A DNA stretch of 64,000 nucleotides from Alphaproteobacteria bacterium (GTDB taxonomy: Bacteria > Pseudomonadota > Alphaproteobacteria > Reyranellales > Reyranellaceae), in contig VGCH01000015.1 of NCBI GenBank assembly GCA_016870115.1, positions 1 to 64,000 of the forward strand. The letters run 5' to 3'. Below are positions 1 through 64,000 of this stretch, in pieces (position 1 is the first letter of the stretch; each line of letters starts with the position of its first letter). Position numbers and translations under genes: made by a program. The notes beneath the pieces are model-generated. The model saw only the letters and a program-made list of their open reading frames with translations. It searched no databases and was not told where the DNA came from.

Positions 1-80
1 CCACGGCCAGTGCCTCATCCACCACGAGGATGTCCGCGTCGACGCGGACATCCTCGTGGTGGATGAGGCACTGGCCGTGG
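1..80. repeat. Perfect 80-bp palindrome at the window edge
   Basis: Bases 1-40 are the exact reverse complement of bases 41-80, with the centre at a GTCGAC. The right arm encodes the Walker B region of an ABC ATPase. The left arm does not read as the signature-motif region expected upstream of it. The simplest explanation is an inverted-duplication (hairpin) artefact at a contig end rather than a biological repeat. Confidence 0.95.
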
Positions 81-319
81 GTGATGCGGCATTCCAGAAA
101 CGGTGCCTCGACTGGATCGATGAGTTTCGCAAGCGCGGTACCTTGCTCTTCGTCTCGCACTCCATCGCCGAGGTGCGTCGGCTTTGCACCAAGGCGATCT
201 GGATTGAAGAAGGTCACGTCCGCCAGGAGGGCGACACCTACGAAGTGACCGCCGCATACGCGCGGGCGATCGAGCAAGAGCAGGACGACGCCCAGCGGTT
301 CTCGCCGCAGGCAGCCTGA
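41..319 (+). CDS. ABC transporter ATP-binding protein, Wzt-like, C-terminal fragment
   Basis: This is the 3' end of a nucleotide-binding subunit of a polysaccharide-type ABC exporter. The visible part begins at Walker B (DADILVVDEALAVGD) and continues through AAFQKRCLDWI and the switch histidine in FVSHS to a TGA stop at 317-319. The extended ALAVGD-AFQ-C motif is typical of the Wzt/TagH/KpsT group that powers export of lipid-linked glycans. Walker A and the signature motif are missing because the sequence starts inside the gene, and bases 1-40 are an inverted copy of 41-80. The next gene, a glycosyltransferase, starts 7 bases downstream, which fits a role in a surface-glycan operon. The partner permease (Wzm-like) would lie upstream and is not visible. 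Confidence 0.82.
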   Translation, partial: DADILVVDEALAVGDAAFQKRCLDWIDEFRKRGTLLFVSHSIAEVRRLCTKAIWIEEGHVRQEGDTYEVTAAYARAIEQEQDDAQRFSPQAA

Positions 320-326
320 CGGGCTC

Positions 327-1490
327 ATGCCGACCGAGGCGCTGGGTTGGTTCGCCGCAGGCTGGTGCCTCCTCGCGAATTCAATCCATGTGGCCAGCAC
401 GATCCTTGCCCGTGGCGGCGGCGCGCGGCCAACTGGCCCGGGAATCCCGATCTCTCGACTGTCCGTCGTGGCGCCGATGCGCGGGGAAGGGGATGCGTCG
501 CCCGAGTACCTCGACGCGCTGGCGGGCCTGCAGCGCGAGGGCGCGGAAGTCCTGATCTGCGTCGCCGACGCGAGCGATGGGGCCGCCGAGGTGGTGCGCC
601 GCCACTGGCTGGACGCCGGCCAGGGCCACCCGCCGCTCCTGATCGGGGCACTCGAGACGTTCAATCCGAAGATGAACAACGCCGCGAAAGGCTTCGACAT
701 GGCGCGCGGAGACGTCGTGGCGCTGTGTGATGCCGGCGTTCTCCTCGACGGGGAGACTGTTGCGGGCGCGATGGGCGCGCTTTCCGGCCGCGTTGGCCTA
801 GTCCTCGCGCTGAAATGGGCCGAGGCGGGGGAGGGCGCGGCGGCGGCACTTGAGGCCGCCTGGATCGACGGCCACCAGGCCCGCTTCCTCCTCGCCGCGG
901 ATCGTCTCGGGATCCCGGTTGCGTCGGGGGGGGTCACATTCATCGACCGGGCCACGCTCAACAGGGTCGGTGGCTGGCGCGGCTTCTTCGGATACATCGC
1001 GGACGACTACGCGATCGCGCGATCCGTGCGTCGCACGGGCCTGGGTACGCGCTTGTCGGCGTCGATGCCCCGTGTCCGCCTGGGTCGACGCTCATGGGCT
1101 GCGGTGTGGGATCGTCAGGTTCGCTGGGCCCGCACCCGCCTGCGCTTACCGGTGTGGCCACTGGTCATCTGGGAGCCAGCCGTGGGACTCGCATCGGCTG
1201 TGGCCGTCGGCCTAGCGGCCTTGTGCATACTGATCCCGGACGCCGGTTCGACAGAGGTCGCTGCCTATCTCGGGATGCAGATCGCGCTCTGGATGGCCGC
1301 CGAGTTCGCCTTTCTGACTGGGCACGACGCACGCGCCGGGTGGCGGGCGATCCTGGCGGGGCTCGCCCGCGAGTTGCTGACGTGGCCACTTCTGGCCACC
1401 GCGCTGCTCGGCCGCGACTTGGTGTGGCGGGGAAGCGACCTCGGGGGAGATTGGCGCCGGGGCGCCGCGCGAGATGGTGAACCGACGTGA
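327..1490 (+). CDS. Glycosyltransferase, ceramide glucosyltransferase-like (GT21/GT2 type)
   Basis: A 387-residue membrane glycosyltransferase that probably transfers a sugar to a lipid acceptor on the cytoplasmic face. An N-terminal hydrophobic segment (about residues 5-28) precedes a GT-A domain with NPKMNN, the acidic DAG motif (about 130), the DDY motif (about 225) and RQVRWARTR near 255. The last is the Q/RxxRW signature of ceramide glucosyltransferases and processive GT2 enzymes. Two or three further membrane segments follow (about 275-360). It starts 7 bases after the ABC ATPase and overlaps the STAS gene by 4 bases, so it is probably co-transcribed with both. A hopanoid glycosyltransferase of the HpnI type is an alternative. 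The substrate cannot be read from the sequence. Confidence 0.8.
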   Translation: MPTEALGWFAAGWCLLANSIHVASTILARGGGARPTGPGIPISRLSVVAPMRGEGDASPEYLDALAGLQREGAEVLICVADASDGAAEVVRRHWLDAGQGHPPLLIGALETFNPKMNNAAKGFDMARGDVVALCDAGVLLDGETVAGAMGALSGRVGLVLALKWAEAGEGAAAALEAAWIDGHQARFLLAADRLGIPVASGGVTFIDRATLNRVGGWRGFFGYIADDYAIARSVRRTGLGTRLSASMPRVRLGRRSWAAVWDRQVRWARTRLRLPVWPLVIWEPAVGLASAVAVGLAALCILIPDAGSTEVAAYLGMQIALWMAAEFAFLTGHDARAGWRAILAGLARELLTWPLLATALLGRDLVWRGSDLGGDWRRGAARDGEPT

Positions 1491-1819
1491 CCGAAGTCGT
1501 CGAACTGCGTCTACCGGAGCGGCTCGACTCGCGGTCGGCGCCGGAGTTCGAGCGCTCCGCGTTGGCGCTGGTCGTCGCGGGCGCGAAGCTGCTCGTTCGG
1601 GCTGACGATGTCGTCTACATGAGCGCGGCGGGCATTCGCACTCTGGTTCGCCTCTCCCGAGGTGCCATCGCGCGCGGCGCGAGCATGGCCATGACGGGCT
1701 TTGGCAAGGCGGCATCGGATTGCCTCGATGCCAGCGGGTTTGCCGGTGTTCTTCCGATCTTCGAGTCGCTTGACGAGGCCCGCCATGCGGCCGTGTCGGG
1801 TCGGGCCCGCCCGAGCTGA
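1487..1819 (+). CDS. STAS-domain protein (anti-sigma factor antagonist-like)
   Basis: A 110-residue single STAS domain. In this family STAS proteins act as partner-switching antagonists that are controlled by serine phosphorylation, or as lipid/transport accessory modules. The stretch VVYMSAAGIRTLVRL holds the serine at the usual phosphorylation position, followed by the AAGIR helix start. The GTG start overlaps the preceding glycosyltransferase stop by 4 bases, indicating translational coupling. No kinase or phosphatase partner gene lies nearby, so the input is unknown. Because it sits in a glycan operon, control of polysaccharide synthesis or of the transporter is a reasonable guess, but it is only a guess. 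Confidence 0.8.
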   Translation: MTEVVELRLPERLDSRSAPEFERSALALVVAGAKLLVRADDVVYMSAAGIRTLVRLSRGAIARGASMAMTGFGKAASDCLDASGFAGVLPIFESLDEARHAAVSGRARPS

Positions 1820-1831
1820 ACGGCGACGCGC

Positions 1832-3325
1832 CTAGCGAACGGCGTTCGCGGCGACTCCGACGCCGGGGCCGCCGGCAACCCAGGTCTCCGGCAGGCAGCG
1901 ATCGGGGAAGCCCCAATCTTCACCATTGACGACGCAGGTCTCCGGCCGCCTCATGAAGCGGCTCCAGTACCGATTGAGTTCGATGTCGGCCATGAACGGG
2001 ATGCCCCTGCTGCGCAACCGGTCAAACAGCTGATTGGCCGCCTCTGGCGACCAACCCGCCGAATGGTCGATATGGTACATACGATATCTGGAATCGAGCG
2101 CGACTTCCCTGATCCCAACCGCCTGCGCGGCGTAGAGAAACACGGAGTCGAGGTGCCATGAATACATCGGCCATTCGGGATAGCCGCGAAGCCCGAACCA
2201 GTCGTCACGGGACAGAAGCGTGAAGTCGCCGCAGGCCATCGTGTGGGGCGGACGCAACATGGTGCGCCGTCCATTCAGTAGCCGACCGAGCCGGCGGGCA
2301 ATCGAGCGGGGCTGCCAACCGGGGATCCAGATGCGAGATCTCTTCATCCAGACGCGCGATCTCTTGAGGTTCGGAGCAGAGACAACCAACTGCGCAAGCC
2401 TCGCGGCAGCGACGAGCTTCGCTACCGCCGGCAGTTGCGTTCGCGAAACCCGCCGCATCGACCTCCAGAAAAGTCGCCACTTGCGTTGGTATCGCGCCAC
2501 CTGGCTTGTGGCGATCTTCGCCCTCCGAGCGAGCGTCACCCGGGGCTTGGTCTTCTTCTTCTTCTTGCCGTCGCCGGCCAATCCACCGGCAGCGGTCTTG
2601 GCCGCGATGCCGAGAAGCGCCGCCGCAAGGCGCTGCAACGTGGTAACCTTGGACCGATTGAATGGCATGGCGCGACGCTCGTGGTAGGCACCGTTCCTCG
2701 TTAAACCAAGTGCGTACCTGATGGCGCTCCACTGAAGGGCGCGCGTTTGTCGAGGCGCCAAGATGGTCTCGGTTGCCGTGTCGAAGATGCCGTTGCGAGT
2801 TTGGGAATAAAAGAACCGGGCACGACAATCCGCTAGCGTCACTGCGAAATCGGTGCTTCGAGCGACATCGGCCGGCACATCGAACCGGTCGACCCGGACC
2901 GACGTGCGAGGACTGAGCGAGTCCCGCAGGTAGCGTACGAGGTTGTCGTCCAGCAGGATGTCGACGTTGGTTGCCAGCACGAACTCGCCACGCGCGCGGC
3001 GGATGCCGACATTCTTGCCGAGCATCTGGAAGAGCGCCAACGCCTCGGAGTGTGGCAGGCTGCTGTGAACGTCGGCGGGGACGGTGACGATGCGCGCGGC
3101 GGCTGGCCCGGGGTCCGTGGGCCAGGTCAGCGCTTCAGCGAGGGGAGCACGATCAGGGGGCGGATTCCATTCGACGAGGATCAGCTCGGCGCGCAGCTGA
3201 TGGCGTTTGCATTGCGCGAAGAAGCCGTCGACGAAGAGCTGCATGCGGCCGAGCATGTCGCCGCCGTGATTGTCGTTGCGAGACACCGCGACGACACTGA
3301 GGTGGGGTTCCGCGTCTCTCACCAC
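1832..3325 (-). CDS. Putative glycosyltransferase (GT-A-like), function unknown
   Basis: A 497-residue protein. The N-terminal half looks like a GT-A fold: LSVVAVSRNDNHGG at residues 9-22, an acidic VEWNPP segment near 50, then GEFVLATNVDILL near 115-125, where NVD sits at the usual DxD position. The C-terminal third resembles galactosyltransferase-like ends (GDFTLLSRDDWFGLRGYPE, then YRMYHIDHSAGW). Between them lies a long, very basic linker (about 215-320) that includes a run of five lysines in GDGKKKKKTKPR. No signal peptide or clear membrane span is seen. It is transcribed towards the STAS gene and away from the export operon. The sugar, acceptor and operon partners are unknown; the family assignment rests on motifs only. 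Confidence 0.6.
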   Translation of the reverse strand: MVRDAEPHLSVVAVSRNDNHGGDMLGRMQLFVDGFFAQCKRHQLRAELILVEWNPPPDRAPLAEALTWPTDPGPAAARIVTVPADVHSSLPHSEALALFQMLGKNVGIRRARGEFVLATNVDILLDDNLVRYLRDSLSPRTSVRVDRFDVPADVARSTDFAVTLADCRARFFYSQTRNGIFDTATETILAPRQTRALQWSAIRYALGLTRNGAYHERRAMPFNRSKVTTLQRLAAALLGIAAKTAAGGLAGDGKKKKKTKPRVTLARRAKIATSQVARYQRKWRLFWRSMRRVSRTQLPAVAKLVAAARLAQLVVSAPNLKRSRVWMKRSRIWIPGWQPRSIARRLGRLLNGRRTMLRPPHTMACGDFTLLSRDDWFGLRGYPEWPMYSWHLDSVFLYAAQAVGIREVALDSRYRMYHIDHSAGWSPEAANQLFDRLRSRGIPFMADIELNRYWSRFMRRPETCVVNGEDWGFPDRCLPETWVAGGPGVGVAANAVR

Positions 3326-3641
3326 GCCTCAGCGGGTCGCTGCGGCAGGCCCGTAGGCTCCATCCCGCCGATCCCCCATCTCTCGTCAGCCGATCCCGCT
3401 CGCGCGCCTCGGTCTCTGGAACTGCAATACACTTGATCGGCTCAGGCAGTGCGGCTGGTGTCTCAGGCAGAAAGCCCCGGATCGGATGGTACTATACTGG
3501 GGGGCTCCGGCCTGCAACCATCTCGGGTCGTGCAGCTTGCGCACACGTTGTAACACGCGGTAATAACCTGAGATCGGGTGTTGGGCGCAGCTACTGCATC
3601 CCTGACGGCCTTTTCCCACTATTCGTAGTAGTTTCCTGGCG
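3326..3641. other. 316-bp divergent intergenic region, probable promoter area
   Basis: This gap separates two divergent genes and holds no convincing coding sequence. It contains two exact copies of CTCAGGCAG (3441-3449 and 3462-3470) spaced 21 bases apart, which is two helical turns. A TATACT hexamer at 3493-3498 could be a -10 element for the export operon, but I see no good -35 partner. No strong Shine-Dalgarno precedes the ATG at 3642. Confidence 0.4.
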
Positions 3642-4760
3642 ATGTCGAAGCGGCTCTCACTGACGACGCGCATCCGAACCGTACTGGCTGCGGCCGGTCT
3701 GGCCGGTGTGGTCGCGGGTTGCGGTGCGGTGCCCGGCGATGGCCCTATTGTTGTGGGGTTTGCGTCGAACGATCCCAGGCTCCCGTTCGACCTGATCGAC
3801 CTGCGGCCGGATACGGTCAGCCCGTATCGGGCAGCCACGATCGTCGATCGCCCGTCGGCGGTGCGCCGAAACTTCCCCTCAGGGGGATACCCCGTCGCTC
3901 CAGGAGATATACTCAAGGTCCGTGTCTTTGAGGCATACGAAGGCAACGTGTTCCCGGTGATATCGCGAGCCGGCAGCGATCTGGGCAATCAGCGCGTGCT
4001 GGATAACGGCACGATCACTGTTCCCTATGTCGGCGTTGTTCAGGTTGCCGGGCTGTCCCTTGAGGCCATCGAGGCACGCATCCTTGAACTCGCCAAGAAG
4101 CGCGCCCAGGATCCGCAGGTGGTGGTAGAGCGGGCCGCGGACCGTACGCACACGTTTACGGTCTCAGGCGACGTGAAGGCGGCGGGTCGGTTCTCGCTTC
4201 TTCAGGACGCTCGGTCGGTGCTCGACGCCATCGCCCTGGCCGGCGGCACCCAAGGTGCCGCGCACGAGAAGGAGGTCGTGTTGCGGCGCAACGGCGAGGT
4301 GGCCGCTCGCGTCCACCTGATCGATCTGCTTGCGGGTTCCGACATCGCCGTCCAGCGCGGCGACGATATCGTCGTGCGCAATAACCCTCTGCAGTTCACG
4401 GTGCTTGGCGCGGTCGCCAAGGCCGGCAACATCCCCATCGACAGGCCAGCGCTGAACCTCATGGAAGCGCTCGCGTCCGCCGGAGGTCTCGTCGATGAAC
4501 GTGCGAACCGGACGGGTGTTTTCGTCTTTCGCCAGGGCGAGGCCGCCGTCAATCCCTCCGCAAGGCCGAAGGTGTTCCAGCTTGACCTGCTGCAGCCGGT
4601 CTCGGTTTTTGTCGCGCAGCAATTCGGCGTCCTGCCATCGGATGTGATTTACGTGACCAATGCGCCTCTCCACGAGTACAACAAGGTGATTGCCGCACTG
4701 TACCGCTCGCTCGCGGTGTTCTCCGTCTCGCGGGGTGCCGCCGTCTCGAGCACGTTCTGA
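3642..4760 (+). CDS. Polysaccharide export outer-membrane lipoprotein, Wza/KpsD-like (Poly_export + SLBB)
   Basis: A 372-residue exported lipoprotein predicted to form the outer-membrane/periplasmic channel for a surface polysaccharide. The N-terminus is basic then hydrophobic and ends in the lipobox VVAGC, with Cys27 as the lipidated residue. A Poly_export domain follows (about 85-165; YPVAPGDILKVRVFE, then GTITVPYVGVVQVAG). Two SLBB-type domains come next (about 170-250, VSGDVKAAGRF; about 255-335, VLGAVAKAGNIPIDRP). Wza relatives of 350-380 residues are usual. It is the first gene of a plus-strand run with a DevBCA-type exporter and two GT2 synthases. The usual Wzc/BY-kinase partner is absent. 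The start is chosen because it gives a complete lipoprotein signal. Confidence 0.88.
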   Translation: MSKRLSLTTRIRTVLAAAGLAGVVAGCGAVPGDGPIVVGFASNDPRLPFDLIDLRPDTVSPYRAATIVDRPSAVRRNFPSGGYPVAPGDILKVRVFEAYEGNVFPVISRAGSDLGNQRVLDNGTITVPYVGVVQVAGLSLEAIEARILELAKKRAQDPQVVVERAADRTHTFTVSGDVKAAGRFSLLQDARSVLDAIALAGGTQGAAHEKEVVLRRNGEVAARVHLIDLLAGSDIAVQRGDDIVVRNNPLQFTVLGAVAKAGNIPIDRPALNLMEALASAGGLVDERANRTGVFVFRQGEAAVNPSARPKVFQLDLLQPVSVFVAQQFGVLPSDVIYVTNAPLHEYNKVIAALYRSLAVFSVSRGAAVSSTF

Positions 4761-4795
4761 GCGAATGGGTTCGCAAGGCAAGGTATGCTGAAGGC

Positions 4796-5794
4796 ATGAC
4801 GGAACCTCGGTCCATATGGCTGAAGTCGGTCGGCGGTCTCGCTTTCTCCGCGCTGGCGGTGATCGCGGTCTGGTGGGGTGTCGGCTGGCCCGGTGTCGAA
4901 GCGCAGGTCGCGGCGAAGCCCGCCGCGCCGCTGACCTCGCGCGGCTTCACCGACGCGCCGACCGGCACCGCGCTGCTGGCAGGCGACTCGGCCGGCGGCA
5001 TGGCGCTCAAGGAGTTGCGCGTGGAAGAAGGCCAGCGTGTGAAACGGGGCGATATCGTGGCCGTCCTGTCGGGGTTCGACCGCTTTGACGCGCTGGTCAA
5101 GAGCGCCAATGCCGAGCGCGCCAACGCCGCCGCGCGCCTCGCGTCGATCAACGGTGATATGCGCTCCGCCGAAGTCGCCGCCCAGGAGATCCGCGTTCGC
5201 TCCTCGGCATCGCAGCTGCGCCTCACCACCCTCGAGGTCGCCCGCAGCAGCAAGGCTCCGGATGCGCGTCAACTCGAGATCGACCTGGCTCAGCTCACTC
5301 TCGATCGCGAGCAGGCGATCCTTCGCCAGATGTTGGCCGCGCAAGAGGATGACCGCACGAGGGCGCAGTTCGAACTTGCGGCGGCGGAGGCGAAGGTCGA
5401 ACACGCGCGCGCGGCCCTGGAGACGGCCCTCGTGCGCTCGCCCGTCGACGGCGTGGTCGTCGTGGTCTACGCCCGGTCCGGCGAGCGCGTGCCTACCAGC
5501 GGCATTCTCAAGGTGATCGACCTCTCGCGTATGCGCGTCTTGGCCGAAGTCGACGAGGTCCATCTCGACCGCCTCCGGCTCGGCGGCCGCGTCGACATCG
5601 CGTTCCGCGGAAGCTCAAGGGTTCACGGTGGGCAAATCGTGCGTATCGTGCCGGCGGTCAACCGCATGCGTCGGGCGGATCCCGAAGGTGCGTCCTCGAG
5701 CGACGCCCGTGTCGTGCAGATCGAACTCGCGGTGGACGACGTCTCGGCGATTCCCCAGATCGTGGGGCGCGAGGCGCGGGTCACCTTCAATTGA
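4796..5794 (+). CDS. devB: HlyD/DevB-type periplasmic adaptor subunit
   Basis: A 332-residue membrane-fusion (adaptor) protein of a tripartite exporter. A short cytoplasmic N-terminus is followed by one membrane anchor (about 10-30). Then come a first biotinyl-lipoyl half (LRVEEGQRVKRGDIVAVLSG, about 78-98), a long alpha-helical hairpin rich in Ala, Arg and Glu (about 100-210), the second lipoyl half (VRSPVDGVVV) and a beta-barrel domain. It is followed at once, with a 4-base overlap, by a DevC-like permease and then a DevA-like ATPase. DevBCA of heterocystous cyanobacteria exports glycolipids through a TolC-like channel. No TolC is encoded here. The upstream Wza-like lipoprotein is the only outer-membrane component nearby. 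Confidence 0.82.
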   Translation: MTEPRSIWLKSVGGLAFSALAVIAVWWGVGWPGVEAQVAAKPAAPLTSRGFTDAPTGTALLAGDSAGGMALKELRVEEGQRVKRGDIVAVLSGFDRFDALVKSANAERANAAARLASINGDMRSAEVAAQEIRVRSSASQLRLTTLEVARSSKAPDARQLEIDLAQLTLDREQAILRQMLAAQEDDRTRAQFELAAAEAKVEHARAALETALVRSPVDGVVVVVYARSGERVPTSGILKVIDLSRMRVLAEVDEVHLDRLRLGGRVDIAFRGSSRVHGGQIVRIVPAVNRMRRADPEGASSSDARVVQIELAVDDVSAIPQIVGREARVTFN

Positions 5795-7077
5795 CCGCCG
5801 CGTCCCCGGCCCAGAGCCGGTCCGGCCTTCTGAAGTGGATGCGCTGGCCCGGCGGGGGGAAGAGGCGCCCGCCCTTCGCCGGTTTGAGCGAGGCTTCGGT
5901 GATCGCCTCGCGGATGCCGCTGGGTCGCCAGCAGCTCGGGCGCCAGCGCACGAGCACCCTGCTCGCACTTGCCGGGGTCACCGCCAGCCTTGTGGTGATT
6001 TTCGCCCAGCTCGGAATCGAGCGCGCCGTGTACGATTCGTCTGTTCGCATCCATCGGGCGGTCGTTTCGCCGCTCGTGCTGGTGCCGCCAGGCTTCAAGT
6101 CCATGCAATTGCACGCCGAGGTTCAGACATCGGCGTCGGACATCGTGTCGGCACACCCCGAGGTCGCGGTCGCGACACCGCTCACGTTCGGGATCATGTC
6201 GCTTACGCACGCCGGCATGGCCGCATCGCGCCGCATCGCCTGGTACGCCATCGACGTTGAGCGTCCGGCGATCGCTGTGCCCGGGCTTGCCGATTCGCTG
6301 CACAAGTTGCGGGTGCCACGCACGCTGCTGTTCGACGCGCTTTCCCGGCCGGTTTACGGCGATCTCCTGCAACGAATGTCGACTGCCGATGAGGTGCTGC
6401 TGCTGGGGCCGCCGGACGCGCGAATGCTGCTGCGCGAGATGTTCGCCGTGGGTGCCATGCGGATCGGCCCCAACGTCCTGAATGACGGCAATGTGCTGAT
6501 GTCCGACCACTCCATGGTCGAGCTTTTTGGCTCCTGGTACGCCGACCGACCGGCACTGGTCGGACTGGGTGTCCGGCCCGGCGTCGATCTCGGGCGTCTG
6601 GCGGATGAACTCAACAAGGCGCTCGCCGGGCGGGGTGAAGTCATCACCCGCGCGGAGCTCGAGCGTCGTGAGCGCGCCTACTGGTCGCGCGAAACACCCG
6701 TCGGGTACATCACCGACATGGGCTTCATTCTGGGTCTTATGATCGGAATGGTGTTCATCTACTACGCCCAGTACCAGATCATCCGGACCTACCTGCCCGA
6801 GTACGCGATCCTGAAGAGCCTCGGCTACGGTTGGTGGTTCTTCTTCTGCATGGTGGGCCAGATCGGCGCGGCCATCATCACGCCGGCCTTCCTGGTGGCG
6901 CTGGCGCTCGGTCGCGGGGTGTACGCGGCGGCCGAGAGCGCGATGCACCTGGGCCTGTCCATGGGGTTGCGTGAGATGGGCGTCGCGCTGACGGCCGCTC
7001 TGATAATGACCGCGGTCTCCAGCGCTTTTGCGATCCGCAGGCTGTGGCGAGTCGATCCGATCATGTTGTTCGAATGA
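5791..7077 (+). CDS. devC: DevC-like ABC transporter permease (FtsX/MacB fold)
   Basis: A 428-residue permease with the FtsX/MacB-type layout: a cytoplasmic N-terminus, one membrane helix at about 48-70 (LLALAGVTASLVVIFAQLG), a large periplasmic domain (about 75-305) and three C-terminal helices (about 308-335, 345-375 and 395-415). The DevC subfamily is marked by ERRERAYWSRETPVGYI near 290 and by LPEYAILKSLGYG near 337. It overlaps the adaptor gene by 4 bases at its start and the ATPase gene by 4 bases at its end, so the three subunits are made as one coupled unit. It probably exports a lipid-like or glycolipid substrate. The substrate itself is inference from the family and the glycan neighbours. 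Confidence 0.85.
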   Translation: MTAASPAQSRSGLLKWMRWPGGGKRRPPFAGLSEASVIASRMPLGRQQLGRQRTSTLLALAGVTASLVVIFAQLGIERAVYDSSVRIHRAVVSPLVLVPPGFKSMQLHAEVQTSASDIVSAHPEVAVATPLTFGIMSLTHAGMAASRRIAWYAIDVERPAIAVPGLADSLHKLRVPRTLLFDALSRPVYGDLLQRMSTADEVLLLGPPDARMLLREMFAVGAMRIGPNVLNDGNVLMSDHSMVELFGSWYADRPALVGLGVRPGVDLGRLADELNKALAGRGEVITRAELERRERAYWSRETPVGYITDMGFILGLMIGMVFIYYAQYQIIRTYLPEYAILKSLGYGWWFFFCMVGQIGAAIITPAFLVALALGRGVYAAAESAMHLGLSMGLREMGVALTAALIMTAVSSAFAIRRLWRVDPIMLFE

Positions 7078-7793
7078 CTTCGCCCGCCGCTGAGACTTTC
7101 GGTCCGCCCGTCGTCGAGGCCGCCGCCGTGTACCACCATTACGGCGCGGGCGCGCAGCGGGTAGACGTTCTGTTCGACATCAATCTTGAGGTGCGCGAAG
7201 GGGAGATCCTGATCGTCACCGGGCCATCGGGATCCGGCAAGACCACCCTCCTCACCATTCTCGGGACGATGAGACGGCCCTCGGCTGGACGGGTGCGGCT
7301 GTTGGGGCAGGATTTGGGCGAGGCGGATCCGCGTGACCTCGACGATCTGCGCAATCGCATCCGGTTCCTGTTCCAGAAGCGCAATCTGCTCTCGTCATTG
7401 ACCGCCGTGCAGAATGTCATGGCCGGGGTGGCGACCACGCCGCTTTCGCACCCGGACTGGGACGAGGAGCGCGCGCGCCATCTGCTGGGCCTGCTTGGCC
7501 TAGCCGACAAGGCCAATGCCTGGCCCGATGAGTTGTCGGGCGGCCAGCAGCAGCGCGTGGCGATCGCACGCGTCATGATCGGCCTGCCGGATCTGATCAT
7601 CGCCGACGAGCCCACGTCGGCGCTCGACCGCGTCTCCGGACGCGTCGTCGTCGATCAGCTGAAAGACCTGGCGAGCAAGGCCAAGTGCGCCGTCGTCCTT
7701 TCGACCCATGATGAACGCATTTTCGATGTGGCGACCCGGCGTGTGCACATCGAAGATGGACGGTGCTTCGACGTGCCGATCCATCACCACTGA
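7074..7793 (+). CDS. devA: DevA-like ABC transporter ATP-binding protein
   Basis: A 239-residue ATPase of the MacB/LolD/DevA class that drives the DevBC exporter. Walker A is GPSGSGKTT (residues 50-58). The Q-loop lies in RFLFQKRNLL, the signature is LSGGQQQR (about 148) and Walker B is LIIADEPTSALD (about 172). The H-loop histidine is in LSTHDE. The ATG at 7074 is chosen over an in-frame start 30 bases upstream because it overlaps the permease stop as ATGA, the same coupling seen between the other subunits, and because the conserved domain begins soon after it. It ends 15 bases before the first GT2 synthase. Confidence 0.9.
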   Translation: MTSPAAETFGPPVVEAAAVYHHYGAGAQRVDVLFDINLEVREGEILIVTGPSGSGKTTLLTILGTMRRPSAGRVRLLGQDLGEADPRDLDDLRNRIRFLFQKRNLLSSLTAVQNVMAGVATTPLSHPDWDEERARHLLGLLGLADKANAWPDELSGGQQQRVAIARVMIGLPDLIIADEPTSALDRVSGRVVVDQLKDLASKAKCAVVLSTHDERIFDVATRRVHIEDGRCFDVPIHHH

Positions 7794-7808
7794 GCGGCGG
7801 ACTGAGTC

Positions 7809-9050
7809 GTGGTGGCGATCGCCGAAGCGATGCTGGCGGCAGGCTTGGCGTTTCTGTTCGCGCTTGGTCTCTACTACGCCTACCTAATCCGCGCGCCGCG
7901 CCGCGTCGACGGCGCAACGGAGCGCCCGTCAGCCGACGGGGGCGACCTGCCGCATGTCCTGGTGCAGCTTCCGGTGTTCAACGAACCGGTCGTCGTCGAG
8001 CGTGCGTTGCGCGCCGCCGCGTCCCTGGACTGGCCGCGCGAACGGCTCACGATCCAGCTCCTGGACGATAGCACCGACCGGACCACCGCCATCGCCGAGG
8101 CAGTTGCCGCGGAGTTGCGGCAGGGCGGGACCGACGTTCAGGTCGTGCGCCGCGCCGATCGCTCGGGCTTCAAGGCGGGCGCGCTGGAGGCGGGGCTCTC
8201 GCTTTCGTCCGCGCCCTTCGCGGCAGTGTTCGACGCCGACTTTGTGCCGCCCGCGGACTGGTTGCGTCGGGCGATGGCGCCGCTGATCGCGGATGGCCGC
8301 GTCGCATTCGTGCAGACGCGCATCGAGTGGGGCAACGGCGACGTCAATTGGCTGACCCGCGCCCAGCGGCTGATGCAGGATGCGCACTTCGCGGTCGAGC
8401 AGGACGGTCGCTACCGTCGCGGCGTGCCCTTCCAGTTCAACGGCACGGGGGGCATCTGGCGCCGTGCCGCGGTAGAGGATGCCGGGGGTTGGTCGCACGA
8501 CACGCTGTCCGAGGATCTCGATCTGGTGTTGCGCGTGCATCTCAAGGGCTGGCGCGGCGTCTTCCTGATGGAGCCGCATGTGGTGGGCGAGCTGCCCGCC
8601 GGACTGGTCGACTTCCGGGCCCAGCAGAGCCGCTGGTCCAAGGGCTTCGTGCAGGTGGCCCGCAAGCTCCTCGGCCCGATCTGGCGATCAGGCTGGTCGC
8701 TGCAGGCCAAGCTTGCCACCACGGCGCAGTTCGCGATCCAGGTCGCGTTCCCGGTGATGGCCATCACCCTGATCGCGCTGTTCATCGCGGCCTCCCGGCC
8801 GACGGGGCTGGACCCGTCTTTCCGGACCGCGCTCTGGGCGTTTCTCGCTACCGCGTTGGCGGTATTGGTCGGCATGACCTGGGGGGCCTATCGCCGGCTT
8901 GGACGTGGCGGCGTCGCGCGCTACATGGTGACCACGGCGAGCGTGCCGGCCGTCCTCGTCTATCTGGCGGTGGGCAACGCCGTCGCCATCGTTGCCGCGG
9001 GCTTCGGCCGGCGCACGGAGTTCAACCGCACGCCCAAGACGGGCGCCTGA
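7809..9050 (+). CDS. Processive family-2 glycosyltransferase (cellulose/mannan synthase-like), first copy
   Basis: A 413-residue membrane synthase that probably polymerises or extends a beta-linked glycan at the inner membrane. It has one N-terminal helix (about 3-25), a GT-A domain and three or four C-terminal helices (about 300-395). The four catalytic motifs of processive GT2 enzymes are all present: QLLDDSTD (about 75), FDADF (about 140), SEDLDL (about 237) and QQSRW (about 275). FNGTGGIWRR is also typical. A GTG start is used. It lies between the DevBCA operon and a second, paralogous synthase with the same architecture. No PilZ domain or cellulose-synthase BcsB partner is present. Confidence 0.87.
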   Translation: MVAIAEAMLAAGLAFLFALGLYYAYLIRAPRRVDGATERPSADGGDLPHVLVQLPVFNEPVVVERALRAAASLDWPRERLTIQLLDDSTDRTTAIAEAVAAELRQGGTDVQVVRRADRSGFKAGALEAGLSLSSAPFAAVFDADFVPPADWLRRAMAPLIADGRVAFVQTRIEWGNGDVNWLTRAQRLMQDAHFAVEQDGRYRRGVPFQFNGTGGIWRRAAVEDAGGWSHDTLSEDLDLVLRVHLKGWRGVFLMEPHVVGELPAGLVDFRAQQSRWSKGFVQVARKLLGPIWRSGWSLQAKLATTAQFAIQVAFPVMAITLIALFIAASRPTGLDPSFRTALWAFLATALAVLVGMTWGAYRRLGRGGVARYMVTTASVPAVLVYLAVGNAVAIVAAGFGRRTEFNRTPKTGA

Positions 9051-9062
9051 GCGCGAGGAACC

Positions 9063-10355
9063 TTGGAAACCCTGGCCTGGCTCCTGGCCGCGATCTTCGC
9101 GCTTGCCGCACTCGGCATCTCGGCCTTCGTCGGTAGCCTTTTCTACATGGTGTTGCTGAACCGCAGTCTGCGGGCGACTGGCCTCGCGCGCGAGGCGCGG
9201 CTGCTCGCTCTGCCGCTGCCGGCCGACGCCGAGCTGCCCCATGTGGTCGTGCAGATACCCTCCTTCAACGAGGGCGCGATCCTGCGGCGCGGCGTGGCGG
9301 CCGCGGCCAGCCTGGACTGGCCAGCTGACCGCCTGCACATCCAGCTGCTGGACGACAGCACCGATGCCACTGCGGAGATCGCCCGCGACGCGGGCGCCGA
9401 GTGGCGCGCCCGAGGCATCGACGTCGACGTGGTTCAACGCACCGAACGCACCGGGTTCAAGGGGGGCGCGCTGCAGGAAGGGCTGGAGCGCGTACCGCAC
9501 CGCTACTTCGCGATCTTCGACGTCGACTATACGCCCGCTCCCGATTTCCTGCGCCGCTGCATGCCGGCGCTGCTCGCCGAGCCTCGGCTCGGCTTCGTGC
9601 AGGCGCGCTTCGACTTCCTGAACGCGCGGGAGAACGCGCTGACCGAGATGCAGGCCGTGACGCTCGACGCGCACCTCGGCATGGAGCAGGCCACGCGTTG
9701 CTGGGCCGGCCATCCGCTGCCCTTCAACGGCACCTGCGGCATCTGGCGGCGCGACGCCATCGAGGCGGGCGGTGGCTGGCGCGGCGACACCGTGACCGAG
9801 GATCTCGATCTCACCTATCGGGGCTGGATGAAAGGCTGGCGCGGTCTGTTCCTGACCTCGGTTTCCGTCCCCGGCGAGCTGCCCGCGGATCGGGCGACCT
9901 GGCTGCGCCAGCAGCAGCGCTGGGCCGACGGTTTCCGCCATGTCTCGCTCAGGATGCTGCCCGAGATTCTCCGGGCGCCCGGACTGTCGGCATCGGCGCG
10001 CGCAGCGGCGGTCCTCCATCTCTGCATGGCGCTCAATCGGCCCTTCCTGCTCGTTGGCCTGCCCGCGGGTGTCCTCGCGGGCCTCCTGAGCCCCGCATTG
10101 GTTCCGTGTCTGGTCGCGATCTTTGTCGCCGCGGTTCTGTGGGCCATCACGACGCAGGCCATCTTCCTGCGCGAGGGTCACAACTTCATTCGCAAGGGTG
10201 AGATGCCGCTATCACGCTTCCTGCTGGTGCTTGCTCGGTTTGCAGCCGGGCAGGTGGCACAGCTTGCCCGCGCGTTGCCGGTCTGGTTCCGTTCGCTCGT
10301 CGCGCCTAAGCCCGTCGAGTTCGACCGGACACCCAAACGCGGCGATGGCAACTAG
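9063..10355 (+). CDS. Processive family-2 glycosyltransferase (cellulose/mannan synthase-like), second copy
   Basis: A 430-residue paralogue of the preceding gene with one N-terminal helix, a GT-A catalytic domain and a C-terminal membrane bundle. Its motifs are QLLDDSTD, FDVDYTP, TEDLDLTYRG and QQQRW. The DVD in place of the DAD of its neighbour and the different flanking residues suggest a separate linkage or acceptor rather than simple redundancy. The TTG start is 12 bases after the preceding stop. Both synthases end in a similar basic tail (RTPK near the C-terminus). It is the last gene of the operon and meets manC convergently, with a 119-bp repeat-like gap between them. Confidence 0.87.
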   Translation: METLAWLLAAIFALAALGISAFVGSLFYMVLLNRSLRATGLAREARLLALPLPADAELPHVVVQIPSFNEGAILRRGVAAAASLDWPADRLHIQLLDDSTDATAEIARDAGAEWRARGIDVDVVQRTERTGFKGGALQEGLERVPHRYFAIFDVDYTPAPDFLRRCMPALLAEPRLGFVQARFDFLNARENALTEMQAVTLDAHLGMEQATRCWAGHPLPFNGTCGIWRRDAIEAGGGWRGDTVTEDLDLTYRGWMKGWRGLFLTSVSVPGELPADRATWLRQQQRWADGFRHVSLRMLPEILRAPGLSASARAAAVLHLCMALNRPFLLVGLPAGVLAGLLSPALVPCLVAIFVAAVLWAITTQAIFLREGHNFIRKGEMPLSRFLLVLARFAAGQVAQLARALPVWFRSLVAPKPVEFDRTPKRGDGN

Positions 10356-10478
10356 AGCCTTTCCGACTTGGCGGGAGTCAGCCGGATCGGAACGGTGAGG
10401 CGCAAGGCATCGCCCGTGACGGGCTTCCGGTGAATCGGAGCCGCTGGCGCCGCGCCATCTGATCCGAAAACACTCTAG
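10352..10478. repeat. Intergenic palindromic element with CTAGAG ends
   Basis: Between the convergent GT2 and manC genes lies an element bounded by CTAGAG (10352-10357) and CTCTAG (10473-10478). The similarity of the ends extends inward: CTAGAGCCTTTCCGA on the left against CTAGAGTGTTTTCGGA on the reverse of the right. It resembles the RIME-like intergenic palindromes common in alphaproteobacteria and overlaps both stop codons, so it may also help end transcription. The resemblance is from memory and not confirmed. Confidence 0.5.
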
Positions 10479-11881
10479 ACGCGGGCGTAGACGTCCTCGT
10501 AGCGCACGATGTCGTCTTCCTCGAGATAGTCGCCGGTCTGGACCTCGACGACCTCGAGCTGCTCTTTCCCCGGATTCATCAGGCGGTGGATGCCGCCCAT
10601 CGGGATGTAGATCGACTCGTTCTCGTGCAGCGTGCTGATCGTGCCGTCGAGTACGACTTCGGCGATGCCGCGCACCACGACCCAGTGTTCGGCACGGCGC
10701 GAGTGGCTCTGCAGGCTGAGCTTGCCGCCCGGATTGACCGACAGGCGCTTGGCGCGGAACCGCTCGCCTCGATCGATATCCTGATAGCTGCCCCAGGGCC
10801 GGTGCATGACGGCGTGTTCCGTCGCCGCGCGATGCTTGCCCTTGGTCATGCGCTCCACGACGTCCTTCAGCCGGGGCAAGTTGGAGCGATGCCCGACCAG
10901 CACGGCGTCGCCCATCGCCACCACGACGACTTCCTCGACGCCGATGACGGCGGTGAGCGGGCCGTCCGAGCGGATGTAGGAGTTGCGTACATGGTCAAGC
11001 TCGACCGGGCCGTCGGTCACATTGCCGGCGCTGTCGGCGTCGCCGACATCGAGAAGTGCGTCCCAGGTGCCGAGATCGGACCAGCGGAAGCGGGCGGGAA
11101 TGACCCAGCACTTGTCGGTCCGTTCCATCAGCGCGTAGTCGATCGACTTGGCCGGCGACGCCTCGAACGCCGCCTTGTCGAGGAAGATCGCGTTGCCCGC
11201 CGTCCGCGAGTCGCGAATGGCGGCTTCCGCGGACTGGGCAATGGCGGGCTCGAAGCGGGCCAGTTCGGCCAGCAGCAGCCGGGGCGGGAAGAGGAAGTTG
11301 CCGCTGTTCCAGAGCAGTCCCTCGGCGATGTAGCGCAGCGCCGTCTGGGCGTTCGGCTTCTCGACGAACGCCGCCACTTTCAGGGCGGTCCCTATCTTCT
11401 CGCCGGCGGGCCGGATGTAGCCGTAGTCGGTCTTGGGCTCGGTCGGCGGGATGCCGAAGGTCGCGATGCCGCCGCGACGCGAGACCTCGAGGCCCTCGCG
11501 GCAGCCGGCGCGGAATTCGTCGGCGCCGATCACCAGATGGTCCGAGGCCAGCGCCAGCACGGCCTCCGCGCCGCGCTTGGCGGCATAGGCAGCCCCGGCG
11601 GCGATGGCCAGAGCCGAGTCGCGCCGCATCGGCTCGACCAGGATCTCCACGTCCGTTCCGATTTCGCGGGCCTGCTGTTCGGCCATAAAGCGGTAGGCGT
11701 CGCTGGTCGCCACGATGGGGCGCGAGAACAAGCCGGAGTCGGCAACGCGCTGCAAGGTCTGCTGGTAGGTCGATTGCGTGCCGAGCAGCGGGACGAACTG
11801 CTTCGGCATGCTCTCTCGCGACAGCGGCCACAGGCGCTTGCCGGCGCCGCCCACGAGGATGAGGGGAGTGATCGAAGCCAT
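10475..11881 (-). CDS. manC: Mannose-1-phosphate guanylyltransferase / mannose-6-phosphate isomerase (bifunctional)
   Basis: A 468-residue cytoplasmic enzyme that makes GDP-mannose, and probably also interconverts fructose-6-P and mannose-6-P. The N-terminal nucleotidyltransferase carries LVGGAGKRLWPLSRE and PKQFVPL (about 8-33). FVEKPNAQTA, near 165, is the usual sugar-phosphate loop. The C-terminal type II PMI cupin begins at RPWGSYQDI (about 350) and has SLQSHSRRAEHWVVV. The start at 11881 is chosen because the conserved Rossmann motif follows directly; the longer open frame upstream lies inside the neighbouring gene. It is convergent with the GT2 operon, and GDP-mannose could feed those synthases. 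The gene could equally be called algA or cpsB. Confidence 0.9.
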   Translation of the reverse strand: MASITPLILVGGAGKRLWPLSRESMPKQFVPLLGTQSTYQQTLQRVADSGLFSRPIVATSDAYRFMAEQQAREIGTDVEILVEPMRRDSALAIAAGAAYAAKRGAEAVLALASDHLVIGADEFRAGCREGLEVSRRGGIATFGIPPTEPKTDYGYIRPAGEKIGTALKVAAFVEKPNAQTALRYIAEGLLWNSGNFLFPPRLLLAELARFEPAIAQSAEAAIRDSRTAGNAIFLDKAAFEASPAKSIDYALMERTDKCWVIPARFRWSDLGTWDALLDVGDADSAGNVTDGPVELDHVRNSYIRSDGPLTAVIGVEEVVVVAMGDAVLVGHRSNLPRLKDVVERMTKGKHRAATEHAVMHRPWGSYQDIDRGERFRAKRLSVNPGGKLSLQSHSRRAEHWVVVRGIAEVVLDGTISTLHENESIYIPMGGIHRLMNPGKEQLEVVEVQTGDYLEEDDIVRYEDVYARV

Positions 11882-11901
11882 CGTGTCCGCCTGCTTGCCC
11901 G

Positions 11902-13602
11902 TCAATCGGAGGAACCGTCGCGACCGGAGGCCGCGTGGCGTGCCGCGATATAGCCGAAGGTCAGCGCCGGGCCAATGGTGATGCCCGCCCCGGGATAGGT
12001 TCCCCCCATGACGCTCGTCATGTCGTTGCCGGCGGCGTAGAGCCCGGCGATCGGCTTGCGCGCCCGATCCAGTACGCGGGCTTGGCCGTCGACGCTGAGG
12101 CCGAGGAAGGTGCCGATATCCCCCGGCACGAGCTTCATCGCATAGAACGGTCCGTCGACGAGCGGCGCCAGGCAAGGGTTGGGCCCATGGTTGGGGTCGC
12201 CGTTGAAGCGATGATACGCGTCGGTGCCCTTGCCGAAGTCGGGGTCCTTGCCCTGCACAGCGCTGCCGTTGAAGCGCTCAAAGGTGGCGACGAGCGTCTC
12301 GGGGTCGATGCCGAGTTTGCCGGCAAGCTCGCTCCAGCTCCGACCCTCGATCAGATAGCCGCTGCGCAGATGGCCGCCGAGCGGCATCGGTGCCGGGCCG
12401 ATCGCGCCCATGCCGTAGCGGCGGATCGCGCGCCGATCGCACAGCAGCCAACAGAAAGTCTGGGCCGCGCCTCGACAGACCTCGATCATCGCCGGCACGA
12501 AGTCATGGTACGAGGCAGCCTCGTTGGTGAACCTTTGCCCGGTTGGCGAAATCGCAATGAATCCCGGTTTTCCGCGATCCACGAAGTGGGGGAAGGGCAG
12601 CGTGCCGCCGCCCGGCTGGGGCACCAGCGACATCGGTGTCCACGCGGCCGCATAGGCGACATCCTCGGCGAGTGCGCCGCCGGCGCTTTCCCCCAGTCGA
12701 ATGCCGTCGCCGACATTGCCCGCCGGCGGTGCCGAGCGGTGCTGCGCGCCCGCCCGGACATGGCCGTAGTAGCGCTCGCGCAATTCGCCATTTGCCGGGA
12801 ACCCGCCACACGCCAGAACGACGCCGCGGCGAGTGCGGATCTCTCGCCGGGTTCCATGGTCCGACACGATGGCGCCGGTCACCCGACCGCCGTCGGTCGT
12901 CAGCTCGACGACCGGACACTCAAGCTTCAGCTCGATGCCGCGTTCCTGCGCGGAGAGCGCCATCGCCGCGATCAGCGCGTTGCCGTTGGCCAGGCGCGTG
13001 CCGCGCTTGTGTGACACCCGATCGACGGCATAGCGGACCACCATCCCGGCCACGTGCGCGAGCGACCTTGCCGAGTGGGTCATGTTGAAAATATGCGGCA
13101 GGTCGCCTCGGCCAAGCATCATGCCGCCGAACGCCATCATCGTCGCGAGTGGCGGGCGCAGTTCGCCGAAGCGTCGCCCGAGGCGCCGCCCGTCGAACGG
13201 CTCCGGCAAGAGGGATCGGCCGCCCTGGGCGGCGCCCGGCTTTCCGGGGTGGTAGTCCGCCCAGACGGGCACGGCTGCATAGCGCACATGCGTTTCGCGT
13301 TCGAGAAACTCGACGGCCTCGTTGCAGGTGCCGAGGAAGGCGTCGGCCAGCTCGCGATTCAGCCGATTGCCTGCTTCCGCCTGCAGATACGCAAGCGCAT
13401 TCTCCGCCGAGTCGGCGATGCCCAGCGCGCGGCCGTGGCGGTTGCCGGGAATCCAGATGACGCCCGCGGAGTAGCAGGTGGTGCCGCCGAACTGGGGTTC
13501 CTTCTCGACCATCAACACATCGAGCCCGGCGTGCGAGCCGGCCAGCGCGGCCGAGAAACCGGCGGCACCGGAGCCGACGACGAGAAGGTCCGTTTCGATC
13601 AT
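11902..13602 (-). CDS. FAD-dependent oxidoreductase, 3-ketosteroid-dehydrogenase-like
   Basis: A 566-residue flavoprotein of the fumarate-reductase/KstD superfamily that introduces or removes a C=C bond next to a carbonyl. The FAD-binding dinucleotide fold is LLVVGSGAAGFSAAL at residues 6-20. The second FAD contact is GTYPGAGITIGPALTFGY near the C-terminus, which is characteristic of 3-ketosteroid-delta-1-dehydrogenase and FAD-fumarate-reductase relatives. GGFPANGELRERYY is also typical. There is no signal peptide. It lies 19 bases after the CNG channel stop and 20 bases before manC on the same strand. I do not see steroid-catabolic neighbours, so the substrate is open. Confidence 0.8.
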   Translation of the reverse strand: MIETDLLVVGSGAAGFSAALAGSHAGLDVLMVEKEPQFGGTTCYSAGVIWIPGNRHGRALGIADSAENALAYLQAEAGNRLNRELADAFLGTCNEAVEFLERETHVRYAAVPVWADYHPGKPGAAQGGRSLLPEPFDGRRLGRRFGELRPPLATMMAFGGMMLGRGDLPHIFNMTHSARSLAHVAGMVVRYAVDRVSHKRGTRLANGNALIAAMALSAQERGIELKLECPVVELTTDGGRVTGAIVSDHGTRREIRTRRGVVLACGGFPANGELRERYYGHVRAGAQHRSAPPAGNVGDGIRLGESAGGALAEDVAYAAAWTPMSLVPQPGGGTLPFPHFVDRGKPGFIAISPTGQRFTNEAASYHDFVPAMIEVCRGAAQTFCWLLCDRRAIRRYGMGAIGPAPMPLGGHLRSGYLIEGRSWSELAGKLGIDPETLVATFERFNGSAVQGKDPDFGKGTDAYHRFNGDPNHGPNPCLAPLVDGPFYAMKLVPGDIGTFLGLSVDGQARVLDRARKPIAGLYAAGNDMTSVMGGTYPGAGITIGPALTFGYIAARHAASGRDGSSD

Positions 13603-13621
13603 ACGGGGAACGAGGCTCCGG

Positions 13622-14794
13622 TCACGGTGTCAGATGGGGCGACGCGGCGCGGTTCTCCGCGCGGCGGCGGGCCGCTTCCTCCTCGACCGCCTGGATCAGC
13701 GCCGGATTGTGGCCGGCGATTTGGTAGAAGTCCGACGCGTAGAGGACAAGCAGCGTTGTCGGCTCGGTGGTCGCGACTGACGCGTTGCGCGAACGCCGGT
13801 CGAGCAGCGACATCTCGCCGAAGAAACCTCCGGCGTGGAGAGGGATTCGCCGGTCGTCCAGCCGCACCTCGACCGCGCCCGAGGTGATGAAGAACATGCT
13901 GTCGCCGGGGTCGCCGCGGCGCACGACCGTGACCCGAGCGGGATAGTGCCGCGTGCGCAGCCGGCCCACGATCTCCGACAGAGTGATGGTGCCGAGCCGC
14001 GTGAAGATCGGGACGCGCGAGACCTGCTCCCAGACGCGCAAGAACTCGCGTCGCTTCTCCTCCTCGGCAAAACCGGTCGCGAGCACACCGGTCATGAGTG
14101 CCAGGACCGCGATGCCACTGACCATGACCAGAGCGCCCACCATGCGGCCCGCCGTGGTGAGCGGCACGACGTCGCCATAGCCGGTGGTGGTCAGCGTGGT
14201 GATCGACCACCACAGCGAGGCTCCGATCGTGCCGAACGCGGCCGGCTGGCCGTCGCGCTCGAAAATGTGGGCGAGCGTCGCGGAGCTTACCAATACCGAA
14301 AGGAAAATGACGGCGATCGCGGCGAGAGTGTTGCGCTCGTTGGAGAGCACGCGCATCAGCACTGCCGCGGCCGGCGCGTGCGTTCCGAGCTTGAGGATCC
14401 AGAGCAGGCAAAAAGCGGACGCTGCCTCGGCGCCGTGCGCGGCGTAGCCGGACACGACCATGAAGGTTGGAAGTGCGGCGAGGAGCCCGACGGTCCCGTT
14501 CCACGAGACCGCCCAGCGCAGACGCGCGGCGTTCTCGTTCGCGACCACGACGGTCCGGTCCTCGGGCGCGGCCCACAGCCGAACGAGGTACTCGAGCAGG
14601 AACGCGACCGACACGAGATGGAGCGTCACGAGGCAAATCAACTCGACACGCTCGGGGAGATCGGAGGCCGAGGACAGTACGGCGGAAACCAACCCGACCG
14701 CGAGGGCGCAGAAATGGAGCGCGCGCCAGCGGCGGCCGGCACGGCTGTCGTCGCCGGTCCGCATGGGCCGGAAGACCTGTTCGCGCAGAGTCAC
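13622..14794 (-). CDS. Cyclic-nucleotide-gated K+ channel (MloK1-like)
   Basis: A 390-residue inner-membrane channel with six membrane segments. The pore helix and selectivity filter are SLWWSITTLTTTGYGDVVP (GYGD filter, near residue 205). A C-terminal cyclic-nucleotide-binding domain follows (about 260-370), with GDSMFFITSGAVEV and FFGEMSLLDRRSRNASV; the conserved GE and R of the phosphate-binding cassette are both present. The GTG at 14794 is preferred to an ATG 60 bases upstream because GGGGAGTAAGG lies just before it. This is close to MloK1-family length. It is divergent from the hydantoinase operon across a gap with nested inverted repeats. Its physiological role is unknown. Confidence 0.85.
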   Translation of the reverse strand: MTLREQVFRPMRTGDDSRAGRRWRALHFCALAVGLVSAVLSSASDLPERVELICLVTLHLVSVAFLLEYLVRLWAAPEDRTVVVANENAARLRWAVSWNGTVGLLAALPTFMVVSGYAAHGAEAASAFCLLWILKLGTHAPAAAVLMRVLSNERNTLAAIAVIFLSVLVSSATLAHIFERDGQPAAFGTIGASLWWSITTLTTTGYGDVVPLTTAGRMVGALVMVSGIAVLALMTGVLATGFAEEEKRREFLRVWEQVSRVPIFTRLGTITLSEIVGRLRTRHYPARVTVVRRGDPGDSMFFITSGAVEVRLDDRRIPLHAGGFFGEMSLLDRRSRNASVATTEPTTLLVLYASDFYQIAGHNPALIQAVEEEAARRRAENRAASPHLTP

Positions 14795-14913
14795 ATACCT
14801 TACTCCCCGGACGACGATAGGCGGACCCTGCGGCAGGGGGCAACCGCGAGGCATGCGAATTGCATGGCTGCCGGGCGCGGTCTAGGGTCCGCCACCGCAG
14901 CGGGGGGAGCAAG
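14795..14913. promoter_or_regulatory. Divergent intergenic region with nested inverted repeats
   Basis: The gap between the K+ channel and hyuA contains a perfect 10-bp inverted repeat, GGCGGACCCT (14820-14829) and AGGGTCCGCC (14884-14893). Near its centre is a second one, CATGC-GAATT-GCATG (14852-14866). The two are almost concentric. This could be a regulator-binding site or a looped operator controlling one or both genes; no local regulator gene is seen. I find no clear -35/-10 pair. Confidence 0.45.
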
Positions 14914-16992
14914 TTGGGGTCGGATTTGCGTATTGCCGTCGACATCGGTGGGACCTTCACGGATGTCGTTTTGGAGGAGCCGGGTCGGCGTCTGACCGTT
15001 AAACTGCTCACCACGCCACAGCGGCCGGAGGAGGCCGTGCTGGAGGGGATGCGCGGCATCCTTGCTGACGCAGGGCGTGGCTTCGCCGATGTCGCCGTCT
15101 TCATCCATGGGACGACGCTGGCCACCAACGCGGTGATCGAGCGGCGCGGCGCGCGGACCGCGCTGATCGCGACTGAGGGCTTTCGGGATGTGCTCGATAT
15201 CGCCAACGAGAGCCGCTACGACCAGTACGACCTCACGATCGAGAAGCCGCAGCCCCTGACACCGCGCGCGCTGCGCTTCACCGTGCCGGAGCGGATGGAC
15301 GTCCACGGCCGGGTTCGTCTCGCGCTCGACGAGGCGGCCGTCCGCGAGGTCGCCGCCGAGCTCAAGCGCGGTGGCATCGAGAGCGTGGCGGTCGCCTACC
15401 TCCACTCCTACGCCAACCCCGCGCATGAGCAGCGCACCCGCGATATCCTGAAAGCCGAGTTGCCATCGATCTGGGTCACGCTGTCGAGCGAGGTCTGTCC
15501 CGAGGTGCGCGAGTACGAGCGGACCTCGACCGCGGTGGCAAACGCCTACGTCCAGCCGCTGATGGACTCCTACCTTGAGCGCATGCAGCGCGCGCTGAAG
15601 GCAGAAGGATTCGGAGGCACGGTCTATCTGGTGACCTCGGGTGGCGGATTGACGGCGATCGACACGGCGCGCCGCTTTCCCGTGCGATTGGTGGAGTCGG
15701 GGCCGGCGGGCGGTGCGATCTTCGCGGCCGAGGTCGCGGCGCGCGCCAGCGAGAAGCGTGCGCTGAGCTACGACATGGGCGGCACGACCGCCAAGATCTG
15801 TCTGATCGACGCCTACCAGCCGCATACCGCCCGGCTCTTCGAGGTCGATCGCTCGGCCCGCTTCATGAAGGGCTCCGGACTACCGGTGCGAATTCCGGTG
15901 ATCGAGATGGTCGAGATCGGCGCGGGAGGCGGATCGATCGCGCGCCTCGATGCGCTCAAGCGCGTCACGGTTGGGCCGGAGAGTGCCGGCGCCGAACCCG
16001 GACCCGCCTGTTATGGCCGCGGGGGCACCAGACCCGCCGTGACCGATGCCAACGTGGTTCTGGGCACCATCGATCCGGCGGACTTCGCCGGTGGGACGAT
16101 TGCGCTGGACCGCGCAGCTGCTGAGCGGGCACTGGACGCGGCCATCGGCAACGAACTCGGCCTGTCGACCGATATGTCGGCTTTCGCGGTGTATGAGATG
16201 GTTTCGGAAAACATGGCGAGCGCGGCGCGCGTGCATGCCGTCGAGCGCGGTGCCGCCATCGCGCAATACACTCTAATCGCCTTTGGTGGCGCCGCGCCGC
16301 TGCATGCCGCGCGGGTCGCCGAGAAGATCGGCGTCGATCGTGTGATCGTACCGCCCAATGCCGGCGTTGGCTCGGCCGTGGGGTTCCTGGCCGCGCCTGT
16401 CGCGTTTGAGCTGGTGCGCAGCCGCTACATGCGCGTCCGGGAGTTCGATGCACCGGACGCGACGGCGCTGCTTGACGAAATGAGCCGCGAGGCGAGGGCG
16501 CTGGTGCTTCCCGGTGCGCGCGGCGCCCCGGTGCGTGAGCGCCGGCTCGCCTTCATGCGATATGTCGGGCAGGGCCACGAGATCACGGTGGATGTACCGG
16601 TCCGCGCGCTCACCGCGGCCGACGGCGAAGCCATGCTGCAGAGCTTCGAGCGCGACTATGCGGCTCTGTTTGAAAGGCACATTCCGGGTGCGGCCATCGA
16701 AATCCTGAGCTGGTCGGTTCAGGTCTCGACCGAAGCGCGCCGACCCGAGGCGGCTCGGGACGCGGTGCGGACGGCGGCGCCGCCGGCGTCCGGCCGGCGG
16801 CGGGTGTTCGACGGGCGATCGGGCCGCGCCGACGAAGTCCCTGTCTGGCGGCGGGAGAAGCTGCCGGTTGGTGCGGTTCTTGCAGGTCCCGCGGTGATCT
16901 CGGAGGACGAGACCTCGACCTGGATTTCGGGCAGATTCGATGCACACATCGACGCGGCCGGCTGTATCGTGATGGTCCGCAAGGCAAGCTAG
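14914..16992 (+). CDS. hyuA: Hydantoinase/oxoprolinase subunit A (HyuA)
   Basis: A 692-residue ATP-dependent amidohydrolase subunit, cytoplasmic, that acts with HyuB. The family opens five-membered cyclic amides such as N-methylhydantoin or 5-oxoproline, or carboxylates ketones. The N-terminal ATPase fold begins RIAVDIGGTFTDVVL. HGTTLATNAVIERRG follows near 65, and LSYDMGGTTAKICLID lies in the second lobe near 285. The TTG start has GGGGGGAG 5 bases upstream. The upstream in-frame ATG would add 18 unconserved residues. It is the first gene of an eight-gene operon whose last product resembles sarcosine/dimethylglycine dehydrogenase; that makes N-methylhydantoin or a relative a plausible substrate. 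Confidence 0.88.
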   Translation: MGSDLRIAVDIGGTFTDVVLEEPGRRLTVKLLTTPQRPEEAVLEGMRGILADAGRGFADVAVFIHGTTLATNAVIERRGARTALIATEGFRDVLDIANESRYDQYDLTIEKPQPLTPRALRFTVPERMDVHGRVRLALDEAAVREVAAELKRGGIESVAVAYLHSYANPAHEQRTRDILKAELPSIWVTLSSEVCPEVREYERTSTAVANAYVQPLMDSYLERMQRALKAEGFGGTVYLVTSGGGLTAIDTARRFPVRLVESGPAGGAIFAAEVAARASEKRALSYDMGGTTAKICLIDAYQPHTARLFEVDRSARFMKGSGLPVRIPVIEMVEIGAGGGSIARLDALKRVTVGPESAGAEPGPACYGRGGTRPAVTDANVVLGTIDPADFAGGTIALDRAAAERALDAAIGNELGLSTDMSAFAVYEMVSENMASAARVHAVERGAAIAQYTLIAFGGAAPLHAARVAEKIGVDRVIVPPNAGVGSAVGFLAAPVAFELVRSRYMRVREFDAPDATALLDEMSREARALVLPGARGAPVRERRLAFMRYVGQGHEITVDVPVRALTAADGEAMLQSFERDYAALFERHIPGAAIEILSWSVQVSTEARRPEAARDAVRTAAPPASGRRRVFDGRSGRADEVPVWRREKLPVGAVLAGPAVISEDETSTWISGRFDAHIDAAGCIVMVRKAS

Positions 16993-16998
16993 GACACC

Positions 16999-18678
16999 AT
17001 GAGCCAAACCTCTTCAAACAGCGCAGGGCTGATCGACCTGCAGATCATGTGGAACCGCCTGATCGCCGTGGTCGAGGAACAGGCACAGACGCTGATGCGC
17101 ACGGCCTTCAGCCCGATCGTGCGCGAGTGCGGCGATCTTTCGGCGGGAGTCTTCGACCTGCAGGGCCGCATGCTGGCGCAGGCGGTCACCGGCACGCCAG
17201 GGCACGTCAATTCGATGGCCGAGTCGGTGAAGCACTTCCTGCGGCATTTTCCGGTCGAGACGATGGAGCCGGGCGATGCCTACATCACCAACGACCCGTG
17301 GATGGGAACCGGGCATCTGAACGATTTCGTCATCACCACGCCCTGCTTCCGCAACGGCAAGCTGGTGGCGCTCTTCTCGTGCACCAGCCATCTGATGGAT
17401 ATCGGCGGAATCGGCTTCGGGCCGGACGCCACCGATGTATTCATGGAGGGCCTCTATATTCCCATGCTGAAGCTCATCGAGCGCGGCAAGGTGAACGAGA
17501 CGCTGATGGCGATGATCCGCGCCAACACGCGCCAGCCGGTGGATACGGAAGGCGATGTCTACTCGCTGGCGGCCTGCAACGATGTGGGCGCGCGCCGACT
17601 CGTCGAGATGATGGACGAATTCGGAATAGATTCGCTCGATGTCCTGGCCGAGCACGTGATCGCGCGCTCGCGCGAGGCGGTTCTGGCCGAGGTGGCGAAG
17701 CTGCCCAAGGGAAGCTGGACCAATTCAATGACCGTCGACGGGTACGACGAGCCGGTCACGCTCGGCGCGACGCTGACCATCTCCGACACCGGTATCCATG
17801 TCGACTACACGGGCACCACAGCGCCGTCGCGGCGCGGGATCAACGTACCGCATGCCTATACGACCGCTTACACGGTGTTCGGGTTGGGCTGCGTCGTCGC
17901 AAGCAATATCCCCAATAACGCGGGCTCGCTGGAGCCGCTCACCGTCTCGGCGCCGGAGGGGGCGATCCTGAACGCGCCGAAGCCCGCGCCGGTGGCCTCG
18001 CGGCATGTGATTGGCCAGATGCTGCCCGACGTCGTGTTTGGCTGCCTGCGTCAGGTGATCCCGGACCGCGTACCGGCCGAGGGCACGTCGTGCCTCTGGA
18101 ACATCAACGTGCGTGGCCGCGTGCGCGGCGGGCAGGGCGGCAACTACGGCTTCGGCATGGCGATCACCTCCAACGGGGGCACGGGCGCGCGGCCGGCGCA
18201 GGACGGTCTGTCCGCCACGGCCTATCCATCGGGCGTACGCGGCACGCCGGTCGAGATCGCCGAAACGCAGACGCCGCTCATCTTCTGGCGCAAAGAGTTG
18301 CGGCCCGACTCCGGCGGTGCCGGCCGGACCCGGGGTGGTCTCGGTCAGATCATGGAGATCGAAAGCGGCGTCGACGAGACGTTCGAACTGCTGGCAGCCT
18401 TCGATCGCATCGATCATCCGCCCCGCGGCCGCGATGGCGGCGTCGATGGAGCAGCGGGCGTCGTACAGTTGAAATCGGGCAAGCGCCTGGCGGGCAAAGG
18501 CTTCCAGACCATCCCGCCCGGAGATCGGCTGATCGTCATGACTCCAGGCGGCGGCGGTCTGGGGCGCCCGGGTGAGCGCGACCGCACGCAGGTGGCGCGC
18601 GATGTCGCCGACGGGCTGATCGATCTCAAGACGGCGCGTGAAGTTTATGGGTACGAACCGCCGCTGGCGGCGGAGTAG
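16999..18678 (+). CDS. hyuB: Hydantoinase/oxoprolinase subunit B (HyuB)
   Basis: A 559-residue partner of HyuA. It carries the family hallmarks MWNRLIAVVEEQAQTLMRTAFS (about 15-36, wording abridged to motif), NDPWMGTGHLNDF near 100, SCTSHLMDIGG near 130 and RGGLGQIMEIE near 450. HyuB subunits hold the metal site of this enzyme class and need HyuA for ATP coupling. It begins 6 bases after the hyuA stop and precedes the TRAP genes by 27 bases. N-methylhydantoinase, 5-oxoprolinase and acetophenone carboxylase all share this architecture, so only the enzyme class is sure. Confidence 0.88.
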   Translation: MSQTSSNSAGLIDLQIMWNRLIAVVEEQAQTLMRTAFSPIVRECGDLSAGVFDLQGRMLAQAVTGTPGHVNSMAESVKHFLRHFPVETMEPGDAYITNDPWMGTGHLNDFVITTPCFRNGKLVALFSCTSHLMDIGGIGFGPDATDVFMEGLYIPMLKLIERGKVNETLMAMIRANTRQPVDTEGDVYSLAACNDVGARRLVEMMDEFGIDSLDVLAEHVIARSREAVLAEVAKLPKGSWTNSMTVDGYDEPVTLGATLTISDTGIHVDYTGTTAPSRRGINVPHAYTTAYTVFGLGCVVASNIPNNAGSLEPLTVSAPEGAILNAPKPAPVASRHVIGQMLPDVVFGCLRQVIPDRVPAEGTSCLWNINVRGRVRGGQGGNYGFGMAITSNGGTGARPAQDGLSATAYPSGVRGTPVEIAETQTPLIFWRKELRPDSGGAGRTRGGLGQIMEIESGVDETFELLAAFDRIDHPPRGRDGGVDGAAGVVQLKSGKRLAGKGFQTIPPGDRLIVMTPGGGGLGRPGERDRTQVARDVADGLIDLKTAREVYGYEPPLAAE

Positions 18679-18705
18679 CAGAACATACAGGGACAGGAGG
18701 CTTCG

Positions 18706-19713
18706 ATGACGATGCGACGCAGACAGGCTCTGATGACGGGCGCGGGCGCGCTGGCCGCGGTTGGCGGACTCGCGGCTCCGGCACAGGCGCAAGCAGCCAA
18801 GTTGCAGCTGTCGACCGTGTGGCCGGACGGCAACTTCCACACCGTGAATTGCAAGCGCTACGCCGAAGCCGTGAAGGCGGCGACCGCCGGCGCGGTCGAT
18901 ATCGAGGTGAAGGCCGGCGGGCAGCTGGGCTTCAAGGGCCCCGAGCACCTGCGCGCGGTGCGCGACGGGTTGGTGCCGATGGCCGACATCCTGAACGTCC
19001 AGCAGGTGGGTGACGAGCCGCTATTGGGCGTCGAGGGCGTGCCGTTCCTGTGCGGTACCCAGGACGAGGTCCGGACGCTGCACAAGTACATCCGGCCCGA
19101 GTTCGAGAAGATCGCCCAGAAGAACAACCAGACCATCCTCTACATGGTGCCGTGGCCGACGCAGTACCTGCACCTCAAAGTCAGGGCGGACACCGTCGAT
19201 GGCCTGAAGGGCATCAAGATCCGCGTGCCCGACAAGAACTCCCAGGATATGTGCAACGCCATCGGCATGTCCGCCGTGCTGATCCCCTGGGGCGAGACCA
19301 TCGCGGCGCTGTCTTCCGGCGCCGTCGCGGGCGTCTCGACCTCCGCGGTGTCGGGCGTCGACGGCAAGTTCTGGGAGTTCCTGAAGTTCTTCCACGCGAC
19401 CAACCATCAATGGTCCTGCCAGATCGTCACCATCAACAATGCGGCGTTCCGGCGTTTGCCGGAGCAGCACCGCAAGGCGATGCAGGATGTGGCGAAGAAG
19501 ATGGAGCCGGAGTTCTGGGCATCCTCGACCAAGGCCGATGTCGACAGCGCCAAGCGGCTGACCGAAGGCGGCATGACGAAAGTCGACATTCCGCCGGCGA
19601 TGATGGCTGAGCTGCGCAAGCGTACCGCCAACATGACGGCCGACTTCATCAAGCGCGTCCCGGCGGCTGAGGCGCCGCTCAAGGGCTACCTCAGCGAGAT
19701 GAAGCGGGCGTGA
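18706..19713 (+). CDS. dctP: TRAP transporter solute-binding protein (DctP family)
   Basis: A 335-residue periplasmic binding protein for a TRAP transporter. The N-terminus has RRRQALMTG followed by a hydrophobic stretch and an AQA cleavage region (about 25-29); the double arginine suggests Tat or an unusual Sec signal. The DctP fold shows KLQLSTVWPDGNFHT, AGGQLGF, the conserved KGIKIRVPD near 168 (Arg contacts a substrate carboxylate in this family) and IPWGETIAALSSGAV. Preceded by the Shine-Dalgarno GGAGG. It overlaps dctQ by 4 bases. The operon context suggests that the ligand is the substrate of the hydantoinase or a carboxylate derived from it. Confidence 0.9.
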   Translation: MTMRRRQALMTGAGALAAVGGLAAPAQAQAAKLQLSTVWPDGNFHTVNCKRYAEAVKAATAGAVDIEVKAGGQLGFKGPEHLRAVRDGLVPMADILNVQQVGDEPLLGVEGVPFLCGTQDEVRTLHKYIRPEFEKIAQKNNQTILYMVPWPTQYLHLKVRADTVDGLKGIKIRVPDKNSQDMCNAIGMSAVLIPWGETIAALSSGAVAGVSTSAVSGVDGKFWEFLKFFHATNHQWSCQIVTINNAAFRRLPEQHRKAMQDVAKKMEPEFWASSTKADVDSAKRLTEGGMTKVDIPPAMMAELRKRTANMTADFIKRVPAAEAPLKGYLSEMKRA

Positions 19714-20294
19714 GCCCCGGGCCCTCTGGCCCCAATGCCGCGGCGCCGCCGGCGCTGCGGACGATCCTCGACGCCATCGACCGCCTCGCGCGGATCGATG
19801 GTTGGATGGGGGCGACATGCCTCGCGGCGCTGTTCGCGCTCATCTTCGCCGAAGTGCTGGTGCGGACGCTCTCGAACGTCCTGCCGTGGGTTCCCGCCGA
19901 CATTCCAGTGGCGTGGGAGTACGGCTCCTACCTGATGGCGGCGGCCTTCACCTTCGGTGCCGCCATGACGTTGCGCGCGGGCGGCCATATCCGTGTGACG
20001 CTGCTGATCGGCCGCGTGTCGCCGGCGGTCCGCCGTCACATGGAGACGGTGCTGGCGGCCTTGGGCGTGGGCTTCACGACGTTTCTCGTCTATGCGCTGG
20101 TGAACTTCACCTGGCAAAGCTTCGACAGCGGACAGATTTCCATTTCCAGTGGCACGCCGCTCTGGCCGGCGCAGGCCGTTGTCACGTTCGGCGTTGTGCT
20201 CCTGATGTTGCAGTTCGTGGCCCGGTTCCTGCAGGCGCTGTTCGGACTGCCGCTGGAGAGCCTCGATATGCGCGCATCCTCGGTATCGGAGTGA
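19710..20294 (+). CDS. dctQ: TRAP transporter small permease (DctQ family)
   Basis: A 194-residue inner-membrane protein with four predicted helices (about 35-60, 72-95, 110-135 and 150-172). It has the DctQ features ALIFAEVLVRTLSN and WEYGSYLMAAAFTFGAAM followed by RAGGHIRV. In TRAP systems it pairs with DctM to form the sodium-coupled transport unit. The GTG start overlaps the dctP stop as GTGA. The cytoplasmic N-terminal extension of about 25 residues is proline/alanine-rich and probably unstructured. Confidence 0.88.
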   Translation: MSPGPSGPNAAAPPALRTILDAIDRLARIDGWMGATCLAALFALIFAEVLVRTLSNVLPWVPADIPVAWEYGSYLMAAAFTFGAAMTLRAGGHIRVTLLIGRVSPAVRRHMETVLAALGVGFTTFLVYALVNFTWQSFDSGQISISSGTPLWPAQAVVTFGVVLLMLQFVARFLQALFGLPLESLDMRASSVSE

Positions 20295-20313
20295 TCGTGA
20301 GGAGCGTCCGCCT

Positions 20314-21618
20314 TTGCTGATCGTGGTCCTCACGCTGTTCGCACTGCTGTTCGTCTTCCTGGTGGGCGGGCTGTGGATCGGCTGGACGCTCGCGGTCACC
20401 GGGTCGGTCCTGCTCGCGATCTTCCGCGACATTCCGCTCGACAAGTTGCTGGCCCAGTACACCTGGAACATCCTCACCACGCAGGAGCTGCTGGCGCTGC
20501 CGCTCTTCATCGTGATGGGCGAGATCCTGTTCCGGACCCGCCTGTCGCAACTGCTGTTCGACGGGCTGCGGCCCTGGGCGGCGCTGCTGCCCGGCCGGCT
20601 TCTGCATGTGAACGTCGTGGGATGCTCGATGTTCGCCGCGATCTCAGGCTCGTCGGCCGCCACCACGCAGGTGGTGGGTCGGATCTCGCTGAACGAGCTC
20701 GGCAAGCGCGGCTATTCCCGGAATGTCGCCATCGGATCGCTGGCCGGTGCCGGGACGCTCGGGTTCCTGATCCCGCCCAGCAATATCATGATCATTTACG
20801 GGGTGCTGGGCGACGTTTCGATCGCCAAGCTTTTCACCGCCGGCTTCATTCCGGGCGTGCTTCTGGCGCTCTCGTTCATGGCGCTGATCATGATCCACGC
20901 CACGCTCCGGCCCGAGATCGTTCCTGAAGGCGAACGCCGGACCCGGATCGCCTCGGCCGCCGAATTCCGGCAGTCGCTGCGCGACCTGGGACCCGTGGTG
21001 TTTCTCATCCTTTGCGTGCTGGGGTCGATCTATGGCGGCATCGCGACGCCGTCCGAGGCGGCGTCCGTCGGCGTCGCGGGGGCGTTGCTGGTCGCCTGGC
21101 AGCAGGGCGAGCTGTCGCGCGCGGCGCTCCGGGCCGTGGCCATCGGCTCGGTGCAGACCTGCGCCATGATCGCTCTGATCGTCCTCGGCGCCTCGATCCT
21201 GGGCAGCGCCACGGCGTTCCTCGGCATTCCGGCGGCCGTTGCGGAATTCGTGCGCGGCCTTGGCCTGTCACCGATCATGCTGATCGTGGTCCTGATCGTG
21301 TTCTATCTGATCCTCGGCTGCTTTCTCGACGGCTTCAGCATGATCGTCATGACACTGCCGATCGTGATGCCGATCGTGAAGGCCGCCGGCTTCGACCCCA
21401 TCTGGTTCGGCATCTTCCTGGTGCTTGTCGTGGAGATGGCCCAGATCACCCCGCCGGTCGGCTTCAACCTGTTCGTCATCCAGGGCCTGACCGAGGACGG
21501 TCTCGGCTACATCGCGCGGGTGACCCTGCCGTACCTCTGCGTCATGATCGCCTTTACGCTCCTGATCGCGATCTTCCCCGACATCGCGCTCTGGCTTCCT
21601 CGGGTGACCAGCGGCTAA
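20314..21618 (+). CDS. dctM: TRAP transporter large permease (DctM family)
   Basis: A 434-residue polytopic permease with about 12 membrane segments, which is normal for DctM. Conserved pieces include LPLFIVMGEILFRT, FAAISGSSAATTQVVG (the hairpin near 110), IPPSNIMIIYGVL and, in the second half, MAQITPPVGFNLFVIQG. It catalyses Na+-driven uptake of the solute delivered by DctP. The TTG start has GAGGAG 9 bases upstream. It is followed after 28 bases by the glutamine-synthetase-like ligase in the same operon. Confidence 0.9.
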   Translation: MLIVVLTLFALLFVFLVGGLWIGWTLAVTGSVLLAIFRDIPLDKLLAQYTWNILTTQELLALPLFIVMGEILFRTRLSQLLFDGLRPWAALLPGRLLHVNVVGCSMFAAISGSSAATTQVVGRISLNELGKRGYSRNVAIGSLAGAGTLGFLIPPSNIMIIYGVLGDVSIAKLFTAGFIPGVLLALSFMALIMIHATLRPEIVPEGERRTRIASAAEFRQSLRDLGPVVFLILCVLGSIYGGIATPSEAASVGVAGALLVAWQQGELSRAALRAVAIGSVQTCAMIALIVLGASILGSATAFLGIPAAVAEFVRGLGLSPIMLIVVLIVFYLILGCFLDGFSMIVMTLPIVMPIVKAAGFDPIWFGIFLVLVVEMAQITPPVGFNLFVIQGLTEDGLGYIARVTLPYLCVMIAFTLLIAIFPDIALWLPRVTSG

Positions 21619-21646
21619 TCTCCCTGCCAAGAACCGGGGGGAGAGC

Positions 21647-23011
21647 ATGGATCCGCGGCAAGTGAAGACGGCAGCCGACGCGCGCCGCATCGTCAAAGAG
21701 CGCGGCCTCACGCACGTGAAGGTCGGCGTGCACGACATCGACGGCGTCCTTCGCGGCAAGTACCTGCATGTCGACAAGTTCCTGGGCGCCCTCGATGGCG
21801 GCTTCGGTTTCTGCGACGTCGTGCTGGGCTGGGATTCCAACGACCAGCTCTACGACAACGTGACCTACACCGGCTGGCATACGGCATATCCGGATGCCAG
21901 CGTCCGGATCCTCCCCGAGACCTGCCGGGAGATCGCGACGGAGCCCGGCAATCTCCTGTTCTTGTGCGAGTTCGTCGACAAGGCCGAGGAGATCTGTCCG
22001 CGCGGCACGCTGCGCCGTGTGTTGGCCCGCGCGCGCAAGCTCGGGTTCGAGGTCAAGGTCGGCTTCGAGTACGAGTTCTTCGTCTTTGCCGAGACCGCGT
22101 TTTCGATCCGGGAGAAGGGATACCGCAACCTCAAGCCCATCTCCCCGGGCTTCTTCGGTTATTCGGTGCTCCGCAACTCCGTCCTGTCGGATTGGTATCG
22201 CGATCTCATGGCCATGTGCGAGACCATGGATATGGGCATCGAGGGTCTGCACACGGAGACCGGGGCGGGGGTGCTGGAGGCGGCGCTGCGGGTGTCCGAC
22301 GCGCTCGACGCGACGGACAAGGCCGCGCTCTTCAAGCTCTACACCAAGGTGCTTGCGCAGAAGCGCGACTGGTTGGCGACCTTCATGGCCAAGTGGTCGA
22401 AAGACTGGCCGGGCTGCGGCGGCCACATGCACATGTCGCTCTGGAAGGACGGCAAGCCGGTCTTCTTCGACGAGAAGGCGCCGCACCGCATGAGCCGAAC
22501 CATGCGCCAGTTTGTCGGCGGCCAGGCCGCGCTCATGCCCGAAATGCTGGCGATGGTGGCCTCGAACGTGAATTCGTATCGGCGGCTCATTCCGGGCTTC
22601 TGGGCGCCGACCTCGGCGACCTGGGGTGTGGAGAACCGCACCACGGCGCTGCGGGTCATTCCGGGATCGGCCAAGTCGACGCGCGTGGAGTACCGGGTCG
22701 CGGCGGCCGATGCGAATCCGTATTTGGCGATTGCCGCGGCCATTGCGTCGGGCCTCTGGGGGATCGAGAACGACATCGATCCGGGCCAGCCCATCCAGGG
22801 CAACTCCTACGAAAAGAAGCATCCGGCGAAGTCGCAGCTGCCCCGCACCTTGATGGAGGCGGCGGGTCGGTTGAAGGGGTCGAAGGCGGCGCGCGACCTT
22901 CTGGGCGACGCCTTCGTCGACCACTACGCGGCGACCCGCGAGTGGGAAGAGCGCGAGTTCCGAAAGGCGATCACGGACTGGGAACTCGACCGATACATGG
23001 AAATCATCTGA
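21647..23011 (+). CDS. Glutamine-synthetase-family ligase (PuuA/GmaS-like)
   Basis: A 454-residue ATP-dependent ligase that probably joins glutamate or another carboxylate to an amine. The family features are a short beta-grasp domain (DIDGVLRGKYL near 30), the catalytic core with FEYEFF near 143, ETGAGVLEAAL near 205, the ATP-site GGHMHMSLW near 262 and ENRTTALRV near 330. It lacks the length and C-terminal tyrosine-adenylylation region of housekeeping GlnA. In this operon, with a hydantoinase and a demethylating flavoenzyme, a gamma-glutamyl-amide synthetase for a released amine (methylamine or putrescine type) is attractive but unproven. Confidence 0.82.
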   Translation: MDPRQVKTAADARRIVKERGLTHVKVGVHDIDGVLRGKYLHVDKFLGALDGGFGFCDVVLGWDSNDQLYDNVTYTGWHTAYPDASVRILPETCREIATEPGNLLFLCEFVDKAEEICPRGTLRRVLARARKLGFEVKVGFEYEFFVFAETAFSIREKGYRNLKPISPGFFGYSVLRNSVLSDWYRDLMAMCETMDMGIEGLHTETGAGVLEAALRVSDALDATDKAALFKLYTKVLAQKRDWLATFMAKWSKDWPGCGGHMHMSLWKDGKPVFFDEKAPHRMSRTMRQFVGGQAALMPEMLAMVASNVNSYRRLIPGFWAPTSATWGVENRTTALRVIPGSAKSTRVEYRVAAADANPYLAIAAAIASGLWGIENDIDPGQPIQGNSYEKKHPAKSQLPRTLMEAAGRLKGSKAARDLLGDAFVDHYAATREWEEREFRKAITDWELDRYMEII

Positions 23012-23020
23012 GGACATGAC

Positions 23021-24184
23021 ATGACGGCCTTGCGGGGCAACTGGAGCTACCCGACCGCGATCCGGTTCGGGGCGGGACGAATTGCGGAACTGCCGGAGGC
23101 GTGCGCCGCCGTCGGTCTGAAGCGGCCGCTGCTGGTCACCGATCCGGGGCTCGCGCGCCTGCCGATGATCGAGAGCGCGCTCGCCGGGCTGCGCAAGGCG
23201 GGGCTCGGCGTCGGGCTGTTCAGCGATGTGCGGCCCAATCCGGTGGCGGGCAACGTGGAGGCCGGCGTGCGCGTCTTGCGCGACGGCAAGCACGATGGCG
23301 TCATCGCGTGGGGTGGTGGCAGCGGCATCGACGCCGCCAAGGCAATCGCCTTCATGGCGGGTCAGAAGCGCCCGATGTGGGACTTCGAGGATATCGGCGA
23401 CTGGTACACCCGCGCCGATCCCGCCGGCATCTTTCCCTCGATCGCCGTCCCGACGACGGCTGGCACAGGCTCGGAGACCGGCCGCGCCTCGGTCATCACC
23501 AACGAGGAGACCCACACCAAGAAGGTGATCTTTCACCCGAAGATGATGCCCGCGATCGTGATCGCCGATCCCGAACTCACGGTCGGGCTGCCGCCCGCAC
23601 TCACGGCCGGCACGGGGATGGACGCCTTCATCCATTGCTTCGAGGCCTATTGTGCGCCGGGCTATCACCCCTACGCCGAGGGCATCGCTGTGGAAGGCAT
23701 GCGGCTCGTGAAGGAAAACCTCGTGCGCGCCGTTCGCGATGGCAAGGACATCGAAGCGCGAGGTCACATGCTGGCGGCCTCGCAGATGGGTTCGACCGCC
23801 TTCCAGAAGGGGTTGGGCGCGATCCATTCGCTCTCCCATCCGGTGGGCGCCGTCTACGACACGCACCACGGCCTCACCAATGCGGTGGCCATGCCTTATG
23901 TCGTGAAGTTCAATCGGCCGGCCATCGAGGACAAGATCGTGCGCCTCGGTCGATGGCTCGGTCTCGCGGATCCCTCGTTCGGTGGATTCATGGGCTGGGT
24001 GCTCGACTTGCGCAAAACCATCGGCATTCCCCATACGCTCGCCGATCTCGGTGTGAAGACCGCCGATCTCGACCGGCTTGCTGTCATGGCCGCCGAGGAT
24101 CCGACCGCGGGCGGCAATCCGGTGGAGGCCGGAGTGCCCGAAATGCGGGCGCTGTTCGACGCCGCCGTCGCTGGCCGACTCTGA
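23021..24184 (+). CDS. Iron-containing alcohol dehydrogenase
   Basis: A 387-residue group III metal-dependent alcohol dehydrogenase, cytoplasmic and NAD(P)-dependent. The N-terminal nucleotide domain has GGGSGIDAAKAIA (about 93-105) and PTTAGTGSETG (about 146-156). The metal-binding helical domain shows DAFIHCFEAY (about 200), then HSLSHPVGAVYDTHHG with the conserved histidines near 268 and 282. This family reduces or oxidises simple alcohols and aldehydes. In this operon it may handle an aldehyde produced by deamination or demethylation. It starts 9 bases after the ligase and ends 11 bases before the DMGDH-like gene. Confidence 0.87.
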   Translation: MTALRGNWSYPTAIRFGAGRIAELPEACAAVGLKRPLLVTDPGLARLPMIESALAGLRKAGLGVGLFSDVRPNPVAGNVEAGVRVLRDGKHDGVIAWGGGSGIDAAKAIAFMAGQKRPMWDFEDIGDWYTRADPAGIFPSIAVPTTAGTGSETGRASVITNEETHTKKVIFHPKMMPAIVIADPELTVGLPPALTAGTGMDAFIHCFEAYCAPGYHPYAEGIAVEGMRLVKENLVRAVRDGKDIEARGHMLAASQMGSTAFQKGLGAIHSLSHPVGAVYDTHHGLTNAVAMPYVVKFNRPAIEDKIVRLGRWLGLADPSFGGFMGWVLDLRKTIGIPHTLADLGVKTADLDRLAVMAAEDPTAGGNPVEAGVPEMRALFDAAVAGRL

Positions 24185-24195
24185 TCGAGGACAGC

Positions 24196-26646
24196 ATGAA
24201 CGCCAATTTTCCCACGCAGGCTCGCGTCGTCATCATTGGCGGCGGCATCATGGGCTGCTCGACCGCCTACCATCTCGCGAAGAACGGCTGGACCGACGTT
24301 GTGCTGCTGGAGCAGGGGCGATTGAGTGGTGGCACGACCTGGCACGCCGCCGGCCTGGTCGGGCAATTGCGTACGTTTCAGAACCTCACTCGACTGATCC
24401 GCTACTCGACCGAACTCTATTCCAAGCTGGAGGAAGAGACCGGGCTTGCGACGGGCTGGAAGCAATGCGGCAGCCTCACGGTCGCCCGCACGCCGGAGCG
24501 CATGACGCTGTTGCATCGCGTGGCAGCCCAGGCGCGAGCGCAGGGAGTTGGCTGCGAGCCGCTGTCTCCGAAGGAGGCCGGCGACAAGTATCCGATCATG
24601 CGCACCGACGATCTGGTGGGCGCGGTATGGCTGCCGGGCGATGGCAAGGCCAATCCCGCTGACATCACCCAGGCGCTGGCCAAGGGCGCGCGCAATCGTG
24701 GCGTCCGCATCTTCGAAAAGACCCGCGTGACCTCGATCGACACGCGGGACGGACGTGTCACCGGTGTTCAGACCACCCAGGGCCCGATCAAGGCCGAGGT
24801 GGTGGTGAACTGCGGCGGACAATGGGCGCGCCAGGTCGGCCGTATGGTGGGCGTCACCGTGCCGCTCTATTCCTGCGAGCACATGTACATCGTCACCGAG
24901 AAGATGGAGGGCGTGCCGCGCGACCTGCCGGTCATGCGCGATCCCGATGGTTACATCTATTTCAAGGAGGAGGTCGGCGGCCTGCTGATGGGCGGCTTCG
25001 AGCCCGTCGCCAAGCCGTGGGAGAAGGACGTCATTCCCGACGATTTCGAGTTCGGGATGCTGCCCGACGACTGGGACCAGTTCCAGATCCTGATGGACAA
25101 TGCGCTGATCCGCGTGCCGCAGCTCGCCAAGACCGGCATCAAGACCTTCATGAACGGGCCCGAGAGCTTCACCCCGGACATGAACTACATCCTCGGCGAG
25201 GCGCCCGAGCTGCGCGGCTTCTTCGTCGGCGCCGGGTTCAACTCGATGGGCATCGCAAGCTCCGGCGGCGCGGGCATGGCGCTTGCCGAGTGGATCGTGG
25301 CGGGCGAGCCCACGCTCGATCTCTGGCCGGTCGACATCCGCCGCTTCGCGAGCTTCAACGGCAACGATATCTGGTTGCGCCCGCGCGTGTCCGAGACGCT
25401 CGGGCTGCACTACAAGATGCCCTGGCCTCAGCGCGAGTTCGAGACGGCGCGGCCGCTGCGTCGCTCGCCTCTCTTCGATCGCCTGAAGGCCAAGGGCGCC
25501 TGGTTCGGCAACAAGATGGGCTGGGAGCGGCCCAACTGGTTCGCGGGCGCCGGCGTCGAGCCACAGATGGAGTATGGCTGGGGCCGGACCAACTGGTTTC
25601 CGGCGGCGGCGGCCGAGCACAAGGCGGCGCGCGGATCGGTGGCACTGTTCGACCAGACCTCGTTCGGCAAGCTGCTGGTGGTTGGGCGCGACGCGCTCGC
25701 GGCGCTGCAGCGTCTCTGCGCCAACGACATCTCGGCTCCCGTCGGCACCACGATCTACAGCGCCATGCTGAACGAGCGCGGTAGCTTCGAGAGCGACCTT
25801 ACCGTGGCACGGCTCGCCGCCGACCGCTTCCTCGTGATCGTCGGCACCTCCGAGGCGACCCGCGCCAAGGATTGGATCGAGCGCCACTTGCGTTCCGACG
25901 AGGCGGTGAGCGTGATCGACGTCACCTCCGCCTGGGCGGTGATTTCGCTGATGGGGCCGCGGAGCCGCGAGGTTCTGCAGCGGGTGAGCCGCGCGGACCT
26001 TTCCAACGCAGCGTTTCCGTTCGGCACGATCCGCGAGATCGGCGTCGGCTATGCCACGGTGCTTGCATCGAGGCGCACCTATGTCGGTGAGCTCGGCTGG
26101 GAGCTTTACGTGCCTACCGAGTTCGCGGTCACCGTCTACGAGACTCTGCACGAGGTGGGCCGCGAGGCGGGCCTGCTGGATGCCGGCTATTACGCGATCG
26201 ACTCGCTGCGCCTCGAAAAGGCCTACCGGGCCTGGGGGCGCGAACTCACGCCAGACTACACGCCGTGGGAGGCGGGGTTGGGCTTCGCGGTCAAGCTCGA
26301 CAAGCCTGGTGGCTTCATCGGCCAGGCCACATTGGTAGCTGCCAAGGCCCGCCCGCTGTCGCGCCGGCTGGTGTCGGTGGTGCTTGAGGATGGCGAGCCG
26401 CTGCTTTGGGGTGGCGAGGCGATCCTGCGCGCAGGTGCCGCCGTGGGCGACCTCACCTCGGCTGGCTACGGCCACTCAATCGGCGCCAGCGTCGGTCTGG
26501 GCTACGTCACGCGTACCGATGGCGCGGTCGATGCCGCGTGGCTCGATGCCGGCGGGTTCGAGGTCGATCTGGCCGGGCGCCTCCTCAAGGCGCGCCTCTC
26601 GCTCCGCGCAGCGTGGGATCCCACGAGCGCCCGCACAAAGGTCTAG
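24196..26646 (+). CDS. Dimethylglycine/sarcosine dehydrogenase-like flavoenzyme, DAO + GcvT domains (copy 1)
   Basis: An 816-residue cytoplasmic enzyme with an N-terminal DAO-type FAD domain (VVIIGGGIMGCSTAYHL at 11-27) and a C-terminal folate-binding GcvT-like domain (about 430-800). His50 in TTWHAAGLVGQ is at the position that binds FAD covalently in mammalian DMGDH. The GcvT end has LGWELYVPTEF and SLRLEKAYRAWGREL. The family oxidatively demethylates N-methylated amino acids and passes the one-carbon unit to tetrahydrofolate. The ATG at 24196 is chosen because FAD binding begins at once. The frame stays open far upstream, but only over the ADH gene. It is the last gene of the operon. A paralogue sits at 38.2-40.6 kb. 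Confidence 0.87.
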   Translation: MNANFPTQARVVIIGGGIMGCSTAYHLAKNGWTDVVLLEQGRLSGGTTWHAAGLVGQLRTFQNLTRLIRYSTELYSKLEEETGLATGWKQCGSLTVARTPERMTLLHRVAAQARAQGVGCEPLSPKEAGDKYPIMRTDDLVGAVWLPGDGKANPADITQALAKGARNRGVRIFEKTRVTSIDTRDGRVTGVQTTQGPIKAEVVVNCGGQWARQVGRMVGVTVPLYSCEHMYIVTEKMEGVPRDLPVMRDPDGYIYFKEEVGGLLMGGFEPVAKPWEKDVIPDDFEFGMLPDDWDQFQILMDNALIRVPQLAKTGIKTFMNGPESFTPDMNYILGEAPELRGFFVGAGFNSMGIASSGGAGMALAEWIVAGEPTLDLWPVDIRRFASFNGNDIWLRPRVSETLGLHYKMPWPQREFETARPLRRSPLFDRLKAKGAWFGNKMGWERPNWFAGAGVEPQMEYGWGRTNWFPAAAAEHKAARGSVALFDQTSFGKLLVVGRDALAALQRLCANDISAPVGTTIYSAMLNERGSFESDLTVARLAADRFLVIVGTSEATRAKDWIERHLRSDEAVSVIDVTSAWAVISLMGPRSREVLQRVSRADLSNAAFPFGTIREIGVGYATVLASRRTYVGELGWELYVPTEFAVTVYETLHEVGREAGLLDAGYYAIDSLRLEKAYRAWGRELTPDYTPWEAGLGFAVKLDKPGGFIGQATLVAAKARPLSRRLVSVVLEDGEPLLWGGEAILRAGAAVGDLTSAGYGHSIGASVGLGYVTRTDGAVDAAWLDAGGFEVDLAGRLLKARLSLRAAWDPTSARTKV

Positions 26647-26649
26647 CCC

Positions 26650-28305
26650 TCAGCCCGCCGCGGGCCGCAGCCGCGTCTCGGAGAGCTCGCCAGCGGCCTC
26701 GAGGATGGGATAGGCGACCGAGGTCAGGTGGCCGTTGATCCGCTTGAGGTCGCGGATCACGTCCATGTGGATCGAGCTGGTCTCGATCGATTCGGGCCGG
26801 CCCTGCCGCAGACGGGCGAAGTGGCTCTCCGCGGCGCGGGTTTCGGCCTCGCGGATCGTTGTCTTTTCGGCGATCAGTCGTCGTGCCAGCGCGATATCGC
26901 GGGTGGTGAAGACATTCAGCGCCAGCCGAAGATTGTCGAGAATCCGCGCATGGAAACCCTTGAGTTCGGCAAGGCCTTCGGCCGAGAAGGCGTAGCGGTT
27001 CTTGATCTTCTTGGCGGCAAGTTCCATCAGGTTCTTGTCGACGATGTCGCCGACATGTTCGAGATTCATGGTGAAGCTCAGAATCTCGACGTAGCGTCGG
27101 CCATCCTCCTCGCCGAGCTCCTGACGCGACGCCTGGATGAGGTAGAGCTTGATCGCCTCGTGTAGCCTGTCGACGGCGTCGTCGGACTGCTCGATCGCCT
27201 TGACCAGCTTCTGGTCGTCGCGCTCGAAGACTTCCATCGTCTGGCGAAGCATGTCGGCCACGCGATCCCCCAGATTGAGCGTCTCGCGCGCTGCGCAGCC
27301 CAGCGCCTCGGCGGGTGAATCGAGTACGTTCGGATCGAGATGACGCGGCCGGCCCGGATCGTCGAGGGTCGCTCGTTCCGGCAGGATGCGTCGGCACACC
27401 ATCGCCACAAGATCGGTGAAGGGAAGAAACAGGAGCGCGACGCCCAGATTGAAGAACGTATGGAAGTTGATGGCCAGCCGCGCGGGTTCGGGCTCGATCC
27501 GCGCGAGCAGGTCGGCGAGCGGCCCGACGAAAAACACGCAGACCACAGCCACCGCGCCCCGCATCAGTAGATTGCCGAGCGGCACGCGCCGCGCCTCAAC
27601 CTCGGCCCCCGACTGGGCCATGAAGGGCGCGAACGCCCCGCCGACATTGACGCCCAGGACCAGCGCGACCGCCAGCCGCGGCTCGACCAGACCGCCGGCC
27701 GCCAGCGACATCACCAGCAGCACCACCGAGAGGCTTGAGTGGACCAGCCAGGTCAGCACGGCGGCGACCAGAGCGGCCAGCACATACTCGGTCTGCAGCC
27801 CGACCAGCAGCGTCGCGAAGGTGGGTGAACTCTTGAGGGGGGCGGCGGCCGTCGCGATCAGCTTCAGCGACAACAGCATCAGGCCGAGCCCGATCGCCAC
27901 GCGAGCGAGGTGGCGCGGTCGGTCCGAGGCACTGGACAGGAACGCGATCACGCCGGCAGCGATCAGCACGGGCGAGAGGAGCGACAGATCGAACGACAGG
28001 ACCTGGGCGGCGAGCGTGCTGCCCACATCCGCCCCCAGCATGACCGCGAGCGCAATGCCAAGCGGAATGAGTCCGCGCCCGGCGAAGGAACTCAGCAGCA
28101 ACGCGGTCGCGGTACTGGATTGCAGGATGCCGGTGATGGCGAGGCCGCCCGCGAAGGCGGTGAACCGGTTTCGCGCGCAGGCCGCGACGGCGCGGCGCAG
28201 ATGCGCGCCGAAGGCGCGGGTGAGGCCGGTACGGACCATCCGCACGCCCCAAAGCAGCAGCGCCACGCTGCCGACCAGATGAAGGACCAGTTCCGCGCCG
28301 GACAT
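26650..28305 (-). CDS. Na+/phosphate cotransporter family protein (NptA/YjbB-like) with PhoU-like tail
   Basis: A 551-residue membrane protein. The N-terminal two-thirds carry two Na_Pi_cotrans repeats: the first with TGILQSSTATALLLSS and GADVGSTLAAQ, the inverted second with HSSLSVVLLVMSL and GVNVGGAFAP. QSS in the first and HSS in the second mark the transport core. The last 200 residues form a charged helical PhoU-like domain (about 355-545). YjbB-type proteins export phosphate when it is in excess. The gene lies beside a phosphonate-degrading operon that releases phosphate, which would make a phosphate safety valve sensible. It is convergent with the DMGDH-like gene, with 3 bases between the stops. 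Confidence 0.87.
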   Translation of the reverse strand: MSGAELVLHLVGSVALLLWGVRMVRTGLTRAFGAHLRRAVAACARNRFTAFAGGLAITGILQSSTATALLLSSFAGRGLIPLGIALAVMLGADVGSTLAAQVLSFDLSLLSPVLIAAGVIAFLSSASDRPRHLARVAIGLGLMLLSLKLIATAAAPLKSSPTFATLLVGLQTEYVLAALVAAVLTWLVHSSLSVVLLVMSLAAGGLVEPRLAVALVLGVNVGGAFAPFMAQSGAEVEARRVPLGNLLMRGAVAVVCVFFVGPLADLLARIEPEPARLAINFHTFFNLGVALLFLPFTDLVAMVCRRILPERATLDDPGRPRHLDPNVLDSPAEALGCAARETLNLGDRVADMLRQTMEVFERDDQKLVKAIEQSDDAVDRLHEAIKLYLIQASRQELGEEDGRRYVEILSFTMNLEHVGDIVDKNLMELAAKKIKNRYAFSAEGLAELKGFHARILDNLRLALNVFTTRDIALARRLIAEKTTIREAETRAAESHFARLRQGRPESIETSSIHMDVIRDLKRINGHLTSVAYPILEAAGELSETRLRPAAG

Positions 28306-28360
28306 GATCGCCCGAAACTACGCCTTGCGATGGAAATGTTAAAGTTCCGTGACGGTCCCG

Positions 28361-29227
28361 TCAGGGGGCCAGCGCGCGCGCCTCGTCCATGAAAGCCTGG
28401 ACCAACGCGGCGCGCCGCCGATCCTGAAGGCAGACCGCATACTCCGCGACATCCACGTCGGCCTTGTCGATCGCGATCGCACGGAAGCGTCGATCCTCGC
28501 CCAGTTCGCTCGCGAACACCGCGCCCACACCGAAGCCCGCCGCCACCGCCTCGCGCACGCCCTCACGGGTCTGTACCTCGATGATGCTGCGGGGCTGTAC
28601 GCCGGCGGCGGCCATCGCCCGTTCCAGCACCTCGCGGGTGATCGAGCCGCGCTCGCGCAGCACCAGGTCCGCGCCGTCGAGGGCCGCCACGGCCACCCGT
28701 CGTCGCCGGGCGAGCGCATGATCGGCGGGGGCGAACAGCACCAACCTGTCTCGCCGCAGCAGCAAGGCCTGCAGGCGCGGGTCCGAGACACTGCGCGCCA
28801 TCACGGCGACGTCCGCGTCGTGGCGCAGCAGCCGCTCTAGCACGACGGCCGAGTTGTCGATCGACAAGGAGAACGTCACGCCGTCGGCGCGCCGCTTCAG
28901 GGCCGCCATGATCGACACCACGTGATGGGCGCTATCCGCCGCGATGCGCAGATGCCCATGTGTCAGCGTCCCTTCGCCCGCGAGAAGGGCCCGGGCCTCA
29001 TCCTCGGCCGCGAACAGCCGCGTCGTGATGGCGTGGAGCTGGCGACCGGCGTCGGTCGGCACGGCGCCCCGACCGCGACGGTCGAACAGGCGCGCCTCAT
29101 AGGCCCGCTCCAAGGCCGTCACTTGGCCCGACAGGTTGGGCTGGCTGAGGCCCGAGGTCCGGGCGGCGGCGGAAAATGATCCGGCCTCGGCGACAAGATG
29201 GAAGGCGCGGAGCTGGGCGGGTGTCAT
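28361..29227 (-). CDS. LysR-family regulator, divergent from phnW (PhnR-like)
   Basis: A 288-residue regulator with an N-terminal winged helix-turn-helix (MTPAQLRAFHLVAEAGSFSA, then SGLSQPNLSGQVTALE, residues 1-50) and a periplasmic-binding-like effector domain (about 90-285). The start at 29227 is preferred because the HTH begins directly there. An upstream in-frame Met would add 22 unconserved residues and run through the promoter. It is transcribed away from phnW across 71 bases, the classic LysR arrangement. In Sinorhizobium-type phnWAY clusters a LysR protein controls the operon, so AEP or a downstream intermediate is the likely inducer. That last point is inference. Confidence 0.87.
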   Translation of the reverse strand: MTPAQLRAFHLVAEAGSFSAAARTSGLSQPNLSGQVTALERAYEARLFDRRGRGAVPTDAGRQLHAITTRLFAAEDEARALLAGEGTLTHGHLRIAADSAHHVVSIMAALKRRADGVTFSLSIDNSAVVLERLLRHDADVAVMARSVSDPRLQALLLRRDRLVLFAPADHALARRRRVAVAALDGADLVLRERGSITREVLERAMAAAGVQPRSIIEVQTREGVREAVAAGFGVGAVFASELGEDRRFRAIAIDKADVDVAEYAVCLQDRRRAALVQAFMDEARALAP

Positions 29228-29298
29228 GTAAGCGAAACCGATGGATAACATTTGAATTATATACTGGACGGATATCAGCCGCACGCCGAACATGCGCC
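29228..29298. promoter_or_regulatory. Overlapping divergent promoters of lysR and phnW
   Basis: This AT-rich 71-bp gap stands out in a GC-rich window. On the minus strand there is a perfect TATAAT (complement of 29256-29261) that could drive lysR. On the plus strand TATACT (29260-29265) overlaps it and could serve phnW. Neither has a good -35 hexamer, which fits activation by the LysR protein. TAACATTTGAATTA (29246-29259) has the T-N11-A form and dyad ends of a LysR box. Confidence 0.5.
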
Positions 29299-30453
29299 AT
29301 GGCTCCCTCTGTTCCCGCCCGCTCCGAAACCGGCGATCCGCTGCTGCTGACGCCCGGTCCCCTCACCACCTCGGCCACCGTCAAGCAGGCGATGGTCCAC
29401 GACTGGGGCTCGCGCGATGCCGGCTTCATCGCCATCAACAAGATGGTGCTGGAGAAGATTTGCGAGTTGGCGGGCGGGCAGGGGACGCACGTGACCGTGC
29501 CGGTCCAGGGCTCCGGGACCTTCGCGGTCGAAGCGATGATCACCAGCTTCGTGCCGCGCACCGGTAAGCTTCTGGTGCTGATGAACGGGGCTTACGGGCA
29601 GCGCGCGCGCCGGATCGCGGAGATCGCGGGCCGGGGTGTTGCCGCACTGGAGACGCCTGAAGACACGCCCCCTGACCTCGCCCGCCTCGAGGCCACGCTG
29701 AAGGCCGATCCGGCGATCACGCACGTCTTCGCTGTCCACTGCGAGACCACCTCGGGCATCCTGAACCCCATCCGCGAGATCGCGCTCCTGGTGCAGCGCC
29801 TTGGCAGGCGCTTGCTGGTCGACTCGATGAGCGCCTTTGGGGCGATCGAGATCGACGCCCGCGCGGTGCCCTACGACGCGCTCGCCGCCTCGTCCAACAA
29901 GTGCCTGGAGGGCGTGCCAGGGCTCGGCTTTGTCGTTTGTCGCCGGGAGGCCTTGGCCGAGTGCAAGGGCAATGCCACGACGCTCGTGCTCGATCTGCAC
30001 GATCAGGCCGAGGGCTTCGCCAAGACCGGCCAGTACCGCTTCACGCCGCCGATCCACGTGATCGCGGCGCTCGGTCGCGCGATCGAGGAGCACGCGGTCG
30101 AAGGCGGTGTTGCCGGCCGCGGGCGCCGCTACCGGGAAAATGCGCGTGTGCTGATCGACGGCATGCGTGCCATGGGTTTCCGGACCTTGCTGGGCGATAC
30201 GCTGCAGGCGCCGATCATCGTCACCTTCCACATGCCGAGCGACCCCCGGTTCCGGTTCCAGCGCTTCTATGACGGGCTGAAGGATCGCGGCTACGTCATC
30301 TATCCGGGCAAGCTCACGGTCGCGGACTCGTTCCGCATGGGCTGCATTGGGCGCCTCTATCCACACCACATGCTGGGCGCGCTGCAGGCGGTGCGTGAGG
30401 TGCTGGACGAGATGCGCGTGACCAATGGCGGCCCCGCTTTGGCGGCGGAGTAG
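29299..30453 (+). CDS. phnW: 2-aminoethylphosphonate--pyruvate transaminase
   Basis: A 384-residue PLP enzyme of the class V aminotransferase group. It converts 2-aminoethylphosphonate plus pyruvate to phosphonoacetaldehyde plus alanine. It begins with the family motif PLLLTPGPLTTSATVKQAM (about 14-32). The active-site lysine is Lys201 in AASSNKCLEG. VHCETTSGILNP and LLVDSMSAFG, with the PLP-contacting Asp175, are all present. It ends 9 bases before phnA. The order phnW-phnA-phnY after a divergent LysR gene matches known AEP degradation clusters, which supports the specific assignment over serine-pyruvate aminotransferase. Confidence 0.92.
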   Translation: MAPSVPARSETGDPLLLTPGPLTTSATVKQAMVHDWGSRDAGFIAINKMVLEKICELAGGQGTHVTVPVQGSGTFAVEAMITSFVPRTGKLLVLMNGAYGQRARRIAEIAGRGVAALETPEDTPPDLARLEATLKADPAITHVFAVHCETTSGILNPIREIALLVQRLGRRLLVDSMSAFGAIEIDARAVPYDALAASSNKCLEGVPGLGFVVCRREALAECKGNATTLVLDLHDQAEGFAKTGQYRFTPPIHVIAALGRAIEEHAVEGGVAGRGRRYRENARVLIDGMRAMGFRTLLGDTLQAPIIVTFHMPSDPRFRFQRFYDGLKDRGYVIYPGKLTVADSFRMGCIGRLYPHHMLGALQAVREVLDEMRVTNGGPALAAE

Positions 30454-31719
<1,266 letters not shown>

Positions 31720-31729
31720 GAGACAGCCC

Positions 31730-33184
31730 ATGGATACGCTTGCCCGCGCCGCGACCGAGCTGCGCCACGACCATCTGCGCATCGCGGGCCGCAAGGTCGA
31801 TACCGGCGCCCGCCTCGAGGTCCGCTATCCTTGGGACAACCGGCTGGTCGGCACGGTGCCGCGGGCCACGCCCGAGCTGGTCGCCGAGGCCTTTGCGATC
31901 GCCCATGCCTACAAGCCGAAGCTGACCCGCTACCAGCGCCAGCAAATCCTGCTGCGCACCGCCGAGGCGCTGGTGCGGCGGAAAGACGAGCTTGCGCGCC
32001 TGATCACCCTTGAGTCGGGCCTCTGCCTGAAGGATTCGCTCTACGAGGTCGGCCGTGCCTACGACGTCTTTACCTTCGCGGGCCAGCTCTGCCTGCAGGA
32101 CGACGGTCAGACCTTCTCGTGCGACCTCACCCCGCACGGCAAGTCGCGCAAGATCTTCACCTTGCGCCAGCCGTTGAACGCGATTTCGGCGATCACGCCG
32201 TTCAACCATCCGCTGAACATGGTCGCGCACAAGCTGGCGCCGGCCTTCGCCACCAACAATTGCGTGGTGCTGAAGCCGACCGAGCTCACGCCGCTGACCG
32301 CCTTGTTTCTGGCGGACACACTCTACGAGGCGGGTCTGCCACCCGAGATGCTGTCGGTGGTGACCGGCAATCCGTCCGACATCGGCGATGCGATGATCGT
32401 GGATCCGCGCGCGGATCTCGTCACCTTCACGGGCTCGGTGCGGGTGGGCAAGTACATCGCCGAGAAGGCGGGCTACAAGCGGATCGTGCTCGAACTGGGC
32501 GGCAACGACCCGCTGATCGTCATGGAAGACGCCGATCTCGACAAGGCGGCGGAACTCGCGGTCGCCGGTGCCACCAAGAACTCGGGCCAGCGCTGTACCG
32601 CCGTGAAGCGCATTCTCGTCGTCGACAAGGTGGCCGATGCGTTCGTCGAGCGTGTGGTCGCGCGGGCCCGCAAGCTCAAGGCCGGCGATCCGCTCGATCC
32701 CGAGACCGATGTCGGCACGGTGATCCACGAACGCGCCGCCACGCTCTTCCAGAATCGCGTGAACGACGCCGTCGCCAACCACGGGGCGCGCCTCTTGCAC
32801 GGCAACGATCGACGCGGCGCGCTGTTCCCGCCGACCGTCGTCGACCGTGTCGATCCGACTTGCGAGCTGGTGCGCGAGGAGACGTTCGGGCCGGCGATCC
32901 CGATCATCCGGGTGCGCGATATCGCCCACGCGATCGAGGTCTCCAACGGCACCGCCTATGGCCTGTCGTCGGGCGTATGCACCGATCGGCTGGACTACAT
33001 CACGCGCTTCGTCGAAGAGCTGCAGGTCGGCACGGTCAATGTCTGGGAAGTGCCGGGCTACCGCATCGAGATGTCGCCGTTCGGCGGGATCAAGGACTCC
33101 GGGCTTGGCTACAAGGAAGGCGTGCTGGAGGCGATGAAGAGCTTCACCAACGTGAAGACCTGGTCGCTGCCCTGGCCGGGCTGA
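31730..33184 (+). CDS. phnY: Phosphonoacetaldehyde dehydrogenase
   Basis: A 484-residue NAD-dependent aldehyde dehydrogenase that oxidises phosphonoacetaldehyde to phosphonoacetate, linking PhnW to PhnA. The general base Glu255 lies in LELGGNDP and the catalytic cysteine is Cys289 in [23 protein letters not shown] is the nucleotide-binding region, and [10 protein letters not shown] and [13 protein letters not shown] are usual ALDH motifs. The assignment to PhnY rather than another ALDH rests on gene order. A near-perfect palindrome 44 bases after the stop may end the transcript. The ATG at 31730 follows phnA by 10 bases; the earlier in-frame start lies inside phnA. Confidence 0.88.
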
Positions 33185-33227
33185 GGGCTTTCCGCTCGGA
33201 GTGGCCGCTGTTGCCACGTGCCCATCG

Positions 33228-33255
33228 TTGCGGACACACTGTGTCGGCAAGTTTT
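33228..33255 (+). terminator. 23-bp palindrome followed by T4, after phnY
   Basis: TTGCGGACACA-C-TGTGTCGGCAA (33228-33250) is a palindrome with one mismatched pair, followed by GTTTT. As RNA it makes a roughly 10-bp stem with a 3-nt loop and a short T tract, so it could end phnWAY transcription. It lies only 20 bases before the next start codon, so a protein operator is an alternative. Confidence 0.5.
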
Positions 33256-33269
33256 CTCGGGGACAGTCC

Positions 33270-34085
33270 ATGACCGTCAGTCAGGCCACCAAGGCCGAGA
33301 AGTTCCGCGCACTGCACGAGCGACCCGGCGGCTTCGTGATCGCCAATGCTTTCGACGCCGGTTCGGCGCGCATTCTGGCCGGACTCGGCTTTGAGGCGCT
33401 CGCGACCTCAAGCGGTGCCAAGGCGGGTGTCCTGGGGCGACGTGACGGCAAGGTGAGCCGCGCGGAGGCGCTGGCCAACGCGCGAGCCATCGCCGAGGCG
33501 TCTGACCTGCCGGTATCGGGCGATCTTGAACAGGGCTACGACGACTCGCCCGAAGCGGCAGCGGTCACCATTCGGGAGGCCGCGGGCGTCGGGTTGGTCG
33601 GTGGTTCGATCGAGGACTGGAGCGGCAGCCGCACCTACGACAGCGAGGAGGCGGTTCGGCGCGTGGCGGCGGCTTCGGCAGCCGCGCGGTCGCTGGCGTT
33701 TCCGTTCCTGCTGACCGGCCGCTGCGAGAATTTCCTGCGCGGCCGCCCCGACCTTGCCGACACCATCGCGCGCCTCAAGGCCTACGAGGCGGCTGGCGCC
33801 GACGTGCTGATGGCGCCGGGCCTGCCCGATCTCGACGCCGTGCGTCAGGTGTGCGCGGCGCTGAAGAAGCCGTTCAATTTCATGGTCGGCATCAAGGGCC
33901 GCTCCTTCAGCGTGGCGGAGTTGCAGGCGGCCGGCGTGCGGCGGATCAGTCTCGCCACCTCGCTTTGGCGGGCCGCGATGAGCGGTCTGATCGACGCGGC
34001 GCGCGAGGTTCGCGACAAGGGCACCTTCGGCTATGTCGACAGCTCCGTGCCGAGCGGCGAGCTTGTGAAGTTCATGAAGGAGTGA
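33270..34085 (+). CDS. Isocitrate lyase/PEP mutase superfamily protein (copy 1)
   Basis: A 271-residue cytoplasmic TIM-barrel enzyme of the PEP-mutase/isocitrate-lyase superfamily (COG2513 type). The Mg2+-site motif is SGDLEQGYDD near 80, the substrate loop is GGSIEDWSGSRTYD near 112, and LTGRCENFLRG near 150 gives the usual R-x-E. The lyase KKCGH motif is absent, and the EDKxFPKxNS gating loop of true PEP mutases is replaced. Members of this group are poorly defined; oxaloacetate or dimethylmalate-type lyases are alternatives. The ATG at 33270 is chosen because homology begins there. It is followed after 2 bases by a Bug-type binding protein, and a paralogue lies at 36.6 kb. Its place next to phnWAY hints at C-P metabolism without proving it. 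Confidence 0.78.
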   Translation: MTVSQATKAEKFRALHERPGGFVIANAFDAGSARILAGLGFEALATSSGAKAGVLGRRDGKVSRAEALANARAIAEASDLPVSGDLEQGYDDSPEAAAVTIREAAGVGLVGGSIEDWSGSRTYDSEEAVRRVAAASAAARSLAFPFLLTGRCENFLRGRPDLADTIARLKAYEAAGADVLMAPGLPDLDAVRQVCAALKKPFNFMVGIKGRSFSVAELQAAGVRRISLATSLWRAAMSGLIDAAREVRDKGTFGYVDSSVPSGELVKFMKE

Positions 34086-34087
34086 CG

Positions 34088-35065
34088 ATGTTGCGTACAT
34101 CCCGTCGTGCGGCGCTGCTGGGCCTCGCCGCCACTTCGTTTGCGCCCGCCGTCGGGCAGGCGCAGGCGTGGCCCGCCAAGCCGCTCAGGTTGATTGCCCC
34201 CTATCCGCCGGGTGGGGGTGTCGACACCGTGAGCCGCGCCTTTGCCGAGAAGATCCAGGCCACGTTGGGCCAAAGCGTCGTGGTCGACAACCAGCCGGGC
34301 GCCGGCGCCACGATCGGAGCCACGGCGCTGCATCGCAGCGCACCCGACGGGCACACGATGATGGTCGGCAGCCTGGTCGACTATTCGATCGCGCCGTTCT
34401 TTCATCAGAACCTGGCCTTCGAGATGGCGCGCGATTTCGTGCCCGTCCTCGAGATCGGCAACGGCACGGTGGCGCTGCTGGTGACGCCCGGGCTCGAGGC
34501 GAGGAGCGTCGCCGAACTGGTGGCGCTGGCCAAGTCCAAGCCTGGCCAACTGAGCTACGCCTCGTCGGGCTATGGCGGGCTGATCCATCTCAACTACGAG
34601 ATGCTGAAGCAGATGACCGGTGCGGAGATGACCCATGTGCCCTATCGCGGCACGTCATTCTTCCAGGCCGACCTTTACGAAGGACGCGTTCAAGTCTCGA
34701 TCGACAATGTGCTGGCTCACCTGCCGCACATCGCCTCGGGCAAGGTACGCTGCCTCGCCGTCGCCGCCGCCCGGCGCTCGCCACTGCTGCCCGATGTTCC
34801 GACCATGACCGAGGCCGGTGTCCCGGGTTTCGAGTCGGCCACGAACTACACGCTGTTCGTACCCAAGGGCACACCCGCCGCGGTCGTCGAGCGACTGAAC
34901 GCCGCCGGCAACGCGGCGGTGCGCGATGCCGACTTCCGCGAGCGCCTGCTCAAGCTTGGCATCGTCGTGGTTGGCAGTACCCAGCCCGAGGCGCAGGCCC
35001 GCATGAGCGCCGAGATCGCGCGCTGGGGCGATGTCATCCGCAAGGGCAACATCAAGCCGCAGTGA
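34088..35065 (+). CDS. Bug-family (tripartite tricarboxylate) solute-binding protein
   Basis: A 325-residue periplasmic binding protein of the TctC/Bug type. The N-terminus has SRRAALLGLAATSFAPAVGQAQA, whose last residues give a cleavage site near residue 27 (segment abridged). The mature part starts with PAKPLRLIAPYPPGGGVDTV, which is the family signature loop; QPGAGATIGA and TMVGSL-type segments follow. C-terminal KGTPAAVVERLNAAGNAAV is also standard. No TctA or TctB membrane genes are present nearby, so it is an orphan, which is common in soil and burkholderial-type genomes. It lies 2 bases after the PEP-mutase-like gene. The ligand is probably a carboxylate. Confidence 0.87.
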   Translation: MLRTSRRAALLGLAATSFAPAVGQAQAWPAKPLRLIAPYPPGGGVDTVSRAFAEKIQATLGQSVVVDNQPGAGATIGATALHRSAPDGHTMMVGSLVDYSIAPFFHQNLAFEMARDFVPVLEIGNGTVALLVTPGLEARSVAELVALAKSKPGQLSYASSGYGGLIHLNYEMLKQMTGAEMTHVPYRGTSFFQADLYEGRVQVSIDNVLAHLPHIASGKVRCLAVAAARRSPLLPDVPTMTEAGVPGFESATNYTLFVPKGTPAAVVERLNAAGNAAVRDADFRERLLKLGIVVVGSTQPEAQARMSAEIARWGDVIRKGNIKPQ

Positions 35066-35075
35066 GGGCAGGGGC

Positions 35076-36524
35076 GTGGAGGAACTCGACGTTCTGGTCG
35101 TCGGTGCCGGTCTGTCCGGAATCGGCGCGGCCTGGCACTTGCAAAAGCATTGCCCGGGCAAGAGTTGGGCCATTGTCGAGGCTCGCGAGGCCAGCGGCGG
35201 TACCTGGGATCTCTTCCGCTATCCCGGGGTTCGCTCGGACTCCGACATGTACACGTTGGGCTACCGCTTTCGGCCCTGGAAGGACGCCCAGGCCATCGCC
35301 GACGGTCCTTCGATCCTGTCCTATGTGCGCGATGTCGCGCGCGATCATGGCATCGACCGCCGCATCCGGTATTCGCACCGCGTTGTGTCGGCGGCCTGGT
35401 CGACTCCCGACGCACGTTGGACGGTTGTACTTGAGTGCGGACCGGACCGGGCGCGCACCACCATTGCCTGCCGGTTCCTGTGGATGTGCAGCGGCTACTA
35501 CCGCTACGAGTCCGGCCACGATCCGGTCTTTCCCGGCCGCGAGAGCTTCGCCGGTCGGATCGTGCATCCGCAATTCTGGCCTCAGGATCTTGAGTATGCC
35601 GGCAAGAAGGTCGTGGTAATCGGCAGCGGTGCCACGGCGGTGACCTTGGCGCCAGCCATGGCCGACACCGCCACCCATGTCGCGATGCTGCAACGCTCGC
35701 CCACCTGGATGGTGTCGCGTCCGGCCGTCGATGCGATGGCCGAGCGCCTCAAGCGGCGCCTACCGCTCGGACTCGCCTACGCGCTCACGCGTTGGAAGAA
35801 CGTGCTGATGGGCATGTACGTCTATCGCATGTGCAAGCGGCGTCCGGAGCGCGTTGCCAAGCTGCTGCTGGGCGGTGTGCGCCAGGAGCTGGGACGGGAC
35901 TACGATGTCGCGACGCACTTCACGCCGCGATACGACCCGTGGAACCAGCGGCTCTGTCTGGTGCCGGATGGTGACTTCTTCCGCGCGGTGAAGGCGGGTC
36001 GCCTCGAGATGGTGACCGACACGATCGACCGGTTCGTGCCGTCGGGCATCGCGCTGAAGTCGGGTCGGACGCTCGACGCCGATGTCATCGTTACGGCCAC
36101 CGGCCTGGAACTGCAGCCACTGGGCGGCACCCGCCTGTCCGTGGACGGGGTGCCGGTCGAGCCGCCGCGGACCACCATCTGGCGCGGCATGATGTATTCG
36201 GACGTGCCCAACCTTGTATCGGTGTTCGGGTACACCAACGCCTCGTGGACGCTGAAGGCCGATCTGGTGAGCGAGCACACCTGCCGTCTGCTGAACCACA
36301 TGGAGCGCCATGGCTATCGCCAGATCACACCGCGCCGCAACGACCCGAGCGTGACGGACGAGCCCTTCGTCGACTTCTCGTCCGGCTATATCCAGCGCGC
36401 GCTTGCGAGCCAGCCCAAGCAGGGCAGCAAGCGCCCGTGGAAGCTCTACCAGAACTACCTGCTCGATCTTATCACGTTGCGCTACGGCCGGCTTACGGAT
36501 CCGACTCTGGAGTTCGCGAAGTAG
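35076..36524 (+). CDS. Flavin-containing / Baeyer-Villiger-type monooxygenase
   Basis: A 482-residue class B flavoprotein monooxygenase, NADPH-dependent, that inserts oxygen into ketones or at heteroatoms. The FAD Rossmann motif is VVGAGLSGIGAAWHL (about 7-21). GGTWDLFRYPGVRSDSDMY is characteristic of EtaA/BVMO enzymes. The fingerprint FAGRIVHPQFW fits FxGxxxHxxxW, and the NADPH motif is VIGSGATAVTLAPA near 185. The length matches EtaA-like enzymes. The GTG start is preferred because the FAD motif follows within 10 residues. It lies 10 bases after the binding-protein gene and 38 bases before a second PEP-mutase-like gene, so all four may be one operon. Confidence 0.85.
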   Translation: MEELDVLVVGAGLSGIGAAWHLQKHCPGKSWAIVEAREASGGTWDLFRYPGVRSDSDMYTLGYRFRPWKDAQAIADGPSILSYVRDVARDHGIDRRIRYSHRVVSAAWSTPDARWTVVLECGPDRARTTIACRFLWMCSGYYRYESGHDPVFPGRESFAGRIVHPQFWPQDLEYAGKKVVVIGSGATAVTLAPAMADTATHVAMLQRSPTWMVSRPAVDAMAERLKRRLPLGLAYALTRWKNVLMGMYVYRMCKRRPERVAKLLLGGVRQELGRDYDVATHFTPRYDPWNQRLCLVPDGDFFRAVKAGRLEMVTDTIDRFVPSGIALKSGRTLDADVIVTATGLELQPLGGTRLSVDGVPVEPPRTTIWRGMMYSDVPNLVSVFGYTNASWTLKADLVSEHTCRLLNHMERHGYRQITPRRNDPSVTDEPFVDFSSGYIQRALASQPKQGSKRPWKLYQNYLLDLITLRYGRLTDPTLEFAK

Positions 36525-36562
36525 TGCTTTCGCGGAACCCTGCAAAGGCCTAGCGTCGCGTG

Positions 36563-37378
36563 ATGCTGTCCCAGGTAGACAAGGCTCGCGCCTTTCAAGA
36601 GCTGCACCGGCGGCCCGGCGTCTTGCTGCTGCCCAATCCCTGGGATGCCGGCACGGCGCGACTGTTGCAGTCGCTGGGCTTCGAGGCGCTGGCCACGACG
36701 AGTCTCGGCCTGTCGAACACGCTGGGGCGGCGCGATGGCAGCAACGCTGTCAGTCGCTTGGCGTTGCTCGAAAATTGCCACGCGATCGCCACCGCGACGG
36801 ACCTGCCGGTCACTGCCGACCTGGAGAACGGCTATGCCGACGAGCCTCGCGAAGCCGCGCGTATCCTGCTCGATGCCGCCGATGTGGGGCTGGCGGGCGG
36901 GTCGCTGGAGGATTGGAGCGGCGAGCGCATCTACGACTTCAACCACGCCGTCGAGCGCGTCGTGGCCTCTGTCGAGGCCTTACGGGCGCGCGGCAAGCCA
37001 TTCGTGTTCACCGCCCGAGCCGACAACCTGATCCGAGGCGTGCGCGATCTCGACGACACGATCCGCCGCCTGCAGGCCTTCGGGAAAGCCGGCGCGGATG
37101 TCCTCTACGCCCCGGGCCTGCGCGACCTTGAGACCATGCGCACGGTCGTTCAGTCGGTCGACAAGCCGGTGAACGTGGTGATGAGCTCTGGCGATCCCGA
37201 TCTCACCGCCGAGGCGATCGCGGCCGTTGGGGTCAAGCGCATCAGTGTCGGTGGCGCGCTCTCCCGCCTCGCCTTGGCGGCCTTCATGAAGGGCGCCACC
37301 GCCATGAAGGCGGGCGACTTCCGCTGGATGCGCGAGACCCTGCCAACGGCAGACCTCAAGCGGGTGTTCACGGACTGA
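36563..37378 (+). CDS. Isocitrate lyase/PEP mutase superfamily protein (copy 2)
   Basis: A 271-residue paralogue of the gene at 33.3 kb. Shared motifs are ADLENGYADEPREAAR, GGSLEDWSGERIYDFNHAVERV (two segments of one loop), TARADNLIRGVRDLDDTI and the C-terminal ISVGGALSRLA. As in copy 1, the gating loop is neither that of PEP mutase nor that of isocitrate lyase. A GTG directly upstream (36560) would add one residue. It is convergent with the hydratase gene, 15 bases apart. The two copies presumably act on related 2-oxo or hydroxy-dicarboxylate substrates. Confidence 0.78.
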   Translation: MLSQVDKARAFQELHRRPGVLLLPNPWDAGTARLLQSLGFEALATTSLGLSNTLGRRDGSNAVSRLALLENCHAIATATDLPVTADLENGYADEPREAARILLDAADVGLAGGSLEDWSGERIYDFNHAVERVVASVEALRARGKPFVFTARADNLIRGVRDLDDTIRRLQAFGKAGADVLYAPGLRDLETMRTVVQSVDKPVNVVMSSGDPDLTAEAIAAVGVKRISVGGALSRLALAAFMKGATAMKAGDFRWMRETLPTADLKRVFTD

Positions 37379-37393
37379 CGGCGCTCCCGCGGA

Positions 37394-38173
37394 TCAGTCG
37401 AAACCGATCTCGACCTGTCCCAGCGGTCCGAAATCGGCAGTCCAATTCTGACCAGGCCGCGTCGCCAACATGCCGGTGAGCGTGCCGGTGCTCACGATCT
37501 GGCCCGCCTTCATGCCGAGGCCGAGGCGGGAGAGTTCGTTGGCGAGCCACAATATGGGCTCCAAGGGGTTGCCCAACGCCGCGCCGGCCGTCCCGCGCCG
37601 ACGGACGACACCATCGGCGATCAGCCGGGCTTCCTGCCCCGCGATGTCTCGCTGGCGCCAGTTCTCGATCGCCGGGCCATAGATGAAGGTGCCTGATCCC
37701 GCGCCGTCGGCCAGGATCGCCGACAGGGGCGGGAAGGCGTCGTCGTGGACGAAGCGACATTCGGCGAGTTCGATTCCGGGGTGCATTGAGGCCACGGCGG
37801 CGTCGATGTCGCCCAGCACATAGGCGCTGCGCCGCGCCGGCAAATCGGCGCCGAGCATCACCTGGAACTCGACTTCCGGGATGGGACTGCAGAGCCGCGC
37901 GTGCTCGAACCGCGCGGGTGACTCGTGCACGAAGTAGGTACGGCCCCAGATCGGTGCGGTGGTGCGCAATTGACGCTGCATCTCGGACTTGAAGGCCGCG
38001 ATCTTCCACCCGCGCACCTCCCACCCGAGCTCGTCGGCGACCAGACCGGCGACGCGATACCCGGCATCGGAATCCGCCGGGATCAGCTCGGCGGCAAGGC
38101 CGCTCTGCTGCCGCCTCGCCCGACGCAGGTCGGCGAGCTGGCGCGCGAGGGCATGTTCGCGATCTGCGGTCAT
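37394..38173 (-). CDS. 2-keto-4-pentenoate hydratase / FAH-superfamily protein (copy 1)
   Basis: A 259-residue member of the MhpD/TesE hydratase-decarboxylase branch of the fumarylacetoacetate hydrolase fold. The metal site is IPEVEFQVMLGADLP (about 97-111), giving the E-x-E pair; the matching aspartate/lysine region is YGPAIENW near 165. The C-terminal IVSTGTLTGMLATRPGQ is conserved. It begins directly after the DMGDH-like gene stop on the minus strand and is likely co-transcribed with it and the Rieske oxygenase. A second family member is at 56.9 kb. These enzymes hydrate or decarboxylate 2-oxo-enoate acids; how that fits demethylation is unclear. Confidence 0.8.
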   Translation of the reverse strand: MTADREHALARQLADLRRARRQQSGLAAELIPADSDAGYRVAGLVADELGWEVRGWKIAAFKSEMQRQLRTTAPIWGRTYFVHESPARFEHARLCSPIPEVEFQVMLGADLPARRSAYVLGDIDAAVASMHPGIELAECRFVHDDAFPPLSAILADGAGSGTFIYGPAIENWRQRDIAGQEARLIADGVVRRRGTAGAALGNPLEPILWLANELSRLGLGMKAGQIVSTGTLTGMLATRPGQNWTADFGPLGQVEIGFD

Positions 38174-40597
38174 TCAGATGCGGATGCGCGTGCCTTTGGG
38201 GTCCACCGCCGCCGCGTCGAGCCGCGAGGCGGGCCAGGCTCGAGTGAAGGCCTCGATCTCGTAGTCGGCGTGGCCGGCCTCATCGGCCGCCACATAGCCG
38301 AAAGCGATCGCCTTGCCGATCGTGTGGCCCCAGCCGCCGCTTGACGCGACGCCGAGCGTCTTTCCGCCGCGCCGGATCGCCTCGCCGCCATAGAGCTGCA
38401 CGGGGCCATCGACCGTCAGGACGATCAGCTTTCGCTTCGGCCCTTCGGCCTTGGCTTTCTCAAGCGCCGCGCGGCCGATGAAATCCTGCGGCTTCTTCAG
38501 CGACACAGCGAAACCGAGGCCGGCCTCGTAGGGCGTGTAGTCGGGCGTGATATCGGCGCCCCAGTAGAGGTAGCGCTTCTCCAGCCGGAGCGACTCGATC
38601 GCGCGGTAGCCCGCGTTCGAGAGGCCATGCTCGCGGCCGGCGGCCTGCAGCGCCTCGTAGACATGCGCCGCGTACTCCTGCGGCACATGCAGTTCCCAGC
38701 CCAACTCGCCGAGATACGTGACGCGCAGCGCCAGTACCGGCGCAAAGCCGATCCGGATCTCGCGCGCCGTCATGTAGGGGAACGCCGCGTTGGAGACGTC
38801 GCCATCGGCGACGGCGGCCAGGATGTCGCGCGCGCGCGGCCCCCCGAGATTCAGCGTGGCGTAGGCCGATGTGACGTCCCGGATCGAGACACTGCCATCG
38901 GCCGGCAGGTGGCGTCGGATCCAGCCGATGTCGCGCACGCCGAAGGCGCTGCCGGTCACCATGTAGAAGCGATTCTCGTCCAGCCGCGCGAAGGTGAGGT
39001 CGGCCTCGATGCCGCCGCGCTCGTTGCAGAGCTGGGTGTAGACCAGCGACCCCGCCGGCTTGTCGAGATCGTTGGCGGCGATGCGCTGCAGCGCGGCGAA
39101 GGCGGCCGGGCCCTCGATCTCGAACTTGGAGAACGAGCTCTGGTCGATCAGCACCGCCCGTTCGCGGGCGGCTCGACACTCCGCGCCGACCGCCTCGAAC
39201 CAATTGGGTCGGTTCTCGAAGCTCGGTCGGTCGCGCGTCTCCTCGCCGGCGCGCGCGAACCAGTTGGGCCGTTCCCACCCGAAGCGCGAGCCGAAGACGG
39301 CGCCCTGTGCCTTGAGCGTCTCGTAGAGCGGGCTGCGTCGTCCGCCGCGTGCGCTCTCCAGTTCCTCGATCGGATAGTGGATCTGGTAATAGCGCCAGTA
39401 GCTGTCGACGCTGCGCTCCGCCAGATAGCGCGCGCTCATGTGATGGCGCCCGAAGCGACGCACGTCGAATGCCCACAGGTCGAGGCTGGGGGCGCCCTCG
39501 ACGATCCATTCCGCCATCGCCTTGCCGGCGCCGCCCGAGGCCGCGATGCCCGAAGTGAAGCCGCAGGCGACGTAGAAGTTGTCGCGCTCGGGCGCCAGCC
39601 CCAGGATCGGCTCACCATCGGGCGAGATCGGGATCGCTCCGTTGATCACGGTGCGGATACCGATCTCGTTCAGGATGGGCAGGCGCTCGGCGGCCGGCAG
39701 GACGAACTGCTCCAGCCGCTCCTGGTTGGGCTGGAAAAGCTCACGCCCGAACGAGAAGGGCACGCCCTTTTCGCCGAAGGTCGGCGTGCCGCGCTCCCAC
39801 CCGCCAATCGCCAGCGCCCCGGGCTCCGGCTTGAGATAGAAGATCTTGTCCGGATCGCGCAGCGTCGGCAGGCCCTTCGGCAGGTCGTCGCGCTTCTCGG
39901 TGATGAGATACTGGTGCTCGACCGCGCCGGCCGGCACCGCGACGCCTGCGAGCTTGGCCACGTCGCGCGCCCAGATTCCGGCGGCATTGACCACGATCTC
40001 GCACTCGATCGCGCCACGATCGGTCAGCACGCGCGAGATGCGCCGGCCTTTGTTCTCGAAGCCGGTGACCAGCGCACCCTCGACGATGCGTACGCCGCCC
40101 GTCCGCGCGCCGCGCGCGTAGGCCTGGGTGAGACTCGACGGCTCCACCGAGCCGTCATTGGGAACGAACACCGCGCCGACCACGCCCTGGAGCGTGATCA
40201 ACGGAAATTTGTCCAACGCCTCGCGCGGGCTGAGCGTGTGCAGCTCGAAGTCGAAGCTGCGCGCCGTCGTCGCCATGCGCTTCAGCTCGCTCCAGCGTTC
40301 CTCGGACGAGGCGAGGCGCAGGCTGCCGACCGGTTTCCACTCCACCGCTTGACCGGTTTCCGCCTCCAGCGTGTCGTAGAGGCGCGCGCTGTACTGCATC
40401 AGCCGCGTCAGGTTGCGCTTGGAGCGGAGCTGGCCCACCAGTCCCGCGGCATGCCAGGTCGATCCGTGGGTGAGGCCGCTCTTCTCCAGAACCAGCACGT
40501 CGCGCTGGCCGAGCTTGGCAAGGTGGTAGGCGATCGAGCAGCCGATCGCACCGCCGCCGACCACGACGATGCGGGCGCGTGAGGGGAGGTCAGCCAC
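38174..40597 (-). CDS. Dimethylglycine/sarcosine dehydrogenase-like flavoenzyme, DAO + GcvT domains (copy 2)
   Basis: An 807-residue paralogue of the 24.2 kb enzyme. FAD domain: IVVVGGGAIGCSIAYHL (10-26); His49 in GSTWHAAGLVGQ is at the covalent-FAD position. The C-terminal GcvT-like half carries LGWELHVPQEY and SLRLEKRYLYWGADITPDY. Both copies contain a GWERPNWF motif near the domain junction. Its start overlaps the Rieske oxygenase gene by 8 bases, so the two are coupled. With a Rieske N-demethylase upstream, the obvious pathway is trimethyl- to dimethyl- to monomethyl-amine removal, as in betaine to dimethylglycine to sarcosine. Confidence 0.87.
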   Translation of the reverse strand: MADLPSRARIVVVGGGAIGCSIAYHLAKLGQRDVLVLEKSGLTHGSTWHAAGLVGQLRSKRNLTRLMQYSARLYDTLEAETGQAVEWKPVGSLRLASSEERWSELKRMATTARSFDFELHTLSPREALDKFPLITLQGVVGAVFVPNDGSVEPSSLTQAYARGARTGGVRIVEGALVTGFENKGRRISRVLTDRGAIECEIVVNAAGIWARDVAKLAGVAVPAGAVEHQYLITEKRDDLPKGLPTLRDPDKIFYLKPEPGALAIGGWERGTPTFGEKGVPFSFGRELFQPNQERLEQFVLPAAERLPILNEIGIRTVINGAIPISPDGEPILGLAPERDNFYVACGFTSGIAASGGAGKAMAEWIVEGAPSLDLWAFDVRRFGRHHMSARYLAERSVDSYWRYYQIHYPIEELESARGGRRSPLYETLKAQGAVFGSRFGWERPNWFARAGEETRDRPSFENRPNWFEAVGAECRAARERAVLIDQSSFSKFEIEGPAAFAALQRIAANDLDKPAGSLVYTQLCNERGGIEADLTFARLDENRFYMVTGSAFGVRDIGWIRRHLPADGSVSIRDVTSAYATLNLGGPRARDILAAVADGDVSNAAFPYMTAREIRIGFAPVLALRVTYLGELGWELHVPQEYAAHVYEALQAAGREHGLSNAGYRAIESLRLEKRYLYWGADITPDYTPYEAGLGFAVSLKKPQDFIGRAALEKAKAEGPKRKLIVLTVDGPVQLYGGEAIRRGGKTLGVASSGGWGHTIGKAIAFGYVAADEAGHADYEIEAFTRAWPASRLDAAAVDPKGTRIRI

Positions 40598-41837
40598 GCA
40601 ATTCGCCCAGATACCAGTCGATGAAGTGCGCGACGTTGCGCTCGCGGATCAGAGAGTAGGGACCCGGTTCGTAGCCCGGCGAGGTGATGCCCGCTTGCTG
40701 ATCGGCGCAGATGCGCCAGTCCTGAAGGTTGGTGACGTCCCAGATCGGCAGCAACCGGTCGAGGGTGTAGTCCTTGCCTTCGACCGCGTCGCCGTCAACG
40801 AGCCAGTAACCGCGCACCAGCGTGCGGTCGGGCCCCAGCGGCGTCAGCCGCGCGGCGGCGGCATAGTCGCAATTGGTGTGCTGCCAGAAGTTGGGGAACA
40901 GGGTCGTCCGCAACGTGCCGCTGTCCCACTCCTTGATGTCTCCCATCAGCCGCTGCGACAGCGGTTTGCCGTCCATGCTTTGGGTCACCGAACCCTCGAT
41001 GCAGGGCGTGCGATGGCAGCGAAAGGCGGAACCCGTCATGGTCGATGTGGCGTCGCCTTCGTCGAGGCCCAGCGAGCGGAACCGGGCGTTGGCGCGGCTG
41101 ACGATCGCGTCCATCGCCGGCTGCTGCGTGGGGTCGAGCATCGCCATGTCGCGCTGCACGTCGTAGGCGGCGGTATTGTATTCCTTGTGGTTGGACGGGC
41201 AGTGGTAGCACTCGCGGTTGTTCTCGAAGACGATCTTCCAGTTCGCCTCGACCACGTAGTCGACCTTGTGCGCGATCTTGGCCCGCGGAATGGCGTGCGG
41301 CGCCATCTTGCGGCGGATGGTGGTCAGCGCCTCCGAGAAGTCCGGCGGATCGTCGGCCAGCGAGATGAAGAGCAGTCCTGCCGCGTCCTCGAGCGCGATC
41401 GGCTTCAGGCCGAGTTCGCTCCGGTCAACGCCGAACTCCTTCTTGCTGTCGAGAACCAGCGCCCCGTCCAGCTCGTAGGTCCAGCGGTGATAGGGGCAGA
41501 CCACGCGGTGGCCATTGCCGTGTTCCTCGCGGCACAGGATCGATCCGCGGTGGCGACACACATTGTGGAAGGCGCGGATGACGCCGTCGCGGCCGCGCAC
41601 GACCAGCACCTGGGCGTCACCGATCTTCCAGGTCAGGAAGTCGCCGGGCTTGGCCACCTCGAAGCTGTAGCCGACGAAAATCCAGTGCCGGTAGAGAATC
41701 CGCTGCAAATCGGCCTGGAACACCGTCGAGTCGGCGTAGAACGGCCGGGCCAGCGGCCCCCCGTCGCGGTGCCGGGCGACAAGTTGAGCGACCTCGGCCG
41801 GCAGCGCCGGGCGGGAGAACGGTGTGACGCCATCCAT
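40590..41837 (-). CDS. Rieske non-heme iron oxygenase, betaine-demethylase (GbcA/stachydrine)-like
   Basis: A 415-residue ring-hydroxylating-type oxygenase alpha subunit. The [2Fe-2S] Rieske site is C-R-H then C-P-Y-H (CRHRGS, about 93; VCPYHRWTYELDG, about 112). The mononuclear iron site is NWKIVFENNRECYHCPSNH near 200, with HxxxxH. The ECYHC form is typical of oxygenases that demethylate quaternary amines (glycine betaine, stachydrine, carnitine) rather than aromatic rings. The start at 41837 is chosen for the GGAGGAAACC Shine-Dalgarno. No ferredoxin-reductase partner (GbcB-like) is in the window. It is divergent from the AEP ABC importer. Confidence 0.85.
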   Translation of the reverse strand: MDGVTPFSRPALPAEVAQLVARHRDGGPLARPFYADSTVFQADLQRILYRHWIFVGYSFEVAKPGDFLTWKIGDAQVLVVRGRDGVIRAFHNVCRHRGSILCREEHGNGHRVVCPYHRWTYELDGALVLDSKKEFGVDRSELGLKPIALEDAAGLLFISLADDPPDFSEALTTIRRKMAPHAIPRAKIAHKVDYVVEANWKIVFENNRECYHCPSNHKEYNTAAYDVQRDMAMLDPTQQPAMDAIVSRANARFRSLGLDEGDATSTMTGSAFRCHRTPCIEGSVTQSMDGKPLSQRLMGDIKEWDSGTLRTTLFPNFWQHTNCDYAAAARLTPLGPDRTLVRGYWLVDGDAVEGKDYTLDRLLPIWDVTNLQDWRICADQQAGITSPGYEPGPYSLIRERNVAHFIDWYLGELRG

Positions 41838-42006
41838 ATTGGTTTCCTCCGTGGGCCGTTTTCTACCATGCCGGCCTTGCCGCACCCCAGCGGCGTGTTA
41901 AGGTTTTGCGACATCGGGGATATCAGGGGAATGCGACGCAGCGTCCGTCACAAGACTGTAGCGTCGCGCGTGTAGCCAACCTTTCGAGGCCTAAGGAGAC
42001 AATCGC
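41838..42006. promoter_or_regulatory. Divergent intergenic region between the Rieske gene and the AEP importer
   Basis: This 169-bp gap must hold promoters for both divergent transcripts. It carries Shine-Dalgarno sequences at each end: GGAGGAAACC for the minus gene and AAGGAGA for the plus gene. I see no convincing -35/-10 pair. A GCGAC motif recurs several times (for example near 41907 and 41934). Shared regulation is possible but not shown. Confidence 0.35.
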
Positions 42007-43047
42007 ATGAACCTATTTCTCAAGCGCGCCGCCGTTGGGCTCGCCGCCATCGCGGCGCTCGGTTTCGCCGGCTCGGCCTGGGCGCAGAAGACGCGCCTGA
42101 CCGTCTATACGGCGATCGAAAACGAGCAGCTCGATCCGTTCAAGAAGGCCTTCGAGGCCGACAACCCCAACATCGAGATCGCCTGGGTGCGTGATTCCAC
42201 GGGCGTCATGACCGCCCGCATCATAGCCGAAAAGGACAATCCGCGCGCCGACGCGATCTGGGGCCTCGCCGCCTCGAGCGTGGCGCTGTTCGGCAGCATG
42301 AACATGCTCGAGCCTTACACACCGGCAGGGTCCGCCGCGCTGAAGCCGATCTTCCGCAGCGGCAAGTCGCCCGAGACCTGGGTCGGTATGGACGCCTTCC
42401 TTGCGGTGCTGTGCTTCAACACGGTTGAAGCCGCCAAGGGCAACAAGGCCAAGCCGACCAGCTGGGCCGACCTGACCAAGCCCGAGTACAAGGACTCGAT
42501 CGTGATGCCGAACCCCGCTTCGTCCGGAACGGGCTACCTCACGGTCGTGGGCTGGCTCGCCGCCATGGGCGAGGAGGCCGGCTGGAAGTATATGGACGCG
42601 CTGCACCAGAACGTGGCGCAGTACCTGCACTCCGGCTCCGCGCCGTGCGTGCAGGCCGCCAAGGGCGAGCGTCTGATGGGCATCGGCTTCGACATGCGCG
42701 GCGCCTCGGAGAAGACCAAGGGCGCGCCGATCGACCTGATCGTGCCCAAGGAAGGTCTGGGCTGGGAGATGGAAGCCACGGCCATCATGAAGGGCACCAA
42801 GAACCTTGATGCCGCGAAGAAGCTGGCCGACTGGTCCGCGTCCAAGAAGGCCAACGAACTGTATGGCAAGTACTACGCCATCGTTGCGCATCCGGACGTG
42901 AAGGCGAATCCGCCGAACTATCCGGCGGACGGCGAGAAGGCGATGCTGAAGCTCGACGTCGAGTGGATGGCCAAGAACCGCGATCGCATCCTCGCGGAAT
43001 GGTCCAAGCGCTACGACGGCAAGTCCGCACCGCGCGCGCCGCGCTAA
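42007..43047 (+). CDS. phnS2: ABC transporter solute-binding protein, 2-aminoethylphosphonate type
   Basis: A 346-residue periplasmic binding protein with a standard Sec signal (LFLKRAAVGLAAIAALGFA, then SAWAQ; cleavage about 27). The mature protein begins TRLTVYTAIENEQLDPFKKA, a pattern of the Fe3+/AEP-binding cluster; STGVMTARIIAEKDNP, then PASSGTGYLTVVGW, are conserved there. Preceded by AAGGAGA. The following genes encode an ATPase and a fused double-domain permease, the layout of the predicted AEP importer (PhnS2-T2-U2). An iron(III) importer of the FutA/AfuA type is the main alternative; the phnWAY operon 9 kb away favours AEP. Confidence 0.82.
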   Translation: MNLFLKRAAVGLAAIAALGFAGSAWAQKTRLTVYTAIENEQLDPFKKAFEADNPNIEIAWVRDSTGVMTARIIAEKDNPRADAIWGLAASSVALFGSMNMLEPYTPAGSAALKPIFRSGKSPETWVGMDAFLAVLCFNTVEAAKGNKAKPTSWADLTKPEYKDSIVMPNPASSGTGYLTVVGWLAAMGEEAGWKYMDALHQNVAQYLHSGSAPCVQAAKGERLMGIGFDMRGASEKTKGAPIDLIVPKEGLGWEMEATAIMKGTKNLDAAKKLADWSASKKANELYGKYYAIVAHPDVKANPPNYPADGEKAMLKLDVEWMAKNRDRILAEWSKRYDGKSAPRAPR

Positions 43048-43105
43048 AGCACGGCTCGACGACGCCCGCTCCCGCTCGTGCGGGAACGGGCGATCGGCGG
43101 CGTGG

Positions 43106-44166
<1,061 letters not shown>

Positions 44167-44170
<4 letters not shown>

Positions 44171-45858
44171 CCGCGGCGGCGCCGGCCCGGCCGATGCGCA
44201 TCGGGCTGTCGCGTGACGACCTCGCGATGCGCGCCGGTCTCGTCCTGCTGGCGTTGTGGCTGATTTTGACGCTCGCGTTGCCCCTGTGGAGCCTGCTCGC
44301 GAAGGGGTTCCAGGACCGCGACGGCAACTTTGTCGGCCTTGCCAACTACATCACGTACTTCTCGACGCCGGCACTCGTACAGTCGGCGCTGAACAGCCTC
44401 AAGGTGTCGCTGATCTGCACGGTGATTGTGGTGCCGATCGCCTTCACCTACGCCTATGCGCTCACCCGCGCCGTGCTGCCGGCCCGCTGGCTGTTCCAGG
44501 GCATCGCCCTGATCCCGATCTTCGCGCCGTCGCTCCTGCCCGGTCTGGCGCTGGTCTATCTGTTCGGCAACCAGGGCTTCTTCAAGAAGCTGTTCGGTGG
44601 CGAGATCTACGGCATGGACGGAATCATTGTGGCCCAGGTGTTCTATTGCCTGCCGCATGCCACGATGATCCTGGTCACCGCGCTGCGCACCGCCGATGCC
44701 CGCCTCTACGAGGCTGCGGACGCGCTCGGCGCCACCCGGCTCCGTGTGTTCCTGACGGTCACGCTGCCCGGCGCCAAGTACGGGCTGATCAGCGCCGCGC
44801 TCGTGGTGTTCACGCTGGTCATCACCGATTTCGGCATCGCCAAGGTGATCGGCGGCAATTTCAACGTGCTGGCGACCGACGTCTACAAGCAGGTGATCGG
44901 CCAGCAGAACTTCTCCATGGGCGCGGTCGTCGGCATGGTGCTGCTGGCGCCGGCGGCGCTTGCGTTCGTGGTCGACTATCTGGTGCAGCGCAAGCAGGTG
45001 GCGCTGCTGACGGCACGGGCGGTGCCTCTGGTGCCTCACCCCAGCCGGGGCCGCGACCTCGCTCTGCTCGCCTTCTGTGGGACCGTCGCCTTCGCCATCC
45101 TCGCGATTCTCGGCATGGCGGTGTGGGGCTCGTTGATCAAGTACTGGCCCTACAATCTCTCACTCACTCTCTCGCACTACAATCTCGCCGCCGCCGACGC
45201 CAGCGGCTGGGGGGCCTACTTCAACTCGATCGAGATGGCGCTGGGCGCCGCGATCGTCGGCACCGCAGTCATGTTCGTGGGCGCCTGGCTTGCCGAGAAG
45301 ACGCGCGGCTTCGGCGCCATGCGCGGACTGGTGCAGTTCCTGACGTTCCTGCCGATGGCGGTGCCGGGGCTGGTGCTGGGGCTGGGCTACATCTTCTTCT
45401 TCAACGCGCCCGGCAATCCCCTGAACGTGCTCTATGGCACGATGTCGATCCTGGTGATCAACACCGTGGCGCACTTCTACACGGTGGGGCACCTCACCTC
45501 GACGACGGCGCTGAAGCAGATCGATCCGGAATTCGAGTCCGTGTCCGCCTCGCTCAAGGTGCCGGTATGGCGCACCTTCGGACGCGTGACGGCGCCGATC
45601 TGCCTTCCCGCCATCGTCGATATCGCGATCTACATGTTCGTGAACGCGATGACGACGGTATCGGCGGTGATCTTTCTCTATTCGCCTGAAACCAAGCTCG
45701 CGTCGGTGGCGGCGGTGAATATCGAGGAGAGCGGCGCGACCGCGACGGCCGCCGCGCTCTGCGTCCTCATCGTGCTGACGTCGGCCACGGTGAAGGCCGC
45801 CCACCTCTTGGCGGACCGGTACCTGTTCGATCGCCTTCAGGCCTGGCGGCGACGCTGA
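44167..45858 (+). CDS. phnU2: ABC transporter permease, fused double BPD domain, AEP/iron type
   Basis: A 563-residue inner-membrane permease made of two fused binding-protein-dependent transport domains, about 12 helices in all. Each half has an EAA loop that docks on the ATPase: EAADALGATRLRVFLTVTLP near 180, and the second, more diverged, FESVSASLKVPVWRTFGRVT near 458. The fusion and length match the PhnU2 and FbpB/AfuB-type permeases. The ATG overlaps the ATPase stop as ATGA, so the three transporter genes form one unit. Nothing in it distinguishes phosphonate from iron; context does. Confidence 0.85.
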
Positions 45859-45933
45859 GGCGCCGGCCGCGGCCAAACGCGTCAGCCGAGACATGGGCGC
45901 GGCGCATAATGAATGTCATCAGAGGATCCGAGA

Positions 45934-46824
45934 ATGAGCGAATCATCCGAGTACGTTCCGCCCAAGGTCTGGAGCTGGAACAAGGCAAGCGGCGGCCGCT
46001 TCGCCAACATCAATCGGCCGATCGCGGGTCCGATGCACGACAAGGAACTGCCGGTGGGCCGTCATCCGATGCAGCTCTACTCGCTCGGCACGCCAAACGG
46101 CCAGAAGGTCACCATCATGCTCGAGGAGTTGCTGGCGCTCGGTCACGCCGGCGCGGATTACGATGCCTGGCTGATCAATATCGGCAAGGGGGACCAGTTT
46201 GGCAGCGGATTTGTCGCGGCCAACCCCAACTCCAAGATTCCGGCGCTGGTGGACCGTAGCGGCCCGACGCCGATCCGCGTGTTCGAGTCGGGCGCGATTC
46301 TGGTCCACCTCGCGGAGAAGTTCGGCGCGTTCCTGCCCAAGGAGGTCGCGGCGCGCGCCGAGTGCCTGTCCTGGCTGTTCTGGCAGATGGGCAGTGCGCC
46401 CTATCTCGGCGGCGGTTTCGGCCACTTCTACGCCTATGCCCCGACGAAGATGGAGTACGCCATCGACCGGTTCGCCATGGAAACCAAGCGGCAGCTTGAT
46501 GTCCTCGATCGCAGGCTGGCGGAAAGCCACTATCTCGCCGGCGCCGACTACACGATCGCCGACATCGCGGTGTGGCCTTGGTACGGCGGGCTCGCCAAGG
46601 GCTTGCTCTATGGAGCGGGCGAGTTCCTGTCGGTGAAGGACTACGCAAATGTGCAGCGTTGGGCCGATGCCATCAACGCGCGACCGGCCGTGAAACGCGG
46701 ACGGATCGTCAATCGTGTTCAGGGCGATCCGGCGCAGCAGCTACACGAGCGTCACGACGCAAGCGACTTCGATTTGCGGACCCAGGACAAACTCGCGGCC
46801 GGCGGCGCGCCGGCGGCGGATTGA
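45934..46824 (+). CDS. yghU: Glutathione S-transferase / disulfide-bond oxidoreductase, YghU type
   Basis: A 296-residue cytoplasmic thioredoxin-fold protein with strong similarity to E. coli YghU along its length. The YghU-specific N-terminal extension VPPKVWSWNKASGGRFANIN leads into the GST domain (LYSLGTPNGQKVTIMLEELL, about 50-69), then NPNSKIPAL and VFESGAILVHLAEKFG for glutathione contacts. The C-terminal NRVQGDPAQQLHERHDASDF is also YghU-like. These proteins bind two glutathione molecules and reduce disulfides and organic hydroperoxides. It lies 75 bases after the transporter and may have its own promoter. The start at 45934 has GAGGATCC-type spacing upstream but no strong Shine-Dalgarno. 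Confidence 0.9.
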   Translation: MSESSEYVPPKVWSWNKASGGRFANINRPIAGPMHDKELPVGRHPMQLYSLGTPNGQKVTIMLEELLALGHAGADYDAWLINIGKGDQFGSGFVAANPNSKIPALVDRSGPTPIRVFESGAILVHLAEKFGAFLPKEVAARAECLSWLFWQMGSAPYLGGGFGHFYAYAPTKMEYAIDRFAMETKRQLDVLDRRLAESHYLAGADYTIADIAVWPWYGGLAKGLLYGAGEFLSVKDYANVQRWADAINARPAVKRGRIVNRVQGDPAQQLHERHDASDFDLRTQDKLAAGGAPAAD

Positions 46825-46865
46825 GCCGGTCAAGGCCGGCGCGAAAACCGGAGCGCGGGCGGAAC

Positions 46866-47840
46866 ATGCGGGTCGTCCAGGCCGCAACGCTCAGCTCGAT
46901 CGCGGACTACGCGGTGCGTGACGTTGCGCAGCCTCGGCCCGGCGACGGCGAGGTGGTGATCAAGGTCGCGGCGTGCGGGGTCGGCTATGTCGATGCGCTG
47001 GTGGCACTGGGCCGCTACCAGGTGAAACCCGCGCTGCCGCACACCCCGGGCCAGGAGGCCGCGGGCTGGGTCGAGGCGGTGGGGCCCGGCGTCGGCGGCC
47101 TGGCTGTTGGCGATCGGGTGATGGCCAGTGTGCGGGGTGGCTTTGCCGAGTACGCCGTCGCGCCGGCCACGATGACGTTCCGCATCCCGGCGACCATGAG
47201 CTTTGCCCAGGCCGCCGGATTCAGGGTCAACTATCTCACCGCCTTGCACGGGCTGCGCGATCGCGGCGGTGCGACGGCCGGCACCCGCCTGCTGGTCTTG
47301 GGCGCCGCCGGCGGCGTCGGCACGGCCGCCATCCAGGTCGGCCGGATCCTTGGGGCCGAGGTCATCGCCGCGGCGTCGACCGACGACAAGCGCGACTTTG
47401 CCCGAGCGCAGGGCGCCCACCGCGTTCTCGACACGACGCCGGATGGGTGGCGCGACCGGTTGAAGGCGGCCTGCGGCGGTGGTGGCCCGGACATCGTCTT
47501 CGATCCGGTTTGCGGGCTGCTGTTCGAACTCGCCTTCCGGTCGCTCGCCTGGGGTGGCCGGCATCTCGTCGTGGGCTTTGTCGGCGGGCCCATTCCGGCC
47601 CTGAAGGCCAGTCTCAGTCTGATGAAGGGGGCGGCGCTGATCGGGGTCGATGTGCGCCAGTTCCTGTTGTTCGAGGCCGATCGGGCTGCTGCACACCTTA
47701 CCGAGCTGCTGACGTGGGTCGCCGAGGGCCGGCTGGCCCCACCGGTGGGTCGTCGATTCGCGTTCGAGGAGTTCGCGCCTGCCCTCGAGTTCGCGCTGAC
47801 GGGGCAGGGGCTCGGCAAGACAGTGCTTGAGGTTGCGTGA
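46866..47840 (+). CDS. NADPH:quinone oxidoreductase-like, zinc-free MDR family
   Basis: A 324-residue medium-chain dehydrogenase/reductase without the structural or catalytic zinc residues, typical of quinone oxidoreductases. GroES-like N-terminal domain: CGVGYVDALVALGRYQVKP, HTPGQEAAGWVEAVG. The NADPH Rossmann motif is LVLGAAGGVGTAAIQVG (about 139-155). The start at 46866 is chosen because the fold begins there; the longer frame overlaps the GST gene. It reduces quinones or enones. The next gene starts 4 bases after the stop. Confidence 0.85.
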   Translation: MRVVQAATLSSIADYAVRDVAQPRPGDGEVVIKVAACGVGYVDALVALGRYQVKPALPHTPGQEAAGWVEAVGPGVGGLAVGDRVMASVRGGFAEYAVAPATMTFRIPATMSFAQAAGFRVNYLTALHGLRDRGGATAGTRLLVLGAAGGVGTAAIQVGRILGAEVIAAASTDDKRDFARAQGAHRVLDTTPDGWRDRLKAACGGGGPDIVFDPVCGLLFELAFRSLAWGGRHLVVGFVGGPIPALKASLSLMKGAALIGVDVRQFLLFEADRAAAHLTELLTWVAEGRLAPPVGRRFAFEEFAPALEFALTGQGLGKTVLEVA

Positions 47841-47844
47841 CGGC

Positions 47845-48990
47845 ATGAAGGTCGATGTTGCGATTCTCGGCGGTGGCGCCGTTGGTTCAGCCATCGCCTG
47901 GTTCCTGCGCCGCGAAGGCTTTGTGGGCTCCGTGGTCGTCGTCGAACGCGACCCAACCTACGCGCGGGCGTCGTCGGCCCTGTCGGCGAGTTCGATCCGC
48001 CAGCAATTCTCCACGCCGCTCAACATTCATCTCAGCCGGTTCGGAATCGGGTTCTTGCGGAAGGCCGCCGCGCTCCTGGGGACCGATCTGGCGCTGCGCG
48101 AGCCCGGCTATCTGTTTCTCGCCAGCGCGGCGGGCGAGACCGTGCTGCGCGCGAGCCACGCCGTGCAGCGCGCAGAGGACTGCGCGGTAGCCTTGCTCGA
48201 CCCCACCGCGCTGCGGGCGCGCTTTCCCTGGCTGTCGACGGACGGCGTGGCGCTTGCTTCGCTGGGAACGGCCAACGAAGGCTGGTTCGACGGGCCGGGC
48301 CTGCTTCAGGCGCTGCGACGCGGCGCGCGCGGCCTCGGCGCCGAGTATCTCGCCGACGAGGTCGTCGCACTCTCGTCCGATGCGCGGCGGATTGACCTCG
48401 CCTCAGGCGCCGAGCTTGTCGCTGCCAAGACGGTCATCGCGTGCGGCGGTTGGTCGGGCGCGGTGTCGGCCCTGGCCGGCATCTCCCTGCCTGTGGAGCC
48501 ACGGCGGCGCACGGTGTTCGTGGTCGACGCCCGCGGCGCACCGCGCGACATGCCGCTCACCATCGACACGACCGGTGTCTGGGTACGGCCCGAGGGCCGC
48601 TTCTGGCTGGCCGGAACGTCGCCCGACGAGACCGACGACCCGCGAGAGCCGCCGCTGGAACCGCGTCATCAGGAATGGGACGACACCGTGTGGCCCGTGA
48701 TCGCCGCGCGCGTGCCGGCGTTCGAAGCCGCCAAGGTCGTGAACAGCTGGGCGGGTTACTACGACTACAACACCTTCGATCAGAACGGCATCGTGGGCCC
48801 GCATCCGGAGCTCCCTAATCTCCTCTTCGCGACCGGCTTCAGCGGCCATGGCATCCAGCAATCGCCGGCCGTGGGCCGCGCGGTGGCCGAGTGGCTGGTC
48901 CATGGCCGCTACCGCAGCCTCGACCTCGCGGCCTTCGGCTACGACCGCATCCCCGCCGGCCGGCCTGTTCGGGAATTGGCCGTCGTGTAA
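47845..48990 (+). CDS. FAD-dependent amine/amino-acid oxidase, DAO family (FOXRED1-like)
   Basis: A 381-residue DAO-fold flavoprotein. The FAD motif is VAILGGGAVGSAIAWFL (about 4-20). The following SALSASSIRQQFSTPLN is a hallmark of the FOXRED1-like branch, and ATGFSGHGIQQSPAVGRAVAE near the C-terminus is the usual FAD-closing segment (abridged). The family oxidises secondary or primary amines of small amino acids, giving a keto or aldehyde product and ammonia or amine. It overlaps nothing but starts 4 bases after the quinone reductase and is followed, 29 bases on, by an aminotransferase and a ureohydrolase. The substrate could be an N-substituted amino acid. Confidence 0.83.
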   Translation: MKVDVAILGGGAVGSAIAWFLRREGFVGSVVVVERDPTYARASSALSASSIRQQFSTPLNIHLSRFGIGFLRKAAALLGTDLALREPGYLFLASAAGETVLRASHAVQRAEDCAVALLDPTALRARFPWLSTDGVALASLGTANEGWFDGPGLLQALRRGARGLGAEYLADEVVALSSDARRIDLASGAELVAAKTVIACGGWSGAVSALAGISLPVEPRRRTVFVVDARGAPRDMPLTIDTTGVWVRPEGRFWLAGTSPDETDDPREPPLEPRHQEWDDTVWPVIAARVPAFEAAKVVNSWAGYYDYNTFDQNGIVGPHPELPNLLFATGFSGHGIQQSPAVGRAVAEWLVHGRYRSLDLAAFGYDRIPAGRPVRELAVV

Positions 48991-49019
48991 TAGTCGTGGC
49001 ATCGACCGCGAGGACACCG

Positions 49020-50357
49020 ATGCCCGATACCGCCCTGGTGAACAGCGACCTGCGCTCCGCCCTCGACGAGGCGCGTCAGGCCTACACGGCGCGCAATCCC
49101 AAGAGCCTTCTCAGCCAGGAGGATGCCGCGCGGTCGATGCCGGGCGGCAATACCCGCACGGTGCTGCATGCCGCGCCGTTCCCGCTCACCATCGTGCGCG
49201 GCGAGGGCTGCAGACTCTGGGACGCCGATGGGCACGAGTACATCGACGTGTTGGGTGAGTACACCGCCGGCATCTACGGCCACTCGCATCCTGCCATCCG
49301 CCGCGCCATCGACCGCGCGCTCGACGACGGCTGGAACTTTGGCGGGCGCAATGTCAACGAGGCGCGGCTCGCGCGCCTGATCGCGGACCGTATCCCGTCG
49401 ATCGACCTTGTGCGCTTCACCAACTCGGGCACCGAGGCGAACGTGATGGCGCTCGCCGGCGCGCGCGTCTGGGCGGAGCGCGGCGGGCGGGCCGAGGCGC
49501 GCAAGCTGATGGTGTTCAACGGTGGCTATCACGGCGGCGTGCTCTATTTCGTGAGCGGCGGCAGCCCCGTGAACATGCCCTACGAGTACATCGTGGCGCC
49601 CTACAACGACATCGAGGGCGCGCGCGCCTTGCTCGCGCGACATGCCGACGAGCTCTTCGCCGTGCTGGTCGAGCCGATGCAGGGCTCGATGGGCTGCCTG
49701 CCGGGCGACCCCGCCTTCCTCGCCATGCTGCGCGAGGAGACAAAGCGGCGCGGCATTGTGCTGATTTTCGACGAGGTGATGACCTCACGGCTGGCGCCTG
49801 GCGGCCTGCAGGAGAAGTACGGCATCGTCCCGGACATGACGACGCTTGGTAAGTACATCGGCGGCGGCATGTCCTTCGGCGCGTTCGGCGGACGACAGGA
49901 AATCATGGCGCTGTTCGATCCGACTCGGGCCGACGCGCTGCCGCACGCCGGTACCTTCAACAACAACCCGCTTACCATGGCGGCTGGCGCCGTAGGCTAT
50001 GGTGAGATCTACACGCCGGCCGCGGCCCACGCGCTGAACGAGCGCGGCGAGAAGCTGCGTGCCCGTCTCAATGCCGCTTGCGAGAAGGCGGGTGTCGCCT
50101 TCCGCTTCTCCGGCATCGGTTCGATGATGACAGCGCACGCTACGACGCGACCGATCCGCAGCGCGGCGGATGTCGCGAGCGGCAACGCCGACGCCAAGGA
50201 GCTTTTCTGGCTGGACATGACGGCAGCCGGCGTCTGGATCGCGCGGCGCGGTTTCGTGGCGCTGAGTCTTGCGCTGCGCGACGCCGATGTCGACCGCTTC
50301 GCCAGCGCCGTCGAGGAGTTCGTGATCAGCCGCCGCGAGCTTCTGCGCCCGGCATGA
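49020..50357 (+). CDS. Class III aminotransferase, glutamate-1-semialdehyde aminomutase-like
   Basis: A 445-residue PLP enzyme. PGGNTRTVLHAAPFP near 40 and VNEARLARLIADRIP are typical of GSA-aminomutase-like catabolic aminotransferases. FTNSGTEANVMAL (about 138) binds phosphate, LIFDEVMTSR (about 245) carries the PLP-contacting Asp and TLGKYIGGGMSFGAFGG (about 277) holds the Schiff-base lysine. The true haem-pathway HemL is more compact and lacks the neighbours seen here. The start is the ATG at 49020. Its stop overlaps the ureohydrolase start as ATGA, so the pair probably works on the same nitrogen compound. Confidence 0.85.
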   Translation: MPDTALVNSDLRSALDEARQAYTARNPKSLLSQEDAARSMPGGNTRTVLHAAPFPLTIVRGEGCRLWDADGHEYIDVLGEYTAGIYGHSHPAIRRAIDRALDDGWNFGGRNVNEARLARLIADRIPSIDLVRFTNSGTEANVMALAGARVWAERGGRAEARKLMVFNGGYHGGVLYFVSGGSPVNMPYEYIVAPYNDIEGARALLARHADELFAVLVEPMQGSMGCLPGDPAFLAMLREETKRRGIVLIFDEVMTSRLAPGGLQEKYGIVPDMTTLGKYIGGGMSFGAFGGRQEIMALFDPTRADALPHAGTFNNNPLTMAAGAVGYGEIYTPAAAHALNERGEKLRARLNAACEKAGVAFRFSGIGSMMTAHATTRPIRSAADVASGNADAKELFWLDMTAAGVWIARRGFVALSLALRDADVDRFASAVEEFVISRRELLRPA

Positions 50358-51319
50358 CGGAGCCGTTCCCCCAGCCGGTCGCGGGGACCGTCGTCCCTCG
50401 CTTCGGCGATATCGCGACCTTCATGCGGTTACCGGTCGAGCGCGACCCGGCGCGGGTCGAGATCGCGCTGGCCGGGGTACCGTGGGACGGCGGCACGACC
50501 AACCGTCCCGGCGCCCGCCACGGCCCGCGCCAGATGCGCGATATGTCCACGCTGATGCGACGGGTGCACCACGTCACGGGGGTGGCGCCCTATGAGCTCG
50601 CGCGCTGCGGCGATGTGGGCGACGCGCCGGTGAATCCCGCGAGCGTCGACGATTCTCTCGCTCGCATTGAGGCGTGGTACGCCAAGCTCCACACCGCCGG
50701 GGCGCTGCCGCTATCGGCCGGCGGCGATCATCTGGTGACGCTGCCGATTTTCCGCGCGATCGCCCGCGGGCGGCCGCTCGGCATGGTGCACTTCGACGCC
50801 CACACCGACACCTGGGACACATACTTCGGCGGCTTCAAGTACACCCACGGCACGCCGTTCCGTCGCGCGATCGAAGAGGGGCTGCTCGATCCGAAGCGCA
50901 CGGTGCAGATCGGGATTCGGGGCTCGCTCTACAAGCGCGACGACATGGAGTGGGGGCTGGCCCAGGGGATCCGCGTCATCTCCATCGAGGAGTACTTCGA
51001 TCTCGGCATTGAGCGCACGATCGCCGAGGCGCGTCGGGTCGTGGGCACGGGGCCGACCTATGTCAGCTTCGATGTCGACGGGCTCGATCCCGCCTTCGCG
51101 CCCGGGACGGGCACCCCCGAGGTCGGCGGCTACACCCCGCACGAAGCGCAGCGCATGTTGCGCGGGCTGCGCGACCTCGATCTCGTCGGCGGCGATGTTG
51201 TCGAAGTGTCGCCGCCGTTCGACCAAAGCGGCAATACGGCACTGGTCGGGGTCACGATGATGTGGGACATCCTCTGTCTGCTGGCCGAGACGGTGGCCCG
51301 ACGCAAAGGCCGAATCTGA
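50354..51319 (+). CDS. Agmatinase/arginase-family ureohydrolase
   Basis: A 321-residue Mn2+-dependent ureohydrolase that removes urea from a guanidino compound. All six metal ligands are visible: His126 (GGDHL), Asp148, His150 and Asp152 (FDAHTDT), and Asp240 and Asp242 (SFDVDGLDP). The family includes agmatinase, guanidinobutyrase and guanidinopropionase, which the sequence alone does not separate. Translationally coupled to the upstream aminotransferase by a 4-base overlap. This suggests a pathway in which guanidine removal and transamination are consecutive, for example from an omega-guanidino acid. Confidence 0.88.
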   Translation: MTEPFPQPVAGTVVPRFGDIATFMRLPVERDPARVEIALAGVPWDGGTTNRPGARHGPRQMRDMSTLMRRVHHVTGVAPYELARCGDVGDAPVNPASVDDSLARIEAWYAKLHTAGALPLSAGGDHLVTLPIFRAIARGRPLGMVHFDAHTDTWDTYFGGFKYTHGTPFRRAIEEGLLDPKRTVQIGIRGSLYKRDDMEWGLAQGIRVISIEEYFDLGIERTIAEARRVVGTGPTYVSFDVDGLDPAFAPGTGTPEVGGYTPHEAQRMLRGLRDLDLVGGDVVEVSPPFDQSGNTALVGVTMMWDILCLLAETVARRKGRI

Positions 51320-51333
51320 CAGGGGAGAGGACG

Positions 51334-52728
51334 ATGGCGGGAACCCGAGACGGTGCCGTGGCGCGCGCCGAGACGTACTTCGATGACGGCACGTTCCTCG
51401 CCGAGCTGCAGCGTCGGGTAGCGATCCCGACGACCAGCCAGGAAACCGACGCGATGCCCGCCCTGCAGCAGTACGTCTCGGGCGAGATGACCGAGTCGCT
51501 GCAGGCGCTGGGCTACGAGTGCGAGGTCCTGCCCAACCCGCGGCCGCAATACGGGCCGTTCCTGATCGCCCGCCGCATTGAGAGCGCCGACAAGCCCACT
51601 GTGCTCACCTACGGTCATGGCGACGTGATCCGCGGCCAGGACGATCAATGGCGCGCCGGTCTGTCGCCTTGGAAGATCGTGGTCGAGGGCGATCGCATCT
51701 ACGGGCGTGGCACGGCCGACAACAAGGGCCAGCACACCATCAATGTCGCCGCACTTGCCTGCGTCCTGCGCGAACGCGGCGCGCTCGGCTTCAACTCGAC
51801 GGTGTTGATCGAAACCGGCGAGGAGACCGGGTCGCCCGGCCTCGCGGAGTTCTGCGCGGCCAACCGCGACAAGCTGCGGGCCGACGCACTGATCGGCTCC
51901 GACGGCCCCCGTCTGGACCATCGCCGGCCGACCGTGTTCGGCGGCACGCGCGGTACAATGAACTTCACCCTGAAGCTCGTCTGCCGCGAAGGTGGCCACC
52001 ATTCGGGCAATTGGGGCGGGCTGCTGGTCAATCCCGGCATCGTTATGGCCCATGCGCTTTCCTGCATTTCGGACTCACGCGGGCAGATCAAGGTGCCCGA
52101 GTGGCGGCCCAAGACACTCACCAACTCGGTGCGCGCGGCCCTGGCCGACGCCCATATCGATGCGGGCGAGGACGCGCCCGCGATCGATCCCGAGTGGGGC
52201 GAGGCGAGCCTGACCCCGGTCGAGCGGGTCTTCGGTTGGAACAGTTTCGAGGTGCTGGCCTTTAAGACAGGCAATCCCGATCGGCCGGTGAATGCCATCC
52301 CGCCCTTTGCCATCGCCTACTGCCAACTGCGTTTTGTTGTCGGTACCGACCCGCATGACATCGTCCCGGCCCTGCGCCGCCATCTCGCGGCCCACGGCTT
52401 CGGCCAGATCGAGGTGACGCCCTCGCGCGAAGTCATCATGAATGCAACGCGGCTCGACCCTGAGAACCCGTGGTCGAAGTTCGCCGCCCGGTCGATCGAA
52501 CGCACGTCCGGACAGCGCCCCAACATGCTGCCCAACCTCGGCGGCTCGCTGCCCAACGAGGTCTTCACCGACATTCTGGGCATGCCGACTGTCTGGGTCC
52601 CGCACTCCTACGGCGCCTGTTCCCAGCATGCGCCCAACGAGCACCTGCTCGGCTCCGTCGCGCGCGAAGGACTGCGCATGATGACCGGTCTGTTCTGGGA
52701 CCTTGGCGAGCAGGGTCGCCCGACCTGA
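51334..52728 (+). CDS. M20-family metallopeptidase / amidohydrolase
   Basis: A 464-residue zinc hydrolase of the ArgE/DapE/carboxypeptidase G2 type. Metal and catalytic motifs: TYGHGDV (His and Asp, about 89-95), YGRGTADNKGQH (bridging Asp near 128), ETGEETGS (catalytic and metal Glu near 163) and the last histidine in SQHAPNEH. An interrupted lid domain with GGHHSGNWGG lies between the halves. It probably cleaves a dipeptide or N-acyl amino acid. Shine-Dalgarno GGGGAGAGG precedes the ATG at 51334. It follows the ureohydrolase by 14 bases and precedes the sigma gene by 5, though the latter may be a separate functional unit. Confidence 0.85.
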   Translation: MAGTRDGAVARAETYFDDGTFLAELQRRVAIPTTSQETDAMPALQQYVSGEMTESLQALGYECEVLPNPRPQYGPFLIARRIESADKPTVLTYGHGDVIRGQDDQWRAGLSPWKIVVEGDRIYGRGTADNKGQHTINVAALACVLRERGALGFNSTVLIETGEETGSPGLAEFCAANRDKLRADALIGSDGPRLDHRRPTVFGGTRGTMNFTLKLVCREGGHHSGNWGGLLVNPGIVMAHALSCISDSRGQIKVPEWRPKTLTNSVRAALADAHIDAGEDAPAIDPEWGEASLTPVERVFGWNSFEVLAFKTGNPDRPVNAIPPFAIAYCQLRFVVGTDPHDIVPALRRHLAAHGFGQIEVTPSREVIMNATRLDPENPWSKFAARSIERTSGQRPNMLPNLGGSLPNEVFTDILGMPTVWVPHSYGACSQHAPNEHLLGSVAREGLRMMTGLFWDLGEQGRPT

Positions 52729-52733
52729 GCGCC

Positions 52734-53288
52734 ATGGACGCCGCCGCTGCTGCCGATTGTCTGGAGGCGATCGCCCGGCACCAGGACCGCGCGGCGTTCC
52801 AGCGCCTGTTTGCGTACTTCGCGCCGCGCGTGAAGGGCTTTGTCATGCGCGGCGGCGCCGACGCCGACACCGCGCAGGAGGTGGCGCAAGAAACCCTGAT
52901 CCTCGTATGGAGAAAGGCCGCGAGTTTCGACCGATCGCGGGCCTCGGCGGCGACCTGGATCTTCACAATCGCCCGCAACAAGCGCATCGATCTCCTCCGT
53001 CGGGGCAACAAGCCGGCCATCGACCCCGAGGATTGGCTGGCCGCCTATGCCTCCGATTCCGGTGAAATCGGCAAATCCATTGACGCGGAACAGACGTACA
53101 ATCGCGTGAAGGAGTTGCTCGGCGACCTCTCCGCGGACCAGATGACCGTGATTCGTAAGGCATTTTTCGAAGACAAGACCCATTCCGAAGTGGCGGCCGA
53201 CCTCGGTCTGCCGCTGGGCACCGTGAAGTCGCGCATTCGACTGGCTTTGCAGCGGCTGCGGGTCGGCCTCGACGGAGATGCGACATGA
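52734..53288 (+). CDS. ECF RNA polymerase sigma factor (ECF11/RpoE-ChrR type)
   Basis: A 184-residue extracytoplasmic-function sigma factor. Region 2 runs from RLFAYFAPRVKGFVMRGG to DTAQEVAQETLILVWRKAA and WIFTIARNKRIDLLRR (-10 recognition; about 20-88). Region 4 is MTVIRKAFFEDKTHSEVAADL and GLPLGTVKSRIRLALQRLR (-35 recognition, about 130-175; quoted in parts). The 4-base overlap with a ChrR-like gene identifies the ECF11 group, which in Rhodobacter responds to singlet oxygen and organic peroxides. The ATG at 52734 lies 5 bases after the M20 stop. I do not see an ECF11-type promoter immediately upstream. Confidence 0.88.
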   Translation: MDAAAAADCLEAIARHQDRAAFQRLFAYFAPRVKGFVMRGGADADTAQEVAQETLILVWRKAASFDRSRASAATWIFTIARNKRIDLLRRGNKPAIDPEDWLAAYASDSGEIGKSIDAEQTYNRVKELLGDLSADQMTVIRKAFFEDKTHSEVAADLGLPLGTVKSRIRLALQRLRVGLDGDAT

Positions 53289-53935
53289 CCCGGCACCGCC
53301 CCTCGGATGAACTGCTTCTCGACTACGCCGCGGGCGCGCTGCCGGCCGGTCCCGCGCTGGCTGTGGGCGTGCATGTCGCGCTGGAACCCGCCTCGCGCCG
53401 CCTGGTCGATCGCCTGGGGGCGTTGGCCGGCGTATTGCTGGAGAGCGACACAGGCTCCGACCTTCCCGCCGATGCGCTGGACCGGGCACTGTCGCGTCTC
53501 GACCGCGAGCCGGTGGAGACGCGCTCCGGTGCCCAGGGAGAGGTCGATGGTCCGACCTGGGCGCCCGCGCCGCTGCGCCGCCATATCACTCAGGGCGTGC
53601 GCTGGCGTCGTGCGTTCGGCGGCTTCGAGCGTGCCGAACTCGATCTCGGCGGTGCCGGCCATCGTGCCGCGCTGCTGAAGCTAGCGCCGGGTCGCGGCCT
53701 GCCGATGCACACGCATCGCGGCGAGGAGATGACGGTCGTTCTGCAAGGCGGCTTCACCGATGCCAGCGGCAGCTACGGCGTCGGCGATTTCTGCGTTGCC
53801 GGCGACGGCGAGCACCGTCCCATCGCCGATCCCGGCGAGCCCTGCATCGCGCTGATCGTGCTTGAGCGGCCGATCGTGCTGACCGGTCCGGTCGGGCGCC
53901 TGCTCAATCCGCTGGTCGGTCGCGACCTCATCTGA
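53285..53935 (+). CDS. chrR: ChrR-like anti-sigma factor lacking the zinc-site cysteines
   Basis: A 216-residue cognate anti-sigma factor with an N-terminal anti-sigma domain (about 1-70) and a C-terminal cupin (about 100-210). The helix pattern SDELLLDYAAGALP is that of ChrR. In ChrR the sigma-binding domain is held by Zn2+ through a His, then H-xxx-C-xx-C. Here the segment reads H30-V-A-L-E34-P-A-S37, so both cysteines are replaced, and the N-terminal histidine is shifted (RHRPSDE). The cupin keeps its HTHRGEE and later His ligands. It overlaps the sigma gene by 4 bases. It may hold sigma without zinc, or have lost function; see the findings. Confidence 0.83.
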   Translation: MTRHRPSDELLLDYAAGALPAGPALAVGVHVALEPASRRLVDRLGALAGVLLESDTGSDLPADALDRALSRLDREPVETRSGAQGEVDGPTWAPAPLRRHITQGVRWRRAFGGFERAELDLGGAGHRAALLKLAPGRGLPMHTHRGEEMTVVLQGGFTDASGSYGVGDFCVAGDGEHRPIADPGEPCIALIVLERPIVLTGPVGRLLNPLVGRDLI

Positions 53936-53951
53936 GTTCGTTGACCGCTAC

Positions 53952-53992
53952 CGATCCAGCCTTCAGGCTCGCGTTCCCTGAAGGAGGGATCG
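53952..53992 (+). promoter_or_regulatory. Hairpin that sequesters the Shine-Dalgarno of the AhpD-like gene
   Basis: Just before the ATG at 53993, CGATCC-AG-CCTTCAGG (53952-53967) pairs with CCTGAAGG-AG-GGATCG (53977-53992), leaving a 9-nt loop and one symmetrical AG/AG internal loop. The ribosome-binding AAGGAGG (53981-53987) lies wholly in the 3' arm. As RNA this would block initiation until the stem opens, the layout of an RNA thermometer or other translational switch. A DNA operator is the alternative. Confidence 0.6.
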
Positions 53993-54541
53993 ATGGCACG
54001 CGTTCCATATTTCGATGTCGCCAAGGCGACCGGCAAGCACGCCGAGTTTCTCGGCAAGCTGAAGCCGATGCTGAACATCTACCGCATGCTCGCAAACTCC
54101 GAGCAGGGGTCGAAAGGCTTCCTGCGCATGGGAAATGCGCTGCTCTATCGCTGCGAACTCGATCCCGTGCTGCGGGAACTGGCGATCATCCGCGTGGGGC
54201 GCCTCAGCCGCGCCGCCTACGAGGTTTTCCAGCACGAGCGCATCGGTCGCGAGGTCGGTGTCTCCGAGGAAAAGATCGCGGCGCTGCGTGACGCAACCAT
54301 CGAGGCCGGCGTGTTCAGCGACGCCGAGAAGGCCGTGTTGCGCTTCACTGACGACGTGGTGCGCAACGTCCGTGCCTCCGACCGCACGCTGAAGCCGGTT
54401 GAAGCGCTGATGAGTCGCGGAGCGCTCGTCGAGCTCACGCTGACCATCGGCTACTACATGATGGTGAGCCGGTTCCTCGAGACGATGGGCGTCGATGGCG
54501 AAGAGGGTCAGAGCGAGTGGCTCAAGACAGCCAAGCTCTGA
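53993..54541 (+). CDS. Carboxymuconolactone decarboxylase / AhpD-like protein
   Basis: A 182-residue all-helical protein of the CMD/AhpD superfamily. The core is LRELAIIRVGRLSRAAYEVFQHE (about 60-83, quoted in part), where AhpD peroxidases would have a redox CxxC. Here there is no CxxC, so it is unlikely to be a classical AhpD thiol peroxidase; a carboxymuconolactone-decarboxylase-type or unknown role is more likely. TIGYYMMVSRFLETMGVD near the end is typical of this subgroup. It lies 57 bases after the ChrR-like gene behind a Shine-Dalgarno-blocking hairpin, so it may belong to the sigma regulon. Confidence 0.82.
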   Translation: MARVPYFDVAKATGKHAEFLGKLKPMLNIYRMLANSEQGSKGFLRMGNALLYRCELDPVLRELAIIRVGRLSRAAYEVFQHERIGREVGVSEEKIAALRDATIEAGVFSDAEKAVLRFTDDVVRNVRASDRTLKPVEALMSRGALVELTLTIGYYMMVSRFLETMGVDGEEGQSEWLKTAKL

Positions 54542-54555
54542 CGCGGGAGGCGGCC

Positions 54556-56070
54556 GTGGCACGCAAGGTCCTGATCGCGCAGTTCATGCACGAGACCAAC
54601 ACATTCAGCAAACTGCCGACGACGTTGGACGACTATCGCAAGCGTTTCCTGGTGGAGGGGGACGCCATCGTTCCGCGCTTTCGCGGCACCCGCAACGAAC
54701 TCGGCGGCTACATCGACGCGGCGGAGAAGTACGGCTGGGCGGCGGTCTTTGCCGTGGCCGCCAATGCCACGCCCTCGGGCACCCTGACCCGCGAGTGCTG
54801 GGAGACCATCCGCGACAAGATCCTCGGCGCGGCCCGGGCGATGGGGCGGGTCGACGGCGTCTGCCTGTCGCTGCACGGCGCTATGGTGAGCGAATCGGAA
54901 GACGATGCCGAGGGCGCGCTGCTGGAGGCCATACGCGGCATCGTTGGACGCGAGGTGCCCGTGGTGGCGACCCTCGATCTTCACGCCAACGCGACGCGTC
55001 GCATGGCCGAGCACGCGAGCGCGCTGGTGAGCTACCGCACCTACCCGCACGTCGACGGCTACGAACGCGCAGTGCAGGCCGCGGCGCTGGCGGAAGCGGC
55101 GATGGCTGGCGAGCGCAAGCCGCGCTGCCTCCTGCTTCAGCCCGCGATGCTGGATGGCGCCGACCATGGTCGCACCACCAAGCCCGGACTGATGCGCGAC
55201 CTGTTGGCACGCGCCGATGGCTTCGAGAAGGAGCCGGGGATCAACGTCGTCAGCATCCAGGCGGGCTTCACCTGGTCGGATATCCCGTGGACGGGCCCGT
55301 CTGTGGCGGTGAGCCACGAGCCTGCGGCCGAAGCGCGGGCGAAGGAGATCGCGCGCCTCCTGTGTGACGAAATCTGGCGCCGTCGCGACGAGAACTCGAC
55401 GGACTATCGCCCGCTCGCCGACGGAATCGCGGCCGCCCGCGCCGGTGCTGGAAAGCCGGGTCCGCTGGTGTTGGCCGACGGAACCGACAATCCGGGAGGC
55501 GGGGGCTACAACGACACCACGCCGCTCCTGCAGGGTCTGATCGACGCCGGTGTCGAGAATGTCGGCTTCGGCACGATCTGCGATCCGGTGACGGTGCGCC
55601 AGGCCATGGCCGCCGGCGTCGGCGCCACGATCGATGTCGAGCTGGGGGGGCGCACGGATCCGGCGATGGGCGCGCCGGTCAGGGCGCGGGCCACCGTGCG
55701 GCTCTTGTCCGATGGTCGGTTCCTCAACGAAGGCCCGATGAATGCCGGCGTTCTCACCGACATGGGGCCGACCGCGGTGCTGCGTATCGGCGGCATCGAC
55801 GTGGTGACCATCAGCAACCGCATCCAGACCATCGACTTGCAGGTTTTCCGCAGTCAGGGGATCGAACCGACCCACAAGAACGTCCTGGTGGTGAAGAGCG
55901 TGCAGCATTTCCGCGCCGCCTACGGGCCGATCGCGTGCGAAGTGGTGCTGGTCGATACCGGCGGCATCTGTTCGCCCGACAAGTCGCGCCTGAAGTTCGC
56001 CAAGTTGCGGCGGCCGATCTGGCCGTTCGACGGCATCAACGAACCGTGGCCGGCAGGCAAGGGGAGCTGA
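54556..56070 (+). CDS. M81-family metallopeptidase (MlrC-like)
   Basis: A 504-residue protein with the two-domain M81 layout (DUF1485 then MlrC C-terminal). The start of the conserved region is VLIAQFMHETNTFSKLPTT. Metal-site candidates are HETN near 12, SLHGAMV near 108, VATLDLHAN near 140 and YPHVDGYER near 165. The C-terminal part has DGTDNPGGGGYNDTTPLLQ and DTGGICSPD. MlrC was named for degrading linear microcystin in Sphingomonas, but most homologues occur in amino-acid/peptide catabolic contexts like this one. GTG start with GGGAGG 5 bases upstream, 14 bases after the AhpD-like gene. Confidence 0.85.
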   Translation: MARKVLIAQFMHETNTFSKLPTTLDDYRKRFLVEGDAIVPRFRGTRNELGGYIDAAEKYGWAAVFAVAANATPSGTLTRECWETIRDKILGAARAMGRVDGVCLSLHGAMVSESEDDAEGALLEAIRGIVGREVPVVATLDLHANATRRMAEHASALVSYRTYPHVDGYERAVQAAALAEAAMAGERKPRCLLLQPAMLDGADHGRTTKPGLMRDLLARADGFEKEPGINVVSIQAGFTWSDIPWTGPSVAVSHEPAAEARAKEIARLLCDEIWRRRDENSTDYRPLADGIAAARAGAGKPGPLVLADGTDNPGGGGYNDTTPLLQGLIDAGVENVGFGTICDPVTVRQAMAAGVGATIDVELGGRTDPAMGAPVRARATVRLLSDGRFLNEGPMNAGVLTDMGPTAVLRIGGIDVVTISNRIQTIDLQVFRSQGIEPTHKNVLVVKSVQHFRAAYGPIACEVVLVDTGGICSPDKSRLKFAKLRRPIWPFDGINEPWPAGKGS

Positions 56071-56088
56071 GCTTGCGCGTGGCGCTAG

Positions 56089-56168
56089 TGTCGTCCTGAG
56101 CGTCAGCGAAGGACCTTTCCCGCGCTGTCGTCGGTGTGAAACACCCGTCGCTATCGCCGGGGGTGACA
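56089..56168. repeat. Intergenic repeat-like element with TGTCGTCC / GGGTGACA ends
   Basis: The 167-bp gap after the MlrC gene includes TGTCGTCCTGAGCGTCAGCG (56089-56108) and ends in GGGTGACA (56161-56168), an imperfect inverted pair. It resembles the TGTCATCCTGAGC-type dispersed elements seen in many bacterial genomes. No second copy occurs in this window, so repetition elsewhere is an assumption. Confidence 0.35.
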
Positions 56169-56237
56169 GAAGAAGCTGCTCAGCATGACCGACCAGAGCG
56201 TCATGCCGTCGTACTGTTGAGTGAAAGGACCTCCGCA

Positions 56238-56855
56238 ATGCCCGACATCGACTATTTCTATTCGACGCGCTCGATCTACGCCTACTTCGGCGCCAAGCGC
56301 ATCGCCGAGATCGCGCGCCGCGCAGGCCGGCGTCTGGTGCACAAGCCGGTGGACCTCTCGAAAGTGGTGCCGGCCTTCGCTGGGGCGGGCTTCGAGGCGC
56401 GGACGCCCAAGCAGCGGGCCTACTACTTCGGTCGCGAGATCGAGCGCTGGAGCCAGTTTCTGGGGGTGCCGGCGTTGGTCGATCCCTCCCACCACTATGG
56501 CGACCGCACGCTGCCCTCGGGATTCGTGATCGCCGCCCAGCGCCTGACGCCCGCGCAGGTCGACGCGCTGCATCTCGCCGTGCTGGAGGCGCTATGGCGC
56601 TTCGATCGTGATATTGCCGACCGGGCGGTGCTGGCCGATCTCGCCCGCGGCGTTGGCGCCGATCCGGCACCGCTGCTCGATGTGGCGCTCTCGGACGATG
56701 TCCAAGCGGAGTTCGCGCGCAACAGCGCCGAGGCGATCGAGCGCGGTGTGCCGGGATCGCCCACGTACGTGGCCGATGGCGAGGTCTTCTACGGCCAGGA
56801 TCACCTGGCGATGCTGGAGCGGCATCTGGCGACACCGTTCAAGCCAGGAGTCTGA
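56238..56855 (+). CDS. 2-hydroxychromene-2-carboxylate isomerase-like (kappa-class GST/DsbA fold)
   Basis: A 205-residue thioredoxin-fold protein. The N-terminus IDYFYSTRSIYAYFGAKRIAE gives the beta-alpha start of the HCCA isomerase family, with a serine/tyrosine region in place of a CxxC. KPVDLSKVVPAFAG, then GVPGSPTYVADGEVFYGQDHL with the conserved cis-proline (SPT), complete the fold. The family isomerises aromatic ring-cleavage products with glutathione as cofactor; other members are general kappa GSTs. It has a separate leader (after the 56.1 kb repeat) with AAAGGAC upstream of the ATG. It is convergent with a hydratase gene, another possible aromatic-pathway enzyme. Confidence 0.85.
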   Translation: MPDIDYFYSTRSIYAYFGAKRIAEIARRAGRRLVHKPVDLSKVVPAFAGAGFEARTPKQRAYYFGREIERWSQFLGVPALVDPSHHYGDRTLPSGFVIAAQRLTPAQVDALHLAVLEALWRFDRDIADRAVLADLARGVGADPAPLLDVALSDDVQAEFARNSAEAIERGVPGSPTYVADGEVFYGQDHLAMLERHLATPFKPGV

Positions 56856-56877
56856 AGACCGGCGCGCCGGGCGCCTG

Positions 56878-57672
56878 TCAGTCGAGCGTCACCACCACGC
56901 GCCCGAGGTCGCCAAAGTTCGCCACGACCTCCTGCCCCGCTTCGACAGGGACAGGTCGCGTGACCGACCCCGTGGTGATCATGTCGCCCGCCCTCAGTGC
57001 GTGTCCTCGGGCGGCGAGGGCGTTGGCTAGCCAGGCACTGGCGCCGAATGCGCCGCCATCGACGTTGCGCTCTTGCCCCGTCCCCACCACGGTGCCGTTG
57101 ATCGAGATCGAGATCTCGGCATCGAGCAAGTCGAGACCCGACCAATCGGCGACCGGCGCTCCCCTGATCCAGTAACCGAACGCGGCGTTGTCGGAGGCGA
57201 GATTGGGCGCGCCGGCCTCGGTCCACGGCGTGAAGTGTGTGCCGATGATCTCGATGGCTGGGCGAACCGCCCGGGTCGCGGCCTCTATCTGGCTTGCGTC
57301 GAACGGCGCCTGGCCGGGGTCGAGGTCTCGCCCAATTTCAACGGCGATCTCCGGCTCATGCACGCGGTAGAAATCGGGAACGAATGGAAGGCGCGCTGGC
57401 GACGGGGCCGCCTGTTGGGCATAGAGGCGCCCGAAGAACGGCGCGTCGATCTTCAGGTGGGCGCGCGAGGCGGGATTGGTCCCGGCGATCTTGTATCCAA
57501 TTCGGCGGAAGCCATGCTCGGCCCGGAGAATGGCGTCCGCGGTGTCCTGAATGAGGTAAGCAGCCTCAAGGCTCGCCGGCGCGTGGTTGCCGCTCCCCAG
57601 GACGTTCGCGCGCCGCTCCAGGCGATGTTGCAGCAGGCGCCGCGCCTGCTGTTCGGGATTATTCGCGCTCAC
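56878..57672 (-). CDS. 2-keto-4-pentenoate hydratase / FAH-superfamily protein (copy 2)
   Basis: A 264-residue MhpD-type protein related to the 37.4 kb gene. The metal-binding E-x-E is in HEPEIAVEIGRDLDP near 110 (between the acidic pair and beta-strand). The substrate loop ends in GDMITTGSVTRPVPVEAGQ near 235. The start is a GTG at 57672. It faces the isomerase gene, 22 bases apart. Together they could take part in a meta-cleavage-type route, though no ring-cleaving dioxygenase is in the window. The 2-oxo-pentenoate hydratase and oxalocrotonate decarboxylase branches are not separable by eye. Confidence 0.82.
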   Translation of the reverse strand: MSANNPEQQARRLLQHRLERRANVLGSGNHAPASLEAAYLIQDTADAILRAEHGFRRIGYKIAGTNPASRAHLKIDAPFFGRLYAQQAAPSPARLPFVPDFYRVHEPEIAVEIGRDLDPGQAPFDASQIEAATRAVRPAIEIIGTHFTPWTEAGAPNLASDNAAFGYWIRGAPVADWSGLDLLDAEISISINGTVVGTGQERNVDGGAFGASAWLANALAARGHALRAGDMITTGSVTRPVPVEAGQEVVANFGDLGRVVVTLD

Positions 57673-57972
57673 TGATCCTCCAAGTGACTTCGGCTACCGG
57701 CCGGCAAGCCGTGCAACCGCGGTGTGGAGCCACTCCTGTGTAGCTGGTTGGTTCCAGATCGCCACCAATCGATCCGTCCCCGCGGCGAGGAGTCTCTTGT
57801 CGGCTCTGATGGCGTGTCACCTGGCGACACTGACCACGGTGATCGGAGAGGGCAACCAAACGGGACCCTTGCACTGGATTTGCCCCGGCGGTTCGGGTCG
57901 TTTCTGGGGACTTCGCGTGCGCGGGTTCCACAGGGAAAGCGACAGCAAATCCAACGCAACCAAACGGGGCAA
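57673..57972. other. 300-bp gap downstream of tRNA-Val, no gene seen
   Basis: No credible coding sequence is present here. Near the tRNA it holds the direct repeat/inverted repeat structure listed separately. On the tRNA strand this is the 3' flank, a common place for integration remnants, but no integrase or att duplicate of the tRNA end is visible. Confidence 0.5.
57852..57968. repeat. 13-bp direct repeats flanking a 9-bp inverted-repeat pair
   Basis: GCAACCAAACGGG occurs exactly at 57852-57864 and 57956-57968. Between the copies are TGGATTTGC (57875-57883) and its exact complement GCAAATCCA (57945-57953). The outer copy ends 4 bases from the tRNA-Val CCA end. The layout resembles a small non-coding insert or a structured 3' flank. 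Confidence 0.55.
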
Positions 57973-58047
57973 TGGTGGGCGCTGTAGGGATTGAACCTAC
58001 GACCCCACCCGTGTGAAGGGTGTGCTCTCCCGCTGAGCTAAGCGCCC
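57973..58047 (-). tRNA. tRNA-Val (anticodon CAC)
   Basis: A complete 75-nt cloverleaf on the minus strand, including an encoded CCA. Acceptor GGGCGCT pairs with AGCGCCC, the D stem is GCTC/GAGC, the anticodon stem is CACCC/GGGTG with loop TTCACAC, and the T arm is GTAGG-TTCAATC-CCTAC. Anticodon CAC reads GUG. The discriminator base is A, as expected for valine. It is downstream of gph on the same strand. Confidence 0.97.
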
Positions 58048-58082
58048 GTAGGGCGGGGCTATAGGGCGGCGCGCGTCCGTCG

Positions 58083-58784
58083 TCAACTTGCCGCGATCTG
58101 GACCAGTGCATCGGGCAGGGCGTCGAAGCGCTGGATGACCGCTTGCGCGCCTAACTCATGCGCGGGCCGGGCGGTGTAACCCCAGCTCACCACCACCGCC
58201 GGGATTCCGGCGCGGCGTGCCGCCTCGACGTCGTGGATTGAGTCGCCCACCATGGCGCAGCGATCGGCGCGGCCGCCCATGCGCTGGACCAGTTTCAGGA
58301 TGTGACCCGGATCGGGTTTGCGAACATCGAACGTGTCGGCTCCGGCGACATCGCTGATGGGGGGCATCAGTTTCAGGCCCTCCAGGATGGTGCGCGCCGG
58401 ACCCTCGAATTTGTTGGTGCAGACGCCCTGCCGCAGGCCGAGGCGATTGAAGCGCGTCACCGTCTCGGCGACGCCCTCGAAGGCGCGTGTGTGGCGGACC
58501 GGGTCGACCGCGTAGTAGCGCACGAACTCCCGCGTCACGGCGCTGAGGTCCGCCTCGTCGAGCGCCCGGCCATGCTTGGCAAAGGCGCGGCGCATGGTGA
58601 CCTTGCTGCCCTCGCCCATATAGGCCCGTGCCTCGTCGTCGGTGATCGCGGGCAGGCCGTGGTCGGCCAGCACCCGGCTCACGGCCAAGCCCATGTCGCG
58701 GGCGCTGTCGATCAACGTGCCGTCGAGGTCATAGATCACGGTGTCGAAGCGGGCGGCGATCGCGTTGTCGGCGTTGGGATGCAT
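58083..58784 (-). CDS. gph: Phosphoglycolate phosphatase-like HAD hydrolase
   Basis: A 233-residue HAD-superfamily phosphatase. Motif I is VIYDLDGTLIDSA (nucleophile Asp near 19), motif II is VCTNK (about 122), motif III the Lys in VRKPDPGHIL (about 157), and motif IV MVGDSIHDVEAA (about 180). The cap between motifs I and II is the helical Gph type. It removes phosphate from 2-phosphoglycolate made during DNA repair or photorespiration-like oxygenation; other small phospho-substrates are possible. It is divergent from glmU, with 57 bases between the starts, and tRNA-Val follows its stop by 35 bases. Confidence 0.87.
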   Translation of the reverse strand: MHPNADNAIAARFDTVIYDLDGTLIDSARDMGLAVSRVLADHGLPAITDDEARAYMGEGSKVTMRRAFAKHGRALDEADLSAVTREFVRYYAVDPVRHTRAFEGVAETVTRFNRLGLRQGVCTNKFEGPARTILEGLKLMPPISDVAGADTFDVRKPDPGHILKLVQRMGGRADRCAMVGDSIHDVEAARRAGIPAVVVSWGYTARPAHELGAQAVIQRFDALPDALVQIAAS

Positions 58785-58841
58785 GGGCGTCTCTTATCAC
58801 ATGGTTCTTGCCTGCACGCGGCCTGCGTGGCATCCGACCGC

Positions 58842-60200
58842 ATGGCTCGATCCTTGGCCGTTGTGGTGCTGGCCGCCGGCGCCGGCACCCGCATGAAGTC
58901 CTCCGTCCCGAAGGTCCTGCACAAGCTCGCGGGTTGGCCGATGTTGCGCCATGTCGTCGAAGCGGCGGCGCGGCTCAAGCCCGCGCGGATCGTCGGCGTG
59001 GTGCCGCCGTCTGGCGACGCCATCGCGGCCGCCTTCGCCCCGCATCCGGTGGCGGTGCAGCGCCAGCCGCGCGGCACCGGCGACGCGCTGCGGGCGGCGC
59101 TACCGGCACTGAAGGATCACCAGGGACCGGTGATCGCGATTTTCGGTGACGCGCCGTTGTTCACCACCGCGACGCTGCGGCGGTTGATCGCCGCTTGCGC
59201 GCGACGCGGCGCTGCGGTGGGAGTCCTGGGCTTCCGCCCGGCCGACCCCGCGCCCTACGGTCGGCTCTTCGTCGAGGGCGGGCGGCTTCAGCGCATCGTC
59301 GAGGCCCGCGACTGCACCGCGGAGCAGCGTCGCAACGGCTTCTGCAATTCCGGCGTCATGTGCATCGACGGCGCCAAGCTTGCGGCGCTGATGGCTGGTC
59401 TGCGCAACGACAACGCCAAGCGCGAGTACTACCTCACCGATCTCGTGGAGCTGGCCGTCGCGGCCGGCGATCTCGCCGTCGCCGTCGAGGGCGATGCGGC
59501 GGAGTTCATGGGCATCAATACGCGCCAGGAATTGGCAGTGGCCGAAGCCGCCCTTCAGGCGCGGCTGCGCGCGGCGGCGCTGGCAGGCGGCGCCACGCTC
59601 GCCGATCCCGCGTCGGTCTGGTTCGCGGCGGATACGCGGCTTGGTCGCGATGTCACCGTGGGACCCAACGTGCGCTTCGGTCCCGGAGTGCGCGTCGCGG
59701 CCAATGTCGAGATCAAGGCCTTCTGCGACCTCGAGGGCTGCTCCATCGCGTCGGGCGCGATCGTGGGACCCTTCGCGCGGATCCGGCCGGGCTCCAGCGT
59801 CGGCCGCGATGTTCATATCGGCAACTTCGTCGAGCTCAAGGCGACCACCATGGATCGCGGCGCCAAGGCCAACCATCTCGCCTATCTCGGCGACGGCCGG
59901 GTAGGGGCGGGGAGCAACGTCGGCGCCGGCACCATCTTCGTGAACTATGACGGCTACGGGAAGTATCGCACCGATGTGGGCGCGGGCGCGTTCATCGGGT
60001 CGAACTCGGCGCTGGTGGCCCCGGTGAAGGTCGGCCGCGGCGCCAACGTGACGGCGGGCAGCGTTGTCACCGAGGACGTGCCGGCGGGCGCCGTCGCCTT
60101 CGGTCGTGCCCGGCAGGCCACAAAGAAGGGGCGCGCCGCCGCGCTTCGTGCCAAACTGAAGGCCCGCGCGGCCGAGGCCAAACGGGCCAGGAAAGACTGA
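58842..60200 (+). CDS. glmU: Bifunctional GlcN-1-P acetyltransferase / UDP-GlcNAc pyrophosphorylase
   Basis: A 452-residue essential cytoplasmic enzyme that acetylates glucosamine-1-P and then makes UDP-GlcNAc for peptidoglycan and LPS. The N-terminal uridylyltransferase has VVLAAGAGTRMKSSVPKVLH (about 7-26) and FGDAPL near 101. The C-terminal left-handed beta-helix has hexapeptide repeats and the acetyltransferase signature GNFVELKATTMDRGAKANHL, GAGTIFVNYDGYGKYRT, with the catalytic-region His/Tyr. The start at 58842 is chosen for the pyrophosphorylase motif; the frame is open far upstream, but only across gph. It is followed after 19 bases by glmS, so both steps of UDP-GlcNAc synthesis are one operon. 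Confidence 0.95.
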   Translation: MARSLAVVVLAAGAGTRMKSSVPKVLHKLAGWPMLRHVVEAAARLKPARIVGVVPPSGDAIAAAFAPHPVAVQRQPRGTGDALRAALPALKDHQGPVIAIFGDAPLFTTATLRRLIAACARRGAAVGVLGFRPADPAPYGRLFVEGGRLQRIVEARDCTAEQRRNGFCNSGVMCIDGAKLAALMAGLRNDNAKREYYLTDLVELAVAAGDLAVAVEGDAAEFMGINTRQELAVAEAALQARLRAAALAGGATLADPASVWFAADTRLGRDVTVGPNVRFGPGVRVAANVEIKAFCDLEGCSIASGAIVGPFARIRPGSSVGRDVHIGNFVELKATTMDRGAKANHLAYLGDGRVGAGSNVGAGTIFVNYDGYGKYRTDVGAGAFIGSNSALVAPVKVGRGANVTAGSVVTEDVPAGAVAFGRARQATKKGRAAALRAKLKARAAEAKRARKD

Positions 60201-60219
60201 ACCCCCCGGAGTCCCCGCC

Positions 60220-62043
60220 ATGTGCGGCATCATCGGAATCATCGGCAAGAAGCCGGTCGCGCCCCTGCTGGTCGACGCGCTGAAGCGGCTGGAGTATCGC
60301 GGCTACGATTCGGCGGGCGTCGCCACGCTGGTGAACGGCCATATCGAACGACGCCGCGCCGAAGGCAAGCTCGTCAACCTCGAGGCGCGGCTCGCTGAGG
60401 CGCCGCTCGCGGGGACGATTGGCATCGGCCATACCCGCTGGGCCACTCATGGCAAGCCGTCGGAACGCAACGCGCATCCCATCGCCACTGATCGCGTCGC
60501 AATCGTCCACAACGGCATCATCGAGAACTTCCAGGAGCTGAAGGACGAACTAGTCGCGGAGGGCCGTCGCTTCGAGAGCGACACCGACACCGAGATCGTG
60601 GCGCAGCTGCTCACCTCCTGCCTCGAACGCCAGATGACGCCCGAGCAGGCGATGGAAACGGCGATGGGCCGCCTGCGTGGCGCGTTTGCGCTCGCCGTGC
60701 TGCTGTCGGGTCGGCACGACCTGCTGATGGGCGCGCGGCGGGGCAGTTCGCTGGCCGTCGGCTATGGCGACGGTGAGATGTATCTCGGCACCGATGCGCT
60801 GGCGCTGGCGCCGTTCACCCGCCGAGTCGCCTATCTCGAGGACGAGGACTGGGTGGTGCTGAAGGCCGACGGCGCCACGGTGCGCCAGGGTCGTACCACG
60901 GTCGTGCGCCCGGTGAAGGAGAGCGGCGTCAGCGGCGCCATGATCGGCAAGGGCAATCATCGCCACTTCATGCTGAAGGAAATCTACGAACAGCCGGCGG
61001 TGATCGGCGACACGCTGGGCGTCTATGTCGATCCCGCGACACGCGGCGTGCGGCTGCCCGCGTTGCCGTTCGACTGGTCGAAAGTGAGCCGCCTCACCAT
61101 TACCGCCTGCGGCACGGCCTACTACGCCGGCATGGTCGGCAAGTACTGGTTCGAGCGCTTTGCGCGCCTGCCGGTGGAGGTCGAGCTGGCGTCCGAACTG
61201 CGCTATCGCGAGCCGCCGCTGCCCGAGGGCGGCGTCTTCATTGCGGTCTCTCAGAGTGGCGAGACCGCCGACACGCTGGCGGCCATTCGCTATGCCAAGG
61301 CGCAGGGCCAGAAGATCCTCGCCGTCGTCAATGTGCCCGAGAGTGCGATCGCGCGCGAAGCCGACACCGTGCTGCCGACGCTGGCGGGACCCGAGATCAG
61401 CGTGTGCTCAACGAAAGCCACGACAGCCCAACTCACGGTGCTGTTGTGCGCGGCGCTGGCGGCGGGACGTCAGCGCGGGACCCTGTCAGCGGCCGAGGAG
61501 GCGCGGCTCGCGCAGGCGCTGATCGAACTGCCTTCGCGCATCAATGAGGCGCTGAACCTTGAGGACGACTACCGTGCGATCTCCGAGCGGGTGCTCGCCG
61601 AAGCGCGCGATGTTCTGTTCATCGGGCGCGGCGCCTTCTACCCGGTGGCGTTGGAAGGCGCGCTGAAGCTGAAGGAGATCTCCTATATCCACGCCGAAGG
61701 CTATGCCGGCGGCGAGATGAAGCACGGACCGATCGCGCTGATCGACGAGGATGTGCTGGTGATCGTGGTGGCGCCGACCGATCCCCTGTTCGACAAGATC
61801 GCATCCAACTTCGAGCAGGTGCGCGCGCGCGGTGGCAAGCTTGTGCTTCTGTCCGACGCGACGGGCACGGCGCGGCTCGGCGGAGTCGCCGCGGCGACGC
61901 TATCTCTACCGGAGGTGGACCCGGCGGTGGCGCCGATCCTGCACATCGTGCCGGTGCAATTGCTCGCCTATTGGACGGCGGTCGCCAAGGGCACCGACGT
62001 CGACCAGCCGCGCAATCTCGCCAAGAGCGTCACCGTCGAATAA
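60220..62043 (+). CDS. glmS: Glutamine--fructose-6-phosphate aminotransferase (isomerizing)
   Basis: A 607-residue two-domain enzyme that makes glucosamine-6-phosphate. The N-terminal glutaminase starts MCGIIGIIG with Cys2 as the nucleophile; GIGHTRWATHGKPSERNAHP near 68 and HNGIIENF near 92 complete the site. Two SIS sugar-isomerase domains follow (about 285-420 and 455-595), with ACGTAYYAGMVGKYW, SQSGETADT, STKATTAQL and the C-terminal AKSVTVE. Length and ends match GlmS exactly. It follows glmU by 19 bases. No glmS ribozyme is expected or seen. Confidence 0.97.
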   Translation: MCGIIGIIGKKPVAPLLVDALKRLEYRGYDSAGVATLVNGHIERRRAEGKLVNLEARLAEAPLAGTIGIGHTRWATHGKPSERNAHPIATDRVAIVHNGIIENFQELKDELVAEGRRFESDTDTEIVAQLLTSCLERQMTPEQAMETAMGRLRGAFALAVLLSGRHDLLMGARRGSSLAVGYGDGEMYLGTDALALAPFTRRVAYLEDEDWVVLKADGATVRQGRTTVVRPVKESGVSGAMIGKGNHRHFMLKEIYEQPAVIGDTLGVYVDPATRGVRLPALPFDWSKVSRLTITACGTAYYAGMVGKYWFERFARLPVEVELASELRYREPPLPEGGVFIAVSQSGETADTLAAIRYAKAQGQKILAVVNVPESAIAREADTVLPTLAGPEISVCSTKATTAQLTVLLCAALAAGRQRGTLSAAEEARLAQALIELPSRINEALNLEDDYRAISERVLAEARDVLFIGRGAFYPVALEGALKLKEISYIHAEGYAGGEMKHGPIALIDEDVLVIVVAPTDPLFDKIASNFEQVRARGGKLVLLSDATGTARLGGVAAATLSLPEVDPAVAPILHIVPVQLLAYWTAVAKGTDVDQPRNLAKSVTVE

Positions 62044-62061
62044 CGACGGTGCGGTTCTTGC

Positions 62062-63078
62062 TCAGCGCATCTGCTGCGGTAGCCCGGGCGCGGGACCCGT
62101 CGGCTGCGGCGCGGGTTGCGGCGGGCGCTGCTGGCCGGCCGGCGCCGGGGCAGGGCGGGGCGGCTGTTGCTGCTGCTGGAAGCGCGTGAAGCGCTCGCGC
62201 ACGCGGGTCGACTCGGCCTCCTGCGCCTTCTTGAACTCTTCCTCGTTCAGGAAGCGGTCCTTGTTCAGATCCATCTCGCCGAACAGTTTGGCGCCGTAGG
62301 CGGTGAGCTCGGTGCGGTCGAGCATGCCATCCTTGTTGGCGTCGATTTCCTGGAACTTGCCGATCGCGAGCTGGCGGCGGAACTCGAAGGGCGGCAGACC
62401 CTGCTGCTGGGTCTGCGGGCCGTCGGGCGGGCCGGCCATCGCCAGATACTCCTGCTGGCTGACGCGGCCGTCGCCGTTCTTGTCGAGCTGGTCGGCGCCG
62501 CGCAGCTGCATGTCGATGAACTCGGCGAGCGTCATCATCCCCTGGCGACGGCGCTGCTCCTGCTGCTGGCGGATCGCGTCCTGCTCGCGCAGCTGGCGCT
62601 GCACTACCAGCCGCACTTCGGCCTCGCTCGCTTTGTTATCGCGATTGGCGTCGAAAAGGTTGAACTCGGCGTGGACCAGCGCTTCAGCTTCGCCGCGATC
62701 GACGAAATTGTCGCCGTTGGTGTCGAGCTGGCGGAACTGCTCGCGGGCCCGGGCGCGGCGCTCCTCAAGCGGGGGCAGGCCCTGCGTGTCGCCGACGAAG
62801 GGCGGCTCGGCCACCTTCACGAACTCGTCGACCGAGAGCTTGTTGTCCTTGTTCGCGTCCAGCTGCTCGAACGTCTTCATGCGGTACTTCACGAACTCCT
62901 CGCGCGTCACCTCGCCCTTCTTGGCCGGATCGATTTCGCGGAACCACGTGGGCAGAGGGACCGCCTGAGCCGCTGGCGCGGCTTGTGGCGCGGCGGGCGC
63001 CGCAGCCGGCGGCGTCTGGGCGAAGGCCAGACCGGGGGCGAGGACGGCGACGGCGAGGAGGAGGGCTGAACGGTTCAT
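62062..63078 (-). CDS. Exported multi-EF-hand calcium-binding-like protein
   Basis: A 338-residue protein with a Sec signal (NRSALLLAVAVLAPGLAFAQ, cleavage about 21), a Pro/Ala-rich spacer, then about seven EF-hand-type loops through residue 290: DPAKKGEVTREEF, DANKDNKLSVDEF, DTNGDNFVDRGEA, DANRDNKASEAEV, DKNGDGRVSQQEY, DANKDGMLDRTEL and DLNKDRFLNEEEF. The first is degenerate. A Gln-rich then Pro/Gln-rich tail follows. It should be periplasmic or extracellular and bind Ca2+. Glutamine-rich helices (REQDAIRQQQEQRRRQ) link the two EF-hand groups. It is convergent with glmS. No partner gene reveals its role. Confidence 0.85.
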   Translation of the reverse strand: MNRSALLLAVAVLAPGLAFAQTPPAAAPAAPQAAPAAQAVPLPTWFREIDPAKKGEVTREEFVKYRMKTFEQLDANKDNKLSVDEFVKVAEPPFVGDTQGLPPLEERRARAREQFRQLDTNGDNFVDRGEAEALVHAEFNLFDANRDNKASEAEVRLVVQRQLREQDAIRQQQEQRRRQGMMTLAEFIDMQLRGADQLDKNGDGRVSQQEYLAMAGPPDGPQTQQQGLPPFEFRRQLAIGKFQEIDANKDGMLDRTELTAYGAKLFGEMDLNKDRFLNEEEFKKAQEAESTRVRERFTRFQQQQQPPRPAPAPAGQQRPPQPAPQPTGPAPGLPQQMR

Positions 63079-63331
63079 GGGCCGGGATATGCTCGAGGCG
63101 GAAAGGGTTTTTCGTATCGGCGCCGGACGGCGGCCTGTCAACGCCGTCGGCCCGCCCCAGCGTATCGCAGGGGATCGAGCCGGAATGATGGCAAGGCTTG
63201 CGCGGCTGTGGCGGATCGGCCATCGTGCGTCCAACCACGGTCGCAACAAGACGGCCAACTGATTGGGAGGAAAGGCAAATTCCGCGCAGCGGGTGTCCCC
63301 CGGGACAGCCGCGCCGGCGCCGCAGCACAGC

Positions 63332-64000
63332 ATGACAGCTTCCGCAGCTCCGCTTCTCAGCGTCCGCGAGGTGTCCGTCCGGTTCGGTGGCATCGTCGCG
63401 CTGGATGGCGTCACCTTCGATGTCTTTCCCGGCCAGATTGCCGGTCTGATCGGCCCCAATGGCGCCGGCAAGACCACGCTCTTCAATTGCCTGAGCCGGC
63501 TCTACACACCAAACTCCGGCGACGTGCTGTTCGAGGGCAAGTCGATCCTCGCCCGCCCGCGCCACGACATCCCGCACATCGGCATCGGCCGCACGTTCCA
63601 GAACGTCGCGCTGTTCGACAACATGACCGTGCTCGACAACGTCAAGGTCGGCTACCACAGCCGTGGGTCGACGAACTTCTTCGACAACGCCCTGCGGCTG
63701 GCCAAGGTCGCCACCGAGGAGGCTGCGGTCGAGCAGCGGGCGCAGGAGCTGATCGGGTTCATGGATCTCATGCCCTTCACGGGCGCGCTGGCCGGCGGCC
63801 TGCCGTTCCCGATCCGCAAGCGCGTCGAGCTTGCGCGGGCGCTGGCCTCGCGGCCCAAGCTGCTCCTGCTCGACGAGCCCGCGGCCGGGCTGAACCACGA
63901 TGAGATCGAAACGCTGAAGGATCAGATCCGCCGCGTCCGCGACACCCAGAACGTCACCGTGCTGCTTGTCGAGCATCACATGAGCCTGGTGATGTCGGTG
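63332..64000 (+). CDS. livG: Branched-chain amino acid ABC transporter ATP-binding protein, LivG-like (partial)
   Basis: The first 223 codons of a LivG-type ATPase run off the window edge with no stop. Walker A is GLIGPNGAGKTTLFNCL (about 38-54). The Q-loop is GRTFQNVALFDNMTVLDNV, and the signature is the variant LAGGLPFPIRKRVELARALA, with LPF in place of SYGQ, as in some LivG subgroups. Walker B is LLLLDEPAAGLNHDE and the switch region is LLVEHHMSLV. The gap before it (63079-63331) is 253 bp; GGGAGGAAAGG at 63266-63276 is too far from this ATG, so an upstream in-frame TTG/GTG start is possible. The rest of the Liv operon should lie downstream. Confidence 0.9.
   Translation, partial: MTASAAPLLSVREVSVRFGGIVALDGVTFDVFPGQIAGLIGPNGAGKTTLFNCLSRLYTPNSGDVLFEGKSILARPRHDIPHIGIGRTFQNVALFDNMTVLDNVKVGYHSRGSTNFFDNALRLAKVATEEAAVEQRAQELIGFMDLMPFTGALAGGLPFPIRKRVELARALASRPKLLLLDEPAAGLNHDEIETLKDQIRRVRDTQNVTVLLVEHHMSLVMSV

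Follow-up and report, generated by a model that had tools for sequence, protein, structure and literature searches.

The window analysed here, a stretch of 64,000 nucleotides from the genome of a Reyranellaceae relative (named close homologues in Reyranella and Enhydrobacter), within a group of bacteria from soil and water, contains a carboxymuconolactone decarboxylase (CMD) family gene whose Shine-Dalgarno (SD) sequence is buried in a strong hairpin, at the junction behind an ECF sigma factor gene and its anti-sigma gene. The question raised by this locus is under what circumstances a gene with such a leader may be translated, and whether the hairpin works as a sensor, as a coupling device or as a barrier that only some transcripts carry.

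The hairpin at the chrR-CMD junction

The sequence-only reading had described an AhpD-like gene behind a stress-type sigma/anti-sigma pair, and this is borne out insofar as the gene is a member of the CMD family (PF02627) and the pair consists of an ECF sigma factor and a ChrR-type anti-sigma (TIGR02451). The co-oriented order M20 peptidase, sigma, chrR, CMD and mlrC is kept in most relatives. In the window, the stop codon of chrR (UGA, 53933-53935) lies 57 nt upstream of the CMD ATG, and a sequence scan of this junction found no terminator-like site between the two genes. The features are collected in Table 1.

Table 1. Features of the junction and its neighbouring genes (window coordinates).
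Feature	Position	Strand	Basis or remark
ECF sigma factor gene	52734..53288	+	Pfam Sigma70_r2/r4; conserved neighbour in Reyranellaceae
ChrR-type cupin anti-sigma gene	53285..53935	+	TIGR02451, 160 bits; PF12973
TTGACC, putative -35	53941..53946	+	TTGAC invariant, final C nearly so (27 aligned leaders)
Outer 5' arm, CGATCC	53952-53957	+	Exact letters, RNAfold
Internal loop AG, 5' side	53958-53959	+	Exact letters
Inner 5' arm (anti-SD arm), CCTTCAGG	53960-53967	+	RNAfold; CCTKCAGG arm kept in 28 leaders
CAGGCT, putative -10 (A-11, T-7)	53964..53969	+	Overlaps inner 5' arm; 17-nt spacer; A and T invariant
Hairpin loop, CTCGCGTTC, 9 nt	53968-53976	+	RNAfold
Inner 3' arm, CCTGAAGG	53977-53984	+	RNAfold
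SD, AAGGAGG, within 3' arm	53981-53987	+	Exact letters
Internal loop AG, 3' side	53985-53986	+	Exact letters
Outer 3' arm, GGATCG	53987-53992	+	Exact letters, RNAfold; final base adjoins AUG
CMD family gene, SD buried	53993..54541	+	PF02627, 42 bits; start codon kept in relatives
MlrC / M81-family gene, next in operon after CMD	54556..56070	+	PF07364, PF07171

The hairpin (53952-53992) is present in both the MFE and the centroid structures predicted by RNAfold, and the fourteen pairs that had been read from the letters (six, an AG/AG internal loop, and eight, closing a loop of nine nt) are confirmed by the letters and by both structures. The earlier description of the SD needs some correction: it does lie in the 3' arm, but it is the stem that reaches the base before the AUG, the SD itself being separated from the AUG by 5 nt, and the SD is not wholly within the arm in the Watson-Crick sense, as two of its bases (A53985 and G53986) belong to the AG/AG internal loop.

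A hairpin of this kind may simply be a chance product of a GC-rich leader that was inherited without any regulatory role, in which case one hairpin would be counted many times among the relatives, and the MFE of the whole 91-nt region is indeed unremarkable, with a z of only -1.55 against shuffles. The cost of opening the SD, on the other hand, is 13.7 kcal/mol, while shuffles of the upstream sequence that leave the SD intact average 6.7 kcal/mol (p 0.005, the lowest value that 200 shuffles allow), where folding energies, here as throughout, take no account of proteins or of co-transcriptional folding. In a 364-kb sample of the same genome, where a rough gene caller gave an SD to 111 of its 272 genes, with approximate starts of which some are probably wrong, the SD occlusion of the window ranks first among the 111 SD-bearing starts (15.5, the 99th percentile being 11.8). 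The pattern of the inner hairpin occurs a single time in the 3.56-Mb genome. The earlier argument that the arm length and placement exceed chance is thus upheld by the opening cost, the rank and the single occurrence; given the rank, together with the matched swap controls and the independent stems of other genera described below, a chance hairpin is very hard to credit, more so than any alternative discussed here except the thermometer.

Pairing and leader types in the relatives

The leaders of the relatives are of three kinds, namely long, short and chrR-less. The 28 distinct long leaders carry TTGACC, an ungapped spacer of 17 nt, CAGGYT and then the SD, and in 27 of these 28 Reyranellaceae leaders the SD region is covered by the folded CCTKCAGG arm. 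Among the cultivable relatives, Enhydrobacter aerosaccus ATCC 27094 and Reyranella aquatilis KCTC 52223 have the long form. Short leaders have no TTGACC, and their chrR stop lies a median of 31 nt before the ATG, while the relatives in which no upstream chrR was detected have neither TTGACC nor a close chrR stop. The occlusion of the SD is weak in a few leaders (L004, L006, L049 and L041), no better than in shuffles in L196 (p 0.73), and not above shuffles in five clearly chrR-less relatives (L009, L021, L022, L027 and L035). Since TTGACC is present in the outgroups, the ancestral state was probably the long form.

The sequence of the inner helix is itself conserved, and no double changes were found in it by a plain MAFFT/RNAalifold alignment, the exception being a change from C-G to U-A at its top (L039 versus L046), so that the support for pairing comes from the outer stems, the deep lineages and the exchange of arms between leaders. 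The outer stem varies, being CGAUCC/GGAUCG in the window, GGGGU/ACCCC in L011 and L020, and GGUUG/CAAUCC in L018, and distant genomes present the same layout with unrelated stems, i.e., UCCUCCGG/CCGGAGGA in L200 (genome G001, genus g2), and CUCCGCC/GGCGGAG in L197 and CCCCGG/CCGGGG in L195, both of genus g5.

This replacement bears on the possibility that the inverted repeat is the dyad of a transcription factor acting on a TTGACC/CAGGYT promoter, with the RNA hairpin as a mere by-product, given that the putative -10 and the start region coincide in part with the repeat, whose inner arms (CCTTCAGG/CCTGAAGG) show conservation across the Reyranellaceae. An operator should nevertheless keep its sequence, yet unrelated stems stand at the same place in other lineages, the outer stems change even within Reyranella, and the SD itself falls in the 3' arm, all of which makes a DNA operator highly improbable.

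In the swap test, the 5' parts and the SD-containing 3' parts were exchanged between leaders, with no choice of alignment columns. The native SD costs 9.94 kcal/mol to open, against 6.85 kcal/mol with foreign 5' arms, at a permutation p of about 1e-5 under all three redundancy cut-offs; such p-values are optimistic, as relatives are not independent, and the matched controls share the same relatedness. The first opening-cost version used hand-picked representatives, and the repeat was rule-based and includes the weak case L196, while an earlier version scored on the MFE gave p 0.0009. No swap effect was found in the chrR-less relatives (p 0.77), in five samples of other genes from the window's genome (p 0.12-0.76), or, within the same genomes, at the starts of sigma and chrR (p 0.45-0.75). 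The effect is marginal at the mlrC starts (p 0.05-0.08), a set that includes three genomes in which mlrC is the hairpin gene. The covariation in homologous leaders that had been set as a check is thus found, in the leaders and in the swap tests, as pairing that survives sequence replacement: the hairpin is conserved, and its pairing is kept despite the replacement of its sequence between lineages.

A promoter-like element and a possible choice of transcript

The sequence-only reading did not include a second conserved feature, which overlaps the 5' arm. This is the TTGACC hexamer with the putative -10 downstream, separated by a spacer that is ungapped in all of the long Reyranella leaders and whose sequence varies (27 leaders), save where the arm is paired with the SD. 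Conservation of TTGACC spans five genera and two families; nAnnnT follows it after 17 or 18 nt, as it does in genus g2 (L200), in genus g5 (L195-L197) and in the outgroup family f2 (L201). The -10 variants are weak (CAGGYT, CATCCT, CACTCT and GATGNT), and a strict scan for the sigma-70 consensus called no promoter at TTGACC/CAGGCT. Statistics of TTGAC-anchored promoters, in the 364-kb sample and upstream of tRNA genes, gave no informative signal. The conservation, the spacing and the position nevertheless suggest that TTGACC-N17/18-nAnnnT is a promoter, whose predicted start would be near 53976, where the loop ends, 7 nt after the T-7 at 53969.

The block does not follow one coding sequence. 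In genus g5, CMD is absent and the block of chrR, putative promoter and hairpin stands directly before mlrC, which indicates that the block belongs with the sigma-chrR junction; given that TTGACC is found with these differing downstream genes, the element likewise belongs to the junction behind chrR. A wider regulon of TTGACC-N17-CAGGYT was considered and rejected, as the other matches in 75 genomes of the family lie mostly in repeated, coding-like sequence, and the number of matches per genome is close to that of a reversed-pattern control.

The presence of this element shifts the likely mechanism from a melting sensor to a choice between two transcripts. The sensor had been proposed as a possible RNA thermometer, in which warming melts the hairpin and exposes the SD, and a leader hairpin that buries the SD is indeed the general layout of thermometers, including the ROSE and fourU types. 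The hairpin of the window is, however, far too stable, with a predicted probability of being open of 1e-11 at 37 °C, 3e-10 at 45 °C and 4e-3 at 85 °C, i.e., it is predicted to stay closed far above growth temperatures. The Rfam scan assigned it to no family, those of thermometers included, in agreement with the earlier remark that ROSE and fourU do not match, and returned only a sub-threshold ZTP match on the opposite strand, outside the hairpin. A thermometer is thus the least probable of the alternatives considered here.

In the two-transcript mechanism, a read-through RNA that begins at sigma-chrR or beyond would carry the hairpin, and the translation of CMD from it would be silenced. The promoter over the 5' arm would start an RNA near the loop, which would have a leader of some 17 nt that lacks the 5' arm and leaves the SD free. 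CMD and MlrC would then be translated only upon the firing of their own promoter, insulated from the transcription of the sigma operon. Over 33 leaders, the mean cost of opening the SD is 9.3 kcal/mol in the read-through RNA against 3.0 kcal/mol in the predicted own transcripts, and in the window it is 15.4 against 5.5 kcal/mol, the latter being the highest short-transcript cost among the 33.

We consider it slightly more probable than not that this conserved, sequence-diverse hairpin and its internal promoter make transcript choice decide the translation of CMD, where the role of the promoter, its start site, the existence of read-through transcripts and the block of translation in the cell are the steps that we infer. 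The earlier proposal of a translational switch is in this respect supported in kind, by a conserved SD-burying hairpin whose pairing survives replacement, while the melting mechanism is not. More tentatively, promoter choice may decide translation through a module that is kept for its shape across genera, travels with the junction, and in some lineages appears to have been converted to a coupling hairpin upon the loss of the promoter.

Coupling might also account for the hairpin throughout, if ribosomes finishing chrR open it or reinitiate past it, so that CMD is made in proportion to the anti-sigma, and TTGACC is the promoter of something else or no promoter at all. The short forms, which have hairpins directly after the chrR stop with no TTGACC, agree with this, as a ribosome parked on their stop lowers the mean opening cost from 7.8 to 4.8 kcal/mol. 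RNA unfolding is, in addition, an established model of coupling, with one pair spaced 52 nt (PMC12548453); as in the short forms, the downstream gene of an operon has its SD surrounded by inhibitory structure. The stop of the long forms, however, lies a median of 59 nt away, too distant for a parked ribosome to open the stem, and brings no relief (8.8 to 9.7 kcal/mol), and neither does the stop of the window lower the opening cost when a ribosome is parked on it. Coupling also leaves the conserved TTGACC-N17-CAGGYT unexplained, and the pairing signal of the short forms weakens once redundancy is cut (p 0.16 at the 0.75 identity level). As a general explanation, coupling is therefore unlikely; it appears more likely in the short-form relatives, where the chrR stop borders directly on the 5' arm and the opening cost is predicted to fall with a parked ribosome.

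A switch controlled by a ligand, a protein or a small RNA, with a trans factor opening the hairpin of the operon mRNA under stress sensed by ChrR, would fit the position of a stable, conserved hairpin beside a stress sigma/anti-sigma pair. The sequences of stem and loop are nevertheless replaced between lineages, which leaves only TTGACC and the SD conserved as sites, and no Rfam aptamer matches the hairpin. A trans-factor switch is for these reasons distinctly improbable, less so than an operator, and a riboswitch was rejected, since no conserved aptamer was found and the sequences of the loop and of the outer stem vary.

Known systems and related operons

The closest parallel to the two-transcript mechanism is found in the phage T4 genes e, soc, 49 and I-TevI, where an SD-sequestering hairpin has a late promoter in its 5' strand (PMC3014915, PMC2988022). 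For gene e and I-TevI, it is proven that the early read-through RNA hides the SD and that the late promoters give a translatable RNA (PMC3014915, PMC2988022). Sequestration of the SD in a stable hairpin, a mark of this type, is found here by folding, across the leaders and in the opening cost. As in these T4 genes, the SD is in the 3' arm and a promoter-like element overlaps the region of the 5' arm, so that the upstream-initiated RNA has the hairpin and the predicted short transcript would not. Here, the start site and the repression are predictions, and the present junction, unlike those of T4, is chromosomal, lies behind an ECF sigma/anti-sigma pair of the alphaproteobacteria, and carries a sigma-70-like element where the phage has a late promoter.

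The transposase genes of the IS10/IS50 type are shielded from outside transcription by the folding back of their leader. The likeness, which is a resemblance only, lies in a read-through RNA that folds over the ribosome-binding site, while the locus of the window has no mobile element and its arms are not element ends. A search of the accessible literature found no cellular example of the same arrangement, which is weak evidence of absence.

If the preferred reading is true, a phage-style two-transcript translation switch would be kept in a cellular regulatory operon, a case built on sequence, and a gene behind a stress sigma operon would be insulated from the transcription of that operon without a terminator. 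Given that it is mainly the layout that is conserved, such modules would escape motif searches, and a general scan of operon junctions is suggested, for SD hairpins whose 5' arm is overlapped by a promoter-like element.

The RpoE-ChrR (ECF11) regulons also combine an ECF sigma factor with a ChrR-family cupin anti-sigma, and their motif is TGATCC/CGTA (PMC4336711). A target promoter of this type was rejected for the junction, as TTGACC-N17-CAGGYT differs from TGATCC - 16/17 - CGTA. The anti-sigma differs as well: in the Reyranellaceae, both cysteines of the H-x3-C-x2-C zinc motif have been lost (HVALEPAS in the window), so that ChrR-type sensing of singlet oxygen via this site would fail and the signal must differ. 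The ChrR of the outgroup family (L201) retains the motif (HVALCAQC).

Several Reyranella genomes have paralogous sigma-chrR operons (L186-L192 and L194) without CMD and MlrC, and neither these genes nor the TTGACC element were found in the paralogues L186-L194. Most of these operons (L186-L192 and L194) share, ahead of the sigma gene, a conserved block of approximately GCATGCACAGCTTGCCGGGGTAGACTTTCC, probably a promoter of their own. In the relatives where CMD has no sigma-chrR in front (L009, L021, L022 and L027), a TATGAT-like -10 lies some 35-40 nt before the ATG with no SD hairpin, as if CMD always owned a promoter. Finally, extra strong palindromes, such as CCTCTCCCCCTAGCGGGGGAGAGG, are found between chrR and CMD in L044, L045, L103, L107 and L096, upstream of the SD, and these may be repeated elements or terminators.
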